Below are positions 1 to 56,694 of a stretch of 56,694 nt of DNA, piece by piece. Position 1 is the first letter of the stretch; the number at the start of each line of letters is the position of its first letter. The DNA is from Gammaproteobacteria bacterium (GTDB lineage Bacteria > Pseudomonadota > Gammaproteobacteria > Pseudomonadales > Azotimanducaceae): contig JAPPGK010000040.1 of NCBI GenBank assembly GCA_028821405.1, positions 1 through 56,694 of the forward strand, written 5' to 3'. The notes beneath the pieces were generated by a model. That model was not told the origin of the DNA, made no database searches, and saw nothing but the letters and a program-made list of their open reading frames with translations. Position numbers and translations under genes: made by a program.

Positions 1-58
1 GCCACATGATCCCGCCTCAGAACCAATCATCTAGCGTTTGTTCCATGGAAGGGGATCC

Positions 59-979
59 ATGCAATTCGGGGCACAACTGGTCAACTACTTCTGCGAGTGG
101 GACGACACCCTCGCCACCATGAAGACCGTGCAGGCCGGTCGATGGCACAGCCTGTGGTGGTCCGACCACTTCCTGCCGCCGGTGGGAAGGGCGGACATGG
201 AGCACGAACGCGCCTTGGAGGGGTGGTCCCTCCTGACCGCTGCCGCGGCGATCACCGAGCGGCTGCAGCTTGGCCTCCTGGTCACCGGCAACACCTATCG
301 GAATCCGGCACTGCTTGCCAAGATGGCGGCGACCATCGACCAGATCTCCCACGGCCGGTTGATCCTCGGCATCGGGGCCGCCTGGTTCAAGCGCGAACAC
401 GAAGCCTACGGTTGGACTTTCCCGTCCTTGAAGGAACGCTGCGACCGGCTCGAAGAAGCGCTGGAGGTCATCAAGCGGCTGTTCACCGAAGGCAACGGCG
501 GCTTCGCGGACTACGACGGACGCTACTACAAGCTCGACCACTGTCCGCTGTCGCCGCCCTGCTACCAGAAACCCCATCTGCCGATCCTTGTCGGCGGCAA
601 CGGCGAGAAGCGCACGCTGAAGACCTGCGCCAAGTACGCGGACATCTGCAACATCGACTTCAACAACCCCGGCGGCGCCGACGTGTTCCGTCACAAGATC
701 AGTGTCCTCGAGCAGCACTGCGAGGCCATCGGGCGAGATCCCGCCGAGATCAAGAAGACCGTCCTGATTCCCATGCGCTTGGAGGACGACGAGGCCAAGG
801 CCGCCGAGCTCCGGGCGCGCCGTGGCGGTTGGGTGCTCTACGGGCCGCCGTCCTACGTGATCGATGTCATCGGCGGATATGTCGAGGCCGGCTGCGACGA
901 GATGATGTTCTCGGCAGTGCCCACCCGAGCGGAGTACTTCCAGCGCATCGACGAGGATGTGCTGTCGGCTTTCGACTGA
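59..979 (+). CDS. Luciferase-like (LLM class) flavin-dependent oxidoreductase
   Basis: A 306-residue protein of the bacterial luciferase-like TIM-barrel superfamily, whose members use FMN or F420 to oxidise or hydroxylate small substrates. Family features seen are the N-terminal segment MQFGAQLVNYFCEW, the GLLVTGNTYRNPALLAKMAA strand-helix, HGRLILGIGAAWFKREHEAYG and LPILVGGNGEKRTLK near the middle. An in-frame TTG at 38 exists, but the ATG at 59 is preceded by GGAAGGGG at good spacing and begins at the conserved first strand, so I chose it. The stop overlaps the start of the next gene by one base (TGATG), so the two are probably co-translated. Substrate unknown; cofactor (FMN or F420) cannot be decided by eye. 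Confidence 0.87.
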   Translation: MQFGAQLVNYFCEWDDTLATMKTVQAGRWHSLWWSDHFLPPVGRADMEHERALEGWSLLTAAAAITERLQLGLLVTGNTYRNPALLAKMAATIDQISHGRLILGIGAAWFKREHEAYGWTFPSLKERCDRLEEALEVIKRLFTEGNGGFADYDGRYYKLDHCPLSPPCYQKPHLPILVGGNGEKRTLKTCAKYADICNIDFNNPGGADVFRHKISVLEQHCEAIGRDPAEIKKTVLIPMRLEDDEAKAAELRARRGGWVLYGPPSYVIDVIGGYVEAGCDEMMFSAVPTRAEYFQRIDEDVLSAFD

Positions 980-1356
980 TGACCGCGTACCGTCCGCATC
1001 ACGTCCACCTGATGAGCCACGACGCGATGGCGGCAGGGGCGTACTACGAGAGGATGTTCGGCGCCGAGCTCGTGGCTTCCAAGGGCGCCAACGGGCTACC
1101 CCGGGCCAACATGAAACTGGGCGATCAGATCATCCTGATCTCCACTGTGCTCGAGACCGTCACCCAGACGGCATCGGGGCCGCATAGCTGCTTGGGACTC
1201 GACCACATCGGCATCGCGGTGGACGACCTGCAAGCCGCGATCGCCGATCTCGAAGCGAAGGGGGCGGAGTTTCTGATGAAACCCCGGGATGGCAAGGGGC
1301 GGATCGCATTCGTGAAGGGGCCCGACTTCGTCAGTATCGAACTGGTTCAGACCTAG
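979..1356 (+). CDS. VOC-family (glyoxalase/dioxygenase-fold) protein
   Basis: A 125-residue single-domain vicinal-oxygen-chelate protein. Two beta-alpha-beta-beta-beta modules are visible: HHVHLMSHDAMAAGAYYERM at the N-terminus, and LDHIGIAVDDLQAAIADLEA followed by FVKGPDFVSIELVQ at the C-terminus. Candidate metal ligands are the histidine in HHVHL, the histidine in LDHIGI and the final glutamate in SIELV. The family includes glyoxalase I, extradiol dioxygenases and epimerases; the exact reaction cannot be read from sequence. The ATG overlaps the stop of the upstream luciferase-like gene, so the two probably form one transcription unit acting on the same small molecule. Confidence 0.87.
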   Translation: MTAYRPHHVHLMSHDAMAAGAYYERMFGAELVASKGANGLPRANMKLGDQIILISTVLETVTQTASGPHSCLGLDHIGIAVDDLQAAIADLEAKGAEFLMKPRDGKGRIAFVKGPDFVSIELVQT

Positions 1357-1377
1357 CCGCTTGTCACGGCCCATTGC

Positions 1378-1569
1378 CTAGAGCGGGTTCTCCCACCGCA
1401 GGTCGTCAAATCGCGCGAAGTCGTTGTCGCAGGAAACGAGCGTTGCGTCGTGGGTAATCGCAAGGGCAGCCAGGTGGGCGTCCGTCGTCAGATTGCCTGC
1501 CGTACCGGCCTCGCTTAGCAGTCTGCGAACGCTGCCCCAGTGGTCGGGCTCGACCCACTCGCCGAAGGC
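1378..1569 (-). pseudogene. C-terminal remnant of a VapC-like PIN-domain toxin
   Basis: In one minus-strand frame about 62 residues read as the C-terminal half of a PIN-domain ribonuclease of the VapC type: a segment EAGTAGNLTTDAHLAALAI, then SCDNDFARFDDLRW and the ending ENPL. This matches the conserved end of type II toxin VapC proteins, including the later acidic residues. The N-terminal half with the first catalytic aspartate is absent: upstream of about 1570 the frame runs antisense-free into the coding end of the metallo-hydrolase gene and has no PIN-like sequence. No antitoxin gene is beside it. It is most likely a decayed toxin fragment, not a working gene. Confidence 0.6.
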
Positions 1570-2612
1570 TACTCGCCCCGTTCGTCCAGCAACTGGTAGA
1601 TGCGGGCAACCGCCAGCGGGTCGGTACCGGGGCGCCGGATTCCCAGCGTATCGGCGTAGGAAGTGAGATCGACGCGACTCGTTGCCTCGCCGGCATTGGC
1701 GCCGTCCGCCCGCACTGCTACCACCTGATCCCACAGGTCGCGGTAGTAGGCGGCGACGAGGTCGAGGCGTCCGGGATCCGTAAACGGCGGGCCGTGTCCG
1801 GGGACGTACAGTTCGACGTCGAGTTCCTTGAGGTTCATGAGCGTATCCGGCCATTCGTCGACATGGCCATCGCCAAGGAAGGACGGGCCGCTGAACGCCA
1901 TGTCGCCGGTGTAGACGAGCTTGTCCGCGGGAAGGTAGACCACGACATCGCCACCGGTGTGGGCGCGGCCGCAGAATATGATCTGGATTTCCCGGTCGCC
2001 TCGGGTCAGGTCGAGGCGGTCGCTCAAGGTCGTATCCGGGGGCACCGGCTCGATTTCCTTGGTGGCCTCGGCACGGGCCTTGGTCAAGCCGAGGCGGTAT
2101 TCGAGTTGCTTGCGCTGCTCGTCGCCTTCGGCGGACTCGAGCTGGCTTTCGAGCCAGGCGATCGCACGGGGGTGGCCGGCCTTTTCGCGCTGGAAGGTCG
2201 GCTCGTTGTGCGGATCGCCGGCCATCGTCTTCTGCGTGAATTCGTGGCCGATGATCTGCACGTCGCCGAAGGCCTGGGTGCCGTGGGCATGGTCGTAGTG
2301 GAAATGCGTGTAGACAAGCGTGGTGATCGGCTTGTCGGTGATCTGCCCGATTCCCGCGATTAGTTGCTTCGCGGCCCTTGGCGTGATCTGCGAGTCGACC
2401 ACCAGCACGTCGTCGTCGTTGATCACAACCAGGGAGTTGCTGTTGAACATCGGTACGGTGTACATGGCCAGATAGACGCCGTCGGCCAGCATCTGGAACC
2501 GGTGGCTGTCGGTGGTGATGGTGCCGTCGGCAGCTTCATCCTGGGCAATGGCGTGACTGCAATACAGGCTTGCCGCGGCCAGAAACATCGTGGCGGTACG
2601 TGCGGTTGTCAT
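1569..2612 (-). CDS. Exported metallo-beta-lactamase-fold hydrolase
   Basis: A 347-residue MBL-fold protein with an N-terminal signal peptide ending near residue 24 (after AIA). The zinc motif HxHxDH is THFHYDHAHG (H103, H105, D107, H108). Further metal-site motifs are CGRAHTGGDVVVYLP, YTGDMAF and YVPGHGP. This pattern resembles subclass B3 beta-lactamase and quinoprotein-relay-associated hydrolases, but the substrate is unknown. Location is inferred as periplasmic. It is followed by a PIN-toxin remnant, and upstream on the same strand lies a DUF6152 gene with a gap of about 100 bp, so it may belong with the exported-protein cluster at 2.7-5.1 kb. Confidence 0.87.
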   Translation of the reverse strand: MTTARTATMFLAAASLYCSHAIAQDEAADGTITTDSHRFQMLADGVYLAMYTVPMFNSNSLVVINDDDVLVVDSQITPRAAKQLIAGIGQITDKPITTLVYTHFHYDHAHGTQAFGDVQIIGHEFTQKTMAGDPHNEPTFQREKAGHPRAIAWLESQLESAEGDEQRKQLEYRLGLTKARAEATKEIEPVPPDTTLSDRLDLTRGDREIQIIFCGRAHTGGDVVVYLPADKLVYTGDMAFSGPSFLGDGHVDEWPDTLMNLKELDVELYVPGHGPPFTDPGRLDLVAAYYRDLWDQVVAVRADGANAGEATSRVDLTSYADTLGIRRPGTDPLAVARIYQLLDERGE

Positions 2613-2716
2613 TATTCCCCCTTTGTAGCGGCGAGCCTATCGCGCCCGCAAGGGCGCCGGGGTCGCCCGTCGTCGTGGTCAGGGCGTTTTGGGGCCCTGT
2701 CTACCCTATCGTTGCC

Positions 2717-3187
2717 CTAGTCGTCCGCTTTCGGCTTTTGCTCTTCTGCCGCCGAGGGCTCGGTCGGATCGGCCCCGTCGCGCGGTGCACCGGTTCCCGA
2801 CGATCCCATGAAGATCTTGGTGCCGTCCGGGAACGTGATGTCCCGGCCGCTGCCCGAGCAGATCGGCACGCAGACCCTGTCCTTGCTCTGGTAGCCGCGC
2901 ACGACCACTTCGGTCCCGGGTTGCAGCAGCCTCTTGGTCAGTCCACGGCGGAGCAAGGTGTTCGGCGTCCCTGCCTCCAGCTGCCAGACCTGCTTGGTGC
3001 CGTCCTCCTTTACGTCCTCGACGTGAACCCAGGCATGGGGATTGATCCAATCCACCTGGACGATCTTGCCCTGCACGCGGATCGGTAGGTTGGCGTCGAA
3101 CTCCGCAGAGAACGCGTGGTGCGCGAGGGCCGTGGGCGCAGCGAGTGCCAACGCCAGCGCTGCAGCAGCGCAAATGCGAACGGTCAT
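2717..3187 (-). CDS. Exported DUF6152-like protein
   Basis: A 156-residue protein with a clear signal peptide (ALALALAAPTALAHHAF, cleavage probably after ALA). The mature part shows the features of the DUF6152 family: HHAFSAEFD, a GKIVQVDWINPHAWVHV segment and a strand reading GTEVVVRGYQSKD followed by FPDGTKIFMG. The fold is probably a small beta-barrel in the periplasm; no enzymatic role is known. The C-terminal 30 residues are charged and low complexity. It lies 30 bp downstream of the exported protein ending at 3218 on the same strand, and the three genes to 5148 look like one operon. In my experience DUF6152 genes occur next to proteins like the two upstream ones. Confidence 0.83.
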   Translation of the reverse strand: MTVRICAAAALALALAAPTALAHHAFSAEFDANLPIRVQGKIVQVDWINPHAWVHVEDVKEDGTKQVWQLEAGTPNTLLRRGLTKRLLQPGTEVVVRGYQSKDRVCVPICSGSGRDITFPDGTKIFMGSSGTGAPRDGADPTEPSAAEEQKPKADD

Positions 3188-3217
3188 GTGTCTCCTCCCT
3201 TCGTTGATGGCCCGGGC

Positions 3218-4294
3218 TTATTCCTCGCCGGCCTGTTGGGCCAGGAGGTCCGCTTTCTTCGGCATCCACTTGTACCAGGTCGGGAGCCAGGTCTCGTCGG
3301 CGACCGCGTTGCCGGCGTCGTACTGCTGCTTGGCGGCCCGCATCTGCATCAATAGCGAACGGTTGCCTTCGTGGCAGGCGTACTCGTAGATGTCCGAATC
3401 GGTGCGCACCCAGTCCTGCTCCGTGGACCATTTGCCCTGGAACATCTCGGGATCGTCCACCGTGTACTCGTAGCGCAGCGTGTTCTCGTCGATACGGGTG
3501 AAGCGCTCGGTCAGGTGCATGTCGGGCCCGGAGCCGCGGAAATTGGTTTCCGGCCGGAAGTTGCGCGTCTCGACCACGAAGGTATTGCCTTCCCAACGGC
3601 CGCGCGAGTCGCCCTTCCAGAACCGTACGTTCTTGGACAAGTGTTCGCCGCCGTCGGTGGCGATCACCCGGTGGTCGTTGACCATCTCGTTCAGGATTCC
3701 GACATGACCGGGCGACTGGAAGATGCGAACAAGATTGTTGTACGCGCCGGACGACATGGGCGGCCCGGCATTGAACCCGACAAGGCAGCGTGTCGCCGGC
3801 GGACGATCGGCCGGCGTCCGGGGCGGATGTTCCCACTTCTCGCGCATCTCGGCGTAGCGCATCCGGGCCGCCATGGTGATCCCGGGCATGCGGCCGTTCG
3901 GCGGGTCCACGACGATGGACGTACGCCGGCCGGGCGACAGGTGTTTGCCCGAGTCGATGAAGAACGAGTTGTAGCCGACGTCCACGTCCCCTTGTGTCGG
4001 TGTCTCCGGCGCCGGTCGCGAAGGCGCGCGGTCACGTTCCTCGCGACCTCGTTTGGCACCCTCGTTCCAGCCTTCGTACTCCTCGTCCGTGAGATACTTG
4101 CGATCGCCGAAACGTTCCGGGCGGTTGAACGGCGTGATGGTGGCGAAATCCCACGTGCCGGTCAGGTCGGGCACGCCCCAGGAGGTCCTCGGGGTCGCGT
4201 CTTCCGCCGGCGCGCCTTCCTGCGCAAGCGCAACGGGGGCCGCGATTGCCACCGCGGCGATGGCGGACAAGGTCGGCTTTAGTGAAGTCATCAT
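3218..4294 (-). CDS. Exported protein of unknown function, paralogue A
   Basis: A 358-residue protein with a signal peptide (SAIAAVAIAAPVALA). I do not recognise a characterised family. The mature N-terminus carries the motif VPDLTGTWDFAT, and the C-terminal third has GRWEGNTFVVETRNFRP and ENTLRYEYTVDDPEMFQGKW. The neighbour at 4306-5148 has the same order of motifs (VPDYNGIWQ, GDTLVVDVTAQVPD, DTLHYEATIEDPKVFSRPW), so the two are diverged paralogues. The start was placed at the first ATG of a double ATG (4294) because a GGAG sits 7-8 bases upstream; a GTG 15 bases further out is less likely. The family is likely a beta-rich periplasmic protein with a role in substrate handling, which is inference. 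Confidence 0.83.
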   Translation of the reverse strand: MMTSLKPTLSAIAAVAIAAPVALAQEGAPAEDATPRTSWGVPDLTGTWDFATITPFNRPERFGDRKYLTDEEYEGWNEGAKRGREERDRAPSRPAPETPTQGDVDVGYNSFFIDSGKHLSPGRRTSIVVDPPNGRMPGITMAARMRYAEMREKWEHPPRTPADRPPATRCLVGFNAGPPMSSGAYNNLVRIFQSPGHVGILNEMVNDHRVIATDGGEHLSKNVRFWKGDSRGRWEGNTFVVETRNFRPETNFRGSGPDMHLTERFTRIDENTLRYEYTVDDPEMFQGKWSTEQDWVRTDSDIYEYACHEGNRSLLMQMRAAKQQYDAGNAVADETWLPTWYKWMPKKADLLAQQAGEE

Positions 4295-4305
4295 GTCGGA
4301 TCTCC

Positions 4306-5148
4306 TCACTCTTGTGTCGGTTCGTCTTCGGTGTAGAACTCACCGTAGGTGGCGTATTCCCCGAACTCGATGCATTTGAACTCGAGTATCTGTGCGCCGG
4401 GTTCAAGACGCCGGTACAGGGGCATGCTGATCTTCCAAGGTCGGCTGAACACCTTGGGGTCTTCGATGGTCGCCTCGTAGTGCAGCGTGTCGGGGCCGGT
4501 ACGCGTGTAGCGTTCGACCACGTGGAGTTCGTCGCTGTGGTAGTTCCCGGAACTGTCGAACCAGGTGTCCGGGACTTGCGCCGTGACATCGACAACGAGG
4601 GTGTCGCCGTCGAAGCTGCCGAGTGAATAGCCCATCCAGGAGTCGAGTTCGGCTTCGCTACCGGGACGGTCCAGGTGGATAACGCGGCTCGAAGAAGTGA
4701 ATTCGTAGGCGACAAGGATTGCGTCCTTCGACTGCACGAACTGGAACGGGAACGGCATGTAGGTGGCGCGGGGAATGCCGGGCATGAAGCACTTCACCGC
4801 GGGATCGAGTTTCACCCAGTTGGCGCGGTGTTCTTCGCGTTGTGACAAGGCCGAGTCCAGGTAGGGGATCGTGCCGCCCTCGACTACGCTACGCCCCGCC
4901 GGGATGGCGCCGAGTGCGCCGAGGATCGGTGCCGGACCCTGCCGGGCGCTGTGGTCCTCGAGATCCCAATGGGCGGATCCCATGGCCTGCCAGATCCCGT
5001 TGTAGTCGGGAACGCCATCCGGCGTTTTGGGTACCTGGTAGGTATCGGGTTGGGCCGTTTCAACTTCCCGAGGTTGGCAAGCCCCGACAGCCAATAGGCC
5101 CATCAAGGCACCCATGGCGCACGCCGAGGTCCGTATCCGGTGTTGCAT
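4306..5148 (-). CDS. Lipoprotein of unknown function, paralogue B
   Basis: A 280-residue predicted lipoprotein: the signal sequence ends in LLAVGAC, a good lipobox, with the lipid-modified cysteine around residue 24. Conserved motifs are TPDGVPDYNGIWQAM at the mature N-terminus, FMPGIPRATYMPFPFQ in the middle, and GDTLVVDVTAQVPDTWFD and DTLHYEATIEDPKVF near the end. These match in order the motifs of the gene at 3218-4294, from which it is separated by 11 bp. A TTG lies just before the chosen ATG; GGGGAGG is better spaced for the ATG. The function is unknown. Together with the DUF6152 protein it may act on a compound in the envelope. Confidence 0.83.
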   Translation of the reverse strand: MQHRIRTSACAMGALMGLLAVGACQPREVETAQPDTYQVPKTPDGVPDYNGIWQAMGSAHWDLEDHSARQGPAPILGALGAIPAGRSVVEGGTIPYLDSALSQREEHRANWVKLDPAVKCFMPGIPRATYMPFPFQFVQSKDAILVAYEFTSSSRVIHLDRPGSEAELDSWMGYSLGSFDGDTLVVDVTAQVPDTWFDSSGNYHSDELHVVERYTRTGPDTLHYEATIEDPKVFSRPWKISMPLYRRLEPGAQILEFKCIEFGEYATYGEFYTEDEPTQE

Positions 5149-5245
5149 CAACCCTCCCCAGTTGAACGCATTCCGAATCGGCGAGACTACACCAAAAAGA
5201 TGCTCGGTTTCCGTTGCGCCGGGCTGACCCGGAGGCGGAACGCGA

Positions 5246-5716
5246 TCAGACCTCCTTGTAAATCCTGCCGCGTTGCCTGACGGGTTCGAGCAGCGACCAG
5301 TCGCCCTGGGGGATGTCGAATCCGTCCGGGTAGGGTGAACGAGGCGCCATGCCGAGCGATCGCATTACACGGTCGTCACGGTAATAGCACTGGGCGGTGA
5401 TCGTGACTAGGGTTCCGACGCCAGCGAACCGGGACCGGCTCAGGTCGCTGGCGATGCTCGCGCGCGTTGCCGCGTCCAAGTCGGGATAAGGCGTGTCGTA
5501 CCGCTTGGCGGCTGCTGACTCGATCTGCGTTAGCGCACTGGCGACCGTGGCGTGGTAGGGACGGGCGGTGGCGAGAATATCCGCAGCGATCACGGGATCG
5601 TCCGCCCCCGGCGTCCCGAATTCGGCGCTCGGAGGAATCAGGGCACCGACCAGGGCGAGAAGCGTGCGCTGCTCCTCGGTCGTGAACGGGTTGTCGGTGG
5701 CAATCGTGTCGGCCAT
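5246..5716 (-). CDS. Gluconate 2-dehydrogenase subunit 3-like small subunit
   Basis: A 156-residue alpha-helical protein with features of the gluconate 2-dehydrogenase subunit 3 family: FTTEEQRTLLALVGALIPP near the N-terminus, a central helix and the late segment CYYRDDRVMRSLGMAPRSPY. Such proteins pair with GMC-type flavoprotein dehydrogenases and are often needed for their export or stability. The gene is immediately downstream of a GMC oxidoreductase gene (gap 95 bp), which supports the pairing. Unlike many family members there is no visible Tat or Sec signal peptide, so the complex may be cytoplasmic or carried by another partner. No dedicated cytochrome subunit gene is seen nearby. Confidence 0.72.
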   Translation of the reverse strand: MADTIATDNPFTTEEQRTLLALVGALIPPSAEFGTPGADDPVIAADILATARPYHATVASALTQIESAAAKRYDTPYPDLDAATRASIASDLSRSRFAGVGTLVTITAQCYYRDDRVMRSLGMAPRSPYPDGFDIPQGDWSLLEPVRQRGRIYKEV

Positions 5717-5811
5717 GGCGTTAGTTCCCCTGTCCGCGGCAAAAGGCCGTTGCTCGAATCAAGCACCGATGCCGTAATGTCATCATCATTTGTCGAACCG
5801 GCGTGCCACCG

Positions 5812-7410
5812 CTAGTCGAACAGGTTGGCGAGCCGCTTCTTCATGGAGTCGGCGATATAGAGCGCCAGGGCCTGGATGGTGCGCGTGGGGTTCACGCCGG
5901 CGGACGTCACGAAGATGCTGCCGTCGACGATGAATAGGTTCTTGACGTCGTGCGAGCGCCCCCATTCGTTGACCACCGAACGTTCCGGGTCCGTGCCCAT
6001 GCGCGCGGTCCCCATCAGGTGCCAGCCGCCGACGCCTATCGGGGCTTCGGTGATCACGTCCTTCGCGCCCGCCGCGGTCAGCACTTCGGTCGCCCGGGCC
6101 ACGGCATGGTCGAGCATGCGGCGGCTGTTCGCCGAGAGCGTGTAGTCGATCTTCGGGGCCGGGATGCCGTGCCCGTCCGTGAGTTCCGGATCCAGGGTCA
6201 CCGTGTTGTGTTCTTCCGGCAGATCCTCGCAGATACCCACCATGCCGGCGATGCGGCTGAAGAGCTGCCGGTAGGCCTCGTGGTGGCCCTCGCCGAAGGG
6301 AATCCGTCCGCTGAACATGCCGGTGAGCGCGGTGGCGACGGGACCGCGACCCCGGTTGATCTCGTAGGTATAGCCCCGAACGAAATCCCGGCTTAAGTCG
6401 GTTTCGTAGAACTCCTGGCTCCAGATGCACACGCCCGGGCCGCGGTAGCCGTCGAGGGGCTCGTCGAAGATTCCTTGGATCGACGCGTAGGGATGGAACA
6501 TCAGGTTCTTTCCCACCAGACCGCTCGTGTTGGCGATACCGTTGGGGAAGCGCCCCGAGGTCGAATTGAGCAGCAGCCGCGGGGTGCCAACGCCGTTGCA
6601 GGCGACGATGACCACTTCCGCAGGTTGAAACAGCTCAATGCCATCGCGATCGAAATACACGACCCCCGATGCCATACCGTCGCCGTTCGTAGTGATCTCC
6701 CGCACGCGGCAACGGGTTCGAACCTCGACGCCGGCCCGCACCGCGTGAGGCCAATAGGTGATGTCCGTGCTCGCCTTGGCACCCTGGGCGCAACCGCTGC
6801 TGCAGGCGCCGAGGTTGATGCACTTGTCACGACCGTCGTAGGTCTCGGTGGCGATGGCCGTGTCCGACGGCCACCAGTGCCAGCCGAGCTTGTTGAACCC
6901 GTTGGCAATCGCCTGGCCGGTCTTGCCGAGGGGCACGGGCGGCATGACCGACTCCTTCGGCGGATACGCGGGATCGCCGGCGAGGCCCGACACGCCCATC
7001 ATGCGGTCGTTCTCCGCGTAGAAAGGCTCCAATGTTCCGTAGTCGATTGGCCAGTCGTCCGCGACGCCGTCAAGGGTCTTGACCCGGAAGTCCGACGGGT
7101 GGAAACGCGGAAAGTGACCGGCATAGAGAATCGTGCTGCCGCCGACGGCGTTGAAGTTGGCGACGGAGATTGGCGAGTTCGCGTCGTTGACGGGATAGTC
7201 CGTCTCGCGGTTGCGGCGGTTCGGGGAGATGCTCATGTCGCTGTAGGCCCGGGCTTCCCAGTCCCGGCCCGCGCTCGGATACTCGGCCGGGTTCATCCAG
7301 TCGCCCTGCTCCAGGCAGACGATGCGCATGCGGGTCTCGGCAAGACTCCATGCCACCGCGGCGCCGGATGCGCCGGCACCCACGATCAGGACATCTACCG
7401 GGTCGGTCAT
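5812..7410 (-). CDS. GMC-family FAD-dependent oxidoreductase (alcohol/sugar dehydrogenase)
   Basis: A 532-residue glucose-methanol-choline family flavoprotein. The FAD-binding GxGxxG is VLIVGAGASGAA near residue 9. The segment NFNAVGGSTILYAGHFPRF is a GMC signature, and the active-site pair is the histidine in GGWHLMGTARMG (H464) and the asparagine in GVNPTRT (N507). A cysteine-rich insertion (CINLGACSSGCAQGAKAS) lies before the middle. Members oxidise alcohol groups of sugars, sterols or other compounds; the substrate is unknown. It has no signal peptide. The next gene encodes a subunit-3-like protein, so a two-subunit dehydrogenase is likely. The start has only a weak ribosome binding site. 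Confidence 0.9.
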   Translation of the reverse strand: MTDPVDVLIVGAGASGAAVAWSLAETRMRIVCLEQGDWMNPAEYPSAGRDWEARAYSDMSISPNRRNRETDYPVNDANSPISVANFNAVGGSTILYAGHFPRFHPSDFRVKTLDGVADDWPIDYGTLEPFYAENDRMMGVSGLAGDPAYPPKESVMPPVPLGKTGQAIANGFNKLGWHWWPSDTAIATETYDGRDKCINLGACSSGCAQGAKASTDITYWPHAVRAGVEVRTRCRVREITTNGDGMASGVVYFDRDGIELFQPAEVVIVACNGVGTPRLLLNSTSGRFPNGIANTSGLVGKNLMFHPYASIQGIFDEPLDGYRGPGVCIWSQEFYETDLSRDFVRGYTYEINRGRGPVATALTGMFSGRIPFGEGHHEAYRQLFSRIAGMVGICEDLPEEHNTVTLDPELTDGHGIPAPKIDYTLSANSRRMLDHAVARATEVLTAAGAKDVITEAPIGVGGWHLMGTARMGTDPERSVVNEWGRSHDVKNLFIVDGSIFVTSAGVNPTRTIQALALYIADSMKKRLANLFD

Positions 7411-7434
7411 GGGCGCACCGGCCGGCGAACGGAT

Positions 7435-7887
7435 TCAGCCGTCACGGGGACGCGTATCCCAAGGATCCCGATCGTGGGTGTGTCCTTCGACGGCTTTCAA
7501 GCGTGCGTCGAAACCGGTCATGGCCACTCGAATGGCCGAAACCTCGACTTCGACGGCGGTTAGTCGTTCCCGGATGGCAGCCACGTCGATTTCCACTGCG
7601 CGCAGGCGCGTGTCGAGACCTTTGATCTCGGCCCCGAGTTCGTCCCTGAGATTCTTGATGTCTTGGCGCAATTCCTGGCGCAATTGGCCGAATTCCTGGC
7701 GCAATTGGCCGAACTCCTGGCCCATGCCCGAGTGGCTGGCCTGGATCATGGCCCCAAGCCCCACGGCTACCGTGAGTATCGTGGTCAAGATGGCGATGGT
7801 TCGGCTGTCCAGCCAGTTGGGCAGGACACCGATGGACCGGGTGTTGCCGCGCGTATGGCCCGATGGCGAATTCTCTTTTTGGTCCAC
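7435..7887 (-). CDS. Membrane-anchored coiled-coil protein
   Basis: About 150 residues: a short basic N-terminal tail, one transmembrane segment (RTIAILTTILTVAVGLGAMI) and a long coiled coil with heptads such as QEFGQLR repeated twice, then RLRAVEIDVAAIRERLTAVE. I do not recognise a named family, although similar small anchored coiled-coil proteins are widespread and of unknown function. The reading frame is open to 7995, but the extra N-terminal part is arginine- and serine-rich and looks non-coding, so I placed the start at the GTG at 7887; this is uncertain. The gene overlaps nothing and ends 24 bp before the GMC gene start on the same strand. Confidence 0.55.
   Translation of the reverse strand: MDQKENSPSGHTRGNTRSIGVLPNWLDSRTIAILTTILTVAVGLGAMIQASHSGMGQEFGQLRQEFGQLRQELRQDIKNLRDELGAEIKGLDTRLRAVEIDVAAIRERLTAVEVEVSAIRVAMTGFDARLKAVEGHTHDRDPWDTRPRDG
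7670..7711. repeat. Two perfect 21-bp direct repeats encoding coiled-coil heptads
   Basis: The 21-bp unit at 7670-7690 is repeated exactly at 7691-7711. On the minus strand each unit encodes one heptad (QEFGQLR) of the coiled coil. Partial units with 10-11 matching bases flank both sides. Such exact copies indicate recent slippage expansion of the heptad array. Confidence 0.85.
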
Positions 7888-7991
7888 TTCGGCTACTTCT
7901 GATCGTTGACTCGAAGCGCTGCACAATGCGCGATTCCGAGCCCGCCGTCTGCGGGACATTACCACTTTGCCGTGTAGGAAATCTCTGCAAC

Positions 7992-8864
7992 TCACAGGCG
8001 CTGGGCAAGCCGCTTGATGATCCGTGCCAAGTCGTCACTCAAGTCGTCCCTTTCGAGTCCGTAGTGGAAGAGCGCCTCGAGGTAGTTCACCGGATCGCCT
8101 GTGGTAAGCCATCGCCCTCCCTGGACCGGACAGGCGTACACGGCCCCGCCTCGGCGCATGTAGGCCTCGATGGCATCCATCAGCCAAAGCTCGCCGCCTT
8201 TGCCGGTCGGGGTCTCGCCGAGCAGGGCGAGCACCTCGGGTGGCAGGACATAGCGCCCGAAGCCGACCAGGTTCGACGTCACCGCGGCGGGATCGGGCTT
8301 CTCGACGATCTTGGTGACCCGCAGCTCGGCGTCGACTTCGATCATCCCGTAGTTGGGAACCTCGTCATGCGGCACCTCCTGGGCGCCGAGGATCACGCCG
8401 GGGGTCTTGCTGTATTGCTCGATGAGTTGACGGGTGAAGGGCACCTGGGAACTCACGAGGTCGTCGCCGAACGCGTAGACGAACGGCTGGCCGCCGAGCA
8501 GCGGCGCGGCGTTGAGGGCAGGCGTGCCATTGCCGTAGGGTCCCTTTTGCCGGATGTAGGCGACATTTACGAGTTCGCCGGGTCGGCGGGTTTCCGCGAG
8601 GTAGTGTTCCTTGCCGCTGGCTTCCAGGGCGTCTTCGAGGGTGGGGTGCTGATCGAAATGATCCTCCAGCACCTTCTTGTCCCAGCGGGTAACGAACACG
8701 ATGTCTTCGATGCCGCTCGCGGCGAGTTCTTCGACCAGGTATTGGATGATCGGCCGGTCGATCAGCGGGATCATCTCCTTGGGAATCGCCTTGGTAGCGG
8801 GCAGGAACCGCGTGCCGCTGCCCGCGGCTGCGATTACCGCCTTCTTGATGGGCGACACCGGCAA
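7992..8864 (-). CDS. galU: UTP--glucose-1-phosphate uridylyltransferase
   Basis: A 290-residue nucleotidyltransferase making UDP-glucose from UTP and glucose-1-phosphate, for envelope polysaccharides and trehalose-type sugars. The motifs are VIAAAGSGTRFLPATKAIPK at the N-terminus, FVYAFGDDLV (substrate aspartate region), VPNYGMIEVD and GRWLTTGDPVNYLEA at the end, all typical of bacterial GalU. The frame is open further upstream, but homology begins at SPIKKAVIAAAG. I prefer the TTG at 8864, with GAGGAG five bases ahead; a GTG two codons later is the alternative. It is transcribed away from glmU across a 110-bp intergenic region, so both UDP-sugar pathways are fed from one divergent promoter region. 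Confidence 0.93.
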   Translation of the reverse strand: MPVSPIKKAVIAAAGSGTRFLPATKAIPKEMIPLIDRPIIQYLVEELAASGIEDIVFVTRWDKKVLEDHFDQHPTLEDALEASGKEHYLAETRRPGELVNVAYIRQKGPYGNGTPALNAAPLLGGQPFVYAFGDDLVSSQVPFTRQLIEQYSKTPGVILGAQEVPHDEVPNYGMIEVDAELRVTKIVEKPDPAAVTSNLVGFGRYVLPPEVLALLGETPTGKGGELWLMDAIEAYMRRGGAVYACPVQGGRWLTTGDPVNYLEALFHYGLERDDLSDDLARIIKRLAQRL

Positions 8865-8925
8865 GGTCGCTCCTCGGTTCGAGTGGTCCCGGCGAACACA
8901 CTGTAGCAAAACGAAACCGCAAGCC

Positions 8926-8957
8926 CATCGGGGCGGGCATCGGGGCGGGGCTATAAT
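8926..8957 (+). promoter_or_regulatory. Probable glmU promoter: TATAAT box preceded by a 12-bp tandem repeat
   Basis: A perfect -10 hexamer TATAAT lies at 8952-8957, 18 bp before the glmU ATG. Where a -35 box would be, there are two exact tandem copies of CATCGGGGCGGG (8926-8937 and 8938-8949), and no TTGACA-like sequence. The same TATAATCGG sequence occurs before rph. The repeat may be an activator site, or simply slippage; the promoter assignment itself is by position and -10 match only. Confidence 0.5.
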
Positions 8958-8974
8958 CGGCCTCTTGCGATCCG

Positions 8975-10399
8975 ATGGCATCAAGGATGGGCGTGGAGGT
9001 AGTGGTATTGGCAGCGGGCGCGGGAACGCGGATGCACTCCGCGGTGCCCAAGGTCCTGCATCCGCTGGGTGGACGTCCGCTGCTCGCGCATGTCTTGGAC
9101 ACCGCCCGCGGTCTCTCACCGAGCCGGATTCTCGTGGTCGTCGGCGCGCAGAGCGAACGCGTGAAAGCCTGTTTCGCGGATTGCCCCGGGCTGTCCTGGG
9201 TGATGCAGGAGTCGCGTCGGGGGACGGGCCATGCCGTCGGCAAGGCGCTGCCGGCGGTATCGGACGACGCGACGGTCCTCGTCCTGTTCGGCGATGCGCC
9301 GTTCACGACCGCCGACACCATGACGGGCTGCATCGAGGCGGCCGGGACCGGCGTCGCCCTCGCCTGTGCGGATCTGTCCGATCCCTACGGCTTCGGGCGA
9401 GTTCTGCGCGATGGTGACGGACACATCACCGGAATCGTCGAGGAGCGGGACGCAACCGAGGCCGAAAAGGTCATCACGGAGGTCAACGCGGGGATCCTGG
9501 CAGCCTCCAAACCCGTGCTTCTCGATCTCGTCACCTCGCTTCGGCCGGACAACGAGCAGGGCGAGTACTACCTGACGGACGTCGTCGCCCTGGCCGTGTC
9601 CCGCGGATTGGCGGTTACCGGCGTGACGGCCGGTGCCGAAGAGTCCCTCGGTGCCAACGATCGGGCCCAGTTGGCCCGGTTGGAGCGAATCCACCAACGC
9701 CGCGAGGCGTCCCGGTTGATGGCCGAGGGCGTAACCTTGATGGATCCGGCACGCATCGATATCCGGGGATCGCTTCGCGCCGGGCGCGACTGCGTCATCG
9801 ATATCAACGTCGTGTTCGAAGGCACCGTTACGTTGGGAGACGGGGTGCACATCGGACCCGGTTGCGTGATCCGCGACTCGACGTTGGGCGACGGTGTCAG
9901 CGTCGAGCCCTTGAGTTCCATCGCCGGCGCTTCCATAGCCGCCGGCTGCCGGATCGGTCCGTTCGCCCGGCTGCGACCGGGCACCGAATTGGCGGAGTCG
10001 GTACACATCGGCAATTTCGTCGAGACAAAAGAGGCGAGTATCGGGGCCGGCGCCAAGGCCAACCACCTGGCCTACCTGGGCGATGCGTCCGTCGGCGAGG
10101 GCAGCAATATCGGCGCCGGCGCGGTCACCTGCAACTACGACGGGGTCGACAAGCACCGTACCGAGATCGGCGACGGCGTGTTCGTCGGCACCAACGCGAC
10201 ACTCGTCGCGCCGCTCGTCGTGGAAGACGACGCCTACATCGGCGCCGGGTCGACCATCACCACCAAGGTCGGTCGTGAAGACCTCGCCGTGGGCCGCGGT
10301 CGGCAGCGCAATATCCAAGGTTGGACGCCACCCGCGAAACGCAAACGGCGCGACCAGGGTCGCGTTGAGAAGCGCGACCCGGACCGCGGTAAGGAATAG
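8975..10399 (+). CDS. glmU: Bifunctional GlmU: GlcNAc-1-P uridyltransferase / GlcN-1-P acetyltransferase
   Basis: A 474-residue two-domain enzyme making UDP-N-acetylglucosamine for peptidoglycan and LPS. The N-terminal pyrophosphorylase domain shows VVLAAGAGTRMHSAVPKVLH, LFGDAPF and EVNAGILA. The C-terminal half is a left-handed beta-helix of hexapeptide repeats (for example GDGVHIGPGCVIRDSTLGDG) with the acetyltransferase segment NFVETKEASIGAGAKANHL and NIGAGAVTCNYDGV. The length is close to the usual 455-460 plus a basic C-terminal tail (PPAKRKRRDQGRVEKRDPDRG) that is longer than normal. The ATG at 8987 is an alternative start. It is followed after 4 bp by glmS, which makes its precursor, so the pair is an operon. 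Confidence 0.96.
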   Translation: MASRMGVEVVVLAAGAGTRMHSAVPKVLHPLGGRPLLAHVLDTARGLSPSRILVVVGAQSERVKACFADCPGLSWVMQESRRGTGHAVGKALPAVSDDATVLVLFGDAPFTTADTMTGCIEAAGTGVALACADLSDPYGFGRVLRDGDGHITGIVEERDATEAEKVITEVNAGILAASKPVLLDLVTSLRPDNEQGEYYLTDVVALAVSRGLAVTGVTAGAEESLGANDRAQLARLERIHQRREASRLMAEGVTLMDPARIDIRGSLRAGRDCVIDINVVFEGTVTLGDGVHIGPGCVIRDSTLGDGVSVEPLSSIAGASIAAGCRIGPFARLRPGTELAESVHIGNFVETKEASIGAGAKANHLAYLGDASVGEGSNIGAGAVTCNYDGVDKHRTEIGDGVFVGTNATLVAPLVVEDDAYIGAGSTITTKVGREDLAVGRGRQRNIQGWTPPAKRKRRDQGRVEKRDPDRGKE

Positions 10400-10403
10400 C
10401 GCG

Positions 10404-12260
10404 ATGTGCGGCATCGTCGGCGCGGTAGCTGGGCGGGAAGTGCCCGCCATCCTGCTTGAGGGGCTTCAGCGCCTTGAATACCGGGGCTACGACTCCGCCG
10501 GGATCGCGGTGGCGAAGAACGGCGTCGACCTCAAGGCCGTAAACGGCTCGACCATCGAGCGCCGTCGCACCATCGGTCGAGTAAAGGAACTCGCGGAGAG
10601 CCTCGAGTCGGACCCGATCTTCGGGACGACCGGGATCGCCCACACGCGGTGGGCCACCCACGGACGACCCTCGGTGGAGAACGCCCACCCGCACATGTCC
10701 CGGGGACGGATCTGCCTGGTGCACAACGGCATCGTCGAGAACTTCGAGGAACTGCGCGGCGAGCTGATGGACGACGGCTATCGGTTCGACTCGGGAACGG
10801 ACTCGGAGGTGATCGCGCATCTGATCGATCGCTGTGCCGACGAGGAGGAAGACCTTCTGGAGGCCGTGCGCAAGGCGGTGAAGCGCCTCGACGGCGCCTA
10901 CGCCTTAGGGGTGATGTTCCGGGACGACCCGGGCCGGATCGTGGGAGTCCGGGTGGGAAGCCCGCTGGTGGTGGGCGTCGGGATCGGCGAGAACTTCATC
11001 GCTTCGGACGCCCTGGCGCTGCGTCCGGTGACCGACCGGTTCATCTATCTCGAACAGGGCGATCTGGTCGACTTGACGTCCCGGTCGATATCGATCTGGA
11101 ACGTCAACGATCGCGCCGTGGTCCGGTCGACCGTCCGGGTGGAGCACAGCGGCGATGCGGCGGACAAGGGCGAATACCGCCATCACATGGAAAAGGAGAT
11201 CCACGAACAGCCCAAGGCCATCCGGGACACCCTTGAAGGGCGGTTGGGCGGCGACCATGTGCTCGAACCGGCGTTCGGCATCGATGCCAAGCGCGTGCTC
11301 GACGATGCGCGCTCGGTGACCATCGCGGCCTGCGGAACCGCGTACTACGCGGGCTGCATCGCGCGCTACTGGATCGAGGAACTTGCCGGGATCCCAACGA
11401 GCGTGGAGATCGCCTCGGAGTTCCGCTACCGGAAGTTCGTCACGCCGCCCGGCGGGTTGTTCATGACGATCAGCCAGTCCGGCGAAACCGCCGACACGCT
11501 GGCCGCCCACCGCATCGCGAAGAGTTCCGGCTTCGAACACGCGCTGACGGTCTGCAACGTGCCGACCAGCACGCAGGTACGGGAATCCGACCTGGCGGTG
11601 CTGACCCAGGCGGGTGTCGAGATCTGCGTCGCGTCCACCAAGGCCTTCACCACCCAGTTGGCGGCCCTCTTCATGGTGGCGATCCTGCTTGCGCGCCGAA
11701 CCGGGTTGAGCCGGGTCCGGGAACGGGAACTGGTCGATGCGCTACGCGCTCTGCCGGCGGTCGTCGAGGAGACGCTCACGCTCGATCAGCGCATTGACGA
11801 GTTGGCGGTCGAGTTCATGCACCGCCACCACGCGCTGTTCCTGGGCCGGGGCGCACACTACCCGGTGGCGCTGGAGGGTGCGCTCAAGCTCAAGGAGATT
11901 TCCTACATCCACGCCGAAGGCTACCCGGCAGGCGAACTGAAGCACGGTCCGCTCGCCCTGGTGGACGAGGACATGCCCGTGGTCGCGGTGGCGCCGGGGG
12001 ACGAACTCGTCAAGAAGGTGCGCTCGAACCTGCAGGAGGTGCGCGCCCGGGGCGGCCGGCTCTACGTCTTCGCCGATGCCGACGCGGGTATCGCCGAAGC
12101 CGACGGCGTGACGGTGATCGAAGTGCCCAAGGTGCACGAACTGCTGGCGCCGGTCGTCTACACCGTGCCGCTGCAGTTGCTGGCCTACCACACCGCGGTG
12201 CTCAAGGGCACGGACGTGGACCAGCCCCGGAACTTGGCGAAATCTGTGACGGTCGAGTAG
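10404..12260 (+). CDS. glmS: Glutamine--fructose-6-phosphate aminotransferase (isomerizing)
   Basis: A 618-residue GlmS, which converts fructose-6-phosphate and glutamine to glucosamine-6-phosphate, the first step toward UDP-GlcNAc. The start MCGIVGAV exposes the catalytic cysteine (C2) of the class II glutaminase domain; HTRWATHG and the NGIVENFEELR segment complete that domain. Two SIS domains follow, with AACGTAYYAG, ISQSGETADTL and CVASTKAFTTQ, and the end DQPRNLAKSVTVE is canonical. The length matches the family. The gene begins four bases after the glmU stop. I saw no glmS ribozyme in the short gap, as expected outside Gram-positives. Confidence 0.97.
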   Translation: MCGIVGAVAGREVPAILLEGLQRLEYRGYDSAGIAVAKNGVDLKAVNGSTIERRRTIGRVKELAESLESDPIFGTTGIAHTRWATHGRPSVENAHPHMSRGRICLVHNGIVENFEELRGELMDDGYRFDSGTDSEVIAHLIDRCADEEEDLLEAVRKAVKRLDGAYALGVMFRDDPGRIVGVRVGSPLVVGVGIGENFIASDALALRPVTDRFIYLEQGDLVDLTSRSISIWNVNDRAVVRSTVRVEHSGDAADKGEYRHHMEKEIHEQPKAIRDTLEGRLGGDHVLEPAFGIDAKRVLDDARSVTIAACGTAYYAGCIARYWIEELAGIPTSVEIASEFRYRKFVTPPGGLFMTISQSGETADTLAAHRIAKSSGFEHALTVCNVPTSTQVRESDLAVLTQAGVEICVASTKAFTTQLAALFMVAILLARRTGLSRVRERELVDALRALPAVVEETLTLDQRIDELAVEFMHRHHALFLGRGAHYPVALEGALKLKEISYIHAEGYPAGELKHGPLALVDEDMPVVAVAPGDELVKKVRSNLQEVRARGGRLYVFADADAGIAEADGVTVIEVPKVHELLAPVVYTVPLQLLAYHTAVLKGTDVDQPRNLAKSVTVE

Positions 12261-12312
12261 GGGGTGCGTTTTTTTCCGCTACGGCCGCCGTCATCGAACG
12301 CGGCATGAGTGC

Positions 12313-12367
12313 TTGACAACCCTACGCCAACCCGGAAAATTCAAATCTGGAGTTTGAATTTTCAGGG
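12313..12367 (+). promoter_or_regulatory. Promoter and 15-bp-arm dyad in front of the DUF4143 ATPase gene
   Basis: A consensus -35 TTGACA is at 12313-12318. A dyad follows: left arm CCCGGAAAATTCAAA (12331-12345), 7-bp spacer, right arm TTTGAATTTTCAGGG (12353-12367); 14 of 15 arm positions pair. At 17-bp spacing the -10 position falls on the AT-rich left arm (AAAATT). The right arm contains the only plausible ribosome binding sequence (AGGG). The dyad is therefore placed to act either as an operator overlapping the promoter or as an RNA hairpin that hides the ribosome site. It is strikingly AT-rich for this genome. Confidence 0.6.
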
Positions 12368-12375
12368 TTTTGACC

Positions 12376-13569
12376 TTGGATCGACATCGGTTTCTGGAAC
12401 GCATCGAGACGTTGTTCCGCAGCCATCCCGCAGTGGGGATCCTTGGTCCGCGCCAGTGCGGCAAGACGACGCTTGCCCGGGACTACCTCAAGACCTCAGG
12501 GCGCCGTTGGGTGCACTACTTCGATCTGGAGGATCCGGAGGACCTCGCGCGACTCGACGACGCGCGGCTGACGTTGTCGCCATTGCGCGGGCTCGTGGTC
12601 ATCGACGAAATCCAGCGCCGGCCGGAGTTGTTCCCGCTGCTGCGCGTGCTCGTGGATCGCCGTGCGCCCTCGCAGCGCTACCTGATCCTTGGTAGCGCCT
12701 CGCGGGAACTCATTCGCCAATCCTCCGAGAGTCTTGCCGGACGAATCGCCTATGTCGAGTTGCCGCCGTTCACCTCGACCGAAACAAGCCCGCTTCAGCG
12801 GCTGTGGTTGCGCGGCGGTTTCCCACGCTCTTGGCTGGCGCGATCGAACGCCGACAGCATGAACTGGCGCAAGGCGTACATTGCGACGTTCCTCGAACGC
12901 GACGTTCCCGCGTTGGGAATCGACATGGCGCCCGGGGCGATGCGGCGGCTGTGGTTGATGCTGGCGCATGCTCATGGACATGTCCTCAACGCGTCCGACC
13001 TTGGCCGTTCGATGGACACGTCGCAGCCGACGATCCGACGCTACCTGGACCTTCTGAGCGGCACCTTCACTATGCGGGCGTTGCCGCCATGGCATGCCAA
13101 CATCCGCAAGCGACAGGTGAAGTCGCCGAAGGTGTTTTTTCGCGATTCCGGCATCCTGCACGCACTGCTCGACCTCCCCGACATGGCGGCGCTGCGCGGC
13201 CATCCCGCTGTCGGCGCCTCGTGGGAGGGATTCGCGCTGGAGCAGGTAACACACATTGTTGGGGCTTCAACGGAGGAAAGCTATTTCTGGCGCACCCACA
13301 CGGGGGCGGAGTTGGATCTTCTGATCGTCCGCGGTCGCGAGCGGCTGGCCTTCGAGTTCAAGTACTCGTCCGCTCCGAAGGCCACCCGTTCCATGTATTC
13401 CGCACTCGACGACCTCGGCCTGGATCACCTCACCATCGTCTGTCCTGTGGCCAGCACCTATGCCTTGTCCTCCCAAATCACCGTGACCAACCTGGCAGAC
13501 CTAGCGACCCGCCACGGGTTTAGCCCCGAGTCTCCTCGACCGCTTCGGGGTGTAGGCGCGACTCGGTAG
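12376..13569 (+). CDS. AAA ATPase with C-terminal DUF4143 domain
   Basis: A 397-residue P-loop ATPase of the family with an N-terminal AAA domain and a C-terminal DUF4143 domain. Walker A is ILGPRQCGKTTLA near residue 24, Walker B is GLVVIDEIQRRPELF, and the arginine-rich sensor region is ILGSASRELIRQSSESLAGR. A winged-helix-like segment follows (NASDLGRSMDTSQPTIRRYL). The C-terminus carries a PD-(D/E)xK-like core, ELDLLI with FEFKYSSAP. The biological role is unknown; the family is common, patchily distributed and often in mobile neighbourhoods. Two TTG starts are possible (12370, 12376); the second has AGGG at better spacing. It stands alone between glmS and uvrD. Confidence 0.85.
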   Translation: MDRHRFLERIETLFRSHPAVGILGPRQCGKTTLARDYLKTSGRRWVHYFDLEDPEDLARLDDARLTLSPLRGLVVIDEIQRRPELFPLLRVLVDRRAPSQRYLILGSASRELIRQSSESLAGRIAYVELPPFTSTETSPLQRLWLRGGFPRSWLARSNADSMNWRKAYIATFLERDVPALGIDMAPGAMRRLWLMLAHAHGHVLNASDLGRSMDTSQPTIRRYLDLLSGTFTMRALPPWHANIRKRQVKSPKVFFRDSGILHALLDLPDMAALRGHPAVGASWEGFALEQVTHIVGASTEESYFWRTHTGAELDLLIVRGRERLAFEFKYSSAPKATRSMYSALDDLGLDHLTIVCPVASTYALSSQITVTNLADLATRHGFSPESPRPLRGVGATR

Positions 13570-13610
13570 GACCGGGCAGGCGACCGGCAGCGATCGCCGC
13601 TCCCAACGGG

Positions 13611-13630
13611 TATACTGTCCGCCTATCCAG
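13611..13630 (+). promoter_or_regulatory. uvrD promoter with LexA-like (SOS) box
   Basis: A -10-like TATACT (13611-13616) overlaps CTGT-N8-CCAG at 13615-13630. The gammaproteobacterial LexA consensus is CTGT-N8-ACAG, so seven of eight fixed positions agree, and the known E. coli uvrD box ends in the same CCAG half-site, as I recall it. It ends 17 bp before the uvrD start. No good -35 is visible. SOS control is inferred from motif and position. Confidence 0.55.
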
Positions 13631-13647
13631 CCTAAGCGGCCTTGGCG

Positions 13648-15861
13648 TTGGACGTAACCCACATCCTCGACCCTCTGAACGAACGCCAGCGTGAAGCGGT
13701 TACGGCACCTGTCGGCAACCTTCTCGTGGTGGCCGGGGCGGGTAGCGGCAAGACCCGCGTACTGGTGCACCGGATCGCCTACCTGGTCGAGGCGTTGGGT
13801 GCCTCGCCAGGGGGAATCCTCGCGGTTACCTTCACCAACAAGGCCGCCGCGGAGATGCGCGGCCGCGTCGAACGCTTGCTCGAAGGGCCTGCCCGCGCCA
13901 TGTGGGTGGGCACGTTCCACGGCATCGCCCATCGCCTGCTGCGCATGCACTGGCGGGACACCGGACTTCCCGAGAACTTCCAGATTCTCGACGCCGACGA
14001 CCAGTTGCGCCTGGTCAAGCGGGTGATGCGAACCCTCGATGTCGACGAGCAAAAATGGCCCGCGCGGCAGGCGGTTTGGTTCATCAATTCGCACAAGGAC
14101 GAAGGCCGGCGCGCGAAGGACCTGCCTGCCGCCGACCACGATGTCTTCGGAACCATCCATCGCGACATCTACGAAGCCTACGAGGCGCTCTGCAACCAGC
14201 GAGGGCTCGTGGATTTCGCCGAGCTCCTGCTGCGCAGCCACGAGCTTCTGCTCACCAACGACGACCTCCGGTCACACTACCGGCGTCGTTTCCGGCACCT
14301 CCTCGTCGACGAATTCCAGGACACCAATACCGTTCAGTACGCTTGGCTGCGCGTGCTTGCCGAGGCAGAGCCGGACAGCCCGCTGGGACCCGGGGCGGTC
14401 TGGGCCGTGGGCGACGACGATCAGTCCATCTACGGTTGGCGCGGCGCGAAGATCCAGAACATCCACGACTTCCAGACGGACTTCGCCGATGTCGAGGTTG
14501 TCAGGCTGGAACAGAACTATCGGTCGACGAGCCGGATCCTCCAAGCTGCCAACGCGTTGATCGGCAACAACGCCGAACGCGTCGGCAAGAACCTCTGGAC
14601 CGATGCCGGACTGGGCGGGCCGATCCTCGTGTACTCCGGCTACAACGACCTGGACGAGGCCCGGTTCATCGCCGATCGAACCCAGCGCTGGATCGAAGAC
14701 GGCGGTACCCCGGACGATGTGGCGGTGCTTTACCGGTCCAACGCCCAGTCCCGGGTCATTGAGGAAGCGTGTCTCAAGCTCGACATCCCGTACCGCATCT
14801 ACGGCGGGGTGCGTTTCTTCGAGCGCCTGGAGATCAAGAACGCGTTGGCCTACATGCGCCTGGTCAGCCAGCGCCATTCCGATGTCGCGTTCGAACGGGT
14901 CGTCAATACGCCACCCCGGGGCATCGGCGGCAAGACCGTGGATGCGATCCGCAGCCTGGCCCGTGCCAGTGCCACGTCGATGTGGCAGGCATCCAAGGAT
15001 GGCATCGCCAATGGCGCGTTCAAGGGCCGGGCGGCAACCGCCGTCGGCGCGTTCATCAAGTTGATCGACGACATTGCCGGCGTCGCGGAGAACGTGCCGC
15101 TGCACGAGATCGCCGAACATTGCATCGAGACGAGCGGCTTGATGGCGTTTCATTCCAAGGAGGGCGGCGAACGCGGCATGGCCCGCAAGGAGAACCTCGA
15201 CGAGCTGGTCACCGCCTGCCGTCAATTCGGTCGCGGCTTGGTGTTGCCCGTGGAGGATTCCGGTGAGGAGTACTCCCAAGCGTCGGAACTCGACGAGTTT
15301 CTCGACCAGGCGGCGCTCGAGAGCGGCGACTATCAAAGCGGCGGCCCCGCCGTGCAGATGATGACCATGCACTCCGCCAAGGGACTGGAGTTCCCGTTGG
15401 TGTTCATGGCGGGGATGGAGGAGGGTCTCTTTCCGAATACCCGGTCCATGCGCGAGCCCGGACGCCTCGAGGAGGAACGTCGTCTCGCCTACGTCGGCAT
15501 CACCCGCGCCATGCGACAGCTCTACTTCACCTACGCGGAGACGCGCCGCATGAACGGCATGCAGAGTAGCAACTGGCCGTCGCGTTTCCTCGACGAAGTG
15601 CCCGACGCGTGTCTCGAGGAAGTGCGCATGGGCGGCGCGGTGTCGCGGCCATTCCGGGTGAAGACCGACAACGGCGTCGACGACCGTGATGACCACGGTG
15701 GCCTGCGCATCGGTCAGACGGTCCGCCACGCCAAGTTCGGCGAGGGCATCGTCCTGCAAGCGGAGGGTGGCGGCGAACGCACGCGGGTGCAGGTCAACTT
15801 CGCGAAGGCGGGGTCCAAATGGCTGATGCTCGCCTACGCCAACTTGGAGGTGTTGACCTAG
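13648..15861 (+). CDS. uvrD: ATP-dependent DNA helicase II
   Basis: A 737-residue superfamily 1A helicase acting in nucleotide excision repair, mismatch repair and fork rescue. The helicase motifs are in order: Q motif LNERQREAV, I VVAGAGSGKTR (residues 28-37), Ia VTFTNKAAAEM, II LVDEFQDTN, III VGDDDQSIYGWRG, IV LEQNYRST, V TMHSAKGLEF and VI YVGITRAM. The C-terminal segment with RHAKFGEGIV and WLMLAYANLEVL is the UvrD/PcrA tail. A TTG at 13642 opens the frame, but the TTG at 13648 gives MDVTHILDPLN, lining up with E. coli UvrD (MDVSYLLDSLN), so I used it. It is preceded by a LexA-like site and has no close neighbour on its strand. Confidence 0.95.
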   Translation: MDVTHILDPLNERQREAVTAPVGNLLVVAGAGSGKTRVLVHRIAYLVEALGASPGGILAVTFTNKAAAEMRGRVERLLEGPARAMWVGTFHGIAHRLLRMHWRDTGLPENFQILDADDQLRLVKRVMRTLDVDEQKWPARQAVWFINSHKDEGRRAKDLPAADHDVFGTIHRDIYEAYEALCNQRGLVDFAELLLRSHELLLTNDDLRSHYRRRFRHLLVDEFQDTNTVQYAWLRVLAEAEPDSPLGPGAVWAVGDDDQSIYGWRGAKIQNIHDFQTDFADVEVVRLEQNYRSTSRILQAANALIGNNAERVGKNLWTDAGLGGPILVYSGYNDLDEARFIADRTQRWIEDGGTPDDVAVLYRSNAQSRVIEEACLKLDIPYRIYGGVRFFERLEIKNALAYMRLVSQRHSDVAFERVVNTPPRGIGGKTVDAIRSLARASATSMWQASKDGIANGAFKGRAATAVGAFIKLIDDIAGVAENVPLHEIAEHCIETSGLMAFHSKEGGERGMARKENLDELVTACRQFGRGLVLPVEDSGEEYSQASELDEFLDQAALESGDYQSGGPAVQMMTMHSAKGLEFPLVFMAGMEEGLFPNTRSMREPGRLEEERRLAYVGITRAMRQLYFTYAETRRMNGMQSSNWPSRFLDEVPDACLEEVRMGGAVSRPFRVKTDNGVDDRDDHGGLRIGQTVRHAKFGEGIVLQAEGGGERTRVQVNFAKAGSKWLMLAYANLEVLT

Positions 15862-15909
15862 GCAACCGGGAGATGCCGCCCTAGTTCGCATTCTGAACCT
15901 GCTTGGGAG

Positions 15910-15923
15910 CTCGGTGGACCGAG
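15910..15923. promoter_or_regulatory. 14-bp dyad upstream of the MalT-like regulator
   Basis: CTCGGTGGACCGAG is a perfect 6-bp inverted repeat with a 2-bp centre, in the 173-bp gap between uvrD and the regulator gene, about 110 bp before its start. It could be a regulator binding site. A TACACT at 15989-15994 is a possible -10 element, but no matching -35 is present. Low confidence. Confidence 0.25.
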
Positions 15924-16034
15924 ACGATTGCAGTCGCCGCGAAGCGGGCGTTCAGCGAGGCGGACGAATGATCATCGCCGAACGGGAATACACTAGTATC
16001 CGGCTAGGAGCATCAAGCAAACCAATCGCACATC

Positions 16035-18770
16035 ATGCGCGGCAACGGCCCGGCGGATAAGGCCCCCGAGGCGGCTCAAGCCACCCGGCAACCCCGGTTT
16101 GCCCCGAGCGAGTTCGCTTGGTTGTTGCGTCAGAAGATCACGATCCCAGAGCGCGTGGAGGGGTATGTCCACCGCGCCGAACTCGTGGACCGGGCTATGC
16201 CGACGGATCGCCGGCTAACGGTATTGAACGCCGCCGGAGGTTTCGGCAAGACCACGCTTCTGGCGGAGTGTTGCCGCAGTCTTCGCCAAGGCGGTGTGGC
16301 CACGGCCTGGATTTCGGTCGACGAGCAGGACGACCCGGGGGTGCTTGACACCTATCTGGCGTTCACATGCCACGACGCGGGATTGAGTCTCCTCGACCTA
16401 TCGAACCTGGAGGGGACAGACGCAGGTCCTGAGAGCCGGATCGGGGTCCTGCTGCGGCAGATCGAAAGGTTCGGCCGGCCTTTCGTCATCGCCTTCGACG
16501 AGTTGGAGCGGCTGACCAACCCCGCTTCGCGATCGCTAGTGGGGTTCATGCTTCAACGCGGACCGTCCAATCTGCATCTCGCGATTACGTGCCGGAAAAT
16601 CCCGGACGCCTTGAACGTGGCTGGTGCCCTGCTCGAGGGACGGGCTGTCGTGCTGACGGCGGAAGATCTGCGCTTCTCGAAACCCGAGGTCGCCAAGTAT
16701 TTCGGTCTGGGCCTCTCACGCAGTGAACTGGCGGTGGAGATGGCCCAGACAGCCGGTTGGCCGGTCGCCCTGTGCATTTCCCGCAACGGGATGCACCGCG
16801 GGCTTGCCAAGAGCGCGGGCGAGGTCCGGGATGTCGTCAAGAACTGGGTCGAGTCGAAGCTGTTTGCGGGTCTTAGTGCGGATGATCGGGATTTCCTGCT
16901 CGATGTCGGTTTGTTCGATTGGATGGACGCGCAACTCCTCGACGAAGTCCTGCAACGCACCGACTCGACGCACCGGCTGAACTCGATGCGCGTGCTTTCC
17001 GGGTTGCTGCAGCGGGGCGGGAACGCAACAGAACACTGGCGGCTCCATCCCCTCGTCAAAGCGCACTGCGCCGAGCAACGGTCACTGGAGACCCCCGGGC
17101 GGTTTCGTGCCATACATCTCCGGATTGCCAAGTCCCTGGAGCGGCGAGGCGACACCGTGTCGGCCATGCGTCACGCCGTCGAAGGCGGGGATCCCGCCTT
17201 GGCAGGCCAGATCCTGGAGCGGGCTGGCGCGGTTCGGCTGTGGATTCCGCAGGGGCTCCTGCGGCTCCGGGCTGCCGACAGCTGGTTGAGCGAGGCCGTT
17301 GTTGCGGAACGTCCGAGACTTGCGTTGGTGCGCTGCGTCGTGCAGGGCCTGTCCGGGCGGTTGGACGAGGCGAGGAGGCTCTTCGCACAAACGGCCATGA
17401 CCCACCCGATCGACAGCGAAGCCGACCAGGGTGACGACTTCGAACATGCCGTGGACGATTGCCTTGTCCGAGGCGCACTCGCCCTCTACGGGGGAGGACT
17501 GATCGGATCGAAGGGACGGACCCTCGCCAACGACTTCGCACGGTTTCTGAGATCCGATCGTCTCGACCCGCTCACACGCGGGCAGTTGGAGTACGGACTG
17601 TGCGTTGTGTACCAGTTGAAGGCTGAGTTCGACCTCGCCCTCGAGCGGCTTGGTGAACTCCGCTGGCTGCTGGCCGGGCACGCCTACATCCTCGCGCATG
17701 CGGAGTTGCTGGAAGGGCAGGTCGCCATGGCCCGGGGGCTGCCCGAAGCGGCGGATCGGCACTACCGCCGTGGACAACGCATCGCGAGGAAGCGGTTCAT
17801 TCTCGATCCGGTGCCTTTGGCCAGCGCCGAGATCATGCGCCAGGAGCTTGCCCTGGAATGCGACCGGGCGGCATCGGCCGTGGACCCCGGCCAAGTCTCA
17901 CGGGCGCTGATTCGAAACGGCGCGTCTTTCTCGGCCGTCGCCGCGGCCGGGGCTGTGGTCGTAGACCGACGGCTGAGGGACGGGCAGATCGATCGGGCGT
18001 TGACGGCCGCGGACGCATTCCTGAACTACGCGCGCGGCTCGGGATTGGCCTCGCTGATACGACATTTCGCTGCGTTGCGAATCTCGGTCCTGGCCGCTGC
18101 GACACGGATCGACGACGCCATGCGCGCCTGGCGGGTGGCAGACTACCTGCCGGAGGATACGAAGGGCTGTGTGGACCTGGAGCAGCAGGGCTGGCGGGAG
18201 ATGGAAGCGATTTCGCTTGCGCGCCTGCGGTGTTTGATCGAAGTCGAGCGTTTCGAGGAGGGTCGCAGCCTGTCCCGCCAACTGCGCGCGCTTGCCGTCG
18301 AGCGGGGATTGAGAAGAACCTTGATGCGTGCCTTGGCGTTGTCCATCGTGCTGGAACGGCGTGCCGGCGAACGGGAAGCGGCGTTGGCGCACCTGCAGGA
18401 ATACCTGGGTTTGTTCGTCCAAACTCCCTACGCATGGCCACTGGTGCGGGAACGGGCCGTCTGCGCGGCATTGTTGAGCAGGTTCGTTGAGTCGACGGCG
18501 GACCCTACCCGGGACCGGGTCGCCAGATCGCTACTGACGTCCATGAACCGGGCGGATGGTGTCGCGGAACTGATCTTGAGCGGGCGCGAGCGGCAGGTGC
18601 TCCTGCTGCTCGACGGTCGGCGCGACAAGGAGATTGCAGCCGAGCTGGGGCTCACGGAACACGGCGTTCGGCATCACCTGCGCAAACTCTTCGTCAAGCT
18701 GGGCGTAGCCAAGCGAACCGAGGCCGTCACCCGGGCCAAAGAACTGGGTCTCCTTGAGGACCATTCGTGA
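16035..18770 (+). CDS. MalT-like LuxR-family ATP-dependent transcriptional regulator
   Basis: A 911-residue STAND-type regulator with the MalT/LAL layout. The N-terminal NTPase has Walker A NAAGGFGKTTLL (about residue 65) and Walker B PFVIAFDELERL (about 150). A winged-helix segment (WRLHPLVKAHCAEQ) comes around residue 340, then a long helical TPR-like sensor region to about 830. The C-terminus is a LuxR HTH (LSGRERQVLLLLDGRRDKEI to LFVKLGVAKRTEAVTRA). Such proteins bind ATP and a small inducer, then activate nearby promoters. The inducer is unknown. The giant exported protein gene starts 150 bp downstream and is the obvious candidate target. A frameshifted copy of part of this gene lies at 27.8-28.0 kb. 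The start lacks a well-spaced ribosome site. Confidence 0.88.
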   Translation: MRGNGPADKAPEAAQATRQPRFAPSEFAWLLRQKITIPERVEGYVHRAELVDRAMPTDRRLTVLNAAGGFGKTTLLAECCRSLRQGGVATAWISVDEQDDPGVLDTYLAFTCHDAGLSLLDLSNLEGTDAGPESRIGVLLRQIERFGRPFVIAFDELERLTNPASRSLVGFMLQRGPSNLHLAITCRKIPDALNVAGALLEGRAVVLTAEDLRFSKPEVAKYFGLGLSRSELAVEMAQTAGWPVALCISRNGMHRGLAKSAGEVRDVVKNWVESKLFAGLSADDRDFLLDVGLFDWMDAQLLDEVLQRTDSTHRLNSMRVLSGLLQRGGNATEHWRLHPLVKAHCAEQRSLETPGRFRAIHLRIAKSLERRGDTVSAMRHAVEGGDPALAGQILERAGAVRLWIPQGLLRLRAADSWLSEAVVAERPRLALVRCVVQGLSGRLDEARRLFAQTAMTHPIDSEADQGDDFEHAVDDCLVRGALALYGGGLIGSKGRTLANDFARFLRSDRLDPLTRGQLEYGLCVVYQLKAEFDLALERLGELRWLLAGHAYILAHAELLEGQVAMARGLPEAADRHYRRGQRIARKRFILDPVPLASAEIMRQELALECDRAASAVDPGQVSRALIRNGASFSAVAAAGAVVVDRRLRDGQIDRALTAADAFLNYARGSGLASLIRHFAALRISVLAAATRIDDAMRAWRVADYLPEDTKGCVDLEQQGWREMEAISLARLRCLIEVERFEEGRSLSRQLRALAVERGLRRTLMRALALSIVLERRAGEREAALAHLQEYLGLFVQTPYAWPLVRERAVCAALLSRFVESTADPTRDRVARSLLTSMNRADGVAELILSGRERQVLLLLDGRRDKEIAAELGLTEHGVRHHLRKLFVKLGVAKRTEAVTRAKELGLLEDHS

Positions 18771-18920
18771 TCCGAGGCCGTCATTCGCGGCGTAGGCACC
18801 GCGAACACGAAGCGTCCGGGCGGTCGACGCCGATACGACTGACTACACGTTTCGCCTGCCACTACAGAACCGATGGGTTGATACGTTCCGCGGTGGCCAC
18901 GGCTCGCGACGGAGGTTCAG

Positions 18921-21900
18921 TTGCACGCGAGGGCTTGTAAGACCACCGAACGCCGACGAAGGATCGCTGGAATCCTGCGATTGGCCCCTACCTGCGGACG
19001 TGCTGCCGAGTTGATGGACTGGGCACGCGACACGCCTCGGCGATCCATACGACTCGGTAGGCGGCTGGTCCACGCCGCGACCTTTACCGGCGCCATACTG
19101 TTCGTCCTGAACGAGCCAATGGCGCAGAATGGAGAAAACACGAGCCCGGCGCTCGAACTGGCGATTCCTCTCTTCACGTCGGCGTCGAACCCGAACCGAC
19201 AAGGCTTCGCCCGGATAATCAATCACTCGAAGCGCGCCGGCGAAGTCGACATCGAGGCATACGACGACGAGGGCCAGGCACACGGACCGCTGACGCTGTC
19301 CATGGCGCCGGGCGAAACCGTTCACTTCAATTCCGGCGATCTCGAGAACGGCAATCCCGGCAAGGGGCTCGCCGGGAGTACGGGCCAAGGGCAAGGCGAC
19401 TGGCGGCTGGTGCTGACGAGCGGCCTGGACATCGAAGTCTTGTCCTATGTCCGGACGTCCGACGGCTTCCTGACGGCGATGCACGACACGACTTCCGTCG
19501 ACGGCGGGCGGCACAAGGTGGCGACCTTCAACCCCGGCAGCAACCGGAACCAGGAGAGCCTGCTGCGGTTGTCGAACCTGGGCGACGCACAGGCGGAAGT
19601 CTCCGTTGCCGGCGTCGACGATGAGGGGCGCTCGCCCGGCGCCGGCGCATCCGTGACGATTTCCGCCGGCGCATCGCGGACGTACACGGCGGCCGAACTC
19701 GAGTCCGGCGACGGTGCCGGACTCGAAGGCTCGCTCGGCGATGGAAAAGGCAAGTGGCGACTGACGGTGGAGTCGTCGGGTGAGATCGCCGCAATGAGCT
19801 TGCTGTCGAGCCCGACCGGGCACCTGACGAACCTCTCGACCGTGCCGAACACCGAGGCGGACGCCACGCACCGGATACCGCTGTTCCCGGCGGCGTCGGA
19901 CGCGAACGGTCGCCAGGGATTCGCCCGGGTGATCAACCGTTCCGACACGGCGGGTTCCGTGACGATCCGCGCATTGGACGACACCGACCGCGAGTACGAG
20001 GCGCTGACGCTCGCGATCGGTGCGAACGAGGCGAAACATTTCAACTCGAACGATCTGGAGCTGGGCAACGACGACAAGGGACTCACCGGAAGTACCGGCG
20101 CGGGAGAAGGCGACTGGCGGCTCTCATTGTCGAGCGACCTCGAGATCGACGTGCTTTCCTACGTCCGTACAGACGACGGCTTCCTGACGGCGATGCACGA
20201 CATGGTGCCCCCCGAAGGCACCCGCCACCATGTGGCCGTCTTCAACCCGGGGTCGAACATCAACCAGGCGAGCCGCCTGCGGCTTGTCAACGAGGGCGAG
20301 AGTGTCGCCCAGGCGTCCATCGTCGGCATCGACGACGCGGGCGCAACCTCCGGTAGTGTGTCACTGTCCGTGCCGGCGAGTTCGTCGAGGTCGCTGACCG
20401 CGCAGGAACTCGAAACGGGCGGTGCCGGATTCGACGGCATGCTCGGCGACGGGGCGGCCAGGGGGGGGCTGGGCGGCGCGGCCCCGCCGCAAACCCGCTT
20501 TCTGCGCCTGCTGCCGAGCCCCACCGGACACCTGCCCACCCCGCCGCCGGCGCGGGCGCCGGACTTCTCTCCAGCGGACGATGCCGTGTTCCGCGACCGG
20601 TTCCAAGGCGGATGGGTCGTCGCCAGGGAACCGGAAAGCCGCGTGACCTTCCAAGCTGACGGCCGCTTCAGCATGACCGATGCCAGCGGCAGCCGCGGGG
20701 GCACCTACGTCTACACGCGCACAGGACGGAACGAAGCCGACGTGGTACTCGACTTCGAAGACGGCAACAGTTGCACCTACAAACTCGCATTCGCCTCGCG
20801 GCTGGCGGGACGGCACTCCTATACCTGCGACGACGGTCAGACAGGGGAGGCCGCGTGGCATGCGGACGGAACCCTTGCGGACACCACCCCGGCACAGTCG
20901 CCCGTTGTGAGCCAGATCGACCTGGATCCCGACAACGACGCCCGCAACGGGATCGCGTACGCCGACGGCGTGCTGTATGCCCCGGAGTACCGCAAGGTGT
21001 ACGCGTACACGCTCCCGGACGAGCGGAACGCGGATCGGGACTTCGACCTAGATAACGACATCCGCGACCCGGAACGCCTCGCGTACGCCGACGGAAGGCT
21101 CTACCTGCTCGACGAAGAAGACGCCAGGGTCTATGCGTATTCCACCGACGGCCACCGCGCGATGCACCTGGACTTCGACCTCGACTCGCGACACATCGAC
21201 CCCGACGGAATCGGCTACGCGGACGGTAGGTTCTACGTCGTCGACGAACTGTTCTCGCCGGACAGGGTCTTCGTCTACACGGCGTCGGGCGAGCGTGTCC
21301 CCGATGCCGACTTCGATCTGCACGACGACAACGGCGGTGCCGTCGGCATCGCCCACGCAAACGGCCGCCTTTTCGTGGTCGACACGTTCGACGAGAAGGT
21401 ATTCGCCTACACGTTCTCGGGCGAGCGCATTCCGGACCTGGATTTCGCGTTGCACGAGGACAACGATTCCCCGGGTGGAATCGCTTACGGCAACCGCACG
21501 TTCTACGTGCGCGACCGCGGCGTGATCTTCGCCTACAGCTACGAGGCCGGCGCAGCCGTGCTGGCGCCCGATCTCCTCGTGGACGTTCCCGCCATCAACC
21601 GGAGCGTGGTCTCGGGCACCACGTTGACGCTGCGCGCGACGGTGCGCAACCGAGGCGACGACGACGCCCCCGCGACCACGCTGCGCTACTACCGGTCGAC
21701 CGACCCGACGGTCGAGGCGGGCGACACCGAAGTCGGCACCCGCGCCGTGGCGGGGTCGGCTGCCGGGACGGCCAGCGACCATATGTTGGACGTCCTCGCT
21801 CCCACGGCGCCCGGCACGTACTACTACGGTGCCTGTGCCGATGCGGTGCATGGCGAATGGGACACGGCGAACAACTGCTCGGCCGGGATGGGAGTCGAAG

Positions 21901-24900
21901 TCGTCGATGGCGGCGGGCCGGATCTCGTCGCGGAATTGCCGGCGCCTGCCGGAGATGTATCGGCTAGGTATTCCTTCAGGCTCGTCGGGGCGGTCCGAAA
22001 TCGGGGCGACGCCGTCGCGGAGCCGACCGTGCTGCGCTACTACCAGTCGTCGGACGCAACCGTCACGAGGAACGACACGGAGGTGGCCGCAGCGACGGTG
22101 GGGCGCCTGGAGGCCGGGTCGTCTGCCGAGCACCCCGTACGGATCACGGCATCCTCGGAGGCCGGCACCTACTACTACGGCGTGTGCGTGGACGCGGTCG
22201 GTGGAGAGTCCGACACGGGAAACAACTGCTCCCCGGGGATCGAGGTGGCGGTGACCAACCGGGTGGAAGCATGCGCGTTCGACCTTGACGAGGAAAACGA
22301 CCGCGCTGCGGGGATCGCACACGCGAGCGGGATTCTATACGTGGCAAACGGATACCCCCGGAAGGTATTCGCCTACACGACCTCGGGGGAACGCGATGCG
22401 GATTCGGATTTCGACCTGGACGGCGACAACCGCAATCCGCACCGGATCGCGACCGGCAACCGATTGCTCTACGTGGTGGACGATTCCGACGACAAGGTCT
22501 ACGCCTACACGACGTCCGGGGACCGCGACGAGGGCGCCGACTTCGACTTGGTCAACGACGACAACGACGGCATCGCCTTCGCGGATGGCCGCTTCTACCT
22601 GCTCGACAGAGACCGCGAGCGCGTGGTCGCGTACATGGCGTCGGGGGAACACGACACGGCGTCGGACTTCGAACTCGATCCATACAATTCCGGGCCGGTA
22701 GGCATCACCCACGCCGACGCGCGTTTCTTCGTTGTCGACGACGACGACCGGAGGGTCTACGCGTACGGAACCGCCGGCGAGCGCGATGCCTCGCTGGACT
22801 TCGACCTCCACCCCGACAACGTAGATTCGGCGGGTATCGCATATGACGGCGCCCGCTTCCATGTCGTGGACGAGTCGGCAGCCAGGGTGTTCATCTATCC
22901 GAACCGCGAGGCAGCGGCAGACGCGCAGCCATGCTTCCGGGAGGGAGCGGCGACCACTCGGGCGATTCCGGAAAACACGCCACCCGGCATCGACGTGGGG
23001 GACCCGGTAACCGCCACGGGCGGCGACGCGCTTCGCTACACCCTGGCAGGGGACGACGCGGCAAGCTTCGACATCGTCGCCGAAACGGGCCAGATCCGCA
23101 CCCGCGAGGGCATCGTCTACGACTACGAGACGAAGAGCCGGTATCTCGTTGAGGTAGGCGTGGGTCACGAGGACGACTCGCTCGACACGATCGACGTCAC
23201 CATCGACCTCATCGACCTGTTTGGCTACTGCCCATTCGACGACGAGTTGGCCCTGGGCATCGTCAGCGGCGACGGGCGCTTGACCGTCCTCTGGGATCCC
23301 CTGCCGGCGCCGGAGATGGGCTATGCCCGGACCCAAGGCTACGAAACCGAAATTCGCCGCGGATTCGCGACGCCATGGACGGACCGGCGGACGTTCATAG
23401 GCCGTGACATAGGGGGCACGGTGTACGCGGACCTGGACAACGACACCGAATACGAGGTCCGCGTCCGAACCATCAACGCTGAACGGGATTGCTCCTGGAC
23501 GTGGCCTGTGTCCGGGACACCCACCGGCGACCTGGCGCCGAAGGACGACCGCGAACACTTCGACCGGTTCGGTCCACATCCGATCGGCGACCGGGATCGC
23601 CAATACCGTCTGCTGGTGCCCGGGCGGTGTCGGCACACCCTTGCCGGCGACAGCCTGGATGCCGACTGCACCTACGAACGCACCGCCCCGGACGCTGGCC
23701 GCATCGTCCTCGAGTTCGACGACCCCTCGAAGGGATCCTGCGAAGTCACGCTGGCGTATTCGTCGCTCACGGCGGGCTCGTTCGTCGACGAGTGCTTCGA
23801 CGCGGGCGTGAATACGAACGTCCCGTTCGACCGCAGCTTTCGGATGCCGAAACTACCCGACGGCGGCGTCGAGGCCGAGGTTCCACGGGCACCACGGACG
23901 CAGGAGGAGTTCGAGGTGTTCGCCTGGCGCCGGGCGGACCTGGTTCCAGGCTTGGTAGTCGGTTGTTTCCCGGCATTCGAAAACTGCGACTTCGGATCCG
24001 GCCAGGCCTACACGATCGGGCGCGACCTCGAAAGGGGAGTCCCGCTCTTCATACTGGGCAAAATCAGCTACGAGAACACGGGGCCTTCGACCGGCAAGCT
24101 CGTTTTTCGCGAGGACGGCGGGGGCGATAGCTTCGAGATCATCCTCGAGTTCGAGCCCGCCGGAAGCGTCCGCGCAACCATAAGCGCAACCGGCGGAACG
24201 GGGTCCGAGTGGCCGGGAATGCCCCATCTGGACCTGACGCTGGGCGCGCAGACGGTGCTTCTCCCCATTCCACCCTCGTGGTCTGCGGCGATCGCCATCG
24301 AGTCCGACCTCTCTCCCGTCGACGACTCCGCCCTGTTGCAGCTGATACCGGAAACGAGTGGCTGTGCAACGGATTCTCAGCCGCTGATGTGCTCGCTGCT
24401 CGGCGACGTCTGGCGTCGCGCGTTCGTCGGGCCAGACGGCGTCGAGACACCGGCGCTGGTACACGACCACGCCTATCGGCGAATAGGCCCCAACCGCGGG
24501 CAGGTGACGGTTGACTGGAACCTGGGGCCCAGCTACTCGGCGTCGGACTTGTCCGATTTCCAGAACGAGCTACTCGATAGCACATGGGACTTCGACCTCA
24601 CCTTCGTTTCCGACGATGCAGCCGACTACGTCCTGGCCATCACCAAGGGGGGACGGCTTCCGACGGTCAACGATGGATTCGCCGACTTCACCGGCGACGG
24701 TATCGTGCTCGACGGATTCCCCGAGGAACTGGAGCCGCCGGACGAAGCGCCACAGGCGTCCGGCGAGGACGCCGCCGGTGTCGAAGTCGCAGCGGCAGTG
24801 AGTGCGGGTGCAATCGCCTCGGACGACCTGCAGATACTGCTGGTAAGCGCCTCGGGCGCGGAATTCGAACCCGGGGACTGGCTCGAGCCCAAGGACGGCG

Positions 24901-25268
24901 GCAACCAGCGCATGATGATCGTCTCGGGCGGCGAGGCGTCAGTGGCTTCGGCACCGCCTGCCGACCTGGCCTTCTCGGAATCCGGCGCCACCGTCAAGAA
25001 ACGCGTCGATATTGCGACTGGTTCGTGGTCGAGGTTCCGGTTGCCCCCGACCCTTCGTACTGTGAATCACTCGATGCGCATGACCTCGGATTCGCATCTG
25101 ATTCAGATCACGGCCGTCTGCATGCAATCGCGCCGGGACATACCGATCCGGGGTGCGAGGTTCTTCTCGAAAGCCAAGGCGCCGGAAGGCGCGGTGCAGT
25201 TGTGCCAGAAGGACTGCGTGCTGGAGGGGGGCGACAACATTCAGGGTTGCGTGTGGGCGTGCGATTAG
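18921..25268 (+). CDS. Giant exported modular protein (duplicated N-terminal modules, propeller-like repeats, CARDB, cadherin-like, FN3-like)
   Basis: A 2115-residue protein. Residues 41-69 look like a signal peptide (hydrophobic AATFTGAILFVLNEPMA). Residues 81-312 and 318-540 are two copies of one module (IPLFTSASNPNRQGFARIIN against IPLFPAASDANGRQGFARVI). Residues 560-640 form a beta domain, with weaker copies near 1560-1635, 1710-1757 and 1850-1912. Residues 663-880 and 1117-1329 each contain five 43-residue repeats (FDLD.DN...GIAYADGRFYVVD...VYAYT.SGER), likely propeller blades; two CARDB-like domains (884-1115) lie between them. A cadherin-like domain (1345-1434, PENTPPG and DYET) and an FN3-like domain follow. 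The TTG start has GGAGG five bases upstream; an ATG at 19014 would give a shorter signal peptide. The role is unknown; surface or secreted binding protein is the inference. The end of module two looks degraded. Confidence 0.85.
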   Translation: MHARACKTTERRRRIAGILRLAPTCGRAAELMDWARDTPRRSIRLGRRLVHAATFTGAILFVLNEPMAQNGENTSPALELAIPLFTSASNPNRQGFARIINHSKRAGEVDIEAYDDEGQAHGPLTLSMAPGETVHFNSGDLENGNPGKGLAGSTGQGQGDWRLVLTSGLDIEVLSYVRTSDGFLTAMHDTTSVDGGRHKVATFNPGSNRNQESLLRLSNLGDAQAEVSVAGVDDEGRSPGAGASVTISAGASRTYTAAELESGDGAGLEGSLGDGKGKWRLTVESSGEIAAMSLLSSPTGHLTNLSTVPNTEADATHRIPLFPAASDANGRQGFARVINRSDTAGSVTIRALDDTDREYEALTLAIGANEAKHFNSNDLELGNDDKGLTGSTGAGEGDWRLSLSSDLEIDVLSYVRTDDGFLTAMHDMVPPEGTRHHVAVFNPGSNINQASRLRLVNEGESVAQASIVGIDDAGATSGSVSLSVPASSSRSLTAQELETGGAGFDGMLGDGAARGGLGGAAPPQTRFLRLLPSPTGHLPTPPPARAPDFSPADDAVFRDRFQGGWVVAREPESRVTFQADGRFSMTDASGSRGGTYVYTRTGRNEADVVLDFEDGNSCTYKLAFASRLAGRHSYTCDDGQTGEAAWHADGTLADTTPAQSPVVSQIDLDPDNDARNGIAYADGVLYAPEYRKVYAYTLPDERNADRDFDLDNDIRDPERLAYADGRLYLLDEEDARVYAYSTDGHRAMHLDFDLDSRHIDPDGIGYADGRFYVVDELFSPDRVFVYTASGERVPDADFDLHDDNGGAVGIAHANGRLFVVDTFDEKVFAYTFSGERIPDLDFALHEDNDSPGGIAYGNRTFYVRDRGVIFAYSYEAGAAVLAPDLLVDVPAINRSVVSGTTLTLRATVRNRGDDDAPATTLRYYRSTDPTVEAGDTEVGTRAVAGSAAGTASDHMLDVLAPTAPGTYYYGACADAVHGEWDTANNCSAGMGVEVVDGGGPDLVAELPAPAGDVSARYSFRLVGAVRNRGDAVAEPTVLRYYQSSDATVTRNDTEVAAATVGRLEAGSSAEHPVRITASSEAGTYYYGVCVDAVGGESDTGNNCSPGIEVAVTNRVEACAFDLDEENDRAAGIAHASGILYVANGYPRKVFAYTTSGERDADSDFDLDGDNRNPHRIATGNRLLYVVDDSDDKVYAYTTSGDRDEGADFDLVNDDNDGIAFADGRFYLLDRDRERVVAYMASGEHDTASDFELDPYNSGPVGITHADARFFVVDDDDRRVYAYGTAGERDASLDFDLHPDNVDSAGIAYDGARFHVVDESAARVFIYPNREAAADAQPCFREGAATTRAIPENTPPGIDVGDPVTATGGDALRYTLAGDDAASFDIVAETGQIRTREGIVYDYETKSRYLVEVGVGHEDDSLDTIDVTIDLIDLFGYCPFDDELALGIVSGDGRLTVLWDPLPAPEMGYARTQGYETEIRRGFATPWTDRRTFIGRDIGGTVYADLDNDTEYEVRVRTINAERDCSWTWPVSGTPTGDLAPKDDREHFDRFGPHPIGDRDRQYRLLVPGRCRHTLAGDSLDADCTYERTAPDAGRIVLEFDDPSKGSCEVTLAYSSLTAGSFVDECFDAGVNTNVPFDRSFRMPKLPDGGVEAEVPRAPRTQEEFEVFAWRRADLVPGLVVGCFPAFENCDFGSGQAYTIGRDLERGVPLFILGKISYENTGPSTGKLVFREDGGGDSFEIILEFEPAGSVRATISATGGTGSEWPGMPHLDLTLGAQTVLLPIPPSWSAAIAIESDLSPVDDSALLQLIPETSGCATDSQPLMCSLLGDVWRRAFVGPDGVETPALVHDHAYRRIGPNRGQVTVDWNLGPSYSASDLSDFQNELLDSTWDFDLTFVSDDAADYVLAITKGGRLPTVNDGFADFTGDGIVLDGFPEELEPPDEAPQASGEDAAGVEVAAAVSAGAIASDDLQILLVSASGAEFEPGDWLEPKDGGNQRMMIVSGGEASVASAPPADLAFSESGATVKKRVDIATGSWSRFRLPPTLRTVNHSMRMTSDSHLIQITAVCMQSRRDIPIRGARFFSKAKAPEGAVQLCQKDCVLEGGDNIQGCVWACD

Positions 25269-25422
25269 AAGTGGAAGACATGCGGAGACGTCCGTGGCCC
25301 TCCCGATCCTTGACCCTCGCGGGAAGTGTCGGCAGTCTCCAGACGGTGGAGCCGCTCGCCGCCGACCGCAACCGAAACAAAGTGGGCGACAAGCGTTCGC
25401 CCAAGTACTGAAGGAGTACGTG

Positions 25423-25611
25423 ATGACCCAGCCCAAAATTTCCGTCAAACCGATCGCTTGCCTCCTGCTCTCAGCCATGTTCCTGATGGGGATGAGCTGC
25501 GGGGCAGGCGGGTTCTCGATACCGTACACGGACCCGGTTGATGATCCGCTGGCCCACCAAGGCGGCGGTGTCGAGCAAGGGTTGGAGTCCGGCACGGACC
25601 CATCCGGGTAG
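25423..25611 (+). CDS. Short exported peptide, possible lipoprotein
   Basis: A 62-residue protein starting MTQPKISVKPIACLLLSAMF, with a hydrophobic signal segment and a cysteine in FLMGMSCGAGG that could be lipidated, although the lipobox is imperfect (M-S before the cysteine). The mature part is only about 35 residues, proline- and glycine-rich (FSIPYTDPVDDP). The ribosome site AAGGAG is well placed, which is the main reason to call it. It lies 154 bp downstream of the giant exported protein on the same strand and may be co-expressed. I do not recognise a family. Confidence 0.55.
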   Translation: MTQPKISVKPIACLLLSAMFLMGMSCGAGGFSIPYTDPVDDPLAHQGGGVEQGLESGTDPSG

Positions 25612-25647
25612 AAGCGCGGGCCACCGCGAGAGCATTCCCGTCACGGT

Positions 25648-25669
25648 GTCGGGACGGGCTTGTCCCGAC
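25648..25669. repeat. Dispersed palindrome, copy A
   Basis: An 8-bp perfect stem (GTCGGGAC / GTCCCGAC) with a 6-base loop GGGCTT, in the gap between two convergent genes. Its core GACGGGCTTGTCCCG is shared with copies at 30924, 44711 and 53485. It has no T-tract, so it is not an obvious intrinsic terminator; a REP-like intergenic element fits better. Confidence 0.7.
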
Positions 25670-25708
25670 CCGATGGCAGGTCGCGGCCGGTCGACGGCTC
25701 AGCCGTCG

Positions 25709-26473
25709 TCACCCGCCCTGCCGAAGCCGCTCGCGCAACCGGGCCGATTCCGCTTCGGCCGCCCGCTGACGCAGTTCGGCTTCGCGCCGTTCCCGATCCT
25801 GCTCCTCATAGGTGCGCAGGTAATGGCCACTCGTCGGGTCAAACCAACGCAGACGGCCTCCGTCATCCACGCGCACGTGCAAGTTCAGCGAAGCGCTCCG
25901 GAGTCCGCATTTGCCGTTCGGCATGGTCTCGAAGGGAATCTCACGATACCGACCTTGTTGGAGCCGCAGGCCGATGAGGCGCGGCGGTCGGAACTTCTCC
26001 CGGGGGTCGTAGATGAAGTACTCCGCGACCCCCATGGCCTCGTAGATGGTGCGCTTCTCGATTCGGTCGCGCCGCCACGACCGGTTCGAGGATATCTCCA
26101 TCACGAAGTCGGGGGGCTTCCCCTCCCGCCAGATCACGTACGAATCCCGCACCCGATCCTCGACGCCGAACACGGCTAGCACGTCCGGCGCGATCTGGCC
26201 GCGCACGGGCATGCCGGCTTCGGTGCGAGCCACGTAGTGGACGAACAGATCGCCGCTGACGTAGACGTCTCCTCGATCCGAGAACCGCGCCGCGATGGCA
26301 TCAATCGAGTAGGTCAACGGCCAAAGCTGCGTGTGGCTGTCAGCCATCGGTTCGTCGTCCGAACTCGGCAGACTGCGCTCGTCTAGCGCCAGGAGCGCTT
26401 CCAACTGGGCACGCCAACGCGGGTCGCAGGTCGAACCGGGCTGCATCGGCAACGCCAAGGCACTTTCGGCCAT
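25709..26473 (-). CDS. Uma2-family (DUF820) predicted nuclease
   Basis: A 254-residue protein of the Uma2/DUF820 family, whose core is a PD-(D/E)xK restriction-endonuclease-like fold. Visible motifs are GDLFVHYV, QIAPDVLAVFGVEDR, and the active-site-like PPDFVMEISSNRSWRRDRIEK with Asp, Glu and Lys, then YEAMGVAEYFIYDP. A charged C-terminal helix (EEQDRERREAELRQRAAEAE) is a coiled coil, as is common in the family. The function is unknown; copies are abundant in some lineages. The frame is open upstream to 26632, but the ATG at 26473 has a GGAG eight bases before it and starts at family-like sequence. Neighbours do not suggest a system. Confidence 0.83.
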   Translation of the reverse strand: MAESALALPMQPGSTCDPRWRAQLEALLALDERSLPSSDDEPMADSHTQLWPLTYSIDAIAARFSDRGDVYVSGDLFVHYVARTEAGMPVRGQIAPDVLAVFGVEDRVRDSYVIWREGKPPDFVMEISSNRSWRRDRIEKRTIYEAMGVAEYFIYDPREKFRPPRLIGLRLQQGRYREIPFETMPNGKCGLRSASLNLHVRVDDGGRLRWFDPTSGHYLRTYEEQDRERREAELRQRAAEAESARLRERLRQGG

Positions 26474-26685
26474 GGGCGGTCTCCGTAGGTTCGTGAATGA
26501 ACGGTAGCACACCGCGATGTTGGCGGATCGCGCTTCGCCGAATCTGTAGCAGATGGCTGAAATGTGTGTGCGTCTTGTCCTACAAACGAAGGCGCGTCGA
26601 CCAGACCGGCAATCGGTCCGACCAGCAGGCAAAGGTTCGGCAATCTGTTACACCTCGTCCGGCGCGAGGCGGTCGGCTTGTAGCG

Positions 26686-27804
26686 CTACTTTTCGGGCAT
26701 CGACGGTTCGACGGTCGTGTGCCCGTCGACGATCTTTGCGAGCGCCGCATCGAGATGGTCGACCCTCTCCTCGTTGACGGGGTGCTTCTCCGCGAACCCG
26801 GCAAGATCGGCAGGTTCCGCTGCAAGGTCGCGCCAGAAACCGACGGCGTCCGACACCGAGATCCCCGCCCGCGCCAGCATCGGCAGGGCCAGGTCATCCG
26901 CCTCGCGTTCGTTGCGATGCGTGAACATGCGCCCCGCCACCTCGCTGAAGTACCCACCTGTGCTAAAGAACGGCAGATCACTGCTAATGTCGTCGCCGCC
27001 AGCCGCTGCCGCCGCCGCCCCCAAAATCATCAACACGTTGACCGCTACGGTCACACCGACGTCAACCGATGCGCCAACGGCACGGCGGGCATTTTGTGCT
27101 CGGACGTGTCCAGCCACGATGTGCGCGAGCTGGTGCGCTACCACCGCCTGCAGGGCGACCTCGGCTTCGGTCAGGTACAAGCCTGTCGTGACGTAGATGT
27201 CGTAGCCGTCGACGAAGGCGGTCGGCTCGCCGTCATCAACCAATACGACACGGACGTCGCACGCCATCACCGGCGTCACTTCCGCCAAGGCGATCTCACC
27301 GTCCCGCTCGTACGTGAACTCGATGCTGCCGTCGCCCGCCGCCGACTCCAAGATCTGAGCGATCTCGCTTCGTCTCCCGCCTTGGGGCACGGCATTGCCG
27401 TCGATGGAGAAGATGGTGTCCCAACGCCGCATTCCGGCTGCCGCCGCAGGGCCGCCATCGACCACATCGTCCAAGACCGGCCTTTGCCCAATCCCGAAAT
27501 GGCGCTCGGCGACAACTCGGCGCCGCGTTGGCCAACCGGCCAGGTCCGCTTCCGTGATCCAAGTCGCACCGATGGTCGGTCTGATCCTCTCTCCGCACGC
27601 CTCGACGTTGGCCGCCAGGATGGGAAACGTCAACTCGTGGACCTTCCCAGCGCGGGCGACTATCGCTTGGACTTGGTCGATCAGTTCGCGCTCCTCCGCA
27701 GGGCTCATCGGCCCGCCCGAATCCGTCGTCATACATCCTGCGAGTGCCAACAATGGCACCAAGCAGCTAGTCCTGCCGACTGTGCGGTGCATGTTCCAGA
27801 GCAT
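26686..27804 (-). CDS. M48-like metalloprotease lipoprotein with PDZ domain; HExxH reads HQLAH
   Basis: A 372-residue predicted lipoprotein (VPLLALAGC lipobox). A PDZ-like domain comes first (VLDDVVDGGPAAAAGMRRWD and FSIDGNAVPQGG, about residues 105-180), followed by a peptidase-M48-like domain. The zinc helix that should read HExxH is AVVAHQLAHIVAGH: the catalytic glutamate is glutamine (codon CAG). The third ligand motif EREADDLALPML is present, as are two hydrophobic segments after the zinc helix. Family members degrade misfolded envelope proteins. With the substitution it may be inactive or act as a chaperone-like binder; a sequence error is also possible. The ATG at 27804 has GGGGAG upstream. 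Confidence 0.82.
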   Translation of the reverse strand: MLWNMHRTVGRTSCLVPLLALAGCMTTDSGGPMSPAEERELIDQVQAIVARAGKVHELTFPILAANVEACGERIRPTIGATWITEADLAGWPTRRRVVAERHFGIGQRPVLDDVVDGGPAAAAGMRRWDTIFSIDGNAVPQGGRRSEIAQILESAAGDGSIEFTYERDGEIALAEVTPVMACDVRVVLVDDGEPTAFVDGYDIYVTTGLYLTEAEVALQAVVAHQLAHIVAGHVRAQNARRAVGASVDVGVTVAVNVLMILGAAAAAAGGDDISSDLPFFSTGGYFSEVAGRMFTHRNEREADDLALPMLARAGISVSDAVGFWRDLAAEPADLAGFAEKHPVNEERVDHLDAALAKIVDGHTTVEPSMPEK

Positions 27805-27844
27805 CAGTCTCCCCAGCCCCGCTCAAGCCTACCTTGAGTGCCCT

Positions 27845-28040
27845 TTGCGGTCACCCCTCGTGAAAGTGCATCGCCCCGAGCAGCGGTTTCGGGAGACCCC
27901 GGGGCGCCTTCGTGCTATCCATCGCCGGATCGCCGCGGCCTGGAACGGCGAGGGGATACGGTGTCGGCCATGAGTCACCGTCGAAGCCGGGGATCCCGCG
28001 TTGGCAGGCGAGATCCTGGAGCAGGCCCAGAGTGCGCCGG
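27845..28040 (+). pseudogene. Frameshifted fragment of a MalT-like regulator
   Basis: About 190 bp clearly related to bases 17040-17230 inside the MalT-like regulator gene. In the first frame it reads SPLVKVHRPEQ and ETPGRLRAIHRRIA against HPLVKAHCAEQ and ETPGRFRAIHLRIA. The match then continues in other frames (GDTVSAM, DNA GGGGATCCCGC and GAGATCCTGGAGC). At least one single-base and one two-base deletion break the frame. No matching ATPase or HTH part is present on either side. It fills most of the 326-bp gap between the M48-like gene and the thioredoxin-fold gene; apart from this I see nothing in the gap. Confidence 0.75.
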
Positions 28041-28130
28041 CGCGGACGTCGACGCGGGTGCGGAATGGGGCGACAAGCACGGTGTGAGCGCCTACTATCG
28101 GTTTCCCGTTGACCGCGTAGGACCGGTGCG

Positions 28131-29645
28131 ATGAGCAACCTTACGAACCCGACGCGCCAATCGGGCGTCTGTGCCTTCGCTTTGCTTCTGGCATTTGCCG
28201 CTGGCTGCGAAATGGCAAGTGATGACGGTGTCACTGAGGACGAGGCGAACTGGCGACTCGTCGCAGCCTACATCGACCTGGACACGGCTTGGCATAGGCG
28301 GGATGCCGAGATCGGCCGGTCGGATGACTCGGCCCACGAGAAGGAACGGCGGCGGAAGGAAGAGCGGGGCGAACATCCAGACATCGTGCTGGCCGTCGTC
28401 GCGGCCAGGGCGATCGTCGACAGCGGCGGGGAACGCGCATTCGATGCCGCGAAGTTCCTGGTGGAACACCCCGCCGGGCTCTCGCCGACCGCGGACAGTG
28501 ACATCGCGTTTGGGAATGCGGCGCTTGCGCGCCTGGTCGGTCCCGACTGGTCGGCGGTGGAGGCGTACCACGAGGCCATGCAGGCGTGGCGGGACGACAA
28601 CGAGGCGCGTCGCGAAGCCGCCAAGGCAGAGGCCGAGGAACCTGCGCCAAGAGAAGGCGAGAATCGAACGGCCGTCATGCCCGCGTTCGTGTTCATTCCG
28701 CCTCCCGAAGCGCTCCGAGCGACGGCGGCGGCCCAGGCGATCCTGGACGCCGGCACCGAGCACGACAAGGCACGAGATGCGGCCGAATTTCTGGTCGAGC
28801 ACGGCATGAGAAACCCGCAAGCCCTGATCAAAGCGGCGCGGTGGTTGAACGCCAACGCTTTGGATTTCGAGGACTGGCCGGAGGTGCTGATGAGACTGGC
28901 CAGCGCGGCATCGGTGGGCGGTGCGCGGGTTTTCGACGACTTCCTCACGGAGGTGGCGTCCGAAGCCGATGATCCGGTTGTGCGCGCCACCGCGCGCTAC
29001 TTCGCGGCTACCGCGCTAGCTCAAGGGGTAAACGAACCGTCGACGGCCTCGGCGGACCGGGAAGCCCGGCGGGAGCAGGCCCTTGCCATGGCGGTTGGGA
29101 TGAGCGCTGGCATCGAGGACGAGGAATTCGTGAAGAAGGTGACGGTCGACGGCGAACAGGTGGCGCGGACCATGGGCGAGGCCGAGGCAGCACTCGTGCA
29201 CGGAATCCGCCACACGTTGGTTGGCTCGACCGTGGCGGACGAGGCCGCCAAACGCCTGGACGGCACCGATGACAGCCTCTCGGCCTACGCTGACAAGGTT
29301 GTCCTGATGGACTTCTGGGCGACCTGGTGCGGCCCGTGCATCGCCGCGCTTCCTAGAATGCGCGACCTCGCGGACGCGCATCGCGGAGAACGCTTCGAGA
29401 TACTGGGTATCAGCGTCGATGCCGAACTGGAGACCGTGACGGACTTCATGGAGGACGAGCCGATGCCCTGGGCCCACTGGCACGTCGGCGTCGGCAGCGA
29501 ACTCGGACTGTCATGGAATATCAACGCCTACCCGACCTACGTGGTTGTCGACGGCACGGGCGTGATCCTCTCTAGGGGACACGATCTGGACGCCGCGATC
29601 GAGGTCATCGAGGGGGTCCTCGGCGACGAGCCGTCCACGACATAG
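28131..29645 (+). CDS. Thioredoxin-fold (TlpA-like) lipoprotein with long helical N-terminal region
   Basis: A 504-residue predicted lipoprotein (signal ending AFAAGC). Residues 30-350 are mostly helical and charged, with an internal duplication (AARAIVDSGGERAFDAAKFL against AAQAILDAGTEHDKARDAAE, about 115 residues apart), reminiscent of TPR-like scaffolds. The last third is a TlpA-type thioredoxin domain: VVLMDFWATWCGPCIAALPR holds the CxxC redox pair, and AYPTYVVVDGTGVI contains the cis-proline. Such domains reduce disulfides or assist cytochrome maturation in the periplasm; the substrate is unknown. The start ATG is weakly preceded by GGACCGG. It sits just after the regulator relic and before a TRAP solute-binding gene. 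Confidence 0.83.
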   Translation: MSNLTNPTRQSGVCAFALLLAFAAGCEMASDDGVTEDEANWRLVAAYIDLDTAWHRRDAEIGRSDDSAHEKERRRKEERGEHPDIVLAVVAARAIVDSGGERAFDAAKFLVEHPAGLSPTADSDIAFGNAALARLVGPDWSAVEAYHEAMQAWRDDNEARREAAKAEAEEPAPREGENRTAVMPAFVFIPPPEALRATAAAQAILDAGTEHDKARDAAEFLVEHGMRNPQALIKAARWLNANALDFEDWPEVLMRLASAASVGGARVFDDFLTEVASEADDPVVRATARYFAATALAQGVNEPSTASADREARREQALAMAVGMSAGIEDEEFVKKVTVDGEQVARTMGEAEAALVHGIRHTLVGSTVADEAAKRLDGTDDSLSAYADKVVLMDFWATWCGPCIAALPRMRDLADAHRGERFEILGISVDAELETVTDFMEDEPMPWAHWHVGVGSELGLSWNINAYPTYVVVDGTGVILSRGHDLDAAIEVIEGVLGDEPSTT

Positions 29646-29720
29646 ACGCCAAGCGCCCATTGGCGGTTGCCGTGGGCTCCGTCTGATACGATGGCGCGTA
29701 GTGCAAGCGGAACCCCATCC

Positions 29721-30821
29721 ATGCGACGCCTAGCCGTCCTCAGTGTGTTGTTGGCCCTAGCGGTCGGTTGCTCGGTCGAACCGGAATCGGATAGCGGCGC
29801 GGCCGCCCAGGGACCCGCTGTCGAGTGGAAGCTCGTCACCACCTGGCCGAAGAACCTACCCGCCCTGGGAACGGCGCCGGAACGCCTTTCCGAGATGCTC
29901 GACACGATGTCCGCGGGACGTTTCAAGATCAAGGTCTACGCCGCGGGTGAACTCGTGCCCGCGTTCGAGGTTTTCGACGCGGTCGCGGGTGGAACGGCGG
30001 AGATCGGTCACGGCGCCGCGTACTACTGGCGCGGCAAGATGCCCATCGCGGCCATGTTCACGACGGCACCCTTCGGCATGAACGCCCAGGAGATGAACGG
30101 CTGGCTGCGTTTCGGCGGCGGCATGGAACTGTGGCGGGAGTTGTACGAACCGTTCGGCGTCTTGCCCATGGCGACGGGCAACTCCGGCGCACAGATGGCC
30201 GGTTGGTTCAACAAGGAGATCAACTCGCTGGCCGACATCCAGGGTTTGAAGATGCGCATTCCCGGTCTCGGCGGCGCCGTCTTCTCGAGAGCGGGAGGGG
30301 TGGCCGAGACGATGCCCGGCAGCGAGATCTTCACGGCGCTGCAGACCGGTGTCATCGACGCCACGGAGTGGATCGGCCCCTACAACGACCTCGCCTTCGG
30401 CCTCCAGGAGATCGCGCGTTACTACTACTACCCCGGCTGGCACGAGCCCAGTGCGACGTTGGAGGCGATCGTCAACATCGAGGCGTTCGAAGCGCTGTCG
30501 CCGGATCTCCAGGCCATGCTCGAAGTCGCCTGTACGGCCGTCAACCAGGAGGTGCTGGACGAATTCACCGCCCGCAACGCCACGGCTCTCAAGGTGCTGG
30601 TGGAGGAGCACGGCATCGAGATACGACCCTTGCCGGACGATGTGTTGAATCGGTTTGCCGAGCTTTCGAACGAGGTCCTCGAAGAAGAGGCGCAGGGCGA
30701 TGAACTGGCCCAACGGGTGCTTGATTCCTACCGGTCGTTCCTCGCCGACATGCGGGAATACCACGCCATCTCGGAGCAGGCCTACATCAATGCGCGCAGC
30801 GAAGTGGAAGCAGCCCTATAG
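29721..30821 (+). CDS. TRAP transporter solute-binding lipoprotein (DctP/TakP type)
   Basis: A 366-residue DctP-family substrate-binding protein with a lipobox (LLALAVGC), so probably membrane-tethered. The motifs VEWKLVTTWPKNLP, AGGTAEIGHGAAYYWRGK, LADIQGLKMRIPGLGGAVFS and EWIGPYNDLAFGL with YYYYPGWHEP resemble the TakP branch that binds 2-oxo acids. The conserved arginine for carboxylate binding is likely the one in LKMRIPG. The matching small and large permeases are not adjacent; a DctQ-DctM pair is 3-4 kb away on the opposite strand. The ATG at 29721 starts the signal peptide; the open frame further upstream adds no plausible sequence. Confidence 0.88.
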   Translation: MRRLAVLSVLLALAVGCSVEPESDSGAAAQGPAVEWKLVTTWPKNLPALGTAPERLSEMLDTMSAGRFKIKVYAAGELVPAFEVFDAVAGGTAEIGHGAAYYWRGKMPIAAMFTTAPFGMNAQEMNGWLRFGGGMELWRELYEPFGVLPMATGNSGAQMAGWFNKEINSLADIQGLKMRIPGLGGAVFSRAGGVAETMPGSEIFTALQTGVIDATEWIGPYNDLAFGLQEIARYYYYPGWHEPSATLEAIVNIEAFEALSPDLQAMLEVACTAVNQEVLDEFTARNATALKVLVEEHGIEIRPLPDDVLNRFAELSNEVLEEEAQGDELAQRVLDSYRSFLADMREYHAISEQAYINARSEVEAAL

Positions 30822-30923
30822 GCCGCCAGCTAAAAAACCGTAGCGGCGACCCCAACGCGTCAGCTAATGCGCCCGGTAGGGCGCGCGGTTGCCCGCATGA
30901 GGGCATGGCAGAGGGTCCGCCAC

Positions 30924-30944
30924 GGGACGGGACAAGCCCGTCCC
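30924..30944. repeat. Dispersed palindrome, copy B
   Basis: A perfect 8-bp stem (GGGACGGG / CCCGTCCC) with loop ACAAG, member of the family at 25648, 44711 and 53485. It lies just before the glycosyltransferase start; a longer reading frame would put it inside that gene, which argues for the later start. Confidence 0.75.
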
Positions 30945-30952
30945 CGACGGCG

Positions 30953-32188
30953 TTGCGAATCCTCTTCCTCACGCAGAACTTCCCGCCGGAGATCGGCGCC
31001 AAGGCCGCGCGGCTATACGAACTGGCGAGACGCCTGGCGGCGCGCGGCCACGACATCCGGGTCATCACCGCCATGCCGAACTACCCGACCGGGAGGGTGT
31101 TCGAGGGTTTCCGGGGCAGAGTCCGGGTCGAGGAACAGATCGAAGGCGTCCAGGTGGTGCGTACCTGGCTCAAGCCGTCGAACGCGGTCCACGCGCTACC
31201 CAGACTGTTGAGCTATCTCACGTTCGTGTCGACGAGCCTGTTGTTCGGGATGCGTGGCATGGGTCGCCGGGACATCGTCTTCATCGAAAGCCCGCCTTTG
31301 TTCCTGGTGCCTGCGGGACTCATGATCGGTCGCATCGCAAGGGCCCGCATCGTGATGAACGTCTCGGACGTCTGGCCGGCGACCGCGTTGAACGTGATTG
31401 AGATACCGCGCATCTCGCTCCAGATGTTGCAACGTCTCGAGAGGTTTGGATACGAGAAGTCAGATTTGGTGACGGCCACGACCCGAAAGTCGAGCGAGTC
31501 CATCGCCAGCCGGTTTCCGCATGTGGCGACGGCGGTCATTCCCGGCGGCACCGACCTCGAGCTGTTTCACCCGTCCCGGCGCAGCCCTCGTCTGCGTGAA
31601 TCGCTAGGCCTCGGCGAAGACGACTTCCTGGTCGGCTATTGCGGGCTCTACGGATTGTTCCAGGGCTTGGAAGTCGTCATCGGCGCGGCGGAGAGATTGC
31701 GCGGCGACGCCCGCATCAAGTTCGTGCTGGCGGGCGATGGGCCGACCAGGACGGCGCTTGTCGATCTCGTGACGAAGGCGCGGTTGGACAACGTCGTCTT
31801 CAAGGAGGCGATGCCCAGGGAGGAGGTGGGCGAGTTGGTGGCCTCCTTCGATGTGGCCTTGGTGCCCTTGGCCGCCGAACAGCCGGGGAGGATGCCGGCG
31901 AAGGTCTACGAGACGTTGGCGTGCGGGGTTCCGATGATCGTCTGCGAAGGTTGCGAGGCGGCGACGCTGGTGACGGATCAGGGGCTCGGCCGCGTTGTAG
32001 AGCCTTCGAATGTCGAGGCGCTGGCGGAGGCGATCGTCGACCTGCTCGGCGACCCGGCCGAGGTGAAGCACATCGGTCGGCGTGCGCGGGAAGTGGCGAA
32101 ACGCTACGACCTCGAGGAAGTCGCCCGGGGTGCGGAAGCGACGTTCTCTGCGCTCGTGGGGGACGTTCCGGTCGACGGACCCTATTGA
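30953..32188 (+). CDS. Glycosyltransferase family 4 (WbuB-like)
   Basis: A 411-residue GT-B glycosyltransferase. The N-terminus RILFLTQNFPPEIGAKAARL is typical of WbuB-like GT4 enzymes of O-antigen or capsule clusters. The donor-site region reads VLAGDGPTRTALVDLV and LVPLAAEQPGRMPAKVYETL, with the E-x7-E-like pattern ending in GCEAATLV. It probably transfers a sugar onto a lipid-linked or polysaccharide acceptor at the inner membrane. The frame opens at 30905, but the first 16 residues are encoded by the dispersed palindrome region, so I start at the TTG at 30953, where homology begins. It converges with the sulfotransferase gene and overlaps it by 7 bp. No other polysaccharide genes are adjacent. 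Confidence 0.88.
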   Translation: MRILFLTQNFPPEIGAKAARLYELARRLAARGHDIRVITAMPNYPTGRVFEGFRGRVRVEEQIEGVQVVRTWLKPSNAVHALPRLLSYLTFVSTSLLFGMRGMGRRDIVFIESPPLFLVPAGLMIGRIARARIVMNVSDVWPATALNVIEIPRISLQMLQRLERFGYEKSDLVTATTRKSSESIASRFPHVATAVIPGGTDLELFHPSRRSPRLRESLGLGEDDFLVGYCGLYGLFQGLEVVIGAAERLRGDARIKFVLAGDGPTRTALVDLVTKARLDNVVFKEAMPREEVGELVASFDVALVPLAAEQPGRMPAKVYETLACGVPMIVCEGCEAATLVTDQGLGRVVEPSNVEALAEAIVDLLGDPAEVKHIGRRAREVAKRYDLEEVARGAEATFSALVGDVPVDGPY

Positions 32189-33039
32189 CGCGACCCGGGG
32201 AGACCGATCGACTTGCGTGTCGGAGCGCGCCGGACGAAGATCCCGTCCTGCTCCACCGACGCCCGCGTCACCACCGACCAGCACTCGCGGTGGCTAGCGT
32301 CGAGCGTGCGCACGGCACCCACGGAGAGACGAACCTCGTCGCGACCGGGAGCAAGCGGCTTGAAGAACACCCGACCGATGGAACGCGAGTCCTTTATCCG
32401 CTGCAGTTGCCGGGTCAGACCCAGTCGGCGGAGGGCGACTGCGCAAAGCCAACCGACGGTCGAGAGCCACACGAACCTTGCCCGGGTGGAAACGTTCACC
32501 GGTTCGGTGGCCACGGGGGCGAACGGCCCGGTGCCGCAGAGCGCTGCCAGATTGGCGAGAACCTTTTGCGTGTCTTCGACAAGCGTCGAGAAGTCGATCG
32601 TGAGAATGTCAACGTCGAGGGTGAAGATGTCCTCGAGGAGGCCTGCGGTCAGCCGGTCCCTGACAACGGCTTGTTCGAGATGTCTCGCGCCTAGAAGGGC
32701 CGATGGCCGTCCGCGGCTTCTGCGGAATCGAATGGACGACACCGCCCGTTCGCGGTGATTCCTGAGCAGAACCACCATCGCCATGGAGACGCCTTGCTGC
32801 TGCAACGCCCGTACGCCGGGCAGCAGCTTGGGGTCGCGATAGGCGTCGTTGGCGATGTCGCAGAGCAACTTGCCTCCCGGGCGAACCTTGGCGCGCGCCC
32901 GGCCGTAGGCGCGCACGGATTGGTAGTACATGCCCTCCTTGATCTCGGGGAAGGCGTAGTCCGGATGGCGGCGCAGGATACGGTAGAGGAAGTCGCTCCC
33001 GGATCGGCCGGGTCCCACCACCAGCAGGTAGTCGACCAT
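32182..33039 (-). CDS. Sulfotransferase-family protein
   Basis: A 285-residue PAPS-dependent sulfotransferase-like protein. The 5'-phosphosulfate loop is LLVVGPGRSGSDFLYRIL at the N-terminus and the 3'-phosphate-binding motif is VVLLRNHRERAVSSIRFRR in the middle, matching the layout of bacterial carbohydrate or lipid sulfotransferases. It lacks transmembrane segments apart from a mildly hydrophobic stretch (FVWLSTVGWLCAVAL). It starts 8 bp after the dctM stop, so it is likely in the same transcript, and its 3' end overlaps the convergent glycosyltransferase by 7 bp. A shared role in a sulfated glycan is plausible but unproven. Confidence 0.82.
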   Translation of the reverse strand: MVDYLLVVGPGRSGSDFLYRILRRHPDYAFPEIKEGMYYQSVRAYGRARAKVRPGGKLLCDIANDAYRDPKLLPGVRALQQQGVSMAMVVLLRNHRERAVSSIRFRRSRGRPSALLGARHLEQAVVRDRLTAGLLEDIFTLDVDILTIDFSTLVEDTQKVLANLAALCGTGPFAPVATEPVNVSTRARFVWLSTVGWLCAVALRRLGLTRQLQRIKDSRSIGRVFFKPLAPGRDEVRLSVGAVRTLDASHRECWSVVTRASVEQDGIFVRRAPTRKSIGLPGSRQ

Positions 33040-33047
33040 CGCGGCGA

Positions 33048-34418
33048 TCAGTAGAGGACGCCGGGCAGCCAGGTCGCCAATTCGGGGACGACGACCAATA
33101 CCAGCATCAACACGAGCTGTAGAACGATGAACGGCACGACGCCTCGATAGATGTCCAAGGTGCCCACTTCGGCTGGAGCAACGCCGCGCAGGTAGAAGAG
33201 CGCGAATCCGAAAGGCGGCGTCAGGAACGAGGTCTGCAGGTTGACGGCGATCAAGACGCCCAGCCAGACCGGGTCGAGACCCATCGCCAGCAACACCGGG
33301 GCGACGATCGGAACCACCACGTAGGTGATCTCGATGAAGTCCAGGATGAAGCCGAGCAGGAAGATGACCACCATGACTATCACCGTCGCGCCCCAGACCC
33401 CGCCTGGCATGTCCGCGAACAATCCCTGCACCAGTTCGTCGCCGCCGTAGCCGCGGAACACCAGCGAGAACACCGACGCGCCGATGAGGATGAAGAAGAC
33501 CATCGAGGTCGTCTTCAAGGTGGCGGTGCAGATTTCCTTGAGGACCGCGACATCGAGGGAGCGGTAGGCGGCGGCGAGCACGAGCGCGCCCATGGCGCCC
33601 ACACCCGCCGCCTCGGTGGGCGTTGCGAGCCCGCCGAGTATCGAGCCCAGCACCGCGACGATGAGGATCAGCGGCGGTGCCAGCCCGCGCAGCAATACCC
33701 GCCAGGATCCCGATTTCCGTTGTTCGCGCTGCCTGCCTGGCGCGCGGTCCGGCGCAAGTAGCGCGGTGACCGCGAGGTAGGCGATGTAGAGCGCCACGAG
33801 GACCAGTCCCGGTAGCAGCGCCCCGGCGAACAGGTCGCCGACGGAGACCGTCTTGGGGGAGAAGGCGCCTTGGCTCAGTTGCGCCTGCTGGTAGGCGCCG
33901 GAGAGGACGTCGCCGAGCAGCACCAGCGCGATGGACGGCGGAATGATCTGGCCAAGCGTGCCGGTGGCGCAGATCGTCCCGGTGGCGAGCCGTCGGTCGT
34001 AGCCGTGGCGCAGCATCGTGGGCAGGGCCAAGAGCCCCATGGTGACCACCGTGGCACCCACGATGCCCGTACTCGCGGCCATCAGCATGCCGACCAGCGT
34101 AACGGCGATCCCGAGGCCCCCTCGAATACCGCCCATGGCGGTGGACAGGCTCGTCAGCAGGGTCTCGGCGATGCGCGTCCGCTCGAGGGTAACGCCCATC
34201 AACACGAACAGGGGCACGGCAATCAGCGTCTGGTTGGTGACGATCCCGTACAGCCGGCTCGGCAGGAAGCCCAAGTCCCGGAGGTCGAAGACGCCGAACG
34301 CGGCGCCGACGAGCGCAAACACCAACGCCACGCCCGCCAACGTTGCGGCGACGGAATAGCCGGCAAGCAGCGCCACGAACACCGCGGCGAACAGGAAAAG
34401 GGGCAGGAACTCAATCAC
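33048..34418 (-). CDS. dctM: TRAP transporter large permease subunit
   Basis: A 456-residue membrane protein of the DctM/SiaM family with about 12-13 hydrophobic segments. Family motifs are AVPLFVLMGVTLERT, GGLGIAVTLVGMLMAASTGI, GTLGQIIPPSIALVLLGDVL and GLDPVWLGVLIAVNLQTSFL with PPFGFALFYLRGVAP. It forms the sodium-driven transport channel together with the small subunit. It starts at a GTG that overlaps the end of dctQ by 8 bp. Two long internal loops (around RAPGRQREQRKSGSW) are somewhat larger than usual. The only solute-binding gene seen is at 29.7 kb on the other strand. Confidence 0.92.
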   Translation of the reverse strand: MIEFLPLFLFAAVFVALLAGYSVAATLAGVALVFALVGAAFGVFDLRDLGFLPSRLYGIVTNQTLIAVPLFVLMGVTLERTRIAETLLTSLSTAMGGIRGGLGIAVTLVGMLMAASTGIVGATVVTMGLLALPTMLRHGYDRRLATGTICATGTLGQIIPPSIALVLLGDVLSGAYQQAQLSQGAFSPKTVSVGDLFAGALLPGLVLVALYIAYLAVTALLAPDRAPGRQREQRKSGSWRVLLRGLAPPLILIVAVLGSILGGLATPTEAAGVGAMGALVLAAAYRSLDVAVLKEICTATLKTTSMVFFILIGASVFSLVFRGYGGDELVQGLFADMPGGVWGATVIVMVVIFLLGFILDFIEITYVVVPIVAPVLLAMGLDPVWLGVLIAVNLQTSFLTPPFGFALFYLRGVAPAEVGTLDIYRGVVPFIVLQLVLMLVLVVVPELATWLPGVLY

Positions 34419-34896
34419 GGAGGATGCGCAATTCGCGCCAACCGAGTGCTCCGGCCTGTACGAACAGGAGCGCCGCCGAGACGGGAATCAGGGTCTTCAG
34501 CAGGAACACCGCAGGTACGCCGGCGACCTCCGAGGAACCTTCGAGGACGACCCAGGCGCTGATCGTGTAGTCCCAGCTGAACACCACGATGGCCACGCAC
34601 AGGGGCATGAGCAGCAGGGCGTGGCCGAGGGCGTTGACCCACGCCTGGGTTCGCCTGGACAGGCGCGAGTAGATGATGTCGACCCGGACGTGGGCGTCGT
34701 GCTGCAACGCGTAGGACAAGCCGACGAGAAAGGCCGTCCCGTGCAGGTAGACAACGCTCTCCTGCAGGAAGATGGTGCCGATTTCAAAGGCGTAGCGAAG
34801 CGTCACCACGACACAGGTGATGCCGACCATGCCGAGGTTGAGCCAGGCCACACCCCGCCCGACGGCGTCGATGACCTGGTCAATCCGGCCGATCAT
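34411..34896 (-). CDS. dctQ: TRAP transporter small permease subunit
   Basis: A 161-residue DctQ-type protein with four transmembrane segments (for example AWLNLGMVGITCVVVTLRYA, and ALLLMPLCVAIVVFSW). The signature HVRVDIIYSRLSRRTQAWVN between segments two and three is typical. It partners the DctM subunit, whose gene overlaps its 3' end by 8 bp. Its ATG overlaps the ubiA stop codon (ATGA), so it is translationally coupled to ubiA. The longer frame upstream is the ubiA region in another frame and is not part of this gene. Confidence 0.9.
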   Translation of the reverse strand: MIGRIDQVIDAVGRGVAWLNLGMVGITCVVVTLRYAFEIGTIFLQESVVYLHGTAFLVGLSYALQHDAHVRVDIIYSRLSRRTQAWVNALGHALLLMPLCVAIVVFSWDYTISAWVVLEGSSEVAGVPAVFLLKTLIPVSAALLFVQAGALGWRELRILRD

Positions 34897-35777
34897 CGGT
34901 CGGCGATTCCGGTCATGCCGAACTCGACCACGGCGCCCGCGAGGAGCGCGAATCCCACCCAGACGTTGTTGCCGAAGGCCTTGAAGCAGGCATCTCGGTC
35001 CCGGTTGCGGATCAGCCGTTGCTGGAAAACGAACAGGCCCAGGGCCACGGCCACGCCGAAATACCAAGCATCCTGCAGTCCGGCCCGGACGCCGAGCAAG
35101 ACCAGCAAGGCCACACTCGCCAACTGCAGCACGCCGATCACGGCACGGTCGGCGCGGCCGAACAGGATGGCGGTGGACTTGACGCCGATGATGAGGTCGT
35201 CGTCGCGGTCCACCATCGCGTACAGGGTGTCGTAGGCGATGATCCACAGGAAGCTCGCCGCGAACAGCAGCCAAGCGACGGGATCGATGCTGCCGTTGAT
35301 CGCGCTGAACGACATCGGGATGCCCCAGCTGAACGCCACACCCAGCGCCGCTTGCGGCCAATGTGTCCATCGCTTCAGGAACGGATACGTGGCCGCAATG
35401 CCAGCCCCCGCTAGGGCAAGCCAGCGCGTGGGGACGTTGAGGGTCAGCACGATGGCCAGACACAGCGCGGCGAGCACCCCTAGGACGAGAAACGCCTCGC
35501 CCAGTGTCACCTGGCCCGTCGGAAGCGGACGATCACGCGTTCGCCTGACCTCCCCGTCCACCTTCCGGTCGGCGATGTCGTTGATCACGCATCCGGCCGA
35601 ACGCGCGAGGAACGTTCCGGCGACGAACGCCGCCAGGATTCCGAGTGGCGGCAGCCCCCCCGCTGCGATCCACAACGCGGCCAAGGTCGGCCAGAGCAGC
35701 AGGAGCGTGCCCACGGGTCGATCCACGCGCATCAGGCGTGCGATGGCGTGGATCTTGCCGGTGGCGCTCAACTCCAT
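34893..35777 (-). CDS. ubiA: 4-hydroxybenzoate polyprenyltransferase
   Basis: A 294-residue UbiA-family membrane prenyltransferase that attaches the polyprenyl tail to 4-hydroxybenzoate in ubiquinone synthesis. Both aspartate-rich motifs are present: CVINDIADRKVDGEVRRTRD near residue 65 and AYDTLYAMVDRDDDLIIGVK near 190. About eight hydrophobic helices are visible and the N-terminal RLMRVDRPVGTLLLLWPTLA is the usual UbiA start. No ubiC gene is adjacent. The gene lies 22 bp after the symporter gene and overlaps dctQ by 4 bp, an unusual operon context for ubiA. Confidence 0.93.
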   Translation of the reverse strand: MELSATGKIHAIARLMRVDRPVGTLLLLWPTLAALWIAAGGLPPLGILAAFVAGTFLARSAGCVINDIADRKVDGEVRRTRDRPLPTGQVTLGEAFLVLGVLAALCLAIVLTLNVPTRWLALAGAGIAATYPFLKRWTHWPQAALGVAFSWGIPMSFSAINGSIDPVAWLLFAASFLWIIAYDTLYAMVDRDDDLIIGVKSTAILFGRADRAVIGVLQLASVALLVLLGVRAGLQDAWYFGVAVALGLFVFQQRLIRNRDRDACFKAFGNNVWVGFALLAGAVVEFGMTGIADR

Positions 35778-35799
35778 CGACGAATGAGGTACTCCGCGA

Positions 35800-37125
35800 C
35801 TAGGCGGCCGCTTCTTCGCCCGCCTCGTCGGCGCGCACCAACGGCAATTCCTCGCCCTCGGTGCGGGCCACGAGGGCGGTCACCGTGAGGTCGCCGGTCA
35901 CGTTCACCGATGTTCGGCACATGTCGAGGATCCTGTCGACCGCGATATAGAGCCCAATGGCCTCAAGGGGCAGCCCCAACACCGTCAGGATCAGCGTGAT
36001 GGCCACCAAGCTCGCTGCGGGAATACCCGCCACGCCGATGGACGTCAGCAGGGCGAGGAGCACAACCAGGAACTGATCGACGACGGTCAGGTCGGCGCCG
36101 AATGCCTGGGCGATGAAGATCACCACCACGCACTCGAACAGTGCCGTGCCGTCCATGTTCACCGTGGCACCCAGCGGCAGCACGAAACTCGTGGTCCCCT
36201 CCGAGATCCCGGCACGGTTGGCGCTGTTCAGGGTTACCGGCAGCGTGGCGGAAGACGATGCGGTGGAGAACGCCATCAACTGCGCAGGCATGATGCGGCC
36301 GTAGTAGGCGTAGGGCCGAATACGGCCGACGAAGCGCAGCAGCACCGGAAACGTGACGAAGAAGTGGGTCCCGAGCGCCAACAGGACGGTCAGGGTGAAC
36401 CAGGCGAGCGCTTCCACGAGGGTGATCAGGGGCACCGTGAGCAGTGCCTTGCCGACCAGGGCGAACACGCCGTACGGCGCGAATCTGAGGATCCACATGG
36501 TGATCCGGATCATCACCTCGTGGATGCCGGTCCAGAAGTTGGTCAGCGTGTCGCTTGCCGCCCCCTTGAGCCGGGCCATGAAGTAGCCGAATACCACGCT
36601 GAAAAAGATCAGCGCGAGAAGCTCCATGTTCACTGCGGCTGCGAACACGTTGTCGGGGATCGCCCGGGAAATGACCTCCACCAGGTCCCCGGCGTCCCGC
36701 CCCTCGACCCGCTCGAGCTGTTCCGAGACATCGGGCATGTTTTCGCTCAATGCCTTGACCGCCTCGCCGCCGCCGGGATTGATCACGTTGACGAATACCA
36801 GGCCCGTTACGACGGCCAGCAAGCCCGTCGCCACGTAGAAGCCGACGGTCTTGCCGCCGACCCGGCCGAAGTTCTCCCGGCCGGCCATGTTGCGAACCCC
36901 CATGATGATCGACGCCACGATCAAGGGCACGACGATCATCTTCAGGGCGTTGATGAACAGCCCGCCGAAAAACCCGAAGATCTCCGTGAGCGCGGCACCG
37001 AAGATCGTTGTCGACTCGTCGGCCACGAGACCGACGACGACGGCGAGTGCCAAGGCGATGAGAATCTGCCAGTGCAGGGCGATCCTGCCCGACGGACTGC
37101 TTTCTGTGATGTCTTGGTCGCTCAT
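35800..37125 (-). CDS. Dicarboxylate/amino acid:cation symporter (DAACS family)
   Basis: A 441-residue transporter of the GltP/DctA family. The signature stretches are FINALKMIVVPLIVASIIMG, the serine-rich loop AFSTASSSATLPVTLNSA, GATVNMDGTALFE in helix 7, and VDRILDMCRTSVNVTGDLTV in helix 8 with the substrate-binding residues (the NMDGT and D..R.....N positions). It imports C4-dicarboxylates, glutamate or aspartate with sodium or protons. The start at ATG 37125 follows a GGGGGA about ten bases upstream; the longer open frame covers intergenic DNA. It is followed closely by ubiA on the same strand. Confidence 0.92.
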   Translation of the reverse strand: MSDQDITESSPSGRIALHWQILIALALAVVVGLVADESTTIFGAALTEIFGFFGGLFINALKMIVVPLIVASIIMGVRNMAGRENFGRVGGKTVGFYVATGLLAVVTGLVFVNVINPGGGEAVKALSENMPDVSEQLERVEGRDAGDLVEVISRAIPDNVFAAAVNMELLALIFFSVVFGYFMARLKGAASDTLTNFWTGIHEVMIRITMWILRFAPYGVFALVGKALLTVPLITLVEALAWFTLTVLLALGTHFFVTFPVLLRFVGRIRPYAYYGRIMPAQLMAFSTASSSATLPVTLNSANRAGISEGTTSFVLPLGATVNMDGTALFECVVVIFIAQAFGADLTVVDQFLVVLLALLTSIGVAGIPAASLVAITLILTVLGLPLEAIGLYIAVDRILDMCRTSVNVTGDLTVTALVARTEGEELPLVRADEAGEEAAA

Positions 37126-37202
37126 GTGGACATGTCCCCCTTTGAATGACTTGCGGGTCGTCCAACGGCCCGCTGTTCTGCGACTAACTGGCCAGCGAAT
37201 CC

Positions 37203-37370
37203 TCAACCGATCTCGATCATCTCGAAGTCCTCCTTGCCGACGCCGCACTCCGGGCAGATGAAATCCGCGGGAATGTCCTCCCAAGGTGTGCCCGGGGGGA
37301 TGCCGTCCTCGTCAAACCCCTCCGCCTCGTCGTAGATCCATCCGCAGACGATGCACTGCCACTTCCTCAT
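37203..37370 (-). CDS. rubA: Rubredoxin
   Basis: A 55-residue rubredoxin: the two iron-binding knuckles are CIVCGWIYDE near the N-terminus and CPECGVGKEDF near the C-terminus, four cysteines in all, with the DGIPPGTPWEDIPADF loop between them. Small one-electron carriers of this kind serve alkane hydroxylases or other oxygen-handling systems. The ATG at 37370 has AGAGGA just upstream; the longer open frame is spurious. No rubredoxin reductase or alkane hydroxylase is in the window. It lies 77 bp upstream of the symporter gene on the same strand. Confidence 0.95.
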   Translation of the reverse strand: MRKWQCIVCGWIYDEAEGFDEDGIPPGTPWEDIPADFICPECGVGKEDFEMIEIG

Positions 37371-37582
37371 TCGGTCCTCTCGAGCATGCCGAGGCGTCGC
37401 CACGGCCAGTACCGCCAAAGCGTACCAGACTGCCAATCGCGTGCGGTGTAGCTGCACACGGGCCACGGGTGGATGGGATGCCCTCGGCGTCGCCCGACGG
37501 TTCGCGAATGGGCGCCCTCCTACAACAACCGGTCGGCGTGCCCGCCATAGTGGTATGTTCAGGGACATAAGGAGCGGCAACG

Positions 37583-37735
37583 ATGGAAGCCACGGTGATC
37601 GACACGCTGAGGTATGCCGAGGGCCTCAAGGCGGCGGATGTCGAACCCAACCGGGCGGAGGCGATGTCCCGAGCGCTGAACGAGGAACTCGCTGGCGGGG
37701 TTGCCACGAAAGACGATCGGGTCAACGAGGGATAG
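37583..37735 (+). CDS. Short DUF1640-like protein, truncated
   Basis: A 50-residue protein (starts MEATVIDTLRYAEGLKAADV, ends ATKDDRVNEG). It resembles the N-terminal part of DUF1640-type coiled-coil proteins, which usually continue after the ATKxDL motif with a longer coiled coil and one transmembrane helix. Here the frame stops just after that motif. The ribosome site GGAG is well placed, and a TATGT-N6-ACATA dyad lies at 37554-37569. It ends 5 bp before the nicotinate phosphoribosyltransferase gene, so it is in effect a leader cistron. It may be a relic or a real small protein. Confidence 0.5.
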   Translation: MEATVIDTLRYAEGLKAADVEPNRAEAMSRALNEELAGGVATKDDRVNEG

Positions 37736-37740
37736 GGCCC

Positions 37741-38808
37741 ATGGCTCGAGGGCGACATCGGCTGCCGCCGGACACCTTCTCGCTACCGGTCGAAGAGATC
37801 CGTGCGGGCGCCTATTCGGACAAGTACTTCGTTCGGACGCGAGATGTCCTTCAGGCGGACCGGCGTTCGCCCAACGTCCTGATGCAGGTGTTCTGCAAGG
37901 CGTGTGCGATCCTTTGCGGGGTCGACGAGGCGATCGCGATCCTTAAGCTTGCGAGCGACGACTGGCCCGCCGTGGCCGTGCGGGCCCTCTACGACGGCGA
38001 CCGGGTCGAACCGTTCGAGACGGTGATGACCATCGAGGGGCCCTACGATGCCTTTGCCCATCTTGAGACCCTGTACCTCGGTGTCCTCGCCCGCGGGACG
38101 CGGATCGCCACCCAGACCCGGGCCGTTGTGGACGCGGCAGCCCCCAAGGACGTGTTTTTCTTTCCCGCGCGTCACGACCACTATGCCGTTCAGGCGGGCG
38201 ACGGCTACGCAGCGCGGGTTGCGGGTGCCGCGGCCGTGTCGACGGACGTTCAGGGCGCGTGGTGGGGCGGTCGAGGCATCGGCACGGTTCCCCATGCGGC
38301 GATCGCGGCGTACGGCGGCGATACCGCGCTCGCCGGTGCCAAGTTCGCGGAACATCTGCCCGAATCGGTGCAGTTGGTGGTGCTGGTGGACTTCGAGAAC
38401 GACAGCGTGAAAACGGCCCTCGAGGTTGCCCGTGCGCTGGGGCCCCGCCTATACGGCGTCCGCTTGGACACCTCGGGAACCCTAGTCGACGCCAGCGTGA
38501 TCCCGGCGATGGGACAGTTCGACCCTAGGGGCGTCAATCCACAGCTTGTCCACAACGTTCGCCATGCCCTCGACGACGCGGGCTTCGATTGGGTGCGGAT
38601 CGTCGCGTCGGGGGGATTCGGGGTGGACAAGATCCGCTCCTTCGAGGAATCGGGGGTACCCGTGGACGCCTACGGTGTCGGTTCGTCGCTGGTCGCGAAC
38701 CGGGGCGGTTTCGACTTCACCGCCGATATCGTGCTCACCGACGGCAAACCGAGTGCCAAGGTCGGACGGATCCACCGACCAAACCCCCGGCTGGAGGAGG
38801 TTCCATGA
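37741..38808 (+). CDS. Nicotinate phosphoribosyltransferase family protein
   Basis: A 355-residue protein of the nicotinate phosphoribosyltransferase type, which forms nicotinate mononucleotide from nicotinate and PRPP for NAD salvage. Recognisable parts are the N-terminal YSDKYFVRTRDVL, HLETLYLGVLARGTRIATQT (substrate-site region), FFFPARHDHYAVQAGDGYAA, and the C-terminal VRIVASGGFGVDKIRSFEE with AYGVGSSLV for phosphate binding. The ATG at 37741 is chosen over a longer open frame because homology begins there. It overlaps the following nicotinamidase-like gene by 4 bp (ATGA), which makes the product it would use. Confidence 0.87.
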   Translation: MARGRHRLPPDTFSLPVEEIRAGAYSDKYFVRTRDVLQADRRSPNVLMQVFCKACAILCGVDEAIAILKLASDDWPAVAVRALYDGDRVEPFETVMTIEGPYDAFAHLETLYLGVLARGTRIATQTRAVVDAAAPKDVFFFPARHDHYAVQAGDGYAARVAGAAAVSTDVQGAWWGGRGIGTVPHAAIAAYGGDTALAGAKFAEHLPESVQLVVLVDFENDSVKTALEVARALGPRLYGVRLDTSGTLVDASVIPAMGQFDPRGVNPQLVHNVRHALDDAGFDWVRIVASGGFGVDKIRSFEESGVPVDAYGVGSSLVANRGGFDFTADIVLTDGKPSAKVGRIHRPNPRLEEVP

Positions 38809-39428
38809 CGAGAGTGTTCTGGGATGTCGACACCCAGGTCGACTTCATACAGCCCGACGGCAAGCTCTACGTCGCCGGCGCGGAGACCATCGTCGCGAAC
38901 CTCGCCGCGTTGACCGAGTTTGCCCATCGCCGGGGGATCCGCATCGTGGCCAGCTCGGACAACCACGATCCGGGTGACGAGGAACTCTCGGCTACGCCGG
39001 ATTTCACCGACACGTTTCCGCCCCATTGCCTGCGCGGTACCGAGGGGCAGGCACGGATTCCCGAAACGGTTCTCCGCAACGCTCTCATCGTCGAGCCGGA
39101 GGATCCCGTAGCGGCGGTGGTTGGGCGGGTGGCGAACCATGACGGCGACATCCTGTTCCACAAGCACTATTTCGACGTGTTTACCAATCCGAGCGTCGAA
39201 CCCGTGGTTGAAGCGCTGGCCATCGACGAAGTCGTGCTCTACGGCGTCGCCCTCGACGTGTGCAACCGATATGCCGTCGAAGGCCTGCTGGCCCGTGATC
39301 CCGGTGTCGCGATCACCGTCGTCACCGACGCCGTCCGAGCGATCGACGAGGATGGCCGGGACGCGTTGCTCGCCGATTGGCAGCGCCGCGGCGTCACGCT
39401 CGCGCGCACCCAGCAGGTGGTTGCGTAG
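38805..39428 (+). CDS. Isochorismatase-family cysteine hydrolase, probable nicotinamidase
   Basis: A 207-residue cysteine hydrolase. The catalytic aspartate lies in RVFWDVDTQVDFIQPDGKLY, a metal-site pair in SSDNHDPGDEE, the lysine in LFHKHYFDVF and the nucleophilic cysteine in GVALDVCNRYAVEGLL, giving the Asp-Lys-Cys triad of nicotinamidases. It would turn nicotinamide into nicotinate, the substrate of the gene it overlaps (stop/start ATGA, with GGAGGAGG as ribosome site). The pairing supports an NAD salvage operon. Other isochorismatase-fold activities cannot be excluded by sequence alone. Confidence 0.87.
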   Translation: MTRVFWDVDTQVDFIQPDGKLYVAGAETIVANLAALTEFAHRRGIRIVASSDNHDPGDEELSATPDFTDTFPPHCLRGTEGQARIPETVLRNALIVEPEDPVAAVVGRVANHDGDILFHKHYFDVFTNPSVEPVVEALAIDEVVLYGVALDVCNRYAVEGLLARDPGVAITVVTDAVRAIDEDGRDALLADWQRRGVTLARTQQVVA

Positions 39429-39470
39429 GGGCGACCCTTCCTCGCCGGGCGAGGGCGAAGCGGTCGCGTC

Positions 39471-41513
39471 CTACACCGTCGCGTACTCCGCCTCGCGGCG
39501 TCCCCAGGTGTCGATGATGGTCTGCGCGGTTGCTTCGTCCTCCGCAAGCAGCCGGTTGCCCAAGGCGACCGCGCGCGGCAGGAGATGGCGGTCGATGCCG
39601 AGATCTGCCAGCTTGAACGTCTGCTCGCCGGTCTGACGGGTGCCGAGGATGTCCCCGGGACCGCGCAGTTCCAAGTCCTTCTCGGCGATCAGGAAACCGT
39701 CGTTGGTGTCGCGCATGACCGCCAGACGCTCGCGGGCCACGGCGCTAAGTGGCGCTTCGTAGAGCAGTATGCACGTAGCCCGGGCCGAACCCCGGCCCAC
39801 CCGGCCGCGCAACTGATGCAATTGGGCGAGCCCGAGGCGTTCGGCGTTGTCGATCACCATGACCGAGGCGTTGGGAACGTCGACGCCGACTTCGATTACC
39901 GTGGTCGCGACCAGCACGTCGATCTCGCCGGCCTTGAACCGTGCCATCACGGCATGCTTCTCGGCTTGCGGTAGCCGACCGTGGACGAGGCCCAAGCGCA
40001 GTCGCCCCAGCGCGACGGCCAGTTCCCGATGGACGGCCTCGGCGGCGTTCAAGTCGTTCTCCGCGTCCTCTTCGATCGTCGTGCAGACCCAGTAGCCTTG
40101 TCGGCCCGATTCGCACCAGCGGCGAACGCGGTCGATCACTTCGTCCCGGCGCGACATCGCGGCACCATGTGTCCGGACGGGCAGCCGGCCCGGCGGCAGC
40201 TCGTCGATGGTGGACACGTCCATATCCGCGTACAGCGCCATGGTGAGGGTGCGCGGGATCGGCGTCGCGGTCATCACCAGTTGGTGCGGCAGGCGGCCCT
40301 TGTCACGTAGCAGCATGCGCTGGTGGACACCGAACCGGTGCTGTTCGTCGATGATGGCAAGTGCCAGTTGGCGAAACTCGACGCCGGCCTGGAACAGCGC
40401 GTGCGTACCTACCGAGACGAGAGCCCTGCCTTCTCGAATCGCCGTGAGGCGCGTTCGCCGCTCGGGCACGCTTTGCCGGCCGGTGAGCAGTCCGACCTCG
40501 ATACCAAGGGGTGCCAGCCATCCGCTCAGGGTCTCGAAGTGCTGCTCGGCCAGGATCTCCGTGGGGGCCATGAGCGCCGTCTGGCCGCCGCGCTCGGCGG
40601 CGCGGATGGCGGCGAAGGCGGCGACCACGGTCTTCCCGGATCCGACGTCGCCCTGCAGGAGACGCATCATGGGACGCTCCTGGGCGAGGTCCTCGAGCAC
40701 CTCGGCGGTCGCCTTGGCCTGCGCCCGGGTGAGACGGAAACCGAGTTCGGCGAGTAGCTGCCGCCCGAGTTTCGGACCGGACGGCAAGGCGATGGTGGTC
40801 TGCCGCTTGAGGAGCGCCTGACGTCGTTTCATCACCAGGTAGTGGCCCGTCAGTTCATCGATCACGACACGTTCGCGGGCGGCATCGATTCGACGTGGCT
40901 CGTGGCTCGGGGCGTGCAGGAAGCGGATCGCGTCCATGAGATCGGGGAACTGTGTGTCGGGCAAATGGCTGGCGAGGGCCTCGTTGCACCGCGTGAGGGC
41001 CGCTTCGACCCACTTTCGGATTCGCGCCGACGTCAAGCCCAGGGTCGCGGGATAGACGGGGGTGAGTTCGGCGGCGGCGGGCGGCGGTTTTTCCCCGTAG
41101 AGTCGGTACTCGGGATGAACCATCTCGAGACCGTTGGGACCGAGTCGGACATCCCCGAAACAACGCATCCAGGCCCCCGGGCGCATCGACTGTTCCTGCC
41201 GGCGGGAGAAATGGAACAACCGGATGGTCAGGGTGCCGCGGTCATCGTTCAACCGGGTGAGCAGGGACCGTCGCCGACCGTGGTGGACGTTCGACGCCAT
41301 GATCTCGCCGGTGGCCAGGCATTCCCTGCCGGGTTCCAGCTCATCGAAGGGAACCGACCGGGTCCTGTCCTGGTACCGGTAGGGCAGGTGAAGAACGAGA
41401 TCCCCCAGGGTGGCAATACCGAGCCGTTCGAGCTTCTCGGCAGTACCCGGACCGACGCCGGGCAGGTCCGTTACGGGGGCGTCGGTGGGTTTGACGCCGC
41501 CGGGCGTGGCCAT
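39471..41513 (-). CDS. recG: ATP-dependent DNA helicase RecG
   Basis: A 680-residue branch-migration helicase for stalled replication forks and recombination intermediates. The N-terminal wedge domain starts with LPGVGPGTAEKLERLG. Helicase motifs are GDVGSGKTVVAAFA (Walker A), LMAPTEILAEQH, IIDEQHRFGV (Walker B), TATPIPRTL, VHGRL and the VI-type QLRGRVGRG; the tail LELRGPGDILGTRQTGEQ is RecG-specific. The ATG at 41513 overlaps the ridA stop by one base (TGATG). It is the last gene of the yicC-gmk-rpoZ-spoT-ridA-recG series. Confidence 0.96.
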   Translation of the reverse strand: MATPGGVKPTDAPVTDLPGVGPGTAEKLERLGIATLGDLVLHLPYRYQDRTRSVPFDELEPGRECLATGEIMASNVHHGRRRSLLTRLNDDRGTLTIRLFHFSRRQEQSMRPGAWMRCFGDVRLGPNGLEMVHPEYRLYGEKPPPAAAELTPVYPATLGLTSARIRKWVEAALTRCNEALASHLPDTQFPDLMDAIRFLHAPSHEPRRIDAARERVVIDELTGHYLVMKRRQALLKRQTTIALPSGPKLGRQLLAELGFRLTRAQAKATAEVLEDLAQERPMMRLLQGDVGSGKTVVAAFAAIRAAERGGQTALMAPTEILAEQHFETLSGWLAPLGIEVGLLTGRQSVPERRTRLTAIREGRALVSVGTHALFQAGVEFRQLALAIIDEQHRFGVHQRMLLRDKGRLPHQLVMTATPIPRTLTMALYADMDVSTIDELPPGRLPVRTHGAAMSRRDEVIDRVRRWCESGRQGYWVCTTIEEDAENDLNAAEAVHRELAVALGRLRLGLVHGRLPQAEKHAVMARFKAGEIDVLVATTVIEVGVDVPNASVMVIDNAERLGLAQLHQLRGRVGRGSARATCILLYEAPLSAVARERLAVMRDTNDGFLIAEKDLELRGPGDILGTRQTGEQTFKLADLGIDRHLLPRAVALGNRLLAEDEATAQTIIDTWGRREAEYATV

Positions 41514-41896
41514 CAGTCGACCACGAGTATCGCGTCGATCTCCACCCGCGCGCCACGGGGCAACGCCGCAACCTGGACGGCGGCGCGCGCGGGATAGGGC
41601 TTGCGGAATTCGCGGGCCATGACTTCGTTGACGGTTTCGAAGTCGTTCAAGTCCGTGAGATAGACGGTCAACTTGACGATGTCCTCGAGGCGACCGCCGG
41701 ATGCGCTCGCCACGGCGCGGAGATTGGCGAGCACCTGCTCGACTTCCCGGCGGAAACCGCCCGCGACAATCTGCATGGACTCGGGGTCGAGCGGTATCTG
41801 GCCGGACAGGTAAACCGTCCCGTCGACGACAAGGGCTTGGGAGTAGGTCCCTATCGCCTGCGGGGCGGCATCCGTGTGTACGGCTCGTCGGGGCAC
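41513..41896 (-). CDS. ridA: RidA-family enamine/imine deaminase
   Basis: A 127-residue RidA (YjgF/YER057c) protein that hydrolyses reactive 2-aminoacrylate and related enamines. The signature is AVHTDAAPQAIGTYSQALVV at the N-terminus, LSGQIPLDPES in the middle, and AAVQVAALPRGARVEIDAI with the active-site arginine near the C-terminus. The start is a GTG (41896), 5 bp after the spoT stop; no ATG is in range. Its position between spoT and recG is often seen in gammaproteobacteria. The 3' end overlaps the recG start. Confidence 0.93.
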   Translation of the reverse strand: MPRRAVHTDAAPQAIGTYSQALVVDGTVYLSGQIPLDPESMQIVAGGFRREVEQVLANLRAVASASGGRLEDIVKLTVYLTDLNDFETVNEVMAREFRKPYPARAAVQVAALPRGARVEIDAILVVD

Positions 41897-41901
41897 TGGC
41901 T

Positions 41902-44244
41902 TCAGTCGTCCTCGACAGCCCGCTCCGGCGCGACCGGCCGATCGACGGACTGGACCGCGGCCACCGACAACAGTCGTTGGCGCACGCGTTCGAGATGCTC
42001 CTTGTCGCGTACCGAGACTTCGAGGCGGAGTCTCGAGAGTTCCGCCGTGCGCTCGTCCACGGTGATGTTGTTGATGCCGGCATCGACCGCGTTGACCGCG
42101 TTCGCCAGTTCCGCGACGACGCCCTTGCGGCGGTTCACGCCAACGTCGAGCGTTGTTTCGAACTCGCCCTGTATCGGGCTCGACCATCGCGAGGGGATGA
42201 TTTCCCGGGGGTTCCGGCGACGCAGTTCGGCGATGTTGTTGCAGGTCTCGACGTGGACGACCAGTCCCTTCCCAGGGGTCATGTGGCCAACGACGTGATC
42301 ACCGGGCACCGGGCCGCAGCAGCGCGCATAGGTGATCACCAGCCCTTCACCGCCGCGAATCGCCACCGGTCCGCCGCGTTCGATGTCGACGGCTTCGTAG
42401 TCCGGGTTGTCAGCGGCCAGCAGTCGTTGCGCCACCGCATAGGCCATCAGGTTCCCGATGCCGATCTCGGCGAGCAGGTCGTCGAGCTTGCGGATGCCGA
42501 AGGCGCGGAAGACCGAGCGCAGGCGCCGGAAGTCCAGCGCCTTGATCGAGGTATTGGCGTGGCCTAGGGAGCGGTCGAGCAGCAGCCGGCCCAGGCGCAC
42601 CGACTCCGAGCGTTGCTGCACCTTGAGTGCTTGACGAATCGCGGCGCGGGCACGGCTCGAAACCGTGAACGTCAGCCAATCCGGGCTTGGCCGTGCCTCC
42701 TCCGCCGTGATGATCTCGACCGTTTGACCCGACTCGAGCGTTGCGGACAAAGGCGCCAGGCTGCGGTCGATCCGGCAGGCGACGCAGTGGTTGCCGATGT
42801 CGGTATGGATCGAATACGCGAAGTCGATGGGACACGCGCCCCGGGGTAGCTCCAGGATTTCCCCTTTCGGCGTGAACACGTAGACCTCGTCCGGGAACAG
42901 GTCGATCTTCAGGCTTTCGATGAACTCCAGCGAGTTGCCGGCGCGGCGCTGAAGGTCGAGAAGCCCGGCAACCCACTGCCTGGCGCGCACGTGACTGCCT
43001 TCCGCCGCCACGTCGTTCTTGTAGAGCCAATGGCCGGCGATGCCGTTCTCGGCCAGCGTATCCATCTGCCGGGTGCGGATCTGGACCTCGATGGGCACGC
43101 CGTGCATGCCGACCAGTGCCGTGTGCAGGGACTGGTAGCCGTTCGCCTTGGGAATGGCGATGTAGTCCTTGAAGCGGCTCAGGACGGGCTTGTAAAGATT
43201 GTGTACGACGCCAAGCGCCCGGTAGCAGGTGTCTACCCGGTCGACGATGATCCGGAATCCGAAGACATCCATGATGTCGCCGAAGGACTTGTGCTGGGTC
43301 TTCATCTTCCGGTAGATCGAGTAGATGTGCTTCTGACGACCGATGACGTTCGCGTCGATGCCTTCGCGCTGAAGACTTGCCTGGATGGATCGCTGCAGTT
43401 GCTCCATCATGCCCTTGCGCCGTCCACTTGCCGACTCCACCGCGCGCTGGATGCGATCGGCGCGCAGCGGATAGAGTGCCTGGAAGGCCAAATCCTCGAA
43501 CTCGACACGAACCGTATTCATGCCCAATCGATTCGCAATGGGGGCGTAGAAATCCAGGGTTTCCCGCGCCGTGCGCTTGCGCTTGTCCAAAGGCATGACA
43601 CCGATGGTGCGCATGTTGTGAAGGCGGTCGGCAAGCTTGACCAAGATGACGCGCAGATCGCGCGCCGTGGCCATGGCCATCTTCTGGAAGTTCTCCGCCT
43701 GGGCTTCGGCGCGGGAGTCGAAAATCGTCGACAGTTTGGAGACCCCGTCGACGATCTCCGCCACCTCGGCACCGAACGATCCGGCGAGGGATTCCTTGGA
43801 TACGCCGGTGTCCTCGAGCACATCGTGCATGACCGCCGCCATGATCGATTGATGGTCCATGCGCATCCCGGCAAGGATGGCGGCGACGGCGAGCGGATGG
43901 GTGATGTATTGGTGGCCAGTGCGGCGATACTGGCCGGCGTGGGCGTTCTCCGCGAATCGATAGGCGCGCCGAACCGCTTCGACTTCCTGCTCGGGCAGAT
44001 AGTCGAGCAGGGTCTTGAGCAATTCATCGATGTCGACGGGAACGGCGACCTCGGGCGCCGTTGCCCGGGCGCGCAGTTGGTTCTGGAAATAGGAACCGGT
44101 TCTGTTTTCTGGACGAGTCTTGCGCTCGGCGACCTCCGCAACGGCAGCGACCGGGTCCGCTAACGCGGTGGTCGTGACACCGGATAGGGGTGGGTCGTCA
44201 TCGGCGAAGCGTTGACGAAGTTCAGAAATCGTCTGCTCGGTCAT
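41902..44244 (-). CDS. spoT: Bifunctional (p)ppGpp synthetase/hydrolase
   Basis: A 780-residue RelA/SpoT homologue controlling the stringent response. The hydrolase HD domain is intact ([16 protein letters not shown] and [22 protein letters not shown]). The synthetase domain has [20 protein letters not shown] and [23 protein letters not shown] domain ([16 protein letters not shown]), helical region and a C-terminal ACT domain ([16 protein letters not shown]) follow. Intact HD residues mean it can both make and degrade the alarmone, as SpoT does. There is an N-terminal extension of about 70 residues relative to E. coli SpoT. The ATG at 44244 is within the 3' end of rpoZ (23-bp overlap); a TTG five codons earlier is also possible. 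Confidence 0.95.
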
Positions 44245-44497
44245 CTCCCAAGCCGCCAAAGGGGTGGTGCAGTTCCTCTTCGTCCGCGATGGGGATTTCG
44301 GCGGCGTCCAGCACCTCGTCGGTGATCAGACCCTCGGCGATTTCCCGCAACGCGATGACCGTGGGCTTGTCGTTCTCTTCCTCGAGAAGGGGCTCCGCGC
44401 CTTGGTGCATCTGCCGCGCACGCCGGGTCGCACGCATCACGAGTTCGAAGCGGTTGTCGACATGGTCAAGGCAGTCTTCAACGGTAACGCGGGCCAT
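44222..44497 (-). CDS. rpoZ: RNA polymerase omega subunit
   Basis: A 91-residue omega subunit, which helps assemble RNA polymerase and forms part of a ppGpp site. The start [20 protein letters not shown] is highly conserved, followed by RATRRARQM and the charged [18 protein letters not shown]. The ATG at 44497 has GGGAG six bases upstream; a 12-base longer frame is less likely. Its end overlaps the spoT start, so the two are coupled, and gmk lies 283 bp upstream with a dispersed palindrome between. Confidence 0.95.
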
Positions 44498-44710
44498 CTG
44501 CTCTCCCAAAAACGGCGGTTGCTGCGGACAGTTACATAATGTTACAGCGATTCATACCGGATTTGTTGATCCACGGCATATCAGTTTGAATCGTTGTTGC
44601 CCACTTCCGGATGACACGCCGTACGGGGAGACCCTTGGGGTCGCCGGTTTCGACCCGGGCGGCCGGTGAGGATTCACGCCGCGCGGCCGTTGGGTGCGAC
44701 CGCAGACGCG

Positions 44711-44729
44711 GGACGGGGCAAGCCCGTCC
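44711..44729. repeat. Dispersed palindrome, copy C
   Basis: A perfect 7-bp stem (GGACGGG / CCCGTCC) with loop GCAAG in the 282-bp gap between rpoZ and gmk. It belongs to the same family as the copies at 25648, 30924 and 53485, and is followed by CGCTACGGCC, also seen after glmS at 12278. Apart from it and an AT-rich GTTACATAATGTTAC near 44532, the gap holds nothing recognisable. Confidence 0.7.
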
Positions 44730-44779
44730 GCTACGGCCATTGTTTCCAGCACGTCGCGCCCGGCCCCGGAGTGTACCGT

Positions 44780-45436
44780 TCAACCATGCCGGGGTGGCAT
44801 GCCCGCCAAGAGCTCGGCGAGCAGCGTGGAGTGGTCCTGGGGCTCGACCGACTTGCCATACCGAGTCGCCTCAACGATTTGTCTGAGTTTTGAGACCGCG
44901 TCTTCGAAGTCGTCGTTCACAACGATATGGTCGAACTCGCCGTGGCGGGACATGTCGGCCACGGCTTGCTGAACGCGCTTGGCGATCACCTCGGGCGGGT
45001 CTTGGCCGCGGGTGTTCAAACGCTCGATAAGGGCGGACAGGGACGGCGGCAGGACGAATATCGTAATCGCGTCGGAATGGCGTTCGCGGATTTGCGCAGC
45101 CCCCTGCCAGTCGATCTCCAGAATCACGTCGCGACCGGCGGCGAGTTCCTTTGCCACGGTCGCGCGGGAGGTGCCGTAGGCATGGTCGAATACCACGGCC
45201 CACTCCAGGAACTCGCCCGCGTCGCGGAGCGAGGCGAAGGTGGCGGCGTCGACGAAGTGGTAGTGGACGCCGTCGGTCTCCGAAGCACGCTTCGGACGTG
45301 TCGTGTGCGATACCGAGACGACCAGCGACGGACTCCGCTCCAGGAGTTCCTTGATCAGGGTCGTCTTGCCGGCGCCTGAGGGTGCCGACACTACGAACAG
45401 GTGGCCGCGCCCGGGCACGGCTGGGGCGTCCTTCAC
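44780..45436 (-). CDS. gmk: Guanylate kinase
   Basis: A 218-residue guanylate kinase converting GMP and ATP to GDP and ADP. The P-loop is VVSAPSGAGKTTL near residue 16, the GMP-binding region is SVSHTTRPKRASETDGVHYH, and ILEIDWQGAAQIR and IVVNDDFEDAVSKL are conserved later motifs. The start is a GTG that overlaps the yicC stop (GTGA), coupling the two genes. This yicC-gmk-rpoZ-spoT order is typical for gammaproteobacteria. The sequence extends a little beyond the usual 207 residues. Confidence 0.96.
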   Translation of the reverse strand: MKDAPAVPGRGHLFVVSAPSGAGKTTLIKELLERSPSLVVSVSHTTRPKRASETDGVHYHFVDAATFASLRDAGEFLEWAVVFDHAYGTSRATVAKELAAGRDVILEIDWQGAAQIRERHSDAITIFVLPPSLSALIERLNTRGQDPPEVIAKRVQQAVADMSRHGEFDHIVVNDDFEDAVSKLRQIVEATRYGKSVEPQDHSTLLAELLAGMPPRHG

Positions 45437-46284
45437 TCGACGTTCTGCGCCTGCTCGCGCATCTGCTCGATGACGACCTTGAGATCCACCGCCAGGTGTG
45501 CGGCTTGGGGCAGAAGCGACTTGGCGGCCAACGTGTTCGCCTCGCGGTTGAGTTCCTGCATCAGGAAGTCGAGGCGCCTCCCGCAGGGTGCGTTCGAGTC
45601 GAGACTTCGCCGAGTCTCAGCGACATGGATGTCCAGGCGGTCCAACTCTTCGGCGACGTCGGCCTTCTGCGCCAAGAGGGCGATTTCCTGTTCCAGGCGG
45701 TCGCGATCAACCTGCTTCGCCAGTTCGTGGACTCGACCCTGCAACCGCTCGCGTAGCGTGTCGCCTTGACGCGCGATCAGGTCTCGAATCGAAGCCGCTG
45801 TCTCTTCCAACACCGCCAGCCGCTCGCGCAAGAGCCTGTCGAGCTTGGCACCCTCGCTTTGCCGATGGTCGACGAGATCGTCGACGGCAACGCAGAAACT
45901 CGTCTGCGCCGCGGCCTTGAACCGTGCGAGGTTCTCGGCGTCGTCCTGGACCACGCCGGGAAATCGCAGAATCTCCATGGGGTCGAGGGCGCCGGCTGAC
46001 GGCACGCGGCGGCGGATGTCCTCGACAGCCGCAAGCAAGCCGGCGAGGGCGCGTTCGTTCAGGCGGGGCGCAACGCCGGCATGGCCCGCCGCGAAGCGCA
46101 GGGTCGCGTCGATCTTGCCGCGCTGGATTCGACTCGCGGCGAGTTCCCTCAACTCGGGTTCGAGGTCGCGGAACGGTTCGGGCAGGCGGAAGGCAATCTC
46201 GAGATAGCGGTGGTTGACGGACCGGATCTCCCAATCCAACGAGTCCCCTTGGGCGCGTCCGAATGCGGTCATGCTCGCCACCAT
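45433..46284 (-). CDS. yicC: YicC-family endoribonuclease-like protein
   Basis: A 283-residue YicC protein; E. coli YicC has been linked to small-RNA turnover. The N-terminal [20 protein letters not shown] and [20 protein letters not shown] are characteristic, and the C-terminal domain includes [20 protein letters not shown] with the conserved LMQELNRE. The start MVASMTAF matches the usual MIRSMTAF. It is transcribed divergently from rph, 45 bp apart, with a palindromic -10 box between them, and its stop overlaps the gmk GTG. Confidence 0.94.
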
Positions 46285-46290
46285 CGACCC

Positions 46291-46298
46291 ATTATAAT
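46291..46298. promoter_or_regulatory. Shared palindromic -10 box of the yicC/rph divergent promoters
   Basis: ATTATAAT is its own reverse complement and contains TATAAT on both strands (46293-46298 plus, 46296-46291 minus). It lies in the 44-bp gap, 31 bp before rph and 7 bp before yicC. No clear -35 is present on either side. Given the short distance to yicC, the transcript in that direction would be nearly leaderless. Confidence 0.5.
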
Positions 46299-46328
46299 CG
46301 GCGCGGGCAAGGCGGAACGCGCAAACAC

Positions 46329-47036
46329 ATGGGTGTCAACCGGCCAAGCGGTCGAGCGGCGAACGAGCTGCGGCCGGTGGCGATCACACGCGGTTTCACG
46401 AAACACGCGGCGGGATCCGTGCTGGTCGAGTTCGGCGACACGAAGGTCATCTGTACGGCCAGCGTGGAAAACGGCGTGCCATCGTTCCTGCGCGGCCAGG
46501 GTAGGGGTTGGATCACGGCCGAGTACGGCATGCTCCCGGCCTCCACGCACACGCGCTCGGACCGCGAGGCGACCCGTGGCAAGCAGGGCGGCCGCAGCGT
46601 GGAGATCCAACGCCTGATCGGTCGGTCGCTACGCGCGGCAGTCAACACCAAACGGCTCGGCGAACGCACGGTCAAGATCGACTGCGATGTTCTGCAGGCC
46701 GATGGGGGCACCCGCACGGCCTCGATAACCGGCGCGTGCGTGGCCTTGGTGGATGCGTTGACGAAGTGCGCCCCTGCCGCGCTCGTCGGACTCGTCGCTT
46801 CCGTGTCGGTCGGGATCTACCGGGGTTGCTGCGTCCTGGACCTGGACTACGCGGAGGACTCTCGTGCCGAGACGGACATGAACGTCGTCATGATGGACGG
46901 ACGCGGTTTCATCGAGGTCCAGGGAACGGCCGAGAACGGCGCTTTCGCGCGCGATCAACTCGACGAATTGCTGGGCCTCGCCGAGGCGGGGATCGGCACG
47001 CTGTTGGAAGCGCAACGAAAAGCGCTTGAGCAATGA
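46329..47036 (+). CDS. rph: Ribonuclease PH
   Basis: A 235-residue RNase PH, a phosphorolytic exonuclease trimming tRNA 3' ends. The conserved stretches are [69 protein letters not shown] (catalytic aspartate region) and [19 protein letters not shown]. The ATG at 46329 starts in the usual place; the longer open frame includes the promoter. It overlaps the pyrE start by 4 bp (ATGA), as in many relatives, including E. coli where rph precedes pyrE. Confidence 0.96.
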
Positions 47037-47704
47037 CCGAGGCGATGGGATCCGGAGGTGAGGACTTTCTCCGGGCAATGCTAGAACGCGACGCCCTGAT
47101 GTTCGGGGACTTCGTCCTGAAGTCGGGTCGTCGGAGTCCGTATTTCTTCAACCTCGGTGCCGTCGCGGACGGTTCGGGGCATGCCATCGTCGGCGCGGCG
47201 TACGCGAACGAGGTGGCACGTTTGCCGGTACGGCCGGACGTCCTGTTCGGGCCGGCGTACAAGGGCATTCCTCTCGCCGTCGCGACGGCGATGGCGCTCG
47301 AGCGGAATCACGGCATCGCCATCGGTGCGGCGTTCAACCGCAAGGAGGCGAAGGCGCACGGCGAAGGCGGTTCTTTGGTCGGCGCGGCGATGGATGGGCG
47401 CAAGGTGGCCATCGTGGATGACGTGGTCACGGACGGGGCGGCCAAACGGGAGGCCCACGAGACGATCGTCGCCGCCGGCGGCGAAGTGGTCGGCATCGTA
47501 CTCGCGTTGGACCGGCAGGAACCGGCAACCGATCGCGGCGTGACGGCCGTAGCCGCGCTAGAGCAGGACCTCGGTGTGCCCGTACGTTGCGTAGCGAACG
47601 TCGACGACCTGCTGGCGTTCCTCGAGTCCGATGGCGGCTTCGAGGGCGAGCGAGAGGCTCTGCAGGCACATCGGCTTCGTAACCACGTTCGGGGGATCCG
47701 CTAA
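47033..47704 (+). CDS. pyrE: Orotate phosphoribosyltransferase
   Basis: A 223-residue OPRT that makes orotidine monophosphate in pyrimidine synthesis. Key motifs are [20 protein letters not shown] (N-terminal, orotate site), [36 protein letters not shown] (flexible catalytic loop) and [17 protein letters not shown] (PRPP-binding loop). It overlaps rph by 4 bp. The stop codon is contained in a possible weak hairpin terminator. Slightly longer than the 213-residue E. coli enzyme at the C-terminus. Confidence 0.95.
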
Positions 47705-47720
47705 CACCGTACGGCGTTTT
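47703..47720 (+). terminator. Possible weak terminator after pyrE
   Basis: AACACCG, TA, CGGCGTT forms a 7-bp stem with one A-C mismatch and a 2-base loop, immediately followed by TTT. It begins at the pyrE stop codon. The loop is too tight and the T-run too short for confidence; it may be only a palindromic coincidence. Confidence 0.25.
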
Positions 47721-47810
47721 CCGTGCCTCGCCATCCCGACAATGCTGTGCCGCGACGCGATCCGCGTTCGGATCGTCTGCGTAGCGACCTGGCAACGCTT
47801 TGGTGTGCCT

Positions 47811-48164
47811 TCAGAACGGCGCGTGCAGCATCACGAACAATGCGAAACCAACCGCCCCAACGGGCACCAACAGGACGGTACGAAGGGCCGAGAACCCCCG
47901 GATACGCATGGAGACGATGTCGTCTATCGCCACCTCGACGTCTCTACCAATGGCCCTGCCGCGCAAGGCTTGATCGTCCACCGTATAGACCTCCATGACG
48001 TGCTCGTCGCCGTCCGAATCAATCACTTCGATCCGATTGCCCGGCACGACGAGCGGTCCTGACCGGATGGCCGAGTGAAGCTCGTCGTCCTGCATTTGGA
48101 TCGGTTGCAGACTCGTACACCCGGCAATTGCGAGGCACGGCAGGATCAAGGCGATGCGCCTCAT
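47811..48164 (-). CDS. Small lipoprotein with C-terminal hydrophobic segment
   Basis: A 117-residue predicted lipoprotein: LPCLAIAGC is a good lipobox, so the mature protein begins CTSLQPIQM. The middle is a small beta-rich region (GNRIEVIDSDGDEHVMEVYT, GRAIGRDVEVAIDDIVSMRI), and the last 20 residues are hydrophobic (TVLLVPVGAVGFALFVML). The pattern of conserved SLQP and IEV-type strands resembles small unnamed bacterial lipoproteins. I cannot name a family. It lies between pyrE and slmA on the minus strand, downstream of the hairpin element, and breaks the usual pyrE-slmA adjacency. Confidence 0.72.
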   Translation of the reverse strand: MRRIALILPCLAIAGCTSLQPIQMQDDELHSAIRSGPLVVPGNRIEVIDSDGDEHVMEVYTVDDQALRGRAIGRDVEVAIDDIVSMRIRGFSALRTVLLVPVGAVGFALFVMLHAPF

Positions 48165-48307
48165 GCCGACTATCCCTCAAATCCCGGCATTGTAGCGTGC
48201 GCCAATGGCAGGCGAGCACGTGGCCACTCTGTGAGTGCAGCACCCCGTTGGCCGTTCCCGACGCCTTGCGCCTTGGCACGGCACGACGTGCGATATGCGG
48301 CGCGACA

Positions 48308-48450
48308 CTAGGAAACCTCTGTTCAAGTCTGTCCCTGGACTTGAACAGTAGCGAAACAAATAGTTTCACGTGTAAATTCAATGGCTTACGCCATCGAATT
48401 TGGCGGCACATCCCTGTGCCTCGCTAGGGAAGGTCTTGTTCAGACCTTCC

Positions 48451-48454
<4 letters not shown>
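48308..48454. mobile_element. MITE-like element of five adjacent hairpins
   Basis: A 147-bp non-coding element with CTAGG and CCTAG at its ends. The outer 22 bases of the two ends match as inverted repeats at 16 positions. Inside are five hairpins in a row: 48319-48348 (11-bp perfect stem), 48353-48367 (GAAAC/GTTTC), 48374-48401 (12 bp with one mismatch, loop TTAC), 48405-48420 (GGCACA/TGTGCC) and 48424-48454 (13-bp perfect stem CTAGGGAAGGTCT, loop TGTTC). Gaps between them are 3-6 bases. The element is AT-richer than its surroundings. Its right end supplies the slmA TAG stop, so the last hairpin may also end slmA transcription. No transposase is near. The rest of the 48165-48450 gap is featureless. 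Confidence 0.65.
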
Positions 48455-51405
<2,951 letters not shown>

Positions 51406-51407
51406 GG

Positions 51408-52631
51408 TCAGCCTTGCCCGGCGACTGCGTACAGCGCGGCGATCTCGGCGATCAAGCGGCGGGCGATGGCGCGCTTGGGCATTTTCGACAGTTCGACCTC
51501 GCCGCCGCCGTGGATCAGCGTCACGGCGTTGTCGCTGCTGTCGAAGCCGATGGCGGCGTCCGACACGTCGTTCACCACGATCGCATCCATGCGCTTTCGC
51601 GCGCGCTTCTCCCGCGCATATTGCAGGGCGTTCTGGGTCTCCGCCGCGAAGCCGACGACGAACGGTCGCGGCTCGACGCCGGCGATGGCGCCGACGATGT
51701 CCTCGTTCTCCTTCAAGGCGACCCGAATGCCGTCCGACTCCTGGTCCGACTTCTTGAGCTTCTGGTCGTGGGTCGTGTGCGGACGATAGTCGGCCACCGC
51801 GGCGACCGAGACGAAGATGTCCGCGCCCGCCGCCCGTTCGGTGACCGCGTCCTTCATTTCCTGCGCGCTGACCACGTCGACGCGTTCAATGCCCGTTGGC
51901 GTGGCCAGGTGTACGGGACCAGCCACCAGTGTTACGTCGGCGCCTGCGTTGCGGGCGGCCTCGGCAAAGGCGAAGCCCTGGCGACCGGAACTGCGGTTGC
52001 TGATGAACCGCACCGGGTCGAGGAACTCGCGGGTCGGACCTGCGGTGACGAGCACCCGGGTGCCGGCGAGGACTCTCGGTGTGCCGACGGCTGCCGTCAC
52101 CGTCTCGGCGATCTCCTCCGGTTCCATCATCCTTCCCGGTCCGAACTCGCCACAGGCCTGCTCGCCGTCGTCCGGCCCGAGAACCGTAACGCCGTCGGCG
52201 CGAAGACGATCGATGTTGCGTTGTGTCGCCGCGTGTTCCCACATTTTCACGTTCATCGCGGGAGCGACGAACACGGGCGCTGCTGTCGCCAGGCACAGCG
52301 TGGTCAACAGGTCGTCGGCGATGCCATGCGCCATCCGGGCGACTAGGTCCGCCGTTGCCGGTGCGATCAGCACGGCATCTGCCCAACGGGCCAGTTCGAT
52401 GTGTCCCATCGACGCCTCGGCTTCGGCATCCCAAAGATCCGTGCGAGGGCGGTGGTCGGCAACCGCCTGCAGGGCTGTCTCCGTAACAAATTTCGAAGCG
52501 TTCCGGGTCAAGACCGGGACGACTTCTGCACCCTCGACGCGCAGATTTCTTACAAGCGAAGGGGCTTTATACGCAGCGATGCCGCCGCTGATGCCCAGTA
52601 GGATACGCCTGGCGTGGTTGTCGGTTTGCAT
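51408..52631 (-). CDS. coaBC: Bifunctional phosphopantothenoylcysteine decarboxylase/phosphopantothenate--cysteine ligase
   Basis: A 407-residue CoaBC (Dfp) catalysing two steps of coenzyme A synthesis. The CoaC half has ILLGISGGIAAYKAPSLVRN, the catalytic histidine in SMGHIELARWADAVLIAPAT, VAPAMNVKMWEH and the substrate-clamp cysteine in GEQACGEFGPGRM. The CoaB half begins with VLVTAGPTREFLDPVRFISN, then SSGRQGFAFA and VAAVADYRP. The order matches other bacterial CoaBC proteins. It is the first gene of the minus-strand operon and is divergent from radC across 104 bp. Confidence 0.96.
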   Translation of the reverse strand: MQTDNHARRILLGISGGIAAYKAPSLVRNLRVEGAEVVPVLTRNASKFVTETALQAVADHRPRTDLWDAEAEASMGHIELARWADAVLIAPATADLVARMAHGIADDLLTTLCLATAAPVFVAPAMNVKMWEHAATQRNIDRLRADGVTVLGPDDGEQACGEFGPGRMMEPEEIAETVTAAVGTPRVLAGTRVLVTAGPTREFLDPVRFISNRSSGRQGFAFAEAARNAGADVTLVAGPVHLATPTGIERVDVVSAQEMKDAVTERAAGADIFVSVAAVADYRPHTTHDQKLKKSDQESDGIRVALKENEDIVGAIAGVEPRPFVVGFAAETQNALQYAREKRARKRMDAIVVNDVSDAAIGFDSSDNAVTLIHGGGEVELSKMPKRAIARRLIAEIAALYAVAGQG

Positions 52632-52735
52632 GTCTTGGCGCGACTGGCTCGGTCGACACCGCAGGGGCTTGGGTTTGCTGCCTACGATACCACGCGCGGT
52701 CTATTGGGTCCGATCCCGAGGGGTGCCTGCTGCAA

Positions 52736-53422
52736 ATGGCACAAGTGGCGCACATCGTCGAGTCGGCCGTCGAACGACGGTCGCGAGAACGCTTGTTCAC
52801 AGTCGCATCGCCTTGCCTCAGCGATGCGGAACTGGTCGCTTCGGTGTTGGGCACAGCAAACGCCGAGACGGACACGCTCGAACTGGCCCACGAACTGCTG
52901 TCCCGCTACGGTGGCGTGCTGGGGTTGCTCACGGCAAAGGCGGAGTCCCTCCTCGCCGTGGGCCACATGCGCGATGCGAACGTGGCCGCACTCCTCGCGA
53001 TTCCGGAACTACTCAAGCGGGCGGAGTCCTCGAAGCTGACCCGTGCGCCCGTGGTATCGAGTTCGGATGAGGTGCGGCGCTTCTTGGGATTGCACCTGGC
53101 GGGCGAGGAGCGCGAGGTGTTCGGGGCATTGCTGCTCGACACCCGGCATCGCCTGATCGCTGCGGAGGACATCTTCTTCGGATCCATCGACCGCACTGCG
53201 GTGTACCCTCGGGAGGTGGCGAAATGCTGTCTGCGCCACAACGCCGCGGCAGTCGTTCTGTTCCACAACCACCCGTCCGGAAACGCCGAACCGAGTCAGG
53301 GGGACCGGGACCTGACCAAGCGCCTGCAACTGCTACTCGACGAGATCGACGTGCGCGTTGTCGATCACGTGGTGGTGGCGGGTTTGCGCCGGGTCTCCAT
53401 GGCCGAGCGGGGCATGCTCTGA
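52736..53422 (+). CDS. radC: RadC family JAB-domain protein
   Basis: A 228-residue RadC-like protein. The N-terminal helical region has RERLFTVASPCLSDAELVAS and a helix-hairpin-helix-like segment. The C-terminal JAB/MPN metalloprotease-like domain contains HNAAAVVLFHNHPSGNAEPS with HxHx7D completed by GDRD, plus the preceding glutamate in REVFGALLLD. The role in the cell is unsettled despite the old radiation-resistance name. Adjacent to coaBC as in E. coli (coaBC-radC). An ATG with no strong ribosome site starts it. Confidence 0.93.
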   Translation: MAQVAHIVESAVERRSRERLFTVASPCLSDAELVASVLGTANAETDTLELAHELLSRYGGVLGLLTAKAESLLAVGHMRDANVAALLAIPELLKRAESSKLTRAPVVSSSDEVRRFLGLHLAGEEREVFGALLLDTRHRLIAAEDIFFGSIDRTAVYPREVAKCCLRHNAAAVVLFHNHPSGNAEPSQGDRDLTKRLQLLLDEIDVRVVDHVVVAGLRRVSMAERGML

Positions 53423-53484
53423 GGTTGACTGAAGGACTGCGGCTTGATCGTGGTCGGACCCGCGAACGACGTCACGCCGTTTGG

Positions 53485-53503
53485 GGACGGGCTTGTCCCG
53501 TCC
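53485..53503. repeat. Dispersed palindrome, copy D
   Basis: A perfect 7-bp stem (GGACGGG / CCCGTCC) with loop CTTGT, the reverse-strand orientation of copy B. It lies 60 bp after radC, in front of the 25-bp tandem repeat. Same family as 25648, 30924 and 44711. Confidence 0.75.
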
Positions 53504-53517
53504 GGATCCACGCCGAT

Positions 53518-53617
53518 GTATCGCAATCCGGTCGCCGCCGCCGTGTCGCGATCCGACCAACTCTGACGTGTCGCGATCCGGCCACGGCCGGCGCGTCGCG
53601 AATCCTACCCACCGAAG
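53518..53617. repeat. Imperfect 25-bp tandem repeat, four units
   Basis: Four consecutive 25-bp units start at 53518, 53543, 53568 and 53593. Each opens with a version of GTGTCGCGATCCG (GTATCGCAATCCG, GTGTCGCGATCCG twice, GCGTCGCGAATCC), followed by about 12 variable bases. The spacing is exact. It fills much of the 232-bp gap between radC and the receptor gene. The regular spacing and variable part recall a protein-binding array, but CRISPR is excluded because the units have no separate spacers and no cas gene is near. Confidence 0.65.
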
Positions 53618-53654
53618 GGGTCGCGCGTACGGTGCGGCGCGACGGGTGGCGCGG

Positions 53655-56144
53655 CTACCAGTTGTATTGAATGCGTGCAACGTAGTGGGCGGGTAGCTCG
53701 GGGAGCACCACGACGCCGCCGAACAGGTTGGGGAAGTTCGAGCGGAAGTAGCGCTCGTCAGTCACGTTCTTGGCGATAACGGTCAACGACCAGTCGTCTC
53801 GCCGGTAGCCGAGGCCGATGTTCACAAGGGAGTAGGCGGGCAAGAGCACGGAATTGGAGTAGCCGGAGTGGGCTTCGGCGACGTCGACAACGCTGCCGGT
53901 CAGGGCGAGTCCGTTGCCGAAGTCGTAGGTTCCGGTCAGCGAGTGGATCGTCTCCGGCATGCCGGCGCGCCGCGCGCCTCCCTCGCCGGGCCGGATCACG
54001 TCGCCGCCGAGGGTGCCCCCGTAGAGTGCAGCGGCCGGGATCCCCGGTACGTCGTCGGCCCCGATGAAGCTGAACCGGGATCCCGACTCCAGCGTGTTGA
54101 GGTTCACGACTTCGATCCGCGAGTGGCCGAATGTCAACAGCAGCTTGTCGTTCACGGCCCAGCGGGCCTCGAATTCGGCACCCTCGGTGCGGGTCGCCTG
54201 GTTGGTCACCGTCTGCTGGGCGGCGTAGTCCGTGCGTTCCTGTTCGTAGAGCGCTACCGCGAAATACAGCGAACCGTCCAGCACGCTGCCCTTCAGACCG
54301 AACTCCGTGAGCTTCGATACATCGAAGGCCACGCCGTTGGCAATGCTCGCTGTGGCGATCTCGGCACCTTGGCCGGCGATGACGGTGGATTGCCGCGACA
54401 CCGTGACATAGGGAACGAGTCCGGCGTGCGATGCGTAGCTGACGCTCGCCGTCCACGACACGCCGCCCACATCGTCGTCGGCCGCGATGTCGATGCACGA
54501 TTCGTCCAGGCAGAAGTTGTTCGAACTCGCAAGCAGGAGCTTGTCCACCGGCTGGCGGCTCTCCATGCTGATGGCGTCGTAGCGCACCCCGGCGACTACG
54601 TTGAAGGCGCGCCAGGACCAGTCGAGAAGCGCCGCGACGCCTAGGTCCAGATAATCGCCGACGTAGTACTCGGTGTAGTCGTCGTGGATCTCGGTAGAGA
54701 GCAGCCGCCGGCTGAGCGCCGTCTGGGGCCGGGTCAAGTCGCGCCGGTCAAAGTACTCGTTCGTGTAGTCGTCGGCGTGTTCGAAGTCCGTATACCGCAA
54801 CGAGGGAGACAACTGCACCGACGTCGCGGTCTCGCCGCGCAGAAACTCCTTGGCCAACACCAGCTTGTTCTCGAACACCCACGCGTCGTGGAACTGCGAG
54901 AACCCGTAGTCGTTCTCGTTCAAGTTCTCGTAGGTCTCGAAGAACATCTGGTTGCGCCACTGCCACCCGTTGGCCGCGTCCAGTTGCGCATCGAAGTAGA
55001 GCGTCAGAACCTGGTTCTCGAGGGTGTCATCCGGTGCCACCAGCACCTGGTCGCCCGACAAGGTGCCGGTGCCGGGGTCCAGCAATCCGAGCAGGTCCGG
55101 CACACAGCCGAATACGAGCGTTTCGCCGATGGTGCACGCTCCCGGAAAGGGACCCGGCCCGAGGGATGCCGTCGTACCGGGAACGAGCCCGGCGGCGAAC
55201 GGGTTCAGGTCGGTGAAGCCATCGCCGTCGATGTCGAACTCTTGGTGCGAGATGTGGCCGTCGCCGTCGGCATCCAGCGACGCGGGGCTACCCGTCACGT
55301 AGGTGCCGTGGTCGATGAGGTCTTGGGTCAGGCGATTCCAGCCTGCGATCTGGTTGCCGGTAAAGTCGTGGACCATGCCCCCGAACTGCAGGTGGAAGGT
55401 GGCGGTGGGGCTCATGTCGAAGGACGCCTGCAGGAGCATCTGGTCGATGGCGCTGTTGCGGTAGTAGCTACCTGAGTCCTCCAACTCCGCGTAAAGCCAG
55501 TAGCCGAAGTCGTGGCCGGCTAGATTCCCGGGGCCACCCAGTTCGGCATTGACGATCCGCTTGTCCCAGGAACCCACGTTGAAGCTGACCGAGCCCGTGC
55601 GTTCGGCAATGAACTCCCCGGTCTCCTCGATCCTGGCGGACTTCGGGTTGAAGTTCAGGTAGCCGCCGATCTTCGACGGACCGTGAATGGGCGAAGCCGG
55701 CCCGCGGACGATGTCGATCCGGTCGGATGCGCCGATGGGCGTCGGATAGTTCCCCGGGTTGTCCAACCGTCGAACCCCGCGGAAGTACGTCTCGCCGATC
55801 GTGCCGCGAATGTCCAGCGACCCGGCAACACCGAAGAACGACTGCGTAAAGGTCCCCGGTGCAGCCACGATCAGTTCGTCTATGTCGCTCATGTTGTAGC
55901 GATCCATCATCTCCTCGCTGATCGTCGAAGCCGACCTCGGCGTCGCCAGGATCGACTTGTCGAAGCCGTAGATGGCCCGCACATCCACCCCCGGCAAACT
56001 GTCGAGACTGCCGACAACGACCAACTCCTCCACGCCGTCTTTCGTGTCCTGATCGGACGTGTCCTCGTCCTCGGCGTGGATGAAGGCGGGCACCAAGGCG
56101 GCCAGTAGCGCGAGCAAGCGACTCAGCGGGATGGGGGAGTTCAT
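53655..56144 (-). CDS. TonB-dependent outer-membrane receptor with EF-hand-like loop
   Basis: An 829-residue TonB-dependent receptor (FhuA/siderophore-type plug). The signal peptide is LSRLLALLAALVPAFIHA. A TonB-box-like EELVVVGS follows the signal. The plug runs to about residue 170 (STISEEMMDRYNMSDIDELI, SLDIRGTIGETYFRGVRRLD, DRIDIVRGPASPIHGPSKIG), and the rest is a beta barrel ending NVTDERYFRSNFPNLFGGVV and the terminal aromatic W. Residues 287-313 contain DADGDGHISHQEF and DIDGDGF, calcium-loop-like, then a cysteine pair in GACTIGETLVFGC. The frame is open to 56177, but the ATG at 56144 gives the best signal peptide; neither start has a clear ribosome site. The ligand is unknown. Confidence 0.9.
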   Translation of the reverse strand: MNSPIPLSRLLALLAALVPAFIHAEDEDTSDQDTKDGVEELVVVGSLDSLPGVDVRAIYGFDKSILATPRSASTISEEMMDRYNMSDIDELIVAAPGTFTQSFFGVAGSLDIRGTIGETYFRGVRRLDNPGNYPTPIGASDRIDIVRGPASPIHGPSKIGGYLNFNPKSARIEETGEFIAERTGSVSFNVGSWDKRIVNAELGGPGNLAGHDFGYWLYAELEDSGSYYRNSAIDQMLLQASFDMSPTATFHLQFGGMVHDFTGNQIAGWNRLTQDLIDHGTYVTGSPASLDADGDGHISHQEFDIDGDGFTDLNPFAAGLVPGTTASLGPGPFPGACTIGETLVFGCVPDLLGLLDPGTGTLSGDQVLVAPDDTLENQVLTLYFDAQLDAANGWQWRNQMFFETYENLNENDYGFSQFHDAWVFENKLVLAKEFLRGETATSVQLSPSLRYTDFEHADDYTNEYFDRRDLTRPQTALSRRLLSTEIHDDYTEYYVGDYLDLGVAALLDWSWRAFNVVAGVRYDAISMESRQPVDKLLLASSNNFCLDESCIDIAADDDVGGVSWTASVSYASHAGLVPYVTVSRQSTVIAGQGAEIATASIANGVAFDVSKLTEFGLKGSVLDGSLYFAVALYEQERTDYAAQQTVTNQATRTEGAEFEARWAVNDKLLLTFGHSRIEVVNLNTLESGSRFSFIGADDVPGIPAAALYGGTLGGDVIRPGEGGARRAGMPETIHSLTGTYDFGNGLALTGSVVDVAEAHSGYSNSVLLPAYSLVNIGLGYRRDDWSLTVIAKNVTDERYFRSNFPNLFGGVVVLPELPAHYVARIQYNW

Positions 56145-56177
56145 GAGACGGTCGACCAGATGGGAGGCGGCAATCAT

Positions 56178-56694
56178 GGAGCCCGGCGCAGGTCACTTCA
56201 ACCGAGGTCTCCAACGACCAACGTCGCCACTGCCACCCTAGTCGGAAAGCCGCGCCACCAACCGGGGTCGTCCAGGTTCGTCCCGGCCTCGACGTGGCGA
56301 AACATCGCCCATTTGTTGCCCAAGCTCCAATGATTGGCGCGAGCCCGACCCCGACGGGAAAGCGCCGCTTCGATCACGGCTCGTTTGAGTCGCTCACCCT
56401 CGCCCTCCGCAGCTCGGTTGCTTGGTGACCGTCGCCGTAGACGAGGCGTGGATAGGCTTGGCCCTAGCGTGCCCGGACCGAACATCGCCCTTTTCGTTTG
56501 CCGCAACGTGTTTGCTCGTACGCCCTAAGCCGCTGGACATCGTCCTTTCGATGGCGATGCCCGTTCCGCTTGTCCACCCCTTGCCCACCGCGACTCGTTA
56601 TTCTTTTTGGGGGATCGTCCCCGTGGACGAGGCGTGGACAAGCCACCGGCGCCCGGTGGTTCCGAACCGAACATCGCCCCATTCAAAGGCCGGG
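56178..56694. repeat. Non-coding region with a 180-190-bp periodic motif
   Basis: No convincing gene is present. CCGAACATCGCCC occurs at 56478-56490 and 56667-56679 (189 bp apart), and a related GCGAAACATCGCCC ends at 56310, about 180 bp before the first. GACGAGGCGTGGA occurs at 56440 and 56626 (186 bp apart) ahead of the last two copies, and a divergent CTCGACGTGG precedes the first. The units therefore form a tandem array of about three diverged copies, running off the window end. Reverse-strand frames are short and unlike known proteins. Confidence 0.55.

Follow-up and report, generated by a model that had tools for sequence, protein, structure and literature searches.

The question raised by this locus is what kind of sequence occupies the 147 bp immediately behind slmA. 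The window, that is, the whole analyzed stretch of 56,694 nucleotides from a member of the Gammaproteobacteria, carries at this point a compact series of hairpins. The initial annotation interpreted these as a small non-autonomous transposable element that may have reshaped the end of SlmA, with a structured RNA as the alternative. The features are collected in Table 1.

Table 1. Features of the element and its neighbors in the window.
Feature	Coordinates	Strand	Remarks
Whole element	48308..48454	minus (strand of its RNA)	139-bp core plus the two 4-bp target copies
Hairpin H5', 13-bp stem	48424..48454	minus	first on the RNA; contains the terminal repeat
Hairpin H4', GGCAC-AGGGAU-GUGCC	48405..48420, loop 48410-48415	minus	CsrA-type; hexaloop ANGGAX closed by C-G
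Hairpin H3'	48374..48401	minus	loop GUAA (GNRA type)
Hairpin H2', short	48353..48367	minus	decayed in the window copy
Hairpin H1'	48319..48348, loop 48331-48336	minus	CsrA-type; loop AGGGAC
Terminal repeat GGAAGGTCTGAACAAG	48435..48450	minus	14 of 16 bases as in the E. coli IS5A right end
Target site duplication CTAG, outer left	48308..48311		basis: matching tetramers in own copies, empty sites
Target site duplication CTAG, outer right	48451..48454		holds the slmA stop TAG (minus strand)
slmA, 196 aa	48451..49041	minus	ORF; SlmA-like_C 6.3e-33, TetR_N 7.2e-10; stop codon in target duplication
Small lipoprotein-like ORF, 117 aa	47811..48164	minus	no Pfam match; 143 bases beyond the element

The five hairpins reported for the element were found in a row, exact to the base. 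The claimed stems of 11, 12 (one mismatch) and 13 bp are the arms detected by inverted-repeat analysis (48319-48329/48338-48348, 11 nt, 100%; 48374-48385/48390-48401, 12 nt, one mismatch; 48424-48436/48442-48454, 13 nt, 100%), and the two shorter hairpins, GAAAC/GTTTC and GGCAC/GTGCC, were read directly from the sequence and are present in the predicted fold. A recount of the imperfect inverted repeat formed by the ends again gave 16 of 22 bases. The fold predicted for positions 48290-48470 reached -83.8 kcal/mol, whereas 200 dinucleotide shuffles averaged -48.6 (sd 3.57; z = -9.86) and not one of them equaled it. Relative to the other copies in its genome, the window copy has a decayed second hairpin (GCGAAAC/GTTTCGC in the others) and has lost the closing pair of H1' (C.A here, C-G elsewhere). 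Some family members are longer: additional hairpin arms in or after H3 produce elements of about 230 bases at L040 and L045 of one genome (G028) and at L137, L143, L159, L169, L176 and L200 in other MAGs.

This 147-bp sequence is mobile. The window's genome contains 29 full-length copies of 146-148 bp, the window's included, none with a transposase gene; the other 28 are 93-96% identical to the window copy, and one diverged copy (79%) and several fragments were found in addition. The copies occur in both orientations, and in 28 of the 29 the end tetramers match, which corresponds to a 4-bp YTAR target duplication around the 139-bp core. Read in one orientation, these tetramers are CTAG/CTAG in 25 of the 29 copies, CTAA/CTAA in three and CTAA with CTAG in one. 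For elements of other genomes, end tetramers agreed in 27 of 38 cases versus 7.0 expected with shuffled ends, and 0 of 10,000 trials reached 27. The flanks of one copy (L025) are joined at a single CTAA in two relatives (G011 and G003), and 17 of the 29 own copies have their duplication at the exact end of a gene predicted by a simple custom script. The search of this and related genomes for further copies and empty sites, as initially suggested, therefore returned both. Together with the target duplications and the IS5-like ends described below, these copies and empty sites support the proposal of a small non-autonomous transposable element with a CTAG target.

A few copies have unusual structures. 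A copy of about 88 bases at G000:C69:68483-68570 (L084) has lost its middle and kept both ends together with H4 and H5. Elsewhere in the same genome (contigs C21 and C45), an 82-base sequence (L083:1986-2067) adjoins the cut-off left part of an element copy and is present again in inverted form, with 96% identity, at L082:2080-2161, 11 bases before a solitary right end; a similar stretch is present at L037 (G001). These 82 bases are either a second repeat or the product of rearrangement between copies. No match was obtained when the window's element, compared with plasmids and phages, or two distant family members, one compared with plasmids and one with phages, were used as queries, nor did the exact core pattern match viral contigs, and a viral scan with the neighboring phosphoribosyltransferase gave nothing useful.

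The ends of the element point to the machinery that moves it. The two ends of E. coli IS5A read GGAAGGTGCGAATAAG and GGAAGGTGCGAACAAG, and the right end of the element, GGAAGGTCTGAACAAG, agrees with these at 13 and 14 of 16 bases, respectively; the left end of the own copies, GAAACCTCTGTTCAAG, is less like an IS5 end. Relatives of the IS5 transposase were found in 8 of the 22 element-bearing genomes searched. In one element-bearing genome (G454), a resident IS5-type IS ending in GGAAACGCTGATTTATTCC is present in five copies flanked on both sides by matching tetramers (CTAG, CTAA, TTAG, TTAG and ATAA), and GGAAGCGCTGATTTATTC, with which the G454 element starts, shares 17 of 18 bases with the end of the IS. 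The element thus has the end GGAAGGT.GAACAAG and the 4-bp YTAR-type duplication in common with the IS5 group of the IS5 family (E. coli IS5A and the ISs of G454, G318 and G001), but differs from these ISs in being 147-160 bp long, in lacking a transposase gene and in having a body that consists of a five-hairpin RNA. No IS5-type transposase was found in the 122 contigs of the window's genome, where a PF05598 search likewise gave nothing useful; the copies there may be stranded, or their autonomous partner may be absent from the assembly.

The slmA stop codon lies inside the element, as was noted at the outset, namely within its last four bases, and this had been taken to suggest that the insertion may have reshaped the end of SlmA. 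The genus relatives speak against this. Of the 15 other genomes of the genus, 12 gave a SlmA match; in all 12 the element is absent from the 70 bases after the slmA stop, in 11 the protein ends at the same residue (judged by eye), and in 10 the stop itself lies in CTAG or CTAA. The occurrence of CTAG or CTAA at the relatives' empty stop indicates that the stop codon was the target of the insertion and that the duplicated CTAG restored it.

Relatives of the element were detected by sequence similarity in 5 of 194 other genomes and by a core-pattern scan in 86 stretches (15 MAGs among the 80 listed), and in both sets the hairpins are kept with different stem sequences. In an alignment of 26 elements hand-picked for full length, 97.4% of cells were paired and two-sided changes occurred in 17 of 43 pairs, which none of 500 shuffles reached; because 13 of the 26 rows came from the scan, whose pattern included H4 and not H1', the conservation of H4' in this set is partly built in. 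A covariance model built from the 26, as the initial annotation had recommended, was run on 369 Gammaproteobacteria genomes and recovered the five-hairpin element from 66, among them that of the window. In a sample of 398 genomes taken from the whole phylum it matched 48, and 45 of these lie outside the class. From the 65 and 45 other matching genomes, the best matches were fetched, one per genome, for 29 class loci and 9 outside-class loci. Among the 29 further class elements, 1210 of 1219 cells were paired and two-sided changes were seen in 39 of 43 pairs, in an alignment fitted to the model structure; only its first 29 rows were used, since it also held 12 weak opposite-strand matches. Copies elsewhere and compensatory changes, whose joint lack had been named as speaking against both a mobile element and a conserved RNA, therefore both exist. 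In one MAG, S012_135, whose host is 'Deltaproteobacteria' by the record's own label, 25 listed stretches within L129-L197 form a diverged branch with the ends CAGYCCGTYGAAAAA and, by eye, end tetramers such as CTAT, TTAG and CTAA.

The paired positions also reveal a strand. Read on the minus strand, the 26 elements contain 41 G.U cells versus 7 A.C cells, although 26 of the 41 fall in two neighboring pairs and are thus not independent, and the 29 class elements contain 39 versus 2; these counts identify the minus strand as the RNA strand. Folding stability favored the minus strand in 47 of 53 elements and the other strand in 6, and the third hairpin, H3', has a GNRA loop on the minus strand in 21 of the 26. 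It might be argued that what is read is folded single-stranded DNA, recognized by the transposition machinery as in hairpin-reading elements, for which mobility and five strong hairpins on both strands could speak. We consider this extremely unlikely: pairing in DNA gives no reason for G.U over A.C on one strand, H3' mostly has the GNRA-type loop, and IS5-group transposases are DDE enzymes, which act on double strands. The alternative of a structured RNA, with a strand-specific five-hairpin fold kept by compensatory change, is supported alongside mobility. A single element thus fits both readings, and of the initial interpretation only the reshaped SlmA end had to be given up. Judged by its covariation, the body of the element is a conserved structured RNA as well.

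Two loops of this RNA hardly vary. In the H1' loop of the 26 elements, A is present in 26, the N position is any base, the following G, G and A are present in 25, 26 and 26, respectively, and X is C, T or G; the closing pair has C in 26 and G in 25, and one of the 26 has lost a G of H1'. Under the strict motif, A(N)GGAX had to sit on a stem of five or more pairs closed by C-G. Among the 29 class elements, which were found with a model itself built from sequences carrying these loops, H4' conforms in 29 and H1' in 25, so that 25 of 29 carry both; the H1' exceptions are L220 (AGGAAT), L234 (no GGA) and L240 and L241 (CGGAT). The motif was found in none of the 29 on the opposite strand, and its frequency was 1.90 per element versus 0.016 in shuffles. 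In the nine outside-class elements, the strict motif is present in seven H4' loops, of which one has U.G closing, and in eight H1' loops. The accessible text of a structural study of RsmE describes an ANGGAX hexaloop placed directly on a C-G closed stem as the high-affinity site, whose affinity is lowered by omission of N (PMC4005645). The element family has both forms, the hexaloop with N and the pentaloop without it, the latter in 15 of the 25 strict H1' loops.

An ordinary IS5-type MITE might also produce such a body, its hairpins arising from nested terminal repeats, with template switching, a source of paired changes, mending imperfect palindromes, and its loops having no function. An inverse copy does follow each terminal repeat, and the element is oriented without preference to genes. 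However, template switching gives no reason for A, GGA and the closing C-G to stay fixed while N and X vary freely, nor are the confinement of the motif to one strand and the excess of G.U over A.C readily accommodated; moreover, none of H2', H3' and H4' is a terminal repeat, yet all three keep their place and show compensatory changes. We regard this explanation as unlikely. Ribosome-binding sites also contain GGA, and the loops of a conserved RNA could face a different partner, either 16S rRNA, in a Shine-Dalgarno-like manner, or a protein other than CsrA; conservation of the loops would hold whatever the binder. This seems very unlikely, as the fixed and free positions coincide with the CsrA/RsmE consensus, including the C-G closing pair and the N-less pentaloop, so far as given in the accessible text (PMC4005645), and the occurrence of any base at N in the 26 elements would fit Shine-Dalgarno pairing poorly.

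The putative partner is available in the hosts. A single CsrA is encoded in the window's genome and closely resembles solved CsrA proteins, and CsrA was found in 56 of 58 element-bearing genomes queried, the two without a match (G316 and G201) both being fragmented. Genomes without the element had CsrA in 17 of 22 cases (Fisher p 0.015 versus the 56 of 58), an association of little weight because CsrA is near-universal and the samples are unmatched and include genus relatives; three of the 22 belong to the genus, and they supply two of the five that lack CsrA. Two genomes of the same genus, G003 and G005 (rated 98% and 96% complete), have neither a CsrA match nor the element; the four members of the genus that carry the element have CsrA.

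Taken together, the element moves, has IS5-like ends, preserves a five-hairpin fold through compensatory changes on a defined strand, and has two near-invariant loops across Gammaproteobacteria and beyond. Stem sequences vary, also in the hairpins that the terminal repeats form, and the fold and the two loops persist. The best explanation, which we hold to be probable, is a MITE moved by IS5-group transposases whose body is a conserved strand-specific RNA with two docking loops of the CsrA/RsmA type, H4' and H1'. From these loops we infer that the RNA binds CsrA and that, once expressed, it would act as a CsrA sponge.

The genomic context suggests how expression might come about. The RNA strand of the window copy is slmA sense, and the copy is placed in the slmA 3' region, ahead of the lipoprotein-like gene. 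A search for sigma-70-like promoters, confined to that type, found none in 48200-48600, nor was a minus-strand terminator found in the same interval; with no such promoter in the window copy, expression would depend on the neighbors. Orientation to tandem neighbor genes showed no preference (19 sense versus 21 antisense), which lends no support to a fixed orientation and provides no hint of host selection for a UTR role. Placement between convergent genes was suggestive only, both for the own copies (14 of 27) and for the pooled copies (25 of 74, p 0.057 versus an assumed 0.25); the gene calls behind these counts came from simple custom scripts, and 36 of 110 pooled copies were left unclassified. 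According to the mechanism we propose, a copy would be transcribed by read-through from a neighbor gene, and one CsrA dimer would clamp both H4' and H1' of the read-through RNA. Each transcribed copy would thereby become a small CsrA decoy that titrates CsrA, and the flanking mRNA may become CsrA-responsive.

Such titration might conceivably serve the element itself, if its RNA drew CsrA off a CsrA-repressed IS5 transposase mRNA and so increased transposition. The element is moved by IS5-type transposases and would titrate CsrA, but no strict CsrA hairpin was found at the transposase start in 11 IS5-type loci, where hairpin sites were sought and not single-stranded GGA. These loci yielded only one weak 4-bp hairpin with G-C closing (L242), and that of L244 belongs to a neighboring element. 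A selfish circuit of this type therefore appears highly improbable.

Several known systems resemble the element in part. The sRNAs CsrB/CsrC, RsmX/Y/Z and Alteromonas Aln1a-c also present A(N)GGA motifs in hairpin loops, according to the accessible texts (PMC4005645, PMC5864184). These are sRNA genes with their own promoter, whereas the element is multi-copy and mobile, with two sites and no promoter found. Two GGA hairpin loops also characterize TwoAYGGAY (RF01731) and Bacillaceae-1 (RF01690), for which CsrA binding was proposed from the motif alone; unlike the element, they are not described as mobile in the accessible part of that report (PMC4333381). Both were absent from the Rfam matches of the window part (up to E 10) and of 19 loci (up to E 1), and membership of the family in Rfam 15 was rejected, as these searches returned chance-level matches only. 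The IS200 5'tnpA RNA of Salmonella is also a structured regulatory RNA derived from an insertion sequence, and its binding by CsrA has been raised as worth testing; it is part of the transposase transcript of another IS family, and the accessible text claims no conserved two-loop CsrA site for it (PMC12594629). The 'GUCCY-hairpin', as it appears in the accessible text (PMC2864571), may correspond to part of such an element, seen from the opposite strand.

No paper joining CsrA with a MITE, or describing the element family, was found in the searches, which covered the open-access PMC literature. REP/BIME, ERIC and Correia are, like the element, multi-copy palindromic intergenic elements; their ends, sizes and sequences differ from it, and we know of none with conserved CsrA loops. 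MITEs are a known kind of element and CsrA sponge RNAs a known kind of regulator, and there is a fair chance that the combined element is a kind of its own.

A wider view, which we put forward tentatively, is that these elements may constitute a superfamily of mobile regulator-catching RNAs: an IS5-mobilized MITE with a long-kept two-site CsrA clamp, occurring in Gammaproteobacteria and at least one more class, in which transposition would set the dose of CsrA decoys and rewire the Csr regulon. The covariance model would give genome annotation a family that Rfam searches of the window part and the 19 loci missed. If the proposal is true, a transposable element family has kept the binding sites of a global post-transcriptional regulator across classes, element copy number would be tied to the CsrA pool, and many non-model bacteria would have an unexpected source of sponge RNA. 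It would also pose a testable question, namely whether some bacterial MITEs persist through the RNA that they encode and not by jumping alone.
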